Virus record (IMG/VR): IMGVR_UViG_3300037488_002251
Location: 1 to 33,085 of that record
Strand: one strand, 5' to 3'
From: a virus
DNA length: 33,085 nucleotides
The notes under the pieces were generated by a model. It saw only the letters and a list, made by a program, of their open reading frames with translations, ran no database searches and was not told where the DNA came from. Positions 1 to 33,085 of the stretch are shown one piece after another. The position numbers and the translations under genes were made by a program. Every line of letters begins with the position of its first letter. The stretch's first letter is position 1.

Positions 1-17
1 ATCGGTTCTACACGAGA

Positions 18-46
18 TTGACATAACGGGAAAAATATCCTATACT
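18..46 (+). promoter_or_regulatory. sigma70-type promoter for the first gene
   Basis: TTGACA at 18-23 and TATACT at 41-46 are separated by exactly 17 bases. The predicted start point lies about 20 bases before the GAGG ribosome site and ATG at 76. It is a near-consensus housekeeping promoter. The assignment rests on motif match and position only. Confidence 0.75.
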
Positions 47-75
47 TGAATCAAACCCTTTAGTGTGAGGACGTG

Positions 76-129
76 ATGACTGAAGGACTCATTCAAGCAA
101 CGGAAGACTCAGACGAAACATTCGAGTAA
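76..129 (+). CDS. 17-codon ORF in frame with the next gene (possible interrupted 5' end)
   Basis: This ORF starts with ATG at 76, has GAGG at 67-70 five bases upstream, and lies just below a near-consensus promoter. It reads MTEGLIQATEDSDETFE and then stops at TAA 127-129. The same frame stays open to 882 with no further stop, and the codons right after the TAA read like ordinary protein (TPTTLALFEPRALDIVLKEV). Either it is a short leader peptide, or it is the true N-terminus of the downstream gene broken by a nonsense change or read through. TAA ends other genes in this window normally, so genome-wide recoding is not the explanation. Confidence 0.45.
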   Translation: MTEGLIQATEDSDETFE

Positions 130-174
130 ACGCCCACAACGCTTGCCTTATTTGAGCCCCGCGCGCTCGATATT

Positions 175-882
175 GTGCTCAAGGAAGTGCGGTCGATTGC
201 TCTAATGTCCCCGGAGGATAAGCGGTTTCTGGTCGTCAACCAGCCGCACCTGACCGCCGTGATGGAACGGACGCACATGTGGCGTACCGATATCCAGAAA
301 AGGTCAATCATCTCCGACCAGTATCACCCAACCCTCCACTCGAAGTTCCATCAGGCCATCCTCGAGCAGAAGGTCCAGCTCGACCAGACGTTCCAGTTGG
401 CCAAGGACTTCGAGGACAAGCGGATGGATGTCGAGGAGCTGTTGCTCGACATGGAAGAGCTTGACGGCAAGACCGACATATCGGACAAGCGCAAGGAGAT
501 CAGAAAGCGGAAGCTCCAGCTCTCGATCGCGTTTAAGCAGTACGAACTCAAGCAATGCCAAACGGCCATGAACTACCGGATGTCCGAGGTAAAGGGGTGG
601 CAGGTGCTCGAACAGGACTTGCTCGAGCAGATGCGGGCCGAGGGGATGGACGAGGAAACGATTTGGTCCAAGAACGCCGGCGAAGTCGAATCCATGTTCT
701 TCCAGTTCCTCACGAACATGCAAGGGCTGGCCAAGTCGTCGGACGGTGCCGAAGCCAACAACTTGGTCGCGCTCGCTAAGTTCGGGATTGAACAGGCAAA
801 ACAGCTTGGCCGGTTCGACGAATGGGTCAAAAGGTGCGACACGTATCAACTTGATTCTCTAAGGCACCTTGGGGCACTATAA
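175..882 (+). CDS. unknown protein, helical / coiled-coil rich
   Basis: I do not recognise this 235-residue protein. Its middle (about residues 50-150) is rich in Glu, Lys, Leu and Gln in a heptad-like pattern, so a long helical or coiled-coil protein is likely; it shows no signal peptide, membrane segment or catalytic motif. The GTG start at 175 is only the first permitted start after an in-frame TAA at 127-129. It has no ribosome site, whereas the ATG at 76 has a good one. The true start may therefore be ATG 76, with the TAA either read through or a recent mutation. It ends at TAA 880-882, just before the ribosome site of the next gene. Confidence 0.7.
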   Translation: MLKEVRSIALMSPEDKRFLVVNQPHLTAVMERTHMWRTDIQKRSIISDQYHPTLHSKFHQAILEQKVQLDQTFQLAKDFEDKRMDVEELLLDMEELDGKTDISDKRKEIRKRKLQLSIAFKQYELKQCQTAMNYRMSEVKGWQVLEQDLLEQMRAEGMDEETIWSKNAGEVESMFFQFLTNMQGLAKSSDGAEANNLVALAKFGIEQAKQLGRFDEWVKRCDTYQLDSLRHLGAL

Positions 883-903
883 TTCACATAGGGGAACTAT
901 AAT
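871..903 (+). repeat. direct repeat GGGGNACTATAAT around a start codon
   Basis: GGGGCACTATAAT at 871-883 and GGGGAACTATAAT at 891-903 match at 12 of 13 positions. The first copy covers the end of one gene and the second provides the ribosome site and start region of the next. A related ACTATAATG context precedes the gene at 1621. Each copy contains TATAAT, but no -35 element was seen at the right distance. The simplest reading is a duplicated translation-initiation context. Confidence 0.5.
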
Positions 904-1150
904 GACACAATTGTTTAAAACATTGGCAGCTCTCAGGACTTACCTCGGGTTCGTCGTGACGATGGTTTCGTTGTTGGGCCTGTTCGTCCTCGGGTTCAAC
1001 GGGAAGGCCGACGTGAACAGCACGATCCCGATCATCGTTGGAATTTACTTGGGCGCAAGAATGGGCAGTCAGATCAGCGCCCATGCGGCCGCCGCCAAAG
1101 ACGAGACATGTGACACGATGGCGGTCGTCAAAGAAATGAACGACAAGTGA
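902..1150 (+). CDS. small two-helix membrane protein (holin-like candidate)
   Basis: This 82-residue protein has two hydrophobic stretches, about residues 11-30 (YLGFVVTMVSLLGLFVLGF) and 40-58 (STIPIIVGIYLGARMG), separated by a short polar turn, and a soluble charged tail. A short two-helix protein with a polar tail fits the shape of class II holins, which open the inner membrane at lysis, but size and topology alone do not prove this. No endolysin was recognised next to it. ATG 902 is chosen because AGGGGA lies at 889-894. Its stop TGA 1148-1150 is followed 17 bases later by the next start. Confidence 0.6.
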   Translation: MTQLFKTLAALRTYLGFVVTMVSLLGLFVLGFNGKADVNSTIPIIVGIYLGARMGSQISAHAAAAKDETCDTMAVVKEMNDK

Positions 1151-1167
1151 AACGCACTGGGGGCAAC

Positions 1168-1437
1168 ATGATCATGATGGTCCATGACGGGACAACCGTC
1201 GTTTATCCGCGAAATGTCAAGGTTTTTAGTCCCACTGGCGTGCGGATCGGCTACCTCGTCAGGTTCAATACCAATACTGGCGAGGCCGTCGCGGCCATAC
1301 CGTCCAGCATCCTCGCTGGCTCCGGCTTCCTCGACGAGATCGACAGGATGGACCCAGACTACAAGGTCACCCCGGGTGAGCTTGGCGTCGAGATCGTCCA
1401 CTTCACCTGCAAGAAAATGCGGATCGAGATCGATTGA
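1168..1437 (+). CDS. small unknown protein
   Basis: This 89-residue protein of unknown function has a beta-rich look: a VVYPRNVKVFSP stretch, then GYLVRFNTNTGEAVAAI, then a C-terminal part ending in a short basic and acidic tail. There is no membrane segment or known motif. ATG 1168 is preferred because TGGGGGC lies a few bases upstream. A GTG at 1147 overlaps the stop of the previous gene (GTGA) and would add seven residues, so translational coupling from that codon is an alternative. It probably belongs to the same operon as the 902 gene. Confidence 0.6.
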   Translation: MIMMVHDGTTVVYPRNVKVFSPTGVRIGYLVRFNTNTGEAVAAIPSSILAGSGFLDEIDRMDPDYKVTPGELGVEIVHFTCKKMRIEID

Positions 1438-1439
1438 TG

Positions 1440-1468
1440 TTGACACGCCCTACCGAATCGGATACGCT
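1440..1468 (+). promoter_or_regulatory. possible sigma70-type promoter
   Basis: TTGACA at 1440-1445 is followed after 17 bases by TACGCT at 1463-1468, which matches the -10 consensus only in part. The following 150 bases to the gene at 1621 contain no ORF I trust, but do hold a 6-bp hairpin (GGTCAC / GTGACC, 1516-1533). A promoter with a long leader would explain this gap. Confidence 0.45.
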
Positions 1469-1620
1469 CTGATTGTGGGCCAAGCTGCCCGCGACCGCTG
1501 GGGGAGCAAAAGCGTGGTCACGTCGCGGTGACCGAAACCACCGCGAATGAGCCCTTGCTAACTCAAGTCGTCTGTCTCCGTCCAGACAATGACGGAACCC
1601 ACACAACATAGGAGACTATA

Positions 1621-1821
1621 ATGGCTTATAATGCCGAATACGTCAACAAAGCGGTCGCTAGCGTCGGAAAGATCATGTCCAAGGGCACCCGAGAAGAGAT
1701 CGCCATCGGCCTGACGGTTCAGGCGTTTCATCTCCCATACAAGTTCTTCGTTCCCGAATACTTCCGACAGACCGGTCGTTGCCCCGAGTCCATGAAGTGC
1801 TACCTGACGGAAAACGGTTGA
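1621..1821 (+). CDS. small unknown protein
   Basis: This 66-residue protein has a helical first half (residues 1-40, containing VASVGKIMSKGTREEIAIGL) and a short aromatic C-terminal part. I see no recognisable domain, signal peptide or membrane helix. The start is well supported: AGGAG sits just upstream of ATG 1621, in the same ACTATAATG context that precedes the gene at 902. It stands alone between two promoter-like regions, and the promoter at 1818 overlaps its last codons. Confidence 0.6.
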   Translation: MAYNAEYVNKAVASVGKIMSKGTREEIAIGLTVQAFHLPYKFFVPEYFRQTGRCPESMKCYLTENG

Positions 1822-1846
1822 CTTTAGTTCAACCATATAGGATAAT
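1818..1846 (+). promoter_or_regulatory. sigma70-type promoter
   Basis: TTGACT at 1818-1823 and GATAAT at 1841-1846 are spaced by 17 bases. The -35 element overlaps the stop codon of the preceding gene. It lies about 40 bases before the ATG at 1885 and probably drives the operon that runs into the packaging genes. Confidence 0.7.
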
Positions 1847-1884
1847 TAGAGTGTCGCGTAACGTCGCATAACAAGGAGATACCA

Positions 1885-2442
1885 ATGATAAAGAACCTGC
1901 TCGAAACCATCAAGGCCCCGGCCAGCTTCCTACTCGACATGAAAGACGTGTCCGAGGAGGGCAAGAAGGCGCTAGCCGAGTTGATGCAGATGGTGGAATG
2001 CCCAGATAAAGGCGTCAAGCGCGTGGAAGTTCGTTCGCTTCTGCCCGAAAAGCTGTTGGCCGAATGTAAGGCATATGGCGCTGATTTCCCGACGGACATC
2101 ATCGAGCTGAACATGAGGTTGGGCGACTTCTTCTTCAATCTGTACGGCTTCAACGTCAAGCCCGCCAACGCACCCCTCGCCATCAAGCGTCACGAGAAGC
2201 GGCTCTTGGAGTTGTCCGAAATCTTCGCCGCCGAGGAATTCGACATCCCCGCCTACGTGAAGGAAGCGATTGTCCCGGTCCTCGAAGACGAGAAGAGGTG
2301 GAACGAAAGCCAGTTCTCGACGTTCGTCAACGTCAAGAACGACAAGGGCGAAACCCAGCCCAACTACATCGGCCTGACCGCGTTGGGCGCCAGCTTCTTC
2401 CGACAGGTTTGTGCCGCCGCCACCGAAGCGTTGGACACCTGA
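1885..2442 (+). CDS. unknown soluble protein
   Basis: This 185-residue protein is mainly helical by composition, with no membrane segment or signal peptide. I recognise no family motif. The ribosome site AAGGAG at 1872-1877 fixes the ATG at 1885. It follows a sigma70-type promoter directly and its stop overlaps the start of the next gene (TGATG at 2440-2444), so it leads a translationally coupled pair. Being upstream of the terminase genes, it could be an accessory or structural protein, but nothing in the sequence decides this. Confidence 0.7.
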   Translation: MIKNLLETIKAPASFLLDMKDVSEEGKKALAELMQMVECPDKGVKRVEVRSLLPEKLLAECKAYGADFPTDIIELNMRLGDFFFNLYGFNVKPANAPLAIKRHEKRLLELSEIFAAEEFDIPAYVKEAIVPVLEDEKRWNESQFSTFVNVKNDKGETQPNYIGLTALGASFFRQVCAAATEALDT

Positions 2443-2831
2443 TGAGCCAGTACCTCGAGGACATCAAGAAAGCGGGATTACCGCTCGCACAAGCGGTGAT
2501 GTCCCGCTTTGACGAAATTGACAAGCAGATGGGCGGCCTCAAGGACCAGCACGTCAAGTTTCTGATTGCATTCGTTAAGCTGTTTTTCGGGACCGATCAC
2601 TACGTAATGGAGATCGATCTCGTTTCTGTCCCGCACCGAACAACGATAAGTCCTCTTAAGTATGAGAAAATACCATTTAGGCGTATTGAGTGGGTCCGAC
2701 TTTGGTTGAAATTGCAGTGGTGGCAGCGTGGCGGTCGGACATTGAGTTCCTTTCTGAAGCTGGGTGAATGGAAGATCGTTTTTTCCCGTGTTCCTCGTAA
2801 GTTGGACGCGAAAGATGAAAAAGTGTTGTAA
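2442..2831 (+). CDS. unknown protein with an AT-rich, possibly replaced C-terminus
   Basis: This 129-residue ORF of unknown function starts at ATG 2442, overlapping the previous stop by one base. The first 45 residues (helical, with LAQAVMSRFDEIDKQMGG) have the same GC-rich codon style as the neighbours. From about base 2580 onward the DNA becomes AT-richer, and the protein turns into a Trp- and Arg-rich tail. That shift coincides with the approach to the endonuclease VII gene, whose start lies inside this ORF (17-base overlap). The C-terminus may have been replaced when the nuclease gene arrived. Confidence 0.55.
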   Translation: MSQYLEDIKKAGLPLAQAVMSRFDEIDKQMGGLKDQHVKFLIAFVKLFFGTDHYVMEIDLVSVPHRTTISPLKYEKIPFRRIEWVRLWLKLQWWQRGGRTLSSFLKLGEWKIVFSRVPRKLDAKDEKVL

Positions 2832-3264
2832 GTGTGGAGAAATAAAGGAAGATCGTGCCTTTCATCGAGACGCCCACATAAAGAGTGGTTTGTCGTCTCG
2901 TTGCCGAGAATGTAAAAATGAGTATGAACGCTCTTTGTATCACAAGAATCCACAAAAACAAATAGATAGAAAAAAAGGGTGGAACGTCGCCAACCGCGAC
3001 CGTCGTCGGGCTATACGACGGAAGCATCTGTATGGGATCAGTAGTTCTGAATATGATGGTCTTTTGATCGCCCAATGTAGACAATGTGCTATTTGCGGGC
3101 GCCCCTTGGATGAAAAAAATATCCATGTAGATCACGACCACGTTTCTTATAAGGTACGCGGTATTCTGTGCGGATGCTGTAATCGCGGACTGGGTCAATT
3201 CAAAGACAGTCCTATGTTTTTACAGGCCGCCGCCAATTACTTAAGGGCGCACTCAGATGTCTAG
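2815..3264 (+). CDS. recombination endonuclease VII family protein
   Basis: This 149-residue nuclease is of the phage T4 endonuclease VII type, which cuts branched DNA such as Holliday junctions. An N-terminal zinc-binding segment has CCKC at residues 4-7 and CREC at 30-33. The catalytic part has CAIC at 91-94, HVDHDH at 104-109 and a GILCGCCNRGLGQF block at 116-129; the two Cys pairs hold zinc and the His/Asp cluster is the active site. The DNA is clearly AT-richer than the flanking genes. The ORF overlaps both neighbours (17 bases upstream, 8 downstream), which suits a mobile, free-standing nuclease gene inserted before the terminase genes. A role in packaging or DNA debranching is also possible. 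Confidence 0.85.
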   Translation: MKKCCKCGEIKEDRAFHRDAHIKSGLSSRCRECKNEYERSLYHKNPQKQIDRKKGWNVANRDRRRAIRRKHLYGISSSEYDGLLIAQCRQCAICGRPLDEKNIHVDHDHVSYKVRGILCGCCNRGLGQFKDSPMFLQAAANYLRAHSDV

Positions 3265-3862
3265 TTTACCCCAAGAATGGAAAGCAGCTCTTGAGGGGCT
3301 CGCACCAGTAGAGGTGGTCAGGCGAGTCGAGGGGTTGTTAGCCAAAAGCCAGACAGGGCCACTACCAAATGACCGTGAGTTTGGTCCATTTCTTCTTTTT
3401 GCTCTTGGTGACTCTATAGACGAAGTGGCGGCTAAGACGGGAATTCCCGTGGATGTCGTATACTTGACGGCCATTTCGTACAGGTGGATGGAGAAGCGCG
3501 AAGAGCTGGCCCGCAAGGGAAACGTCCAATTGATCATGGCCCTCCAGCGCCAGCTAGTCAACAACCTGTTGGTCGCGACGCAGGCGTCCGTACTCAAGCA
3601 AGTCGGCGAGGTGATGTCCGGCAAGCTTGCACCCGAGAAATGCTCGCTTATCCCGCGCAGTCTCCACGGCCTCAAGGCATTGATGGAAATGGTCTCCGAT
3701 ATCAACAACTTAGTCGCCGCCAACGAGGCGGCCCCCAACAACACAACTGTCATCCACGCCGTCGGGCAGGTGCAGGTGAACCAAGGTGTTTTGCCCCCCG
3801 TCCCCGAAACCACCGAAGAAAAACGCAAGCGGTTTCTCGAGATGGCCGATAAGGAGAGTTGA
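3257..3862 (+). CDS. candidate small terminase subunit
   Basis: This 201-residue protein sits directly upstream of the large terminase gene, and its stop overlaps that start (TGATG). Residues 52-72 (DSIDEVAAKTGIPVDVVYLTA) look like a helix-turn-helix, the usual DNA-recognition element of small terminase subunits, which bind the packaging site and regulate the large subunit. The middle is a long helix region (residues 80-160), as expected for an oligomerising core, and the C-terminus is a Pro-rich linker and a short charged helix. The family is not certain from sequence alone; position is the main argument. ATG 3257 overlaps the end of the nuclease gene. Confidence 0.6.
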   Translation: MSSLPQEWKAALEGLAPVEVVRRVEGLLAKSQTGPLPNDREFGPFLLFALGDSIDEVAAKTGIPVDVVYLTAISYRWMEKREELARKGNVQLIMALQRQLVNNLLVATQASVLKQVGEVMSGKLAPEKCSLIPRSLHGLKALMEMVSDINNLVAANEAAPNNTTVIHAVGQVQVNQGVLPPVPETTEEKRKRFLEMADKES

Positions 3863-5949
3863 TGGTCTCCGACGCGGCCTTCTCGCAAGACGAGCGAATC
3901 CAGTTCTTTTTTGAGCCGTGCAAATCCAAGGAAGAATTGCGTCGGTGGATCAAGCTGTTCCTTCATGTCGAATTGCCAGACGAGGCCGTCGACAAGGAGT
4001 CGACCTCCACGCCGCTCGACTTCGTGTGGACCGTCTACAGCTCGATGATGGACAGGAAGGGCCCGAAGCGGCACGTCGCCGCCTGCGCCCGCAACACCGG
4101 CAAAACCCTGACCGCCTGCGTCATCCGCTTTCTGGGGATGGTCCACTTCCGCCGATCCGGCACACATCTGGCCGCCGACCTCAATCAAGCCGCGTCCGCG
4201 AGCATGTATCTGGAAAAGTTTCTGTTGATTCCAGAACTTACCGCTTACGTCAAGTCTAACAACGCCCGCACCAAGGAACTCCATAATCTGCCGGCCAACT
4301 CGTTCACGGATGTCTCGTACTGCAACGTCCGAATCGTGACCGCCACGATCAAGGGGGTGAACAGCCAGCGCGGGTCGCTCAACACGCGCGACGAGGTCGA
4401 CTTGGTCCCGCAGGAAATTCTGTCGGAGTCGGCGTTCATCGCGGACCCAACCCCCGAGGGCCTCCCGCCTGTCGAGGTCAACCTTTCGTCCAGAAAGTCC
4501 AATTCTGGCCCAATCCAGCGGATGATCGATGAGGCCGAAGCGGGCGACACCTCGATCGTTTTGCACAAGTGGAGCATGGTCGATTGGATGAAGCCGTGCC
4601 CGGCAGAGGAGTATCGCCCCGATCTTGGCCGCATCACCGCGTGGATCAACAACGAGACGCTAGCGACCACTTGGGGGCTCGAGTCGTACAACTGCCTCTC
4701 AGACGCCGAGAAACAGCTCCAGAGGCAGGTTGATGCGTTTCACGGCTGTCGAGCCTGTACCGCATTCATCGCCTGTCAGGCGCGCAGTCAGGCCCGAACC
4801 AGCACGCGCGGTCGTCTGCGGGACGCCCAGTTTGTCGCGCAAGTCCTAAAAGAAGTGGCCGACTCCAGCGCCATCATCGCCCAAGCCCTCAATTGGAAGC
4901 CAGAAAGTTCGGCCGTCGTGTTCAGGGTCTTCAACAGGCGCCGCCATTTCCTCAAGGCCGCCGAGTTCTACCGATGGGTCACGGGCCAGTGGTTTATCCC
5001 GCCCGAGAGCACAGCCGCCGACGTCGAGTCGATCATGTCGGCCGGCGATGACCTCGCCAAACTGTTGCTGACCCCGATAAAGCGCCAAATATACGAGGCC
5101 ATGAGGAAGTGCGGGTGGAAAGTCCACTTCGGAATCGACTGGGGCAGCCATGACCCGGCCGTTTGCGTGGTGGTCGGGTATCACAAGCCGTCCCGTCGGA
5201 TGGCCGTCCTGCATGTCGAGGCCATGACCGGTTACCCGAATGAGGACTGGGCCAAATATGTGGCCGCCAGCGCGTGGATCAATTATCCGGGCGACCTCGT
5301 GTGCCCCGACATGGAAGACCCGAATGGTCCTATTTATTTCGGGAGGTTACACATTCCGTGCCACGACAAGAAGCCCCCCAAGATTGCCCCGGGCGTCTCG
5401 CAGATCAGATCGTTCCTGTGGAACCCGATCACCCAGAAAGAGCACTTCGCAATGCTGGACGACGGCGACATGGGGATGAATCGGTGGTGCGCCGAGTGCA
5501 TGGAGAAATGGACATACAAAAAGACCGTAATTGGCTACGATTACGCCCACTTCGAGGACAACCAATACACCCATCCAATCGATGCGCTCCGCTACGCAGC
5601 GGACCCGTGGATCGAGGATGCGTCAGTGTCGATCCGATCGTTTCAGCCCAAGTCTGAGGCACAATCCGAGGTGGCCGCCGCGTTGGGCGACAAGGAAGAG
5701 CAGGAAAAGCGCAAACAGATAGCCACCTTACAGTCGCAACTGACCGAACACTTCTCCATGGAACACGGCGTCGATGTCCCATTCGGGAAACCGAAACAGC
5801 CGAAGGGCACTGGGTCGCCGGCAGAACAACAGCGGGGCTGGACCCCCCTCACCATTGACCCGAACAGGTTCGTTGCTCCCGAGGTCGATCCCATGGCGGC
5901 AGAGGAGCTGCCGACGGTTCCGAAGGGTCGGATTCGGTTTAGGTTTTGA
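3862..5949 (+). CDS. terL: terminase large subunit (packaging ATPase and nuclease)
   Basis: This 695-residue DNA-packaging motor has an ATPase domain with a Walker A-like ARNTGKT at residues 76-82. The Walker B and catalytic acid are in LNTRDEVDLV (Asp177, Glu178), and an SSRKSNSGP segment that may be the coupling motif follows. The C-terminal RNase H-like nuclease has GIDWG (Asp426), an acidic CPDMEDPN segment near 480, and HPIDALRYA (Asp574). These supply the metal-binding acids that cut the concatemer. Between the domains is an unusual Cys- and Arg-rich stretch (about residues 275-330). The length is within the upper range of large terminases. ATG 3862 is preceded by AAGGAGAG at 3851 and overlaps the previous stop. 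Confidence 0.9.
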   Translation: MVSDAAFSQDERIQFFFEPCKSKEELRRWIKLFLHVELPDEAVDKESTSTPLDFVWTVYSSMMDRKGPKRHVAACARNTGKTLTACVIRFLGMVHFRRSGTHLAADLNQAASASMYLEKFLLIPELTAYVKSNNARTKELHNLPANSFTDVSYCNVRIVTATIKGVNSQRGSLNTRDEVDLVPQEILSESAFIADPTPEGLPPVEVNLSSRKSNSGPIQRMIDEAEAGDTSIVLHKWSMVDWMKPCPAEEYRPDLGRITAWINNETLATTWGLESYNCLSDAEKQLQRQVDAFHGCRACTAFIACQARSQARTSTRGRLRDAQFVAQVLKEVADSSAIIAQALNWKPESSAVVFRVFNRRRHFLKAAEFYRWVTGQWFIPPESTAADVESIMSAGDDLAKLLLTPIKRQIYEAMRKCGWKVHFGIDWGSHDPAVCVVVGYHKPSRRMAVLHVEAMTGYPNEDWAKYVAASAWINYPGDLVCPDMEDPNGPIYFGRLHIPCHDKKPPKIAPGVSQIRSFLWNPITQKEHFAMLDDGDMGMNRWCAECMEKWTYKKTVIGYDYAHFEDNQYTHPIDALRYAADPWIEDASVSIRSFQPKSEAQSEVAAALGDKEEQEKRKQIATLQSQLTEHFSMEHGVDVPFGKPKQPKGTGSPAEQQRGWTPLTIDPNRFVAPEVDPMAAEELPTVPKGRIRFRF

Positions 5950-5959
5950 GTGGGGTAAA

Positions 5960-6625
5960 ATGGTAGATGCCATGGAAGATAAATTTTGTAAATTTTGCCA
6001 GCAAGTGTACCCGGTCGGGTCGGACCATTGGTCTCCAAGTAAGGGACCAAATGGTAAGATTTACCTTCGGTGTAAACTGCAATTCGCTAAAAGTGTTCAT
6101 AAAAGTAGAGAATTACATCGACAAGAAATTCGCGATAGGGACAATGAGCGGCGAAGACTGAATCCAGAAAAGGCGAGACTAAGTTGTCGGGAGTCTTACG
6201 TCAGGTGTCGAGATCAAAGAATTCGAGATCACGAAAACTGGAAAAACGATAATTTGGACCACGCGAGAGAGTACCACGCGAAATATACCCTTGGTCGATA
6301 TCACGCCGACCCTGAATACAGGATTGCCCATCTAATGCGCGGCATTATCACCAAGTCCCTCAAGAGAAGCGGACACGCAAAGAAAAGCCATAGTCGGGAC
6401 TTGTTGGGATGCGATTGGGACTTTTTGAGAAAATTCCTAGAATCGAAGTTTTTGGCTGGAATGTCGTGGGAGAACCACGGAGACTGGCACATAGACCACA
6501 TTCGTCCCATATCGTGGTTTGACTTGTCTGATTCCGAACAACTGAAAGCAGCTTTCCATTACGCTAACTTGCAACCTTTATGGAAAATCGATAACCTCAA
6601 AAAGGGCAATCGTTACGAGGGGTAA
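5960..6625 (+). CDS. HNH endonuclease, homing-type
   Basis: This 221-residue protein has the HNH core at its C-terminus: HIDHIRPI at residues 177-184 and NLQPLWKIDNLKKGNR at 203-218. The N-terminal part has a CKFC pair (10-13) and a distant Cys in YLRCK that may bind zinc, followed by a very basic region (residues 45-110) suited to DNA binding. Codon use is AT-rich compared with the terminase before it and the structural gene after it. It fits exactly between those genes, with 10 bases and 2 bases of spacing. This is the pattern of a free-standing homing endonuclease. ATG 5960 is used; ATG 5972 is a possible alternative, and neither has a strong ribosome site. Confidence 0.85.
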   Translation: MVDAMEDKFCKFCQQVYPVGSDHWSPSKGPNGKIYLRCKLQFAKSVHKSRELHRQEIRDRDNERRRLNPEKARLSCRESYVRCRDQRIRDHENWKNDNLDHAREYHAKYTLGRYHADPEYRIAHLMRGIITKSLKRSGHAKKSHSRDLLGCDWDFLRKFLESKFLAGMSWENHGDWHIDHIRPISWFDLSDSEQLKAAFHYANLQPLWKIDNLKKGNRYEG

Positions 6626-6627
6626 CA

Positions 6628-7596
6628 ATGAGTTATTTAAATTTGAACTTCGGAATTATTTGTTACGAGGACTCCAGCGTCACGAACCCAACCATACGGT
6701 CTCTGGACCAAACCCGCTCAATGCTGGGCATGGCGGTCACGAACGAACGGAGCGACAAGGTCGAGGCTCTCCAGCCGGGTGAATCCCAGTTGGTCGTCAC
6801 GACCGCCCGAGCGATCCTTCAGGACCTGACCACCGAATACCAACTCTGGCAACCAAGCATCGCCGACCAGACCTTTCGGCTCGAAGCGACCGGCACCGGC
6901 ACGGCTCCCGCATTCCGCACGGCCCGCGCCATTGGGGTCGACGCGACCACCGTGATTACGATGTCGCGCGTCAATTCCGCGACCGTCAGGATCGCCTCGT
7001 CTGCCGGCACCGCCCTCAATTCAGCCACCGTTCAGGTAGGCGATTTCGTCAAGTTCGAGAAAACGAACGACACGTTCACGAGCCTGTTCTCTGGCGCCAA
7101 CCAAGGGATCATGTTCCGGGTTGTGGCCAAGGGTACTGGATTTGTTGATGTTTTAGACAACGGCGGCGCCTCGATCGATCCGCCCACGGCCCTTGGCGGC
7201 GATTTCGCAACCCAGATGAAGGTGTTGTCGCCCGGCCCAGTCGCGATCGGCGACACCCTCGAACTCGTCGGCATCAACATCAACAATGTCGGCAAATACC
7301 AAGTGGTTGGCCTGTCCAACACATATCTGGACGTTGTCGCGCCGCTAGGCGTGGAAGAGATTTTCGTGGGAAGCCAAAGCGTTCGGGTGTACGACCGACT
7401 GATCGGGTTCCTTTATGTTCGCGCCAACGGGCCGATCAGCCTGAAGATCGATGACCAAACAGTTCCTACACGGTTGGCGAGGTTGAACCCCCACGAGGTA
7501 ATCTTCCTCGGGACGGTTCAGGCGTATAAGGTCGAGGTCGTCAATGATGGCGTGTCGCCGGTCGCAGCGACCGTTTTTCACGCATCCGTTTGTTAA
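6628..7596 (+). CDS. unknown beta-rich structural-type protein
   Basis: This 322-residue protein is rich in Val, Thr, Ala and Gly, with alternating beta-strand patterns and no membrane or catalytic motif. Composition and its place between the terminase and portal suggest a virion component. It could be a head or neck protein or a fibre-like subunit, but I cannot assign a family. The N-terminus contains LDQTRSMLGMAVTN and ALQPGESQLVVTTAR, and the C-terminal third reads like a compact beta domain. The start ATG 6628 follows GAGGGG at 6617-6622, which overlaps the last codons of the HNH gene. Confidence 0.65.
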   Translation: MSYLNLNFGIICYEDSSVTNPTIRSLDQTRSMLGMAVTNERSDKVEALQPGESQLVVTTARAILQDLTTEYQLWQPSIADQTFRLEATGTGTAPAFRTARAIGVDATTVITMSRVNSATVRIASSAGTALNSATVQVGDFVKFEKTNDTFTSLFSGANQGIMFRVVAKGTGFVDVLDNGGASIDPPTALGGDFATQMKVLSPGPVAIGDTLELVGININNVGKYQVVGLSNTYLDVVAPLGVEEIFVGSQSVRVYDRLIGFLYVRANGPISLKIDDQTVPTRLARLNPHEVIFLGTVQAYKVEVVNDGVSPVAATVFHASVC

Positions 7597-7599
7597 TGG

Positions 7600-7628
7600 T
7601 TGTAAAGCTCCACAAAGGGGTGTAAACT
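7600..7628 (+). promoter_or_regulatory. possible sigma70-type promoter close to the portal start
   Basis: TTGTAA at 7600-7605 and TAAACT at 7623-7628 have 17-base spacing. The -10 lies only six bases before the portal ATG at 7635, so transcription would start at or near the start codon. The portal gene lacks a well-spaced ribosome site (AAAGGGG at 7614-7620 is 14 bases away). Leaderless translation is possible, but the motif match is moderate. Confidence 0.3.
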
Positions 7629-7634
7629 AGCGGT

Positions 7635-9710
7635 ATGGCTATTACAAAAAACAAACCACAGCGTGGCATCAGGTTTACCTCTAGTCCGACGGGCCCCGAC
7701 GACAGTCAGATGAACATGAATCTGATGGTCAGTACGCTCCGGTCAAGCCTATCGGGTGGCCAAGAACCCCTTAACAAGACTGTCAAAAGTCAGACTGTCC
7801 GCACCGACATCAAAGAAAAGTACGACAACAATAAGGTCGTGTTCTCGACCCGTGAATACTCCGAGATCACCGAGAACGTCTGGACCAAAGGGTGGAGGCG
7901 AGTATCGGACCCGGAACAGCGGGAACTCTCGATCCTCGACCCATACCTGTCCGCCATCATCAGCACGCGCGTGTCCCAAGGGGCCGCCTGCTCGTACCCA
8001 TCCGAATCCAAGTACGACAAGGGCTGTCGCATCTCCGACCTCAATCCGCCCGTCCGCGATGATTACGAGAACGCAGACGAATTCGATAAGGCTTGTGCGA
8101 TCCGGACGGCCCAACAGGAGGCGATCCTCAGTTGGGTGCTGACGTGCGGGACCAAAGACGAAGACGTTCTCAATTCGGTGTTCGCGAACGGCGACCTGTT
8201 CTTCAAGCATTGTAATTTCCGACGATTCGTTGAGGGACAAATCCGCAATATCATGACCTTTGGCCGTTGCGGTACTCAGGTACTTCGTTCCGAAGACGGA
8301 GTCCCGGTCCTGTTTCGTCCGGTCCCGATCGAGACCATATTTAATGCGGTTCACGGCGAGGACGTGACGCTGTCCAATACCCGCGACACGATGGAACAGT
8401 CCGAGTCAGACGTCAAGCTGTACAACGAGATCAAGCCAGAAGAGAAGCCGGCCGCCTATATCCAGAAAATTAACGGCCAGAACGTCAATTTTTACTCCGA
8501 GGATGAACTCAAAGTCTGGCACTGGCAGTTTCAGGCGCTGTTCGGGTTGAACGGTTATCCGTTGAGCCCGATCGAACTCACCATCTTCATGGTGTTCGTC
8601 CATCAGCAAACGCTCGGCTACTTGCGCAACCAGTTCGTCAAGGGGATGGCCGCCAAAGGGCTGCTTTGCCTCGAATCGACCAACGCGGCCGTTGAGTTGA
8701 GTCCGGCCGACCTCGATGAGTTCCGCCGCCAGTTCCATAACTTCGCGACCAGAAACGACAATTCGGCGGTCATGCCGGTCATCAGCGGCCCCATCAAGGC
8801 CAATTTCATCCAACTGTCACCCAGCCCCCGCGACATGGAATTCTTGCAGGTAGAGGAGCACGTCATCCGCGCCCTTTGCAGCGCGTTCCAGATCAGCCCC
8901 CAAGAGATGGGCTACGGGCACTTGAGTCTCCCACAAGGCGGCCTGAACAGCGGGAACAAGCAGGAAGACATCATCCGTGGCGAAGAGCGCGGTCTCAGGC
9001 AAGTCCTCGACATCGTATTCGACGGCGTCAATGACATCATATATGAGAATTTCCCCGAAGCTCGGGACAATTTTCGTTTGGGTTATGTTGGCGTCGGGGA
9101 AGAAACGCGCGACGCGGCCGTCCAACGACAGTCGGCGGAACTGACGACGACCGCTACAATGAACTCGTTGTGGTCCGACTCCGAGAAGACCGATGCGTTC
9201 CCGTTCGCCGGCGACGCCCCGCTGAACCCCCAGTTCAACACCTTGATTGCCGCCAAGATGTTCTATGGGGAATACCGCGAGCACTTCTTTGGTGATGAGG
9301 GCGCGTCCAAGAAGCCCGAATACCGATTCCTCATGGACCCGAACCTCAATCAGGCGTACCAGCAGCTTTTGGTCCAGCCGGTGGCTGAACAGCGCCAACA
9401 GGCCGAGATGCAAAACAAAATGATGGCGCAACAGATGCAACAACAACAGCTCCAAGCCCAGATGGCCGCGCAAGGCGGTCAACCCGGTGCCGAGGGTGCT
9501 CCACAAGAAGGCCAGCCGCAAGAACAGGTGCCCGACCACGCCGCAGCGCCCGAGCCAGAGGCCAAGCCGGAAGCTCCAGCCGAGCCGGCCGAGAAGTCGG
9601 AAGAGCCGATCAGCCTTCGCGAGAAATTCCTAGAAGTGCAGGGACTTAGGAAGTCCATGGGGAGTTATTTCGGAGCGTGGGTGGACGCCCATTACACCAA
9701 AGAAGAGTGA
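7635..9710 (+). CDS. portal protein
   Basis: This 691-residue protein forms the dodecameric ring at the head vertex through which DNA is packaged and ejected. Evidence is its place after the terminase, its length, and a typical portal core near residues 405-450. There the segment VIRALCSAFQISPQEMGYG and the following GGLNSGNKQEDIIRGE resemble the conserved C-terminal part of SPP1/HK97-type portals. The tail (about residues 590-665) is low-complexity: a Gln-rich helix (QMQQQQLQAQMAAQ), then Pro-, Ala- and Glu-rich repeats. This is common in portal C-termini facing the head interior. A short charged helix closes the protein. It is the last gene of the packaging block and is followed by a stem-loop. 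Confidence 0.85.
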   Translation: MAITKNKPQRGIRFTSSPTGPDDSQMNMNLMVSTLRSSLSGGQEPLNKTVKSQTVRTDIKEKYDNNKVVFSTREYSEITENVWTKGWRRVSDPEQRELSILDPYLSAIISTRVSQGAACSYPSESKYDKGCRISDLNPPVRDDYENADEFDKACAIRTAQQEAILSWVLTCGTKDEDVLNSVFANGDLFFKHCNFRRFVEGQIRNIMTFGRCGTQVLRSEDGVPVLFRPVPIETIFNAVHGEDVTLSNTRDTMEQSESDVKLYNEIKPEEKPAAYIQKINGQNVNFYSEDELKVWHWQFQALFGLNGYPLSPIELTIFMVFVHQQTLGYLRNQFVKGMAAKGLLCLESTNAAVELSPADLDEFRRQFHNFATRNDNSAVMPVISGPIKANFIQLSPSPRDMEFLQVEEHVIRALCSAFQISPQEMGYGHLSLPQGGLNSGNKQEDIIRGEERGLRQVLDIVFDGVNDIIYENFPEARDNFRLGYVGVGEETRDAAVQRQSAELTTTATMNSLWSDSEKTDAFPFAGDAPLNPQFNTLIAAKMFYGEYREHFFGDEGASKKPEYRFLMDPNLNQAYQQLLVQPVAEQRQQAEMQNKMMAQQMQQQQLQAQMAAQGGQPGAEGAPQEGQPQEQVPDHAAAPEPEAKPEAPAEPAEKSEEPISLREKFLEVQGLRKSMGSYFGAWVDAHYTKEE

Positions 9711-9715
9711 TTTGT

Positions 9716-9760
9716 AGTCATATAGCTGTACAAAACGCCCCTTTGTGGCGCTGTATGACT
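9716..9760 (+). terminator. large stem-loop after the portal gene
   Basis: AGTCATATAGC at 9716-9726 pairs with GCTGTATGACT at 9750-9760 with one wobble. Inside it, ACAAA (9730-9734) pairs with TTTGT (9742-9746). The sequence after it is pyrimidine-rich (TTCTTCGTCT) but has no pure T run. It lies between the end of the packaging block and the FliA-type promoter at 9776, so a terminator or an RNA-processing site is likely. Confidence 0.55.
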
Positions 9761-9775
9761 TTCTTCGTCTGGCCC

Positions 9776-9802
9776 TAAAGTTTTTGAGATTCCCGCCGAT
9801 AA
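9776..9802 (+). promoter_or_regulatory. perfect sigma28 (FliA) promoter, copy A
   Basis: TAAAGTTT at 9776-9783, then 11 bases, then GCCGATAA at 9795-9802. This equals the flagellar sigma28 consensus TAAAGTTT-N11-GCCGATAA at all sixteen specified positions. It lies 39 bases before the ATG at 9842. Copies at 22398 and 25567 match equally well, and all three share AAG plus a TAT a few bases downstream of the -10. Confidence 0.85.
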
Positions 9803-9841
9803 GTGATATAGTGTGGTTGGCCATTGACGAAAGGAGTCACC

Positions 9842-10186
9842 ATGAACTTGTGCGAAGCCCTCGAGAAAAGCCGATACGTGACCACCCCAGCTCGCGGCGG
9901 ATTCATAACGCCCGCCCGCGACCCGATCGACGGCTTTCAGCGCGTCGTGATCGATCACGAAACCGGCCTATTCTATTCGCAGTCCTATCGGATCGATTTG
10001 GAAGACCTCAAGTCGGATGATTGGGTTCCCTGCTCCGTTGAAATCTCGTATTTGCCCCTCGACGGGAGCGACGGCGAAGCGCCGGCCAACGCGGCCCCGA
10101 CTGGAAAATATGAGGACTGGGACGAAGGAGACGACGAACCAGAGCCGGGGATGGTCGACGTCTCCGTCGATATTTCGTCCGATTGA
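9842..10186 (+). CDS. small acidic protein under a FliA-type promoter
   Basis: This 114-residue protein starts at ATG 9842 with AAGGAG at 9831-9836. Residues 1-66 form a compact domain that begins MNLCEALEKSRYVT and ends DLEDLKSDDWVPC. The order (an N-terminal helix with a small beta sheet and a closing EDL..DDW) recalls the DUF2829/Tad2-like small phage proteins, one of which sequesters the Thoeris signal molecule. The resemblance is by eye and weak. The last 45 residues are an acidic tail (EDWDEGDDEPEPG). The gene is alone in its unit: its stop TGA lies inside the -35 of the next promoter. Expression would follow host flagellar gene control. Confidence 0.6.
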   Translation: MNLCEALEKSRYVTTPARGGFITPARDPIDGFQRVVIDHETGLFYSQSYRIDLEDLKSDDWVPCSVEISYLPLDGSDGEAPANAAPTGKYEDWDEGDDEPEPGMVDVSVDISSD

Positions 10187-10211
10187 CATCCGCCCGAAAC
10201 CCCGATAATAT
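10183..10211 (+). promoter_or_regulatory. sigma70-type promoter for the nucleotidase-kinase operon
   Basis: TTGACA at 10183-10188 and TAATAT at 10206-10211 have 17-base spacing. The TGA of the preceding gene is part of the -35. It sits 50 bases before the ATG at 10261. A CCCGATAA string overlaps the -10 but lacks the matching FliA -35, so this is read as a housekeeping promoter. Confidence 0.75.
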
Positions 10212-10260
10212 GAATTGTGGGCGCATCGGCGCCGACGAGGATTATTACATCGGAGGAAAC

Positions 10261-10911
10261 ATGAAAAAGGGCACAATTGCACTAGATTTTGACGACGTCC
10301 TGTACGATGCCGATGTCGTCAGTCGGGCCCTTGTAGAGCACGGCATCGACCCCGATACCGTCCGGTCGTGGGAGATGAAGGAAGTCCCGCCCGACATCGT
10401 CAAGATCATCAGGGAGCGATTCCACAAACCCGAATACATGTGCGATCCCGAGGGGTTGATACCAGAGTCCCTCGTGGCCGTCCGCCGTCTGGCCCGCTTG
10501 GGCTATAGGCTGATTGTCGTGACGTGCCGAGCCCACGAAATAGCCGACGAGACCCGCGCGCTCATCGCGAAGTTCTGCCCGGATGTTTCCGAAGTGTTCG
10601 TCATCGGCTTGGGCGGCAACAAGGTCGCGACCCTCAAGGCACAGGAAGCCATATTGCTGATCGACGACGGCCCCCACAACATCGAGGCGGTCGACGAGGT
10701 CGGCATCCCGTTCGTACTCATATCGAATCGCAAGACCACCTACAACCACAAGCTGGCCAAACGGCTGCGCCGCCGTGTCGGCACCGGGTTGGTCGCCGCA
10801 AGCCTATCGGTTGTGGTGTCGTGGTTCCAGAGGCGGAAGCCGACCATTACCGATTACGAGGTACGTGAACAAATTTGGAGGGAGTATGAGCACGGCAGCA
10901 AACATCTATAA
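10261..10911 (+). CDS. HAD-family 5'(3')-deoxyribonucleotidase-like phosphatase
   Basis: This 216-residue soluble enzyme shows HAD phosphatase motifs in order: DFDDVLYD at residues 9-16 (Asp9 the likely nucleophile, Asp11 the acid/base), VVTCR at 86-90 (motif II Thr), Lys near 121-126, and LLIDDGPHN at 132-140 (motif IV acids). This layout matches 5'(3')-deoxyribonucleotidases and related phage enzymes that remove phosphate from nucleotides. It would act in the cytoplasm, trimming nucleotide pools. The C-terminus carries a hydrophobic stretch (GLVAASLSVVVSWF) and a basic segment not typical of the family. ATG 10261 has GGAGGA just upstream. It leads an operon with the next two genes. Confidence 0.75.
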   Translation: MKKGTIALDFDDVLYDADVVSRALVEHGIDPDTVRSWEMKEVPPDIVKIIRERFHKPEYMCDPEGLIPESLVAVRRLARLGYRLIVVTCRAHEIADETRALIAKFCPDVSEVFVIGLGGNKVATLKAQEAILLIDDGPHNIEAVDEVGIPFVLISNRKTTYNHKLAKRLRRRVGTGLVAASLSVVVSWFQRRKPTITDYEVREQIWREYEHGSKHL

Positions 10912-11167
10912 TCTCACGAAAAAGACGTATTTCTATCTGGATCATGCGTATTGGCTGTCGTGCCCGATCCAAACCCTATTGACGTCGAATCAGCTATTTG
11001 TCGCGGTCGTCAACGACATGAAGGAGTGTGACGTGCCGTGGCTGAGATCGCTGAGATCGTTGCTATCCTACATCGAGCCCAAATGTGTGTACATCATCAT
11101 ACACGACACCGACTGGGACTTCCGAGATGTTTTTGATGACTATACCGAAGCAAAGGGCGCGGAATGA
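10886..11167 (+). CDS. small unknown protein
   Basis: This 93-residue protein of unknown function starts at ATG 10886, within the end of the nucleotidase gene, with a strong GGAGGGAG at 10877-10884. It has an aromatic N-terminal half (KKTYFYLDHAYWL), a central helix (SLRSLLSYIEPK) and an acidic C-terminus (HDTDWDFRDVFDDYTEAKG). There is no membrane span or known motif. Its stop overlaps the histidine kinase start (ATGA at 11164), so the two are translationally coupled. That makes it a candidate partner or modulator of the kinase, though nothing in its sequence shows this directly. Confidence 0.65.
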   Translation: MSTAANIYNLTKKTYFYLDHAYWLSCPIQTLLTSNQLFVAVVNDMKECDVPWLRSLRSLLSYIEPKCVYIIIHDTDWDFRDVFDDYTEAKGAE

Positions 11168-12756
11168 CAGACAAAATTGAAGTCGCGTGTTCGTGCGAGT
11201 GCGAGTGCGAGTGCGAGTGCGAGTGCGACGTTTGTGCGGAGAATCGGGCATCTGAGAAAAAGTATCGCCTGCTGTTTAACACGGCCCGCGATGCCATCTT
11301 CGTGGGGGACGCCAAAACCGGGATCATTCTCGATTGTAATCCCGCCGCCGAAAAACTAATGGGGAAGAATAGGGGCGAGATTGTCGGACAACACCAGAGT
11401 TCACTTCACCCCAAGGCCATCTTGATAAACGGGTTAAGCCCGACCTTCCGCGAACATCGGCATGGCGGTCCCAATTTATTGACAGAGGATAAAATCATCA
11501 CGTCCAGCGGGGAGATCAGGGACGTGATGATTAGTGGTAGTGTCGCCGAGTGGGGCGGACGGACAGTCATTCAGGGGATTTTTCGGGACATAACTGAGCA
11601 AAGGCTCGCCGGGGCCAGATTGTTCGAGAGCGAAGAGAGGCACCGAGCCTTATTCCAACTGTCGCGAGATGCGCTCATGGTTCTGTGCCCTCCGTCGTGG
11701 ACGTTCACGGATGCGAATCCCTCCACGGTTGAGATGTTCGGGTCGGCGACAAAGGCGGCTTTTTGTGCTCGGGCTCCATGGGAAATATCGCCCGAGCGCC
11801 AGCCAGATGGCCGCCTATCTGCGGAAAAAGCGAAGGAAATGATTGACATGGCCGTGCTCGTCGGCGTCAGTCATTTTGATTGGATGCACATGAATTTCGC
11901 TGGTCGGCAATTTCCGTGCGTGGTCACTTTGATGAGAATGGAGTCAGCCGGAAAACAATTTTTGCAAGCTAGGGTGAGGGATGTGACCGACCTGAAGAAT
12001 GCCGAGAGGAAGGCCGCCATGGCCCAAACCCAACTCCTCCATTCAGAGAAACTGGCGTCGATCGGGACACTGGCCGCCGGCGTTGCCCACGAGATCAATA
12101 ACCCGCTAACGATCGTCGCCGGCATGAGCGCCATCCTCGACAAACGAATGAAGAAGGTCGTCGCGACCGAGTCGCTGCCGGAGTTGTTGACTTTGCTGGA
12201 CAAACTGCGCGCCGCAGCCGATCGCATCGGAAAGATCGTGAACGGTCTTCGCCAATATGCCCGCCTCGACACTGAGGATATCAGCAAGGTGGACCTGCAC
12301 AAGGCAATCGACGACACCTTGAATCTGATCAGGCCAATTTACAGCAAGGGCGGGCTTTCCATCGAGACCGATTTCGCGAGCGCGGGGGGCGTGATTGACG
12401 GGAACGGCGGGAAGTTACAGCAAGTATTGGTGAATCTCTTATCCAACTCCAAGGACGCGACAGAAGGCCGTGCCGACGCCCTGATCAGGATCGAGACCGC
12501 CGACGAGGGCGAATCCGTTGTGCTGCGTTTTTCCGACAACGGCTCCGGAATAGCCCCACACCATTTGGCCACGATTTTTGATGCGTTCTTCACGACCAAA
12601 GACCCCGGCAAGGGGACTGGGCTCGGGCTGTCCATCTCTCACGCCATCATAGAGTCGTTTGGGGGGACGATCTCGGTCGAGAGCGAGATCGGCAAGGGCA
12701 CCACGTTTATTATCCGGTTGGTCGCGGCCGATGTTGACAAACCCGAAGGGGAGTGA
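11164..12756 (+). CDS. PAS-PAS sensor histidine kinase with Cys-Glu repeat N-terminus
   Basis: This 530-residue protein is apparently a complete soluble sensor kinase. Residues 9-24 are a Cys-X run with eight cysteines. Residues about 30-145 are a PAS domain (LFNTARDAIFVGDAKTG; closing GIFRDITEQR). Residues about 155-275 are a second PAS domain (closing ARVRDVTDLK). The dimerisation helix has the H-box GVAHEINNP with phospho-acceptor His309. The ATPase domain has the N-box NLLSNSKDA (Asn428), DNGSGIAP, FDAFFTTKD and GTGLGLSI. All catalytic motifs are present, so activity is likely. No membrane span and no receiver domain are seen, and no response regulator is encoded nearby, so a host partner would be needed. 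The start overlaps the previous gene (ATGA). Complete kinases are rare in phages. Confidence 0.92.
   Translation: MTDKIEVACSCECECECECECDVCAENRASEKKYRLLFNTARDAIFVGDAKTGIILDCNPAAEKLMGKNRGEIVGQHQSSLHPKAILINGLSPTFREHRHGGPNLLTEDKIITSSGEIRDVMISGSVAEWGGRTVIQGIFRDITEQRLAGARLFESEERHRALFQLSRDALMVLCPPSWTFTDANPSTVEMFGSATKAAFCARAPWEISPERQPDGRLSAEKAKEMIDMAVLVGVSHFDWMHMNFAGRQFPCVVTLMRMESAGKQFLQARVRDVTDLKNAERKAAMAQTQLLHSEKLASIGTLAAGVAHEINNPLTIVAGMSAILDKRMKKVVATESLPELLTLLDKLRAAADRIGKIVNGLRQYARLDTEDISKVDLHKAIDDTLNLIRPIYSKGGLSIETDFASAGGVIDGNGGKLQQVLVNLLSNSKDATEGRADALIRIETADEGESVVLRFSDNGSGIAPHHLATIFDAFFTTKDPGKGTGLGLSISHAIIESFGGTISVESEIGKGTTFIIRLVAADVDKPEGE
11194..11229 (+). repeat. in-frame TGCGAG hexanucleotide repeat
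   Basis: Five perfect TGCGAG units and a sixth TGCGAC run from 11194 to 11229 inside the kinase gene, encoding Cys-Glu five times and then Cys-Asp. Six-base units keep the reading frame when copies are gained or lost, so the repeat number may vary between isolates. Confidence 0.9.
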
Positions 12757-12865
12757 GAAGATTGGATCGGGTGGGTGCTTGATAACCCGAACCGCGAAAG
12801 CGGGATAGGACGGAAGCTTAATTGACCTCGAAAAGGGTCAGCCCGCCACACAAAAGGAGAGACAC

Positions 12866-13138
12866 ATGTTCAACGGCCCAGATTACGACCCAAAACACGA
12901 TTACGCCCGTCTGCGGGGCCAGCACGAACGGGTTCGTGATTTAATGTTGGGCGGGGATTGGTACACATTGAGCGAAATCTCCGAAAAAATTGGCGATCCC
13001 CCGGCATCCATATCGGCCCAGTTGCGTCATTTAAGAAAAGAGCGTTTCGGGGGCTTCGTTGTCGAAAAACGCTGTCGCGGCGATAGGGGGTCTGGCCTGT
13101 ATGAGTACCGCGTTCTTGACCCAAAAGAGGCCGCCTGA
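12866..13138 (+). CDS. small winged-helix DNA-binding protein
   Basis: This 90-residue protein has a helix-turn-helix reading (VRDLMLGGDWYTLSEISEK followed by DPPASISAQLRHLRKE at about residues 40-60) and a beta wing (GGFVVEKR...GLYEYRV). This is the winged-helix pattern found in small phage regulators that choose between helices by a Ser-Ile-Ser-Ala-Gln recognition segment. It likely binds DNA; the target is unknown. The start has AAGGAGAG just upstream. Upstream lies a GNRA-type hairpin (CCGC-GAAA-GCGG) with no clear promoter. The next ORF begins at its stop (TGATG). Confidence 0.65.
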   Translation: MFNGPDYDPKHDYARLRGQHERVRDLMLGGDWYTLSEISEKIGDPPASISAQLRHLRKERFGGFVVEKRCRGDRGSGLYEYRVLDPKEAA

Positions 13139-13182
13139 TGGTCGAGATTACCCATTACCCATTACACACGAAGGGGGGACAC

Positions 13183-13449
13183 ATGTTCGTGAATAACAAT
13201 TTTGACGCTCAAAAATCAGAAGAGTTGAAAAATGAAGGCATTGCGCGAGCAATTTCGGGTCACAAGGGGGATTTGGAGTTGGCAAGGAAAATCGCGAAGA
13301 CGATTGCTGAATCTAACGAATCCAATGAGTGCGATGCAGACAAGGTTCAGGCTGTTCTAATAGACATGAATATCAATTTAGGTAATGCCGCTGGTGGATT
13401 ATTTCGAGGCAAGGGATGGGATGGGAGTGGACTGGCCGGTTTGTTTTGA
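13183..13449 (+). CDS. small unknown protein
   Basis: This 88-residue protein is helical and charged in the middle (LELARKIAKTIAESNESNEC) and Gly-rich at the end (GGLFRGKGWDGSGLAGLF). No domain is recognised. The start ATG 13183 follows a very strong AAGGGGGG a few bases upstream, in the same GACACATG context as the gene at 12866. An in-frame ATG at 13138, overlapping the previous stop, would add 15 residues and could allow coupled translation, so either start may be used. The codon style is AT-richer than its neighbours. Confidence 0.55.
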   Translation: MFVNNNFDAQKSEELKNEGIARAISGHKGDLELARKIAKTIAESNESNECDADKVQAVLIDMNINLGNAAGGLFRGKGWDGSGLAGLF

Positions 13450-13757
13450 GTCAACGGGTTTGCTCCCATCAGAATTTATTGAGGGTATGGAGGCTCCGAA
13501 AGGCGTAACCTGCCTTTGAGTGGTTGTCTTGGGGTTTGGAGAAAACCTCGGTCTGACGCGGTCCTGCCGGACGGATCGCCCCTCTGGTCGTAGGGTGTCG
13601 GGCATCCCGAACAACGGACTGGGCACCCCTTGCCTCATGCCCCCAATTGTACTGGGGAAGTAAGCGTGTAACGCGGGCGCACGTCACCTGTGCGGCTTTA
13701 CCGGGGTCCGGAGTGGTGAGTGGCGGACCCGCTGGGGTTCAACCCAAGGGAGTCGGA
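13450..13757. other. 308-base intergenic region without a convincing gene
   Basis: No ORF in any frame here has a plausible ribosome site and protein-like sequence. The region holds several GC-rich inverted repeats, the clearest being GGGTCCG / CGGACCC at about 13707-13734, and a short TGGGGTTCAACCCA element just before the next ribosome site. It could encode a structured RNA or be a remnant of lost genes. I see no promoter of the type used elsewhere in the window. Confidence 0.4.
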
Positions 13758-14021
13758 ATGAAAATCACGCTGTATCCAGAGGGTTGTTGCGACGAATGCA
13801 ATGATATTGTCCATGTCCACATGGATTGCCCGGATTGCCATGACCCGGACGCCCCGACTAGTTTATACGGTTCGGGTCCATGGGATCAGGATGAGGGTTT
13901 TGAACTGACGTGCGAGGGCTGTCGCGCTACATTCAAGTTGACAAAAAAGACAATCGGTATGGACGACTACGAGTGGGAACGGGTTGGGGCTCAAGTTTTG
14001 CCAATTCGCGCTGATAAGTAA
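13758..14021 (+). CDS. small zinc-ribbon protein
   Basis: This 87-residue protein has three clustered Cys pairs: CCDEC near residues 10-14, CPDC near 24-27 and CEGC near 54-57, with an extra His-rich strand (VHVHMDC). Two of the pairs would form a zinc ribbon; the third is spare. Such small ribbons bind nucleic acid or protein; the substrate is unknown. The start has AAGGGAG at 13746-13752. It is the first gene after a 308-base gap and is followed after 12 bases by another Cys-rich protein. Confidence 0.65.
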   Translation: MKITLYPEGCCDECNDIVHVHMDCPDCHDPDAPTSLYGSGPWDQDEGFELTCEGCRATFKLTKKTIGMDDYEWERVGAQVLPIRADK

Positions 14022-14033
14022 TGTGAGGCCATC

Positions 14034-14501
14034 GTGGCCAATACCCAAAACGGGTACGATCGAACCCAGAACGGGAACAAACTGATGAATGTCGATAATA
14101 TTATTAGTCAAATGACCTGTGACGCGTCTCACGATAACGAGACCGACCTGTGGTATTACACTATCTATTGGATGGGCCACAAGGAGATTGATGATTGTGC
14201 CTGTAGCGAGTACGGGTCTGACGTGTGGATCGCGATCCACAAAAAGCGCATTGCGGAGAGGATTGTCAGCGAGTACAATACCATCAAGCTGGTGACACGA
14301 TGCGGGTGTTCGCGGTACGTGACTCACAAACCATCAAACTGCCGCGATTACGTTGTGCCTCTTTGTAATCATGGTCGCACAACGCTCGGTAGCCCGGTGG
14401 ACCTTTCGGAATTTGTACGTTTTGATCAGCGACATTTTGTTTTTAATGGGGAAACCGAAGGCGAACACAAACTTATCCGAATTTTTGAGGAGAAACAATG
14501 A
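14034..14501 (+). CDS. unknown Cys-rich protein
   Basis: This 155-residue protein of unknown function has cysteines in DDCACSEYG, TRCGCSRY, SNCRDY and PLCNHG, suggesting one or two metal sites across residues 60-120. GTG 14034 has GAGG five bases upstream and is used here. ATG 14085 (with GGGAA nearby) would remove 17 residues that encode a near-repeat (TQNGYDR / TQNGNKL), so the start is uncertain. The stop overlaps the next start (ATGA). There is no membrane segment. Confidence 0.55.
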   Translation: MANTQNGYDRTQNGNKLMNVDNIISQMTCDASHDNETDLWYYTIYWMGHKEIDDCACSEYGSDVWIAIHKKRIAERIVSEYNTIKLVTRCGCSRYVTHKPSNCRDYVVPLCNHGRTTLGSPVDLSEFVRFDQRHFVFNGETEGEHKLIRIFEEKQ

Positions 14502-15046
14502 GATACCCGAAAGCAATGCGTGAGGCCCAGAAGACCGACAAGCCGAGCCGTTATCCGAAGGGCGACGCCCAAGACCTTCGCAAACTGGTGTTGCTGGCCG
14601 CCGCCCACAATGCGGCCGATCTCCGCGACGTCAAGCGGCGCCAACTCCGCGCCGAGCGGGCCGACGCCCGCCGCCTCGCGGCCGCCCAACAGGCCGAAGC
14701 CCGTCTCGCCCGATTGCCGCTAGACGCAATCAAGCAGGCCGAGCACCGCGAAGAAATGTCCAAGCAGTTCAGGACCACGCTCGAGGTGCTGGCCGGGCAA
14801 ATCGTGGTCGCCAACTACAGACGTGACGTCAAGGGGGCCAAGAACGGCGCGCGCATCCTGAAGTCAATAGCGAAGCTGGCTGGCCGATACCTGACGCCGC
14901 ACGAGATCGATGACGAGATCGCCAAGGGCGTCGCCCGGGCGAACGAGGCCATCAACCCGAAAGGGGCGACAAATGAAACGAAAGACACGACGGATAAGGT
15001 CGAAGGTGAGGCTGGAACGGTTGGCGCGGCCACAGACCAACCCTGA
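14498..15046 (+). CDS. helical coiled-coil protein
   Basis: This 182-residue protein has a very Ala-, Arg-, Glu- and Gln-rich centre (residues about 25-95) that reads as a long amphipathic helix, including RRLAAAQQAEARLARLPL. A helical second domain with QIVVANYRRDV and ILKSIAKLAGRYL follows, then a Thr-, Glu- and Lys-rich tail. It might be a scaffold, head-associated or nucleic-acid-binding protein; no family is recognised. The ATG at 14498 overlaps the previous stop and the next gene starts inside its end, so it belongs to a coupled operon. Confidence 0.65.
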   Translation: MRYPKAMREAQKTDKPSRYPKGDAQDLRKLVLLAAAHNAADLRDVKRRQLRAERADARRLAAAQQAEARLARLPLDAIKQAEHREEMSKQFRTTLEVLAGQIVVANYRRDVKGAKNGARILKSIAKLAGRYLTPHEIDDEIAKGVARANEAINPKGATNETKDTTDKVEGEAGTVGAATDQP

Positions 15047-15245
15047 CGCCGAGGCGTGGGACCACATGCAGAGCGGGTCAGTCATCCCCAACCCCATCGA
15101 GATCGGCAAGACCGTGATGGTCGGGTCAATTACGTCGCGCACGTTCTGGAGGACGACCGAAGTGACCGAGATCGTTGAGGATGTTGGCAAGAAGATCGTG
15201 TTTAAAACCGCGAACTCGACTTATCGGGTTCTTTGGCTAGACTGA
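14973..15245 (+). CDS. small basic unknown protein
   Basis: This 90-residue protein has a strongly basic N-terminus (KRKTRRIRSKVRLERLAR) and a beta-rich second half (KTVMVGSITSRTFWRTTEVTEIVED and KIVFKTANSTYRVLWL). A small nucleic-acid-binding or beta-barrel protein would fit, but no family is recognised. The ATG at 14973 is 74 bases inside the previous gene in another frame, with GGGGCGAC just upstream. The overlap is long but both proteins look genuine. Confidence 0.5.
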   Translation: MKRKTRRIRSKVRLERLARPQTNPDAEAWDHMQSGSVIPNPIEIGKTVMVGSITSRTFWRTTEVTEIVEDVGKKIVFKTANSTYRVLWLD

Positions 15246-15252
15246 GGTGCCT

Positions 15253-15636
15253 ATGGTTCGCATTAGCAATTCCCCGTGTAGTTTGACCTTCAACCCTGCC
15301 GCACGCGAGAACGGCTATGACTTCAAGGCCGCGTGGGTCGTTCCGGAGTGGGGCCAGATTACCGTGGGCCAGTGGACGAATTTGCTGCTGTTTACCCACC
15401 CGTCGCTATTGTACTCGCCCCGCCCGGAAGCCGCACAGGCGGCCAAAAAGCGGCTCGGCACAACCCAGTGCGTGTATAGGTTCAATGTGGTGGACCGAAA
15501 CGGCAAAAGCCTGCGGATGTCAGCGACATTGGGTACAAAATCGTTTTACAAGTGGACGTGGTTCGAGTGCTTCATCAAGAGTCCGTTTTTGCGGGTGTGC
15601 GCGAAGCTCAAGAACCGGAGATTACGCCACAAATGA
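15253..15636 (+). CDS. unknown protein
   Basis: This 127-residue protein has an aromatic middle (WVVPEWGQITVGQWTNLLLF) and a basic C-terminus (CAKLKNRRLRHK). I recognise no family. ATG 15253 has GAGG five bases upstream at 15244-15247; a GTG at 15247 is in frame but overlaps that ribosome site. The stop overlaps the HNH gene start (ATGA at 15633), so the two are probably translated together. Confidence 0.6.
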   Translation: MVRISNSPCSLTFNPAARENGYDFKAAWVVPEWGQITVGQWTNLLLFTHPSLLYSPRPEAAQAAKKRLGTTQCVYRFNVVDRNGKSLRMSATLGTKSFYKWTWFECFIKSPFLRVCAKLKNRRLRHK

Positions 15637-16238
15637 GCCAAAAACGAACAATTAAGTGCGGTCGGCTGGTTCGCGGCCCAAACGGTCGCTACCTCTGTCG
15701 TTATTGCGGGACGGAAGTCCCGCCGTCGCGCAAGACGTTCTGTTCGGAGGCGTGTATCCACGAGTGGAAGCTCCGGTCGGACCCCGGCTATGCCAAGACC
15801 AAGGTGTACCGCCGGGACAATGGAATCTGTTGCCTGTGCGGGCTCGACACCGACGCCCTGACCGACCAATTCAACAAATGCAAGATGGCCTTCGAGAAGA
15901 AGCTCGGGCACTTCTTGCTGCTCTCGGTGCAGCCGAACCGCGCGATCGATAAAATCAAAGAGCTGATCGCGGCTGGCACGTTCACGCCAGCCGCCGAGAC
16001 GAAAATGGTGGAGTGGATCGATCTGATCGTCAAGTACCCGTGGGCCCACAAGGCACTCCGAGGTACGAGAAGGTGCCTGTGGGACATGGACCACACGACG
16101 CCGGTCATTGAGGATGGTGGCCAGTGCGGGCTCGATAACCTAAGAACCCTTTGTATCGCCTGCCATCTAGTTGAAACGCAATTGTTGCGGAAACGTCTCC
16201 GCGATAAAAAAGTGTTGACTCTGGAGCCCATTCTGTGA
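15633..16238 (+). CDS. HNH endonuclease resembling the ZRANB3-type HNH module
   Basis: This 201-residue nuclease has a Cys-rich front end: CRYCG at 22-26, then PPSRKTFCSEACIHEWKLRSDPGY at 30-53 and RRDNGICCLCGLD at 60-72. The catalytic part is at 151-181: DMDHTTPVIE, LDNLRTLCIACH. The combination of a treble-clef front end, HEWKLRSD and LDNLRTLC resembles the HNH module fused to SNF2 helicases in eukaryotic ZRANB3 and found alone in bacteria. It would cut DNA, possibly branched or forked DNA. An 80-residue helical insertion lies between the two halves. It ends the operon just before a strong terminator. Confidence 0.8.
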   Translation: MSQKRTIKCGRLVRGPNGRYLCRYCGTEVPPSRKTFCSEACIHEWKLRSDPGYAKTKVYRRDNGICCLCGLDTDALTDQFNKCKMAFEKKLGHFLLLSVQPNRAIDKIKELIAAGTFTPAAETKMVEWIDLIVKYPWAHKALRGTRRCLWDMDHTTPVIEDGGQCGLDNLRTLCIACHLVETQLLRKRLRDKKVLTLEPIL

Positions 16239-16279
16239 TGTACTAGGAATGTGGTGGTCTTTTGTTTGTGTTGGTCTCT

Positions 16280-16309
16280 GGGAGGGTTACTCGGTAACCC
16301 TCCCTTTTT
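16280..16309 (+). terminator. perfect intrinsic terminator
   Basis: GGGAGGGTTAC at 16280-16290 pairs perfectly with GTAACCCTCCC at 16294-16304 around a TCG loop, followed by TTTTT. It ends the operon from 13758 to the HNH gene. Confidence 0.92.
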
Positions 16310-16312
16310 CTA

Positions 16313-16341
16313 TTGACCTTGCCTCTAACCCACGGTACAAT
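16313..16341 (+). promoter_or_regulatory. sigma70-type promoter
   Basis: TTGACC at 16313-16318 and TACAAT at 16336-16341 are 17 bases apart, directly after the terminator and 22 bases before the ATG at 16364. It drives the operon ending in the Mu gpF-like gene. Confidence 0.85.
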
Positions 16342-16363
16342 ATAGATAAGTAGAGGAGATTTT

Positions 16364-16690
16364 ATGGGCATCATGGGGAATGGCGGGCGGCGCCCGTTGC
16401 GGGAACTGTACGCATTCGATACACCGACGGCGAAACAGGCGGTTTCCGAATCGGAGTTCCAAGAAACCCATTATATCTGCACCTTTACCAAAAGGATCGC
16501 CGATGCGGTCAGGGAAATGGTCGATGCCACCCCCGACGAAACCGAGACCATGGCCGTCGCGGCCGTCGCGCTGATGTCATCCGCTGGCGAACTTATCGGG
16601 TTACTCGGGGAGTACGACCGGCAGCTTGCCGACCGGGCGCTGGAACTTGGGCTTAACAGATTCGACACGAAACGGAAGGAGCTGGTATGA
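16364..16690 (+). CDS. small unknown helical protein
   Basis: This 108-residue protein is helical, with a hydrophobic helix near residues 62-85 (VAAVALMSSAGELIGLLGEY) that is too polar to be a clear membrane span. AGAGGAGA lies just upstream of ATG 16364. It is the first gene behind a strong promoter, and its stop overlaps the next start (ATGA at 16687). Function unknown. Confidence 0.65.
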   Translation: MGIMGNGGRRPLRELYAFDTPTAKQAVSESEFQETHYICTFTKRIADAVREMVDATPDETETMAVAAVALMSSAGELIGLLGEYDRQLADRALELGLNRFDTKRKELV

Positions 16691-16965
16691 CAGACACGAA
16701 TATCGACCTAGAAAAAGCTGGCCTTATCGGAAACGCGGAAGAGGCGGAACGACGGGTGACCAGCAACGAGGAGTTCCTCGAACGAATTGATCAGGCACTC
16801 GCTGGATTCATGTTTGCTGTTCACACATTGACGGAACGGGTCGGTCGGTGTGAATTGTACCTGTCGTACTTTCTCCAAAAAGACCCCGTACTGGCGGCAA
16901 AAATTGCTGCTATGGCGAATGTCGCCGAGATAGGAACGGAGCCCAATGAGGGAACAGAAAAGTAA
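16687..16965 (+). CDS. small unknown helical protein
   Basis: This 92-residue protein is predicted helical throughout, with a heptad-like stretch (ERVGRCELYLSYFL). No recognised family. The start ATG is coupled to the previous stop (ATGA), and the following gene starts at 16946, 20 bases inside its end. The tight packing suggests the three proteins are made together with the head protein at 17547. Confidence 0.6.
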   Translation: MTDTNIDLEKAGLIGNAEEAERRVTSNEEFLERIDQALAGFMFAVHTLTERVGRCELYLSYFLQKDPVLAAKIAAMANVAEIGTEPNEGTEK

Positions 16966-17590
16966 ATTTAGTGAGGTTTGCCCCCGCCGACTCGACGGCC
17001 CCCCGTGTGAGGCGTGCCCGGCCGCTCTGGAGAGGATCAGCGCGATCAAGGCCGAGGGGCCGATATCAAAGTGTCGAGTTGAGGTCGACACTTTGCCCGG
17101 TTGCCCGTGGTACATCGCAAGCTCTGATTGTAGCTACTGTTTTTGGGTCTACGCCCAAACGCTTCACGGTTCGCCTGCGTCCGACAAGGAAATCTGCGAC
17201 CTCGTCCTCATCAACGCACAAAGCCTCGGAAAGATCATAGAATCGGCGCTCGAGACATTGCGGCTCCCAGAGCACCGAGAGCTTCTGATTGCGCTGATGG
17301 AAACGGTGGCTGATCTGTGCGGGGGCGCCCAAGGGCTCGACCTCACCATGTACCTGCCGGCCGAATACAAGACGGCCATCACGGACGCCGTGGCGCTGCC
17401 GCCCACAGTGACGCCAGAGGGCCCAACCGTCAAGAGAAAGCACCCCACTGGCCTGCCGCTTCACCGCGACGGGCAAAAGGTCGACCTGTACGGACTCTAT
17501 TCGCGCAAATCGTTAGGGGTCGTTCACGAAGAGAAAATGAAACAAGATGAAAAAACTGACACCGATAAGAAAAATACTGAAGAAGGATGA
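16946..17590 (+). CDS. unknown protein with Cys-rich N-terminus
   Basis: This 214-residue protein has cysteines in CPRRLDGPPCEACPAAL (residues 12-28), KCRVE, GCPWY and DCSYCFW (to about 66), which could form one or two zinc sites. Residues 80-150 are helical. The C-terminus is Lys- and Glu-rich (KMKQDEKTDTDKKNTEEG). The gene overlaps its neighbours at both ends: 20 bases upstream and 44 bases downstream, in different frames. The function is unknown. Because it sits beside the gpF-like gene it may be a head-related accessory protein, but the sequence does not show this. Confidence 0.6.
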   Translation: MREQKSKFSEVCPRRLDGPPCEACPAALERISAIKAEGPISKCRVEVDTLPGCPWYIASSDCSYCFWVYAQTLHGSPASDKEICDLVLINAQSLGKIIESALETLRLPEHRELLIALMETVADLCGGAQGLDLTMYLPAEYKTAITDAVALPPTVTPEGPTVKRKHPTGLPLHRDGQKVDLYGLYSRKSLGVVHEEKMKQDEKTDTDKKNTEEG

Positions 17591-18650
17591 TCTGGCACAC
17601 GGCAGACATGTCGATTTCCTTGAAACAATCGAGGAAATGTCGATGAAGGCGTTCGACCATGTGATGGACCGGATGGTACGGGCAATCATCGCGCGGCTGA
17701 AGCAGCCTGCGACCGCCACGCTCAAAAAGGCGGACGATCTGAAGCGCGGGTGGACCGGCGCAATCCCGAAGGCCGATCTGGATATCGGCAGCACCATCGA
17801 CGAGTTGATGGAACAGTACACGTCGGCGCTCCGGTGGATTCTGCTTGGTGACGCGGCTGGCCGCGACGCCCGCGTCTCAGCAAAGCTGATGGGTCTGGAA
17901 GAGTTTGTGGTGCCCGGTATCGTGCCGGCCGCCTACATGGATTCGCTCGACACCCATCGTCAACATTACGAGGACATCTTTGGAACCGAGCCGGCCCCAA
18001 TCAACAAGGGCCTGATAGGAGCATCGCTCAAGCAAATCTCGACCCGAACTGGTCGATTCATGGACGAGGCCGAGATCAAGATGCAGAACAGGCTCGTGGA
18101 GGTCGTCGAGGTGGCTATACGGGCAGCCCACGAAGCCACCATAGCGTCGATCCACCAGACCGCCCATGACCTCATGGGTGAAGGGGCAAAGCCCAAGGCG
18201 GCCCTTGACGAGGCGATCGAGCAGGACGCCCCCGGTAAGATTCCGGTTGCCGGCATTTCCCGCGCCCTCAAGGAAGCGATCGAGCGGTATCGCCCCGAAT
18301 GGCAGTTGATGACCCGCACCGACACCAATTTGGCGTCGGCGGTCGGCACCCACCAGTCGCTGGTCGAGACGTTCGGGCGCCAAGACGACACCCTGCGGAT
18401 CGCGTGGTTCGCGTTCCGGGACGAGAAGACATGTAATTTCTGTTCGGTCGCGGCCCGCCGACTAGACGGGTCATTCAAGATTTACCAAATCAGCGACTTC
18501 CAGCCCGCCGGCTTCAACCTGTCGCTCAAAAAGAAGGATTGGGTTCTGTCGATTCCGCCAGCCCACTACAATTGCCGGTGCCAGCTCATTTACATTCCGC
18601 CCGGGTTCGACATCGACGACAACGGCAACATCAGACCCAAGGCCGCGTAA
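17547..18650 (+). CDS. Mu gpF-like minor head / head morphogenesis protein
   Basis: This 367-residue protein has the hallmark C-terminal part of the Mu gpF family, which helps assemble the head near the portal. The segment RTDTNLASAVGTHQSLVETFG at 257-277 is followed by AWFAFRDEKTCNFCSVAARRLDGS at 286-309 and the closing PPAHYNCRCQLIYIPPG at 337-353. The Cys and His residues (CNFC, H340, CRC) probably bind metal. The first 250 residues are helical and unassigned. Its length is usual for the family, although here it lies far from the portal gene (about 8 kb). It starts at ATG 17547, inside the previous ORF, and ends two bases before the convergent gene. Confidence 0.85.
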   Translation: MKKLTPIRKILKKDDLAHGRHVDFLETIEEMSMKAFDHVMDRMVRAIIARLKQPATATLKKADDLKRGWTGAIPKADLDIGSTIDELMEQYTSALRWILLGDAAGRDARVSAKLMGLEEFVVPGIVPAAYMDSLDTHRQHYEDIFGTEPAPINKGLIGASLKQISTRTGRFMDEAEIKMQNRLVEVVEVAIRAAHEATIASIHQTAHDLMGEGAKPKAALDEAIEQDAPGKIPVAGISRALKEAIERYRPEWQLMTRTDTNLASAVGTHQSLVETFGRQDDTLRIAWFAFRDEKTCNFCSVAARRLDGSFKIYQISDFQPAGFNLSLKKKDWVLSIPPAHYNCRCQLIYIPPGFDIDDNGNIRPKAA

Positions 18651-18652
18651 CA

Positions 18653-18871
18653 TTAGGCTTTACCAGTGATGACCTTGTAGCAGTTTACCGATTCCAGAGT
18701 GTCTGCGGAAAAGCGGTAAGCTGCCCCGTCCTCTCCCTTGAGCCACACGGACTCGCTGCTGTACTTTGTCAGCCGATAGATGCTCTCGGTCCCGTCGTCG
18801 TTTTCGACGGTAATGTTGTCGCCGATATCAATCCCGTCGCTATCGACCAACAAGTCCCATTCGTTTCTCAT
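18653..18871 (-). CDS. small acidic protein of the minus-strand operon
   Basis: This 72-residue protein has a beta-rich middle (GDNITVENDDGTESIYRLTKYSS and VWLKGEDGAAYRFSAD) and a Val/Lys-rich end. No family recognised; a small SH3-like or OB-like fold is possible from the pattern but not shown. The ATG complement is at 18869-18871, with GGGGGA just before it on the minus strand. It lies 13 bases downstream of the helicase, so the two form one operon. It converges with the gpF-like gene, only two bases away. Confidence 0.6.
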   Translation of the reverse strand: MRNEWDLLVDSDGIDIGDNITVENDDGTESIYRLTKYSSESVWLKGEDGAAYRFSADTLESVNCYKVITGKA

Positions 18872-18884
18872 CGCTTCCCCCGGT

Positions 18885-20414
18885 TCATAAGTTGACGACT
18901 CTGTGGTTGTCCGGGTTGATTTTATCAAAGAGTGCTCGTCGCTTCTCTCCAGCTCGCTCAAATTGCCCATATCCCCTGATCTCGAAGTTGATGACGACCG
19001 CATTGGTTTTTCCCTCAAGTAGACGAAGTACGCGCCCGAGCGCCTGCAACGTAACAATATCGCTAGAATTCTGGGTACACAGGAACAGCATATCGGCACT
19101 CGGTATGTCCAAACCCTCTGATATTAATGAAGAATTGGCCAATAAGATGCGCTCCTCGCCCTTCTTGAACCGATAGATGGGCGCTTTTGATTTCTTGCCG
19201 GCCTGCGCGGACGCTACATTCATCTCGATCGAGTCCTTACAGAACTCGCGCAACCGTTTGCACGACTCGACCGTCTTGTAGACAATGATGGGGCGCCGGC
19301 CCTTCGCGAGTCCGGCGGCCAACTTCTCGCGCAAGAACACCATCGATTCGTAGCAGTTGGCTAGGATTTTGTAGGCGCTGGCGGCAGGGACATGGTCGGG
19401 CAGGTGAATCTTCTTGCCCTTGTTCGCCCCGTAGGTCCAAATCGGATTGATGACGACCGTGAAGACATGGAACGGCGAAAGCCAGTTGTTCTCGATGCCC
19501 CACCTAACGTCGCGAGAATACACGATTGGCCCGACAAATGCGTGGATTGCCATGTCGAGGCCGTCCGACCTGAATGCCGTGGCCGTGAAGCTGTAGACGT
19601 ACTCGGCCTCGCTCGCGCCCGCCAACAGCCGCATCCATGTCGCCGCCGGACTGTGATGGGCCTCGTCCAGCAAGACGACGTGGGGAATGTCCGAGAACCC
19701 TTGGGCCGACTGGATGGTCGTGACCAAGATGTCCCAACCGGGCTTGGCCTGTCGACCACCGCCCTGCGCGGTCGTATTTTCGTGCAACCCCTTCATTTCA
19801 TCAAGCATTTGGATAACTAACAGCTCGGTTGGCACGACAATCATGACCCGCTTGCCGGCCTTGACACCGGCAAGCGCAATCGACTCAATTAATTTGGACT
19901 TGCCCAGACCGGTCGCCAGTTCGATAACCCCGCGTTTATGCTTATAAAGTTCATTTAAGGCTTCAACTTGGTATGGGCGCGTCTCGCACGCCGGCAGGAT
20001 ATAGGGGGCCAACTGGGTGTTGACGTGCTCGTTGCCGACAATCGACGCGCAAAGGAACCACATGCCCGGCGGGATGACCAAATGCTCGTCCTCTTCGGTA
20101 TAGAGGTAAATGATCTGATTCGGTTCCAACTCGGCGAGATCGCCAGACAATTTCTCGATCTTGTCTAGCGCGATCTGGAGTTTCTTGGCGGCATCGCTGC
20201 TATCCGCGAACTGCGAATTCCTAATGGAATCGCGGACTTCGGCCCAGTGGGTGATCTTTTTCTTGAGGTGGCGGACTTGCCAGATCACCCCTTCGTCCCG
20301 AATCGTCAACGCTTTTTTGATTTGGGCGAGGTTCGGGCCGGTCACCAACAATTCCATGTTGGATCGGTAGCGGCCAACGGTCCCGGGTATGACATCGAAA
20401 TTGATTTTCCTCAC
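18885..20414 (-). CDS. SF2 DEAH-box DNA helicase (UvsW/RadD-like)
   Basis: This 509-residue helicase starts with GTG at 20414-20412, with a perfect AGGAGG (complement of 20419-20424) four bases before it. Motifs in order: Walker A ATGLGKS with Lys172, the DEAH box at 250-253 (LLDEAHH), FTATA near 276 (motif III), EGLDIPSADMLFL near 433-445 (motif V) and LQALGRVLR near 456-464 (motif VI). The Q-motif-like RPYQ precedes Walker A. The long N-terminal region (about 150 residues) is not a recognised nuclease. T4 UvsW-like helicases unwind branches and promote strand exchange; a similar role in recombination or replication restart is likely. It is the only clear enzyme read from the minus strand. 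Confidence 0.85.
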   Translation of the reverse strand: MRKINFDVIPGTVGRYRSNMELLVTGPNLAQIKKALTIRDEGVIWQVRHLKKKITHWAEVRDSIRNSQFADSSDAAKKLQIALDKIEKLSGDLAELEPNQIIYLYTEEDEHLVIPPGMWFLCASIVGNEHVNTQLAPYILPACETRPYQVEALNELYKHKRGVIELATGLGKSKLIESIALAGVKAGKRVMIVVPTELLVIQMLDEMKGLHENTTAQGGGRQAKPGWDILVTTIQSAQGFSDIPHVVLLDEAHHSPAATWMRLLAGASEAEYVYSFTATAFRSDGLDMAIHAFVGPIVYSRDVRWGIENNWLSPFHVFTVVINPIWTYGANKGKKIHLPDHVPAASAYKILANCYESMVFLREKLAAGLAKGRRPIIVYKTVESCKRLREFCKDSIEMNVASAQAGKKSKAPIYRFKKGEERILLANSSLISEGLDIPSADMLFLCTQNSSDIVTLQALGRVLRLLEGKTNAVVINFEIRGYGQFERAGEKRRALFDKINPDNHRVVNL

Positions 20415-20444
20415 AAAACCTCCTGTCTCCACACCACTTACTCC

Positions 20445-20473
20445 ACCGTACAACAACTTGACCTTCTCGTCAA
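20445..20473 (-). promoter_or_regulatory. possible minus-strand promoter for the helicase
   Basis: On the minus strand TTGACG (complement of 20468-20473) is followed 17 bases later by TACGGT (complement of 20445-20450). The -35 overlaps that of the plus-strand promoter, in a palindrome TTGACCTTCTCGTCAA with six central bases outside the matching arms. The -10 is weak, so a moderate call. Confidence 0.45.
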
Positions 20474-20485
20474 TCAGTGTAAAAT
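20458..20485 (+). promoter_or_regulatory. sigma70-type promoter, divergent from the helicase
   Basis: TTGACC at 20458-20463 and TAAAAT at 20480-20485 have 16-base spacing, just before GGAGGG and the ATG at 20506. Its -35 shares a palindrome with the minus-strand promoter, so both directions compete for one RNA polymerase site. Confidence 0.65.
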
Positions 20486-20505
20486 TGAAATATGGAGGGA
20501 CTGGA

Positions 20506-20910
20506 ATGCTAACAGCAGACATTGGCTACTTCCTGAGAGATTACAGCAATTTCCCGTGGGGCGTCATGGGGATCGATTTCCCCGGTGTCGGACCACTCAT
20601 CTGCTACATGTGCCGGGCGGCGCGCACGTTTTGCCCCGCCGACGAGTGCAAATACATGAATTCGATGACCCATTCGGACTTAGACCGTTTCGGGCTCGAC
20701 CCGGCCGCCAAAACGATCCATTCGATCCATGATTTTGTAGACGCGACAGGCGAACCCGGCACCGCTCAAGGCAAGGCCAGAGCCATGGTGGACTGGCTTC
20801 GCCGCCAGCAGGACTTCAAGGTTCTATTACAACAGCAGCTTGACGCACTATATAGGAATGGGGTATTATCAATAGAAGAAGGACTTTCTACTAGGAGCGG
20901 CCGTGACTAA
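20506..20910 (+). CDS. unknown Cys-containing protein
   Basis: This 134-residue protein starts at ATG 20506 with GGAGGG at 20493-20498. Its front part has CYMCRAARTFCPADEC (residues about 33-48), a four-cysteine cluster that could bind a metal or an iron-sulfur cluster. The rest is helical and charged, with RRQQDFKVLLQQQLDAL near the end. No family is recognised. It is divergent from the helicase across a shared promoter region and leads the operon that contains ClpP. Confidence 0.6.
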   Translation: MLTADIGYFLRDYSNFPWGVMGIDFPGVGPLICYMCRAARTFCPADECKYMNSMTHSDLDRFGLDPAAKTIHSIHDFVDATGEPGTAQGKARAMVDWLRRQQDFKVLLQQQLDALYRNGVLSIEEGLSTRSGRD

Positions 20911-21157
20911 GAAATTTTTTGTATATTTCAAGAATTCGCCCGCTGCCTTAGATTCATTTGTAAGGCAAGACGGCCACATGACGATCATGAAGGATGGGGT
21001 CAGGCCGATGGGCGCGACTCGGGCCGCCCGACTGACGGTGTTGGTGAATGAGGTCTCAGTGGTGTCCGACCGAGATCGCGAGCGCAACCTCGTGAATCTA
21101 TTGGACGAACTCCAATCCAGCGGCCAGATCATAATGTACAATCGGGGCGTTATATGA
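20903..21157 (+). CDS. small unknown protein
   Basis: This 84-residue protein starts with GTG at 20903, with AGGAG five bases upstream, and overlaps the end of the previous gene by 8 bases. It has a beta strand (KFFVYFKNSP) at the start and a charged helix (DRDRERNLVNLLDELQSS) near the end. Function unknown. The stop overlaps the ClpP start (ATGA at 21154), suggesting it is co-translated with, and may act beside, the protease. Confidence 0.6.
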   Translation: MTKKFFVYFKNSPAALDSFVRQDGHMTIMKDGVRPMGATRAARLTVLVNEVSVVSDRDRERNLVNLLDELQSSGQIIMYNRGVI

Positions 21158-21792
21158 GCACCATGAGGCACAGGAAGCCGAAGGAACCGAAGGCCGACCG
21201 GCGAGAGGAATTGGCGTATTGGTTCAATAATGACATGCACCTGACTAATAGGCTCGTTTATCTCGGGAGTCCGGGTCGCGACAACGACGAATCCACTTGT
21301 GTGACAGGAGCGGTTTCGGCCACAATAATGAAGGGTTTGCTCGCGCTCGAAACCGAAGACCCGACCAAGCCCATCAGCATTATAATGAACACGACCGGCG
21401 GCGTCCTGTACGACGCAATGGCCATCTACGACATGATAAAGGCGATTTCGTGTCCGATCGTCGTCAGGGCGTTCGGGGCGTGCATGTCGGCCGGGACCAT
21501 CATCCTTCAGGCCGCAGATGAGCGCGTCTTGGCCCCGAATGTATCGTTCATGATCCACGACGGAACGGATGGGTACGACGGGGGCGCGCGAGACTTCGAG
21601 CGGTGGGGCGTCGAGTGCAAGCGCCAACGATTCAAGATGTATGAGATTTTTGCTCAACGGTCCGGCAGGCCGGTTAAATTTTGGGAGAAAGTGTGCGTGA
21701 ACGACTCGATCATGTCTGCCGAGAAGGCGATTGAACTGGGGCTGGCAGACCGAATCCTTGAGTGCCCACAGACCAAACGTCCGCAAACTTAA
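21154..21792 (+). CDS. ClpP-family serine protease
   Basis: This 212-residue protein has the ClpP (peptidase S14) core with the full catalytic triad in family order. Ser112 is in GACMSAGTIIL, His135 in SFMIHDG and Asp184 in VNDSIMSAEKA. The usual start of the fold is LVYLGSP near 35, with ISIIMNTTGG at 74-83. ClpP forms a barrel that degrades proteins fed by a Clp ATPase; some phages use relatives as prohead proteases or to process host proteins. No portal or capsid protein is adjacent, so a general or regulatory protease role is equally likely. The N-terminus (residues 1-25) is basic and extra to the usual family start. ATG is coupled to the previous stop. Confidence 0.88.
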   Translation: MSTMRHRKPKEPKADRREELAYWFNNDMHLTNRLVYLGSPGRDNDESTCVTGAVSATIMKGLLALETEDPTKPISIIMNTTGGVLYDAMAIYDMIKAISCPIVVRAFGACMSAGTIILQAADERVLAPNVSFMIHDGTDGYDGGARDFERWGVECKRQRFKMYEIFAQRSGRPVKFWEKVCVNDSIMSAEKAIELGLADRILECPQTKRPQT

Positions 21793-21801
21793 TGAGATTT
21801 T

Positions 21802-22233
21802 GTGCGAGTCTTTTTAAACAGTAAGTCATGGGTATTGTTGAGTTTAGTTCTTGGATTTGGTATTACTGGATTTACGCAACCACGTCAGTATCACGACCCC
21901 CGCCTTGGCCCATACATCCGATTCTTCGAGCAAACGTGCGGCATGTCTGCCGCCTCTGTAGCGATCGTCCTCATGCCAACCGAATTGGCAGACAAGGAAT
22001 TTGTCGGGCTGTACGACCGGCAAAACAACAGAATCGAGTTGGCGGCCCCGTACTGGAGGGGCGCCGACGTAGTAATGAGGTATGAACTGGTCCTCCACGA
22101 ACTCGGGCACGCCGTTTTAAATAAGGGCCACTCGTCAGACAAGAAGGCTATCATGCACGAATTCTTGCCGAACGTGAAGGTGCTCGACCCTGCCCGCCTG
22201 AAGGAACTTTGCACTCCCGATATATCCCCTTGA
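21802..22233 (+). CDS. exported zincin-like metalloprotease candidate
   Basis: This 143-residue protein has a hydrophobic N-terminus (WVLLSLVLGFGITGF, residues 10-24), a likely signal peptide or membrane anchor. The active-site motif HELGH at 99-103 is followed by His110, and an IMH at 117-119 that may serve as the Met-turn. This resembles metzincins (HExxHxxGxxH), but with one extra residue before the third His, so the metal site is a variant. It would act outside the cytoplasm, possibly on the cell envelope. The start is GTG 21802 with only a weak ribosome site; no better start is in frame. It is the gene before the tRNA and its promoter. Confidence 0.6.
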   Translation: MRVFLNSKSWVLLSLVLGFGITGFTQPRQYHDPRLGPYIRFFEQTCGMSAASVAIVLMPTELADKEFVGLYDRQNNRIELAAPYWRGADVVMRYELVLHELGHAVLNKGHSSDKKAIMHEFLPNVKVLDPARLKELCTPDISP

Positions 22234-22258
22234 CAACGTCCGCGCCGTGCCGTAAGAT
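22230..22258 (+). promoter_or_regulatory. strong sigma70-type promoter for the tRNA
   Basis: TTGACA at 22230-22235 and TAAGAT at 22253-22258 have 17-base spacing and stand directly before the tRNA gene at 22266. The -35 starts just before the stop codon of the previous gene. Confidence 0.85.
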
Positions 22259-22265
22259 GAAATTT

Positions 22266-22340
22266 GCGGCATGGTGAAACGGTATCATGTCGGGGCTCAT
22301 AACCCCGGGTTCCGAGTTCGATTCTCGGTGCCGCTACCAC
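22266..22340 (+). tRNA. tRNA with CAU anticodon (Met-type, initiator-like features)
   Basis: The cloverleaf folds with a six-pair acceptor (TGCGGCA with TGCCGCT, leaving a T1-T72 mismatch), D-stem GTGA/TCAT and anticodon stem CGGGG/CCCCG with loop CTCATAA (anticodon CAT). The T-arm is CCGAG-TTCGATT-CTCGG, and A73 and an encoded CCA complete it. The mismatch at 1-72 and the run of G:C pairs in the anticodon stem are hallmarks of initiator tRNA. The T11:A24 pair is more like elongators. tRNA-Ile2 with a modified CAU is a further possibility. The junction before the anticodon stem has one extra base and the variable loop is four bases. Confidence 0.9.
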
Positions 22341-22397
22341 CTCCCCGCTGACTTACCTAATAAAATCACGAAGTTGAAAAAAAGTTTGATCGGGGGC

Positions 22398-22424
22398 TAA
22401 AGTTTTTCCGAGAAATGCCGATAA
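22398..22424 (+). promoter_or_regulatory. perfect sigma28 (FliA) promoter, copy B
   Basis: TAAAGTTT at 22398-22405 and GCCGATAA at 22417-22424 with 11 bases between. It lies 47 bases before the ATG at 22472. Bases around it (GGGCTAAAGTTTT, GATAAGGG, TAT) are also shared with copy C at 25567. Confidence 0.88.
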
Positions 22425-22471
22425 GGGTTATGTGAGTCGAGAGACGGTAAACATCAAAAAGGGGATACACC

Positions 22472-23035
22472 ATGAAGAACAAATTTGGCCCATTTCTCTC
22501 CGAGGTCTTTGTCATCATCCGCGACGCAGACCGCCCAATCACGGCCGGCGAGGTGTTTCAGGTGTATGACAGCAACCATTCCGGCACCACCCGTTCACGC
22601 AACGAGGTCGCCAAGCGCGTCAGTGAGCTGGCTGGCTGCGGCGCGATCGCGTACTGCGGCAAGGAGCCGTGCGCGTTCTCGGGAGAAACGGTTTCGACAT
22701 GGCAGGTGCCCCGTGGTGTGCGCCCAATTCTGTCGGACGTTCCGGCCGAACCCAAGGCGCCGACCTCAAAGACAAACGCTGCCGATTCCGACGATGATGA
22801 TTGTGGCTGCGGTTGCGATTGTGGTCCCCATTGCGGTCCCGGCTGCGATTGTGGGTGCGAGGAAGAGGACGAGGACGAGAGCGCAAAATCCATGTTGGAT
22901 AGCGACGACGTGGCCTTCCTTCGTCAGCTCTGTGCGTCCGCTCGCCTCTTGCGGTCGAATCCGTTGTCCCGCCTCCTGCCGGCCAACCTCAAGGCTCTGG
23001 TCGATCAGGCCGCGACGACGCTCGGTAAGTTCTGA
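22472..23035 (+). CDS. winged-helix-like protein with eight-Cys Cys-X cluster
   Basis: This 187-residue protein starts at ATG 22472 with AAGGGG shortly upstream. Residues 1-80 look like a winged helix (VFVIIRDADRPITAGEVFQV; SRNEVAKRVSELAGCGAI), so DNA binding is likely. A Pro- and Lys-rich linker follows, then Asp repeats and eight cysteines at 111, 113, 115, 117, 121, 125, 127 and 129 with His120, framed by Asp and Glu runs. That is a metal-binding cluster in Cys-X-Cys style, like the histidine kinase N-terminus. The C-terminal 40 residues are helical. It is the first gene after a perfect FliA promoter. A metal- or redox-responsive regulator would fit, but this is inference. Confidence 0.6.
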   Translation: MKNKFGPFLSEVFVIIRDADRPITAGEVFQVYDSNHSGTTRSRNEVAKRVSELAGCGAIAYCGKEPCAFSGETVSTWQVPRGVRPILSDVPAEPKAPTSKTNAADSDDDDCGCGCDCGPHCGPGCDCGCEEEDEDESAKSMLDSDDVAFLRQLCASARLLRSNPLSRLLPANLKALVDQAATTLGKF

Positions 23036-23094
23036 ACTAATCACGGACGATGAAATCGTGAGGCCACGGACGGCCCACCCCAACGGGAGAAAAC

Positions 23095-24372
23095 ATGAAT
23101 TGCTTTGAAATTCTTGAGAAAATTGAACAAAACGGTAGCAAGAACGTGAAGCTCGGCCTATTGAACTCCGGACTCGAAGTGCCGGGCATGGCCTTCCTCG
23201 TGTGTGCTACGTTCGACTACCGCCGCAAATACTACGTCCGGGACTTGGCCGAGGTCGTGCCGGCCGATCCCGCCAAGAAGGTGCCCGATAGTCCGCGCGG
23301 CTGGCTCGCCCTGATCGAGTCGTTCGACGCCCAGCTCCAAGAACTCGAATCGTCCGGCAGGACACAGGAGACCAAGAATTCGGTTCGCGCATGGCTCGAG
23401 CAACAGGCCCCAGAAGCATCCAAGTGGTTCCGCCGCGTCATCCTGCGCGACCTTCGGTGTGGCTTTTCGGTCGACTCATGCGTCAAGGCCGGCTTCAAGA
23501 TTCCGACTTTTGAGCTTCAATTGGCCACAGACGCGAAGAAATGCAAGAAACTCGAGGCGATCGTGAAGGCCGGCGTGTGGGTTTCCCGCAAGCTGGACGG
23601 CAACCGTTGCCTTGCCCACGGAATTGATGGGGTATTCACGCTTTATAGCCGCAACGGCACCGTCTACGAGAACTTTCCGATGATTCGGGCCGAATTGGCC
23701 CGATTATGGCCCGAAGGCGAGGTTTTGCTGGACGGCGAGATCATGTCGGATGACTTCCAGTCGATGCAGAAGAGCGCGTTCGCGAACAAGCGCAAGACCG
23801 TGGTAGGGGCCATCTACTACAACGTGTTCGACACAATCCCACCCGACGAATGGGCGGCGGTCGAGTTTTCGACGTGGTATAACGCCCGCTACCGGACCCT
23901 CACCGAGATATTCCAGACCCGCCAGAGTGAGATGGTTCGGCTGGTCGAGCACACCCTCGTCTTCACGATCGAGGAAGTCCGAAAACTTCAGGCCCAATAC
24001 GAGGGCGAGGGGTTCGAGGGGGCGATGGTGAACCCGACTAACATGGAGTATTACCTCGGCCGACGTACCAATTCGGTCATGAAGTTCAAGTCGATGCTGA
24101 CGTGGGACTGCGAGATCACTGGATTTCATGAAGGCAACGGCCGACTTGCCGGGACGCTTGGGAAGATGTCTGTCCGCCAAGAGAATGGGAATTTGTGCGA
24201 TGTCGGGACGGGCCTATCGGACGAAGACCGCGAGTACATTTGGAAAAATCAGGATTTGGTGCGCGGCCGCATCGCGGAGATCAAGTATCAAGAGTTGACG
24301 CCGGACGGCATCATGCGGTTCCCGGTGTTCATGCGGTTCCGCAATTGGGAAGCAGGGGAGGGGAAATTGTGA
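23095..24372 (+). CDS. ATP-dependent DNA ligase
   Basis: This 425-residue ligase seals nicks using ATP. The nucleotidyl-transferase motif I KLDGNR places the adenylated Lys at 166. Further motifs are YSRNGT (184-189), LLDGEI (211-216), EGFEGAMV and MKFKSM near 320-350, and the C-terminal OB-type domain follows. The N-terminal 140 residues contain RDLRCGFS, typical of the all-helical domain of T4/T7-like ligases. It would act with the helicase and nuclease in phage DNA replication and repair. GGGAG precedes ATG 23095, and it shares the transcription unit led by the FliA promoter at 22398. The last codon overlaps the next start. Confidence 0.92.
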   Translation: MNCFEILEKIEQNGSKNVKLGLLNSGLEVPGMAFLVCATFDYRRKYYVRDLAEVVPADPAKKVPDSPRGWLALIESFDAQLQELESSGRTQETKNSVRAWLEQQAPEASKWFRRVILRDLRCGFSVDSCVKAGFKIPTFELQLATDAKKCKKLEAIVKAGVWVSRKLDGNRCLAHGIDGVFTLYSRNGTVYENFPMIRAELARLWPEGEVLLDGEIMSDDFQSMQKSAFANKRKTVVGAIYYNVFDTIPPDEWAAVEFSTWYNARYRTLTEIFQTRQSEMVRLVEHTLVFTIEEVRKLQAQYEGEGFEGAMVNPTNMEYYLGRRTNSVMKFKSMLTWDCEITGFHEGNGRLAGTLGKMSVRQENGNLCDVGTGLSDEDREYIWKNQDLVRGRIAEIKYQELTPDGIMRFPVFMRFRNWEAGEGKL

Positions 24373-24635
24373 TGAAGGTTGCACGCACGCTCCTAGAAAT
24401 CCAAAAGGAGATGGTTCTGCTTTTGCCACCCGAATTGCGGCCAGCGGCCATGGCCGAGGGGTGTGTTATCCACGCACTCATTATTGCGGCCGCCGCTCAG
24501 GCTCACCGGCTCGAAGAGCAAGTGGTCGAGATGTTCAATTCGGCGGCCGTTGATAGCAAGGCGTTAGCGACCTATCATGAGCAAATGGGGACTATTCTCG
24601 CGAAGGTCGTAAGCGTTTGTGACCGTAAATTCTAA
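24372..24635 (+). CDS. small helical protein
   Basis: This 87-residue protein is helical, with an Ala-rich stretch (ALIIAAAAQAHRLEEQVVEMF) that reads as an amphipathic helix and not a membrane span. No family is recognised. ATG 24372 overlaps the ligase stop (TGATG), and a GTG three bases earlier is an alternative. GGGGAGGGG lies close upstream. Confidence 0.6.
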   Translation: MKVARTLLEIQKEMVLLLPPELRPAAMAEGCVIHALIIAAAAQAHRLEEQVVEMFNSAAVDSKALATYHEQMGTILAKVVSVCDRKF

Positions 24636-24664
24636 TTGCATCGGGCGAAAAGGTGTGTTAGGTT

Positions 24665-24692
24665 TAAAGTGGAGTTAAGAGGTGTTCGATAG
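24665..24692 (+). promoter_or_regulatory. degenerate FliA-like promoter candidate
   Basis: TAAAGTGG at 24665-24672 and a CGATA core at 24687-24691 resemble the FliA promoter, but the spacing is one base longer and the -10 is TTCGATAG, not GCCGATAA. It lies 50 bases before the ATG at 24721. A weak candidate only. Confidence 0.25.
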
Positions 24693-24720
24693 TGTCGTTT
24701 AACAAACAAAGGGGAACAAA

Positions 24721-24984
24721 ATGAAAGTGCTCGTGAAAGAAGTGGAAGGTCAGGGTCTTTTGTCGCTGATTGGGAAAAATGTGATTCTGTTCTGCATGAA
24801 TTACATTTACTCGGGTACGCTCGTTGGCGTGAACGATACCGACGTGATTCTGGAAGACGCGGGAATCGTGTACGAGACCGGGGAACTCAGCGCCAAATCG
24901 TTCAAGGATTTCCAGCGGTTCGGCGTGGCCGAACACCGCATCCGAACGTCGGCGATCGAGTCCTACGGCGAACGCGCAAAATAA
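24721..24984 (+). CDS. small Sm-like / beta-barrel candidate protein
   Basis: This 87-residue protein has a central beta-sheet pattern: LFCMNYIYSGTLVGV, then TDVILEDAGIVYETG, like the strands of Sm/Hfq or related small barrels, with a C-terminal helix (SAIESYGERAK). The resemblance is in pattern only; no RNA-binding residue can be assigned. AAAGGGG precedes ATG 24721. It is the last gene before the hexanucleotide array, and a weak FliA-like promoter lies upstream. Confidence 0.6.
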   Translation: MKVLVKEVEGQGLLSLIGKNVILFCMNYIYSGTLVGVNDTDVILEDAGIVYETGELSAKSFKDFQRFGVAEHRIRTSAIESYGERAK

Positions 24985-25059
24985 TTGGCGTCGTGGTCGG
25001 GGTCGCGGTCGTGGTCGTTTCAATGAGGTCGCGCCGGGGGCGGGGTCGGGAGATAAGTG

Positions 25060-25188
25060 ATGAGACCATCTAAACAAAAGGTTGGGTCGCGGTTGTGGTC
25101 GGGGTTGGGGTCGGGGGTATGGTTGTGGTCGAGATCGCGGTCGAGATCGCTGTTGGGGTCGCTGTTGTCGGGGGCGTGGTCGGGATAA
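25060..25188 (+). CDS. mini-ORF 1 of the array (MRPSKQK start, Trp/Ser/Arg/Gly-rich)
   Basis: This 42-residue frame starts at ATG 25060 with GGGAG at 25048-25052, seven bases upstream. It begins MRPSKQK and continues as a Ser/Gly/Trp/Arg/Leu repeat tail (WSGLGSG, RSRSRS). The tail is of low complexity and gives no fold. A 16-residue frame at 25023-25073 (starting MRSRRGR) overlaps its start but lacks a ribosome site. Treat as a tentative peptide. Confidence 0.4.
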   Translation: MRPSKQKVGSRLWSGLGSGVWLWSRSRSRSLLGSLLSGAWSG

Positions 25189-25201
25189 CGGGAGGTTGGC
25201 G

Positions 25202-25387
25202 ATGAGGTCGCGTAAGCAAAAGCGTTTTGGGTGGCGGTCGCGATCGCGATCAGGGCTGGAGTCTCGGTCACAGTCGTGGTCGATGCTGGGGTCGTGGTCG
25301 GGGTGGGGATCGAGTTGGGCGTCGAAGTCGTGGCTGTGGTCGTGGTCCGGGACGCGGTCTTGCGCGTGTTCGGGAGGTGCGCGATGA
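25202..25387 (+). CDS. mini-ORF 2 of the array (MRSRKQK start, Ser/Trp/Arg-rich)
   Basis: This 61-residue frame starts at ATG 25202 with GGGAGG at 25190-25195, six bases upstream. It begins MRSRKQK, then RSRSRS and a long Ser-Trp-Gly repeat (GSWSGWGSSWASK, WLWSWSG), ending in CACSGGAR. Its stop overlaps the ATG of mini-ORF 3 (ATGA at 25384), the pattern of translational coupling seen in real operons. It resembles no known family. Confidence 0.45.
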   Translation: MRSRKQKRFGWRSRSRSGLESRSQSWSMLGSWSGWGSSWASKSWLWSWSGTRSCACSGGAR

Positions 25388-25449
25388 GATCTGCTAAGCA
25401 AAAGTTCAGGTTGCGGTCGGGATCGTGGTCGGATACAAACAATTCATGA
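25384..25449 (+). CDS. mini-ORF 3 of the array (MRSAKQK start)
   Basis: This 21-residue frame begins MRSAKQK, then RLRSGSWSD and a short polar end. The start overlaps the stop of mini-ORF 2, and GGGAGG lies seven bases upstream. It keeps the start segment and loses most of the repeat tail. A peptide is possible, but a degenerate repeat copy is an equal alternative. Confidence 0.35.
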   Translation: MRSAKQKFRLRSGSWSDTNNS

Positions 25450-25451
25450 TT

Positions 25452-25516
25452 GAGTGAGACCACTACTGTTCTTTTGATACCGAAAACCCCCTTCTCTGTT
25501 CGGTATGTCTCAACTC
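25452..25516 (+). other. nested stem-loop between array and FliA promoter C
   Basis: ATACCGAA at 25477-25484 pairs perfectly with TTCGGTAT at 25499-25506, and outside it GAGTGAGAC (25452-25460) pairs with GTCTCAACTC (25507-25516) with one bulged base. No T run follows. It could be a terminator-like or structured RNA element isolating the FliA promoter at 25567. Confidence 0.5.
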
Positions 25517-25566
25517 CAATCAGACCGTCATCTGCCAGAGATCGAAACCGGCGAGGTGGCGAGGGC

Positions 25567-25593
25567 TAAAGTTTTCCAGAGATATGCCGATAA
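25567..25593 (+). promoter_or_regulatory. perfect sigma28 (FliA) promoter, copy C
   Basis: TAAAGTTT at 25567-25574, 11 bases, GCCGATAA at 25586-25593. The ribosome site GGAGG at 25601-25605 and the ATG at 25612 follow closely, so the transcript leader is very short. Confidence 0.88.
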
Positions 25594-25611
25594 GGGGTAT
25601 GGAGGTGCGAG

Positions 25612-25866
25612 ATGGGACAACTTGAGCCACTGACAAACCAAAACTTTCGGTACACCTTCACCTCAACCCCATTCACGGAGATCGACTCGCTTGAACCGGG
25701 ATTGTACAATTGGATTGAGGGCAACGGCACGGTTGTCCTGCGCGTTGACCGTTGGGGCGGTATCAGGTTAGCCGACCAGACACCCGTCAATAACCTGAAT
25801 CGGCTAGCCAAGGAGATAGGTCGTGAACGACTTCGATGTAGCCGTCGGACAGTTGAACAGGGGTAA
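25612..25866 (+). CDS. small unknown protein under FliA promoter C
   Basis: This 84-residue protein starts at ATG 25612 with GGAGG six bases upstream. It has a beta-rich N-terminal part (RYTFTSTPFTEIDSL, LYNWIEGNGTVVLRV) and a basic helix at the end (RERLRCSRRTVEQ). No family is recognised. It shares its unit with the overlapping membrane protein at 25823. Confidence 0.6.
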   Translation: MGQLEPLTNQNFRYTFTSTPFTEIDSLEPGLYNWIEGNGTVVLRVDRWGGIRLADQTPVNNLNRLAKEIGRERLRCSRRTVEQG

Positions 25867-26026
25867 CGTCCTCTCGATCATCAGGTTTGTTGTTTTTGCT
25901 GCTCTTTTTGCCGCAACGGTGGCGTTCGTGTACAGCATGGCCTCAACGATTCCCGACCAAGTCGCCAAGATACTTAGCGTATCCGCCACTAAAGGCGTGT
26001 ACCATATCATGGGGGTGATTAAGTGA
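25823..26026 (+). CDS. small single-span membrane protein
   Basis: This 67-residue protein starts with GTG at 25823, with AAGGAGA at 25810-25816. It has one hydrophobic helix (residues about 20-42, FVVFAALFAATVAFVYSMA) between a polar N-terminus and a C-terminal helix that is mildly hydrophobic. The gene overlaps the end of the previous one by 44 bases and its stop overlaps the next start (GTGA). A small membrane regulator or a lysis-linked protein (spanin or antiholin-like) is possible; nothing specific identifies it. Confidence 0.6.
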   Translation: MNDFDVAVGQLNRGNVLSIIRFVVFAALFAATVAFVYSMASTIPDQVAKILSVSATKGVYHIMGVIK

Positions 26027-26367
26027 CTATTACCAAGACGATGAGTGCGTTGCTCGGTGCCCTGTTCTTCGGCGCGATGCTGCTTTCGGCCGAATTCCTC
26101 AACGCTGTTTCAACAAAGGACAAAATGGCACCCGGAGAGACGAGGGTGACGTGTTTCACGGCCGATGGCCGAAAGGTTGTGTCAACATCGACACAATTTA
26201 ACATAGTCGTCCAACAAAAGCCGGACATTCAGGTAAAGGCACCGGATAGGTATGTCCTCCTGTATTCGATCGGGATGGGCACCAACTGCACGATCGAGCA
26301 GGGGCACGGCGACGCCCCGCCGCAGGCAGCACCCCAGACCATCGCGCCAGCCCGAATCGGTGCGTGA
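26023..26367 (+). CDS. exported protein of unknown function
   Basis: This 114-residue protein starts with GTG at 26023, coupled to the previous stop. Residues 1-25 form a signal peptide or anchor (ALLGALFFGAMLLSAEF). The mature part has a beta-rich region with CFTADGRKVVSTS and YVLLYSIGMGTNCTIEQ, two cysteines that could pair in the periplasm, and an Ala/Pro-rich end. It has no lipobox. Together with the membrane protein before it, it may act on the cell envelope. Confidence 0.6.
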   Translation: MTITKTMSALLGALFFGAMLLSAEFLNAVSTKDKMAPGETRVTCFTADGRKVVSTSTQFNIVVQQKPDIQVKAPDRYVLLYSIGMGTNCTIEQGHGDAPPQAAPQTIAPARIGA

Positions 26368-26392
26368 CTCCCGCCCGCCAACATGCTAAAAT
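26364..26392 (+). promoter_or_regulatory. sigma70-type promoter candidate
   Basis: GTGACT at 26364-26369 and TAAAAT at 26387-26392 have 17-base spacing. It lies 31 bases before the ATG at 26424. The -35 matches in four of six bases, so it is a weak to moderate promoter. Confidence 0.5.
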
Positions 26393-26423
26393 CAAGGGTG
26401 GAAGATTATAGCATGGGGTCGGT

Positions 26424-27200
26424 ATGGGTCTGGAAATCTACGGAATCGCCGCAAGCCAAAAGCTCGATAACGTTGGCGAAACGCTGATGATTGACGGGCT
26501 TGACGACTCCCGTATGCGGATTCTCTCTGACGAACACGGCGATGACGACGGAATTCTGCCATTTTTCCGCATCGTCGGTGCCATTAAGGTACACAAGAAA
26601 ATCCATAACGAGCTAGAATGTACGGACGAATACCAGCGGCGCTGCTGGAGGTCCGTGCAATTGCCATTTCTGTATGTTGAAGGGGAGTTGGCTGATGATA
26701 CCGGCCACCCCGACGCCCAATCGGCCGCCGCCCTGATCAAGTTCTGCCAAAGGCCAGAAGTTCCTCTGGCGTTGGGCCTGAGCATTGAGGGCGGGATCAT
26801 GGAGCGTGGTGGTGCCGACAACAAGCAGTTGACCCGAACGCTCGCGACCGGCGCGGCCTTGACGGTCAAGCCGGCCAACGAGAGCTGCCGCCTTTTCATC
26901 AAAAGCGACCTACGAAAGTCCATGCCGTCGGCAGTTCCGCCGGCCAGATATTTCGAGGCGCTCCGTAAGTCGCAGGCCACGTCCAGCGTCTACGAGATCG
27001 CGCCCGAGTTGATGGTATATTACAAGCTGGAATCATTGAAGAAAAGCCTACTCGACTACGCAGGCGGGTTCACCGAAGTCCGGTGTAACGGCTGCGGCAA
27101 GGGTATGCGCTTCTTCAAGGCCGGGAAAGTTCCGAATGGCTGTCAAGAATGTGGCGAGAACTTCTCGCTTTCTCAAATCTGGAAAGCCCTGAATAAATAA
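26424..27200 (+). CDS. candidate prohead protease with C-terminal zinc ribbon
   Basis: This 258-residue protein carries a segment (about residues 80-150) that resembles the core of phage prohead proteases. PFLYVEGEL and GHPDAQSAAALIKF (His95) are followed by GLSIEGGIMERGG with Ser120, then ALTVKPANE. Such enzymes cut scaffold and capsid proteins during head maturation. The match is by pattern and the third catalytic residue is not assigned. The end carries CNGC and CQEC pairs (about 223-241), a zinc ribbon unusual for this family. The start ATG 26424 has only a weak ribosome site (GGGG), behind the promoter at 26364. Confidence 0.5.
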   Translation: MGLEIYGIAASQKLDNVGETLMIDGLDDSRMRILSDEHGDDDGILPFFRIVGAIKVHKKIHNELECTDEYQRRCWRSVQLPFLYVEGELADDTGHPDAQSAAALIKFCQRPEVPLALGLSIEGGIMERGGADNKQLTRTLATGAALTVKPANESCRLFIKSDLRKSMPSAVPPARYFEALRKSQATSSVYEIAPELMVYYKLESLKKSLLDYAGGFTEVRCNGCGKGMRFFKAGKVPNGCQECGENFSLSQIWKALNK

Positions 27201-27209
27201 GGAGTTATC

Positions 27210-27581
27210 ATGTCGAGCATTTTTATCGGAAAGAGGGGGCTTCGGCTCAAGTATGCAGACCTGACGTCCCTCGATTTGGCCTCGGCCATCGATACGTCAA
27301 CCGCTGTGCTACTTGATACCCTGAAATGTTCTGGAATCATTTGTCTTTTCGACAATTCGTTGGATCAGTATTGCGTCGTCAGCGTGGTTCACCCCGAAGC
27401 CGACCCGTCCGATCCGGCCCAGCGGCTCGTCATGTTCGAGCTGCCCTGCCAACGCCTACTCAATTTTTCGCTTCAGGGTGCCCCGCAGCTAGAGTTTGAT
27501 CCGGGAACCCACGTTTATATTCACCGAGACCCCACCGCGCCGCCGACATGTGGAAAAGTTCGGCTGCTCTATTGGGGATAA
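27210..27581 (+). CDS. unknown protein
   Basis: This 123-residue protein has a helical start (LRLKYADLTSLDLASAI), a central strand set (GIICLFDNSLDQYCVVSVV) and a beta-rich end (HVYIHRD, KVRLLYWG). No family is recognised. AAGGAG lies just upstream of ATG 27210. It follows the candidate prohead protease and precedes other virion-type genes, so a virion part is plausible. Confidence 0.6.
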   Translation: MSSIFIGKRGLRLKYADLTSLDLASAIDTSTAVLLDTLKCSGIICLFDNSLDQYCVVSVVHPEADPSDPAQRLVMFELPCQRLLNFSLQGAPQLEFDPGTHVYIHRDPTAPPTCGKVRLLYWG

Positions 27582-27599
27582 TTTCATGGTGGGGTCACG

Positions 27600-28055
27600 A
27601 TGTCGGGTAATCTCATTAGACGTGATCCATGCGAGGCGCTCATGGGGACAGGATGGAATGGTGGTTGTAGTCCGTGCGGCTCGTTCGTAAACGGGAACGC
27701 GACCCAAACCGTTTTCACCGTGTTTGACGAACGCCTTGGGGTTGCGGCCGGCGTCACGGCCGACGTACTGACGTACCCGATTCCTGTCGGCTCCAGCATC
27801 GTGTTGGTTCGGGTCGAGTTTACCGGGTCAAACATCGGAACGTATCGGCTGTATTTCGACTCGAATTTAACTGCGGCCTATCGGACTTGGTTCAACGGCC
27901 CGATGTCTGGCGATTGGGACTTCAGTTGTCCCCAGTTGGGCGGGCTGCGGGTGCAAGGGGGAACCGTCATTCGGGTCAAGGTGTTGCATAATCGCCCGTA
28001 TGTTGGTGATTTCCATGCAAGATTAGAAGGAATCGTTCTACAAACGGTGCCATAA
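27600..28055 (+). CDS. unknown beta-rich virion-type protein
   Basis: This 151-residue protein has a Cys-containing start (CEALMGTGWNGGCSPCGSF) and a beta-sandwich-like remainder (VFTVFDERLGVAAGV, SIVLVRVEFTGS, TVIRVKVLHNRPY). The composition is typical of decoration or tail proteins, but the family is unknown. GGTGGGG lies upstream of ATG 27600. Confidence 0.55.
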   Translation: MSGNLIRRDPCEALMGTGWNGGCSPCGSFVNGNATQTVFTVFDERLGVAAGVTADVLTYPIPVGSSIVLVRVEFTGSNIGTYRLYFDSNLTAAYRTWFNGPMSGDWDFSCPQLGGLRVQGGTVIRVKVLHNRPYVGDFHARLEGIVLQTVP

Positions 28056-28065
28056 GGAGAACGAC

Positions 28066-28263
28066 ATGTCTGCCCCAAAAACTGAACTGAAGCGCGTAGA
28101 GGTCGAACTTAGTAGAGTGTCGAGCGCCAAGATGGAAATGGAACTCAAGATCATCGAGCGGCTCGATGAAATCGAGAAGATGCAGGACCACATTAAGGTC
28201 CAAGAGGCCCGTGAGCGTGAGCTTATGGAGAAGATCAAGGAAATTAAATTGACGATCGTGTGA
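28066..28263 (+). CDS. short coiled-coil protein
   Basis: This 65-residue protein is charged with a heptad pattern throughout (VEVELSRVSSAKMEMELKI, DEIEKMQDHIKVQEARE), so a single long helix that pairs as a coiled coil is expected. AAGGAG sits just before ATG 28066. It may be a trimeric or dimeric stem linking neighbouring virion proteins; function unknown. Confidence 0.65.
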   Translation: MSAPKTELKRVEVELSRVSSAKMEMELKIIERLDEIEKMQDHIKVQEARERELMEKIKEIKLTIV

Positions 28264-28320
28264 TAAAATATTTGATGAACAAGTGTACCACGAGGCTCCA
28301 CCGAACGCAAGGAAGAAACT

Positions 28321-29088
28321 ATGGCTGACCAAGATACATCACTGCCCGTAAGATCGCAAGCAGACGGGACGGACGAACGCGTACACGTTAAGATTTTTGA
28401 CGGTACGACCAGTCCTTCCGTTAACGCGGTCAGTGTTGACGGCGACAACAACCTTCACGTCGAACTCCACGGCAATGATCCGGGCGGCGCAGACAAAGTC
28501 GTCCGCACGTCCGAGGGTGGGGCGTTGACGCCAGACGGCGTGTATGTTGTGCTTAACAACACGAAGCCCGGCAACATTGGTCTGATCGCCACGACCCGTG
28601 CTATTGCGGCCGACTCAATCCAAACTGAACGCCTGACATCGATCGCCGGCACCGGTAACGTCCGCGCCCTTGACGTCTCGATGCACGACGAAGCTGGCGT
28701 TGCCTACTCAGTTACAAACCCACTTCCGGTGTTCGTGTCTGAAACAGAGGGCGGCGCCCCAATTCACAAGTTCCATCCGTCGGCGGCGGACGTCGCGGTC
28801 GGCGGAACCGAGACTTACGACTACACCGTAACCCTCGGCAAAACCATGAAATTTAGTCAATTTTTGGCCTCCGCGTCCGGCAAGATCAAGGCCGAATTGT
28901 GGGTCGATCTCGGCACTGGTTTGGCTTTACAGGCCGTGTACTTCAACTCGGCGGCCTATCCCAACATCGAAACCGCATGGGATGTCCCCTACACGGTGGC
29001 GGCCGGCCTGAAGGTTCGTTTCATCCTGACGAACCGAGACAACAATCCGATGCCCGTGTATGGAACACTGGTTGGTGTCGAGAATTAA
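28321..29088 (+). CDS. unknown virion-type protein
   Basis: This 255-residue protein has repeated short strands: VHVKIFDGTTSP, VSVDGDNNLHVELHG, GVYVVLNNTKPG, a middle part with NVRALDVSMHDEAG, and a C-terminal beta domain (KMKFSQFLA-type, ELWVDLGTGLAL, KVRFILTNRDNN). The style is that of phage surface or tail proteins. AAGGAAG precedes ATG 28321. It ends just before a strong terminator, so it closes the operon that began near 26364. Confidence 0.6.
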   Translation: MADQDTSLPVRSQADGTDERVHVKIFDGTTSPSVNAVSVDGDNNLHVELHGNDPGGADKVVRTSEGGALTPDGVYVVLNNTKPGNIGLIATTRAIAADSIQTERLTSIAGTGNVRALDVSMHDEAGVAYSVTNPLPVFVSETEGGAPIHKFHPSAADVAVGGTETYDYTVTLGKTMKFSQFLASASGKIKAELWVDLGTGLALQAVYFNSAAYPNIETAWDVPYTVAAGLKVRFILTNRDNNPMPVYGTLVGVEN

Positions 29089-29103
29089 TTTTCTCGTATC
29101 GCA

Positions 29104-29144
29104 AAGGGGGAAGTTGGCTTCGGCCCACTTCCCCCTTGTTTTTT
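29104..29144 (+). terminator. strong intrinsic terminator
   Basis: AAGGGGGAAGTTGG at 29104-29117 pairs with CCCACTTCCCCCTT at 29124-29137 (one mismatch) around CTTCGG, followed by GTTTTTT. It ends the operon from 26424 to 29088. Confidence 0.92.
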
Positions 29145-29164
29145 GGCCAAACCGATGTTAAAAT
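29136..29164 (+). promoter_or_regulatory. sigma70-type promoter overlapping the terminator tail
   Basis: TTGTTT at 29136-29141 and TAAAAT at 29159-29164 have 17-base spacing; the -35 is a partial match and uses the terminator T run. It lies 51 bases before ATG 29216. Confidence 0.4.
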
Positions 29165-29215
29165 TACTCTATAGGATTGCATCCTAATCGCCAAAGCGGC
29201 ACCGAAGGGACTACA

Positions 29216-29701
29216 ATGGGTGATTTAACCGATCTTCAATCCGCCGATGCGGTAAAGGTAGTTGGCTGTACTAGCACGGGGCTTGAGACCAACCCCCTTG
29301 CGGTCGACTTGAATGGCAACGTGACGGCCAACCAAGGACTCGCCAACACGGCGGCGAACGCTTGGCCGACCAAGCTGACCGACGGGACCGACACCGCCAA
29401 CGTCACCGCGACGCTCGACCTCCAGACCGATGACCGCATCAACACGAGCGGGTTGGATGCGGTTGTTGCGCTTACGGTGACGCCCGTCGAGGCGAAGGTT
29501 GGGGCATCTGCGCTGGTCGAGCGTAAGTACCTGATCCTTGAGGGACTTTCAATAAATATCAAGTGGGGGTTTAGTAACACAACCCAATCATTTGACCTAT
29601 TTAAGAACCAGATGTTGATGATTCCGGTCGGACCAAACGTTCATGTTTGGCTGAAGACCACAACCGGGACCGGGTCGGCCGGGGTCGGGGAGGGTTCCTA
29701 A
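29216..29701 (+). CDS. unknown virion-type protein
   Basis: This 161-residue protein has a phage-like low-information front (ADAVKVVGCTSTGLETNP, LAVDLNGNVTANQ), a TKLTDGTDTANVTATLDLQ segment, and a beta-rich end (FDLFKNQMLMIPVGPNVHVWL). The pattern recurs in tail and surface proteins. AAGGGA precedes ATG 29216. It is the first of a run of coupled genes, and its stop overlaps the next start. Confidence 0.6.
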   Translation: MGDLTDLQSADAVKVVGCTSTGLETNPLAVDLNGNVTANQGLANTAANAWPTKLTDGTDTANVTATLDLQTDDRINTSGLDAVVALTVTPVEAKVGASALVERKYLILEGLSINIKWGFSNTTQSFDLFKNQMLMIPVGPNVHVWLKTTTGTGSAGVGEGS

Positions 29702-30156
29702 TGCCCGCACCGTTTATTTCACCGGTAGCCCGTTCGGTTCCGTTTGACAACACAACCAATGGGTTCACGTCGGTCGAGGCCCAAGGGGCCATCGAGGAAG
29801 CCAAGACGACAGCCAATGGCAGTCGGTATTGCGTTATGTGCTCGTTCGATGGGACCGCCTATTCGTATCGGTGGTTGGAATTTTCCGCCAACAACCCATC
29901 CAACAACAACCCGTTTGTAGCGCCCGAACCCGGAGTTTTGAAGTCATTTTCGCTTGTTGTGGCCGCCAACTCGACCGGCAGCTTGATTGTCACGCAGAAT
30001 GGGGTTACAATCCAGACGATATCGCTGGTGGCCGCAAGGAAGATAGCTGTCACGGGGCTGAACGTCGCAATCGCATCGCTGGACGAAATAAGGGTGATGG
30101 TTACGTCGGGATCGTTCTCCCGGCCACAACTCGCCACCTTTGTATTTGTCGGTTAA
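29701..30156 (+). CDS. unknown virion-type protein with FDN(T/S)TNGF motif
   Basis: This 151-residue protein starts at ATG 29701 overlapping the previous stop. Residues 15-22 are FDNTTNGF, followed by an EAQGAIEEAK helix. The same element occurs in the next protein and is common in phage tail or neck components. The rest is a beta domain (LKSFSLVVAANSTGSLIV; RVMVTSGS). Confidence 0.65.
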   Translation: MPAPFISPVARSVPFDNTTNGFTSVEAQGAIEEAKTTANGSRYCVMCSFDGTAYSYRWLEFSANNPSNNNPFVAPEPGVLKSFSLVVAANSTGSLIVTQNGVTIQTISLVAARKIAVTGLNVAIASLDEIRVMVTSGSFSRPQLATFVFVG

Positions 30157-30165
30157 GGGGGCTAA

Positions 30166-30972
30166 ATGGCTACCATTATTGTAAAAAATGTCGGCGGTGT
30201 GTCGAAGGACTGGGCCGGCGTCACATTCCCGCCGGCCAGCCAGTACACGTTGCAGGCGATCGACCGAAACAAATTCCCGTCCGATGACCTGTTTCTGGCC
30301 GACCTGACGGCTGGCACGGCCGTCGTCAACAACGGCTCGATCGACCTTCCGGCAGTTCAAGGGGCCGAACTGATTGAGGGGACGGCCCGTGAGCATTGGT
30401 TCGACAACTCGACCAACGGGTTCGTCTCGCACGAGGTTCAGTCCGCCATCGAAGAGGCAAAGGCATTCAGTGCGACCGCATCGACGCGGTTCTTTTACGC
30501 CGATCAACTCGACAGTCCCAACAACTCGAACTGGGCCGTCAACGCCAATGCCCCCGCATCTTCCGACTCAGCCAATCCGGCCCTATTGGTGAGACGGTTC
30601 GACGACACGGCCGTCGAGGGTGTCGGCTTCAGTCTTTTTGTTCCGGCCGGCACCACCAACTTGATTTTTTACTTCAAGTCTCGCGCCCAGACCGCGCCCG
30701 CGACTGCCAAACAGGTGATTTTGCGGCTGTATAACAGGCAAATCCCCAATAACGCTGCCATAACGGCGTGGTCGTCGCCTTTGCAGATAACCGCCATCGA
30801 CATTCCGGCCAACGCTTTCTTCCAGTACGACGCGATACCCGTGTCCATGATCGTACTTCAGGCGACGGCCGGACGTACCATACAGTTCGAGTTGACTCGT
30901 TTTGGATCGAACGCGGCCGACACGCTGGTGGGCGATTGGAATCTACTGGAACTTGCGGTGGGGATGAGCTAA
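30166..30972 (+). CDS. unknown virion-type protein with FDN(T/S)TNGF motif
   Basis: This 268-residue protein has FDNSTNGF at about 79-86, followed by EVQSAIEEAK, matching the previous protein, and strand-rich regions before and after (YTLQAIDRNKFPSDD; VILRLYNRQ; IQFELTRFGSN). The shared element suggests that the two genes come from one ancestor or use the same binding partner. ATG 30166 lies ten bases after the previous stop. The stop is immediately followed by the next start. Confidence 0.65.
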   Translation: MATIIVKNVGGVSKDWAGVTFPPASQYTLQAIDRNKFPSDDLFLADLTAGTAVVNNGSIDLPAVQGAELIEGTAREHWFDNSTNGFVSHEVQSAIEEAKAFSATASTRFFYADQLDSPNNSNWAVNANAPASSDSANPALLVRRFDDTAVEGVGFSLFVPAGTTNLIFYFKSRAQTAPATAKQVILRLYNRQIPNNAAITAWSSPLQITAIDIPANAFFQYDAIPVSMIVLQATAGRTIQFELTRFGSNAADTLVGDWNLLELAVGMS

Positions 30973-32334
30973 GTGGCTGTCAAGTTTAACAACACCCAGC
31001 AAGGTTTTGTCGTCCTGTCTCCGACCGGACTGTTGCAAAATACCGCGCAAGCCAGCGTTTCGGCATGGGTCTACCTGAGTGCCCTTTATGGCGGTACTGG
31101 CGTGGGAGCGTCGATCATCGATGTTGGAAACGCCAACAACTACTCGCGCATGGATTTGCTCGTGCTGCCGGACGGCGCGATCCACTTGGGCGCCAGAGCG
31201 CCCGACTCAATGGATACCCAACAGGTCAAAACGTCCGTCACTCGCTTGGTTGTCGACCAATGGTATCATATCGTCGGCGTCATCGACTACAACGCCAACA
31301 CCGGCGCCATTTACATCAATGGCGTGAACGATAACGCGACCGGCACGCTGTCGTTCCCGAACCGCGCGACCGACAATACCGTCTGTTACGCGACAAGTCT
31401 TGGTGGCAATGAGCTGAGCGACAACGAGTTTATTACTGGCGTGATCGACGACGCCCGGTTCTACAACAGGGTACTGAGGGAAGACGAAATCCAAACCCTG
31501 TACGCGTGTCGGGGAAATGATAGTATTTTCTATGGGTTGCAAAGCCGTTGGCTTATGAATGAAGGCGCAAAGGACCAACAGATCGGCCAGTTCGATCCCA
31601 TCGCCATCAACAACGTCCAGAGTGCCCAATCCAGTGTGACGGCATCGTCCCTTACGCTGGCTTACACGGTGCCGGCGGGCAGCGACTTGGTACTGGTCGT
31701 GGTCGCGACGGCGGAAGATTCGAGTTCCGGTTCAGTGAGCGTCTCGAACATGACATTCGGCGGTGCCGCCCTAGCTAGCCAAGCAAGCACGAGGACCACG
31801 TCTTATTTTGATTATTGCGGGGTTGCAATCTGGAGCAAAACCGTTACGGCGGGCCAGAGCGGCAACATTGTCGTTACGTTTGGCGGAACGGCAGACAGGC
31901 GAACTGTTATGGCCTGTGTGCTGAGTGGGGTGGCCAGTGCCACGAATGAGGCATCCGCCACAAGCTACAATAACAGCGGAACCACAACCACTGGCCTCAC
32001 AACCCTGACACCCGGGGCGATGGTGATAACGGGGTGCGTGAACGAAGACGGTTACGTCATGACGGCGGTTGGAACAAACCATGTCCTAGATGCTACGATA
32101 GTCGGTGGCGCCCATGCGGGCGCGATGGGCCATGTGCTAGTCCCGACTATAGGGGCCATTTCGGACATCGGGTTTACGGCTTCCCCTACGCCAAACGGCG
32201 AAGCCCTAGCATTGGCGGCATTTGCCCCACACAACACATTGGGTTCCACGAAAGACCTGTCGGACTTCCAATATGTCGCGTCGGTGTCTCGGGTTCCCAC
32301 TTACGAAGAAACATTCATGAAAACAAGGAGATAA
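30973..32334 (+). CDS. LamG-domain surface protein (tail fibre-type)
   Basis: This 453-residue protein starts with GTG 30973 directly after the previous stop. Residues about 20-180 have the laminin-G / concanavalin-like fold pattern: SVSAWVYLSA, LDLLVLPDG-like strands (MDLLVLPDGAIHLG), DQWYHIVGVIDY and GAIYINGV. Such domains bind sugars or proteins, and they are common on phage fibres. The second half (about 220-420) is Ser/Thr-rich and beta-like, of a type seen in surface proteins. A receptor-binding or fibre role is likely. It is the largest protein in the late block. Confidence 0.8.
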   Translation: MAVKFNNTQQGFVVLSPTGLLQNTAQASVSAWVYLSALYGGTGVGASIIDVGNANNYSRMDLLVLPDGAIHLGARAPDSMDTQQVKTSVTRLVVDQWYHIVGVIDYNANTGAIYINGVNDNATGTLSFPNRATDNTVCYATSLGGNELSDNEFITGVIDDARFYNRVLREDEIQTLYACRGNDSIFYGLQSRWLMNEGAKDQQIGQFDPIAINNVQSAQSSVTASSLTLAYTVPAGSDLVLVVVATAEDSSSGSVSVSNMTFGGAALASQASTRTTSYFDYCGVAIWSKTVTAGQSGNIVVTFGGTADRRTVMACVLSGVASATNEASATSYNNSGTTTTGLTTLTPGAMVITGCVNEDGYVMTAVGTNHVLDATIVGGAHAGAMGHVLVPTIGAISDIGFTASPTPNGEALALAAFAPHNTLGSTKDLSDFQYVASVSRVPTYEETFMKTRR

Positions 32335-32336
32335 CG

Positions 32337-32804
32337 ATGAGTAACGTGATCAACAGAACCACCAAACAATATCTCCAGAGCGTCAACACGCCAGACTATC
32401 CCGAGACCGATTGGATTTCCGACCCCGATCTCACGGCCGTCGAAGGTGTCGCCCAAAAGTATTGGAAAATCGAGGGTGATGCCGTTGTGGCCATGACGCC
32501 TGCCGAACAAGCGCAGGTCAACGGTGCGGCCGTGCCGGCCATGATTGCCAATCGAATCCGTGGCGCGATGGACTTCGGCAAGACCCTGATGGTTGATTAT
32601 GGAACCTCAAATGTATTGGCCGGCAAGACGGTCAGCCAAATCCGCGCCATATCCATCAAGTTGAGCGAAATCCAGACCCTTCTTCTATCGGGCTCTCTCT
32701 ACTGTGCCCACGCGACGATCTCTGATATGGTCCCCGACGAGAGCGTCACCCAAGCCGACAAGGATAGCTTTTTGGCGAGGCTTGAGGCTTATCTGGGCAT
32801 TTGA
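32337..32804 (+). CDS. unknown protein
   Basis: This 155-residue protein starts at ATG 32337 with AAGGAG at 32325-32330. It has a Tyr/Trp-containing start (TKQYLQSVNTPDYPETDW), then KYWKIEGDAVVAMTPAEQ, and helical segments. The family is unknown. Directly after the LamG protein, it may be a fibre assembly or tail accessory protein. Confidence 0.6.
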   Translation: MSNVINRTTKQYLQSVNTPDYPETDWISDPDLTAVEGVAQKYWKIEGDAVVAMTPAEQAQVNGAAVPAMIANRIRGAMDFGKTLMVDYGTSNVLAGKTVSQIRAISIKLSEIQTLLLSGSLYCAHATISDMVPDESVTQADKDSFLARLEAYLGI

Positions 32805-32829
32805 CGCGACCCCCCCAAAGTGTTAAAAT
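32801..32829 (+). promoter_or_regulatory. sigma70-type promoter
   Basis: TTGACG at 32801-32806 and TAAAAT at 32824-32829 have 17-base spacing. It lies 34 bases before ATG 32863. Confidence 0.7.
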
Positions 32830-32862
32830 AGTGAAGTCGTTAGTATTTCTGACGGAGTCGCT

Positions 32863-33085
32863 ATGCCGAATCCATTGAAAAGTTTCCTCGATAAGATACG
32901 AAGACCACTGGCAAAAGGGGTGGGGCCGGCGAAGTCTGGCTTCATCACCGAATCCGAGCTACTTGAGTTCGGGGAGAAGGACGAATCTGGCGCCAGCCTC
33001 GTCACACACGAGTACCTCGAACACCTTACCCAAGAACTCAAGAAAATCAAAGTCTTGCTAATGTTGTCGATGGTCGAGAAGGAAA
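32863..33085 (+). CDS. partial gene at the window end
   Basis: The frame from ATG 32863 (GGAG at 32854-32857) runs open to the window edge, so only the first 74 residues are seen. They are charged and helical at the end (HEYLEHLTQELKKIKVLLMLSM). No family can be named from this fragment. Confidence 0.6.
   Translation, partial: MPNPLKSFLDKIRRPLAKGVGPAKSGFITESELLEFGEKDESGASLVTHEYLEHLTQELKKIKVLLMLSMVEKE

Follow-up and report, generated by a model that had tools for sequence, protein, structure and literature searches.

Proteins of the Sm/LSm group, such as the archaeal SmAPs and the eukaryotic Sm and LSm proteins (1i8f, 1i5l, Lsm1-7), form rings, and some of them (SmD1, SmD3 and Lsm4) carry disordered tails that are rich in RG. 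A viral Sm fold from metagenomic data is also on record, if PDB 3BY7 is, as we take it to be, an Sm-like protein of putative cyanophage origin; we know of no repeat-peptide partner for it. In bacteria, Hfq combines the Sm fold with a disordered C-terminal tail that tunes RNA handling, as two reports describe (PMC5606850, PMC6561178). In eukaryotic SR proteins, an RRM domain is followed by the RS domain, a disordered basic tail built from repeated Arg-Ser dipeptides. Below we compare with these systems a phage locus that encodes a predicted Sm-like protein and, on separate peptides, low-complexity tails.

The locus lies in a virus record of 33,085 bases, which we call the window (the whole stretch of DNA that was analysed). 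It is a tailed-phage contig with genes for a portal, a Clp-type head maturation protease, a Mu F-like protein, a DNA ligase and a helicase. The 696-aa ORF in the terminase position (3859-5949) had no convincing Pfam or PHROG match, so the phage is distant from described groups. The Rfam search of the window returned only a tRNA, at 22265-22336, and the ORF that adjoins this tRNA gene (22472-23035) contains a Cys/Asp/Gly/Glu-rich stretch, DDDDCGCGCDCGPHCGPGCDCGCEEEDEDE, which possibly binds metal. We also noticed a phage-borne PAS/HisKA/HATPase histidine kinase (11164-12756), with a perfect repeat of six GTGCGA units at its N-terminus (11193-11228, encoding CECECECECE); a Cys-Glu repeat of this kind was found in no other fetched locus.

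In a sequence-only reading of the window, an array of about 465 bases of hexamers had been pointed out. This array was confirmed at positions 24985-25449, where the 6-bp self-match was 0.47, as compared with 0.28 across the whole window, and all the highest-scoring 6-bp self-match windows of the contig fell inside it. Tandem Repeats Finder made no call on the array, its degenerate hexamer copies being too diverged. The three ORFs described in the same reading, with the leaders MRPSKQK, MRSRKQK and MRSAKQK and with GGGAG-type ribosome sites 6-7 bases upstream, proved to be exact. All of them lie on the + strand: peptide A (42 aa, 25060-25188) begins with MRPSKQK, which matches the KQK leaders of relatives, and is preceded by GGGAG at 25048-25052 with a 7-base spacing; peptide B (61 aa, 25202-25387) begins with MRSRKQK and is preceded by GGGAGG at 25190-25195 with a 6-base spacing; peptide C (21 aa, 25384-25449) begins with MRSAKQK and has GGGAGG at 25372-25377 on the same strand, again with a 6-base spacing. 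The leader is followed by a tail of (xS) dipeptides in A and B and by a short tail in C, and the start of C lies within the stop of B in the ATGA overlap that had been noted (25384-25387). The three ORFs use differing frames of the + strand, and 25 of the 26 TCG triplets within them are in frame with the ATG of their own ORF. Two more pieces of the + strand look like broken copies: a leaderless (xS) remnant directly 3ʹ of the stop codon of the upstream gene (24985-25026; LASWSGSRSWSFQ and a stop), and a fourth ATGAG ORF (25023-25073; MRSRRGRGREISDETI and a stop), which is probably a frame-broken remnant copy. The tails and copies of the window were more degenerate than those of most relatives and, given the two broken-looking copies, the window phage may be losing the module.

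The sequence-only reading, the overall interpretation of which was supported in part, overlooked the gene that ends at the base before the array (24721-24984, + strand), which encodes a protein of 87 aa and is the constant partner of the array in relatives. The AlphaFold2 model of this protein, built from 16 relatives, had a pLDDT of 78, and the top 50 structures returned for it by Foldseek were almost all Sm/LSm (best E 9.3e-5). In the VIA comparison with the archaeal SmAP 1i8f, the same model, which represents the subtype that we call class 1, gave a Z of 10.3 and an rmsd of 1.6 over 68 residues. Relatives include a second subtype, class 2 (RTVTM..TGRL...), the model of which had a pLDDT of 91.7 and mostly Sm/LSm proteins as its nearest solved structures, with a weaker E (5e-3). 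The features by which we recognised the Sm fold, an N-terminal helix and a five-stranded bent sheet, were predicted in both subtypes, and on the basis of these models we consider it very probable that the upstream protein has an Sm fold. Pfam returned nothing for the window protein at E<=1 and nothing for its relatives at E<=0.1, and divergent Sm1/Sm2 members can escape the LSM profile. Likewise, profile searches of PDB sequences detected no similarity to any Sm chain, and neither the peptides nor the Sm-like protein had a significant match in Pfam, PHROGs, NCBIfam or PADLOC; in PADLOC there was nothing at E<=0.1, although the module may act in defence or counter-defence without being represented in that library. 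The protein is acidic in 92% of the 150 Sm-like ORFs of the repeat-fetched set (median -4; among the matches listed). By eye, the class 1 proteins lack what we take to be the canonical uridine-contact residues of the Sm motifs and, as they are also acidic, they may not bind RNA on their own. Fusion of the Sm-like protein and a tail within a single ORF was not found.

The association of the two parts was recovered from either side. With the Sm-like protein as the sole bait, 19 close relatives were found in viral contigs, and a wider search of viral contigs gave 189 relatives, of which 80 were kept. Among the 70 non-redundant loci fetched in this way that had at least 150 bases available downstream, 63 had (xS) ORFs within 900 bases downstream; the controls gave 3 upstream and 6 in antisense. 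Four of the seven exceptions were diverged chromosomal versions from Nitrospinota, two (L060 and L092) had repeat ORFs upstream instead of downstream, and one (L019) had none. With the DNA repeat as the sole bait, we obtained at least 207 loci with mixed Trp/Arg/Gly arrays; 33 of the 240 repeat-fetched loci, which contained homogeneous SGSG, SRSR or SWSW runs, were left out as unrelated (among the matches listed). A strict DNA pattern of leader plus repeat retrieved nothing from viral contigs, the pattern being too strict. An iterated profile placed the Sm-like gene just upstream in 124 of the 158 repeat-fetched loci with at least 400 bases upstream (among the matches listed), and at some loci it was not detectable nearby. 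When the neighbours of the repeat-fetched loci were grouped into families, the Sm-like family was found at 132 loci, as against 22 for the next real family, that of a primase/helicase-like protein (both among the matches listed); the second most frequent cluster was a shadow ORF on the antisense strand of the Sm-like gene and array. We are close to certain that the array belongs to a coding two-gene phage module, of which positions 24985-25449, judged from the sequence, are the tail-coding part and not a DNA element. A single peptide gene is the rule; within 4 kb, some loci have 2-4 of them, one has 7 and one has 15. At L059 (4260-7738, on a contig shared with L107) a single Sm-like gene is followed by about 15 tandem MITKRxKWRR-(xS)n genes, the starts and stops of which overlap.

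A DNA-level element, acting in recombination, replication, packaging or quadruplex formation and containing only incidental ORFs, would account for the strong hexamer periodicity and for the G-rich strand of the arrays of TCG and TCT types. The sequence-only reading had listed several functions of this kind: a DNA structural or replication site, a packaging or recombination hotspot, and a quadruplex formed by the G-runs. However, the DNA unit varies by phage (GGTCTN, GGTCGN, GGTCAN, GGTCCN or GGAGCN), with essentially one Ser codon for each phage (TCT, TCG, TCA, AGC or TCC), while the residues stay and W:R:G in the tails remains near 0.29:0.31:0.40. Over the Ser-codon classes these fractions were 0.28-0.30 : 0.23-0.32 : 0.39-0.49, without significant heterogeneity (chi2 4.3, 8 df, P = 0.83), whereas the use of AGG versus CGG for Arg differed between the classes (P = 3e-35); both P values are descriptive, since the loci are related. 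The encoded residues are held while the DNA varies, and this contradicts a DNA-level site or hotspot. The array frame is also tied to the start codon and to the stop codon of the Sm-like gene: of 102 array ORFs, 80 had an ATG in the array frame within 90 nt, as compared with 6 and 14 for the other two frames, and in 98 of 191 loci the first peptide start, counted from where the Sm stop codon ends, stood at -4 (80 loci) or -1 (18 loci), positions that are typical of translational coupling. As for quadruplexes, the canonical motif (G3+, loops 1-7) was absent from the window array and present in 23 of 92 arrays of relatives, so it is not a conserved feature. We consider a DNA-level element extremely improbable.

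A further account is that only the leader matters and that the tail, as a microsatellite that slips without constraint, stays open just because NGG-TCN has no stop codons. Indeed, the xS frame of NGG-TCN is unable to hold stops, the synonymous positions are homogeneous, as expected from recent slippage, and near-identical phages (0-2 substitutions) differ in length by indels of 6, 42, 48, 90 and 102 bp. All of these are multiples of 6, which indicates that the tail length is labile and the frame is kept. However, W:R:G is equal in the five Ser-codon classes despite different Arg codons, and AGC arrays are not derivable from TCN arrays by slippage. Neutral slippage would lead to runs, whereas successive x residues were nearly independent and the dispersion of the Trp fraction was below binomial (0.73); the tails thus behave as random copolymers of fixed composition. 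Finally, the synonymous sites are less diverse than the nonsynonymous ones: within arrays, the diversity was 1.46 bits at the first base of the x codon, where changes are nonsynonymous (TGG for Trp, AGG/CGG for Arg, GGG for Gly), 0.22 bits at its third base and 0.14 bits at the synonymous third base of Ser. Of 487 Arg codons 473 were AGG or CGG, and of 745 Gly codons 689 were GGG, both far over background use. That only the leader matters is unlikely in our opinion.

The roughly tenfold excess of nonsynonymous first-base diversity over synonymous diversity could also mean that the diversity of the tails is itself the function, with changing peptides that, for example, escape a tail-recognising host defence or match changing targets. 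The presence of up to 15 tandem paralogues and the indels between near-identical phages would agree with this. We nevertheless regard it as quite unlikely, as the composition is fixed and does not drift, and the variation is not adenine-specific, unlike that of a diversity-generating retroelement. Such a retroelement target was considered separately and rejected: the Ser-codon adenine is invariant in TCA and AGC arrays, while the first x base varies. The phase-variable basic peptides suggested in the sequence-only reading fared differently in their two parts. All 85 peptides scored were basic (median +9, range +2 to +18; median length 61 aa), but a phase-variable simple-sequence contingency locus was rejected, because all the indels seen were multiples of 6 and kept the frame. 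Taken over the relatives, these comparisons show, at the level of codons and residues, that the tails are basic, serine-alternating and selected at the protein level for their composition.

The division into a start segment that is conserved and a tail that varies, which had been proposed for the window, was strongly supported when relatives were checked. Leaders were basic in 82 of 100 cases at class 1 Sm-like loci (KQKYRS and TKRNKFRS types), whereas at class 2 loci 63 of 68 were not basic, with MNxAILRAGYD as the common type. That the leader type tracks the Sm subtype fits docking of the leader on the Sm-like protein; plain co-inheritance could also lead to this matching. We consider a physical complex between the Sm-like protein and the leader reasonably probable.

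Matches of the Sm-like gene in MAGs came from Elusimicrobia, Nitrospinaceae/Nitrospinota and Patescibacteria. Those from Elusimicrobia and Patescibacteria may be binned phage contigs; the class 1 profile had one match only in 248 genomes of the phylum of the Elusimicrobia MAG, and the class 2 Sm profile had none in 287 Patescibacteria genomes, in a search run without a positive control. On the contig from the Patescibacteria MAG (L104), about six array copies and a tRNA-like sequence were observed just after the Sm-like gene, and this contig could belong to a phage of Patescibacteria. At four Nitrospinaceae/Nitrospinota loci (L101-L103 and L105) the Sm-like gene stands in chromosome-like contexts, two further genomes of this family contain the Sm-like gene with the peptide as a pair, and the gene was present in 6 of 46 genomes of the family. 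Six Nitrospinota homologues (L347 and L349-L353, overlapping L101-L103 and L105) encode a non-repetitive peptide of 50-52 aa, e.g. MKQRNRFRLRNSVMSASGRKSWANSWSGPFTMRYWRFSWSGSRSHSLSWAG, the start of which overlaps the Sm stop (ATGA/GTGA). Over all 15 pairs dN was 0.11-0.43, while dS was saturated in two pairs and 0.78-2.7 in those for which it is defined; dN/dS is thus well under 1, which shows, within the limits of a sequence comparison, that the homologues are coding. This again argues against a DNA-level element with incidental ORFs, and the conservation of the chromosomal version against diversity as the function of the tails. By these comparisons, the Nitrospinota pair is a domesticated, non-repetitive chromosomal version of the phage module. 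By eye, its neighbours are an HTH-type regulator and Mrp-like and gyrA-like genes.

The explanation that we consider best, to which as a whole we give a probability of about 0.5 on the present sequences and models, is as follows. As the sequence comparison shows, an acidic protein with a predicted Sm fold is followed by 1 to about 15 paralogous genes, usually with overlapping stop and start codons, each encoding a short leader and a Ser-alternating tail in which Trp, Arg and Gly keep almost the same proportions in an almost random order, and which shrinks and grows by 6-bp units. By analogy with Sm proteins, the Sm-like protein would form a ring, on which the leader, of a type matched to the Sm subtype, would dock. 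Through their disordered, basic tails, in which Trp and Arg would serve as 'stickers' between Gly and Ser 'spacers', the peptides would bind nucleic acid multivalently (most likely RNA) or form a condensate early in infection. This timing is probable because the neighbours include, by eye, primase/helicase-like, polymerase-like and nucleotide-metabolism-like genes. With selection on composition rather than on order, slippage may alter the length freely while Trp:Arg:Gly is held. A role of the tails in nucleic-acid binding or in a condensate is an uncertain part of this proposal, slightly less likely than not. More tentative is the complete scenario, in which a virus Sm-like ring would recruit, via matched leaders, near-random Trp/Arg/Gly-Ser copolymers, selected for composition, into a condensate that organises RNA or DNA, and the pair would later have been taken over by Nitrospinota.

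Alternatively, the products may be W/R-rich membrane-active or host-takeover peptides, similar to Trp/Arg antimicrobial ones, with the acidic Sm-like protein as their carrier or neutraliser. This would be consistent with their richness in Trp and Arg and net charge of +2 to +18, with an acidic partner that is encoded first and translationally coupled, and with the multiple copies of the peptide genes. However, owing to Ser at every other position and to about 40% Gly, the tails are hydrophilic, unlike amphipathic helices, and the genes stand among replication-type and not lysis genes. The slowly evolving chromosomal version in Nitrospinota and the lack of a PADLOC match also speak against toxic peptides, which we regard as an unlikely explanation.

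Among 50,697 phage records, two encoded a relative of the Sm-like protein, and Manatee Spring was the source of both; in MW202825, one of the two, the Sm-like gene falls into a gap of the annotation, with a repeat ORF after it. Environmental phage contigs with the gene pair number at least a few hundred, but deposited phage genomes almost lack it, and one likely reason why it was overlooked by databases is that its second part resembles a meaningless DNA repeat. A search of the open-access literature on phage Sm-like proteins, on SR/RS or dipeptide repeats and on tandem small proteins returned nothing of this kind, so the earlier statement that no element of such design has been described holds for the databases and open papers searched.

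In comparison with the known systems, the phage module resembles the Sm/LSm rings in the predicted fold of its upstream protein and in that an Sm domain goes together with a low-complexity segment rich in Arg and Gly. However, the phage protein is acidic and without a Pfam LSM match at E<=1, and its low-complexity segment is placed on separate multi-copy peptides, in which it alternates with Ser and includes Trp. Hfq has its tail in the same chain, acidic at the tip, whereas in the phage module the acidic part is the Sm-like protein, and the tails, on chains of their own, are basic. The likeness to SR proteins consists in the Arg-Ser dipeptides of a basic disordered tail, but the phage peptides have leaders of about 5-20 residues and no RRM, and membership in the SR proteins, which have an RRM and then an RS domain, was rejected on this ground. 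They are also short (20-90 aa) and occur in tandem copies, and their x residues are Trp, Arg and Gly at about 0.3/0.3/0.4, so that Trp and Gly are as frequent as Arg. Each half of the module therefore has known analogues, the Sm/LSm fold on one side and the RS/RGG low-complexity tails on the other; we know of no system in which multi-copy Trp/Arg/Gly-Ser peptides accompany a separate Sm-like protein. Should the Sm-plus-tail reading be true, the tails would lend themselves to the study of disordered proteins of the 'sticker and spacer' kind as a natural test case, in which composition and not order is selected, with Trp:Arg:Gly held at about 0.3:0.3:0.4 despite variable codons, order and length, and phages would have evolved a split counterpart of the eukaryotic Sm/RGG and SR proteins.
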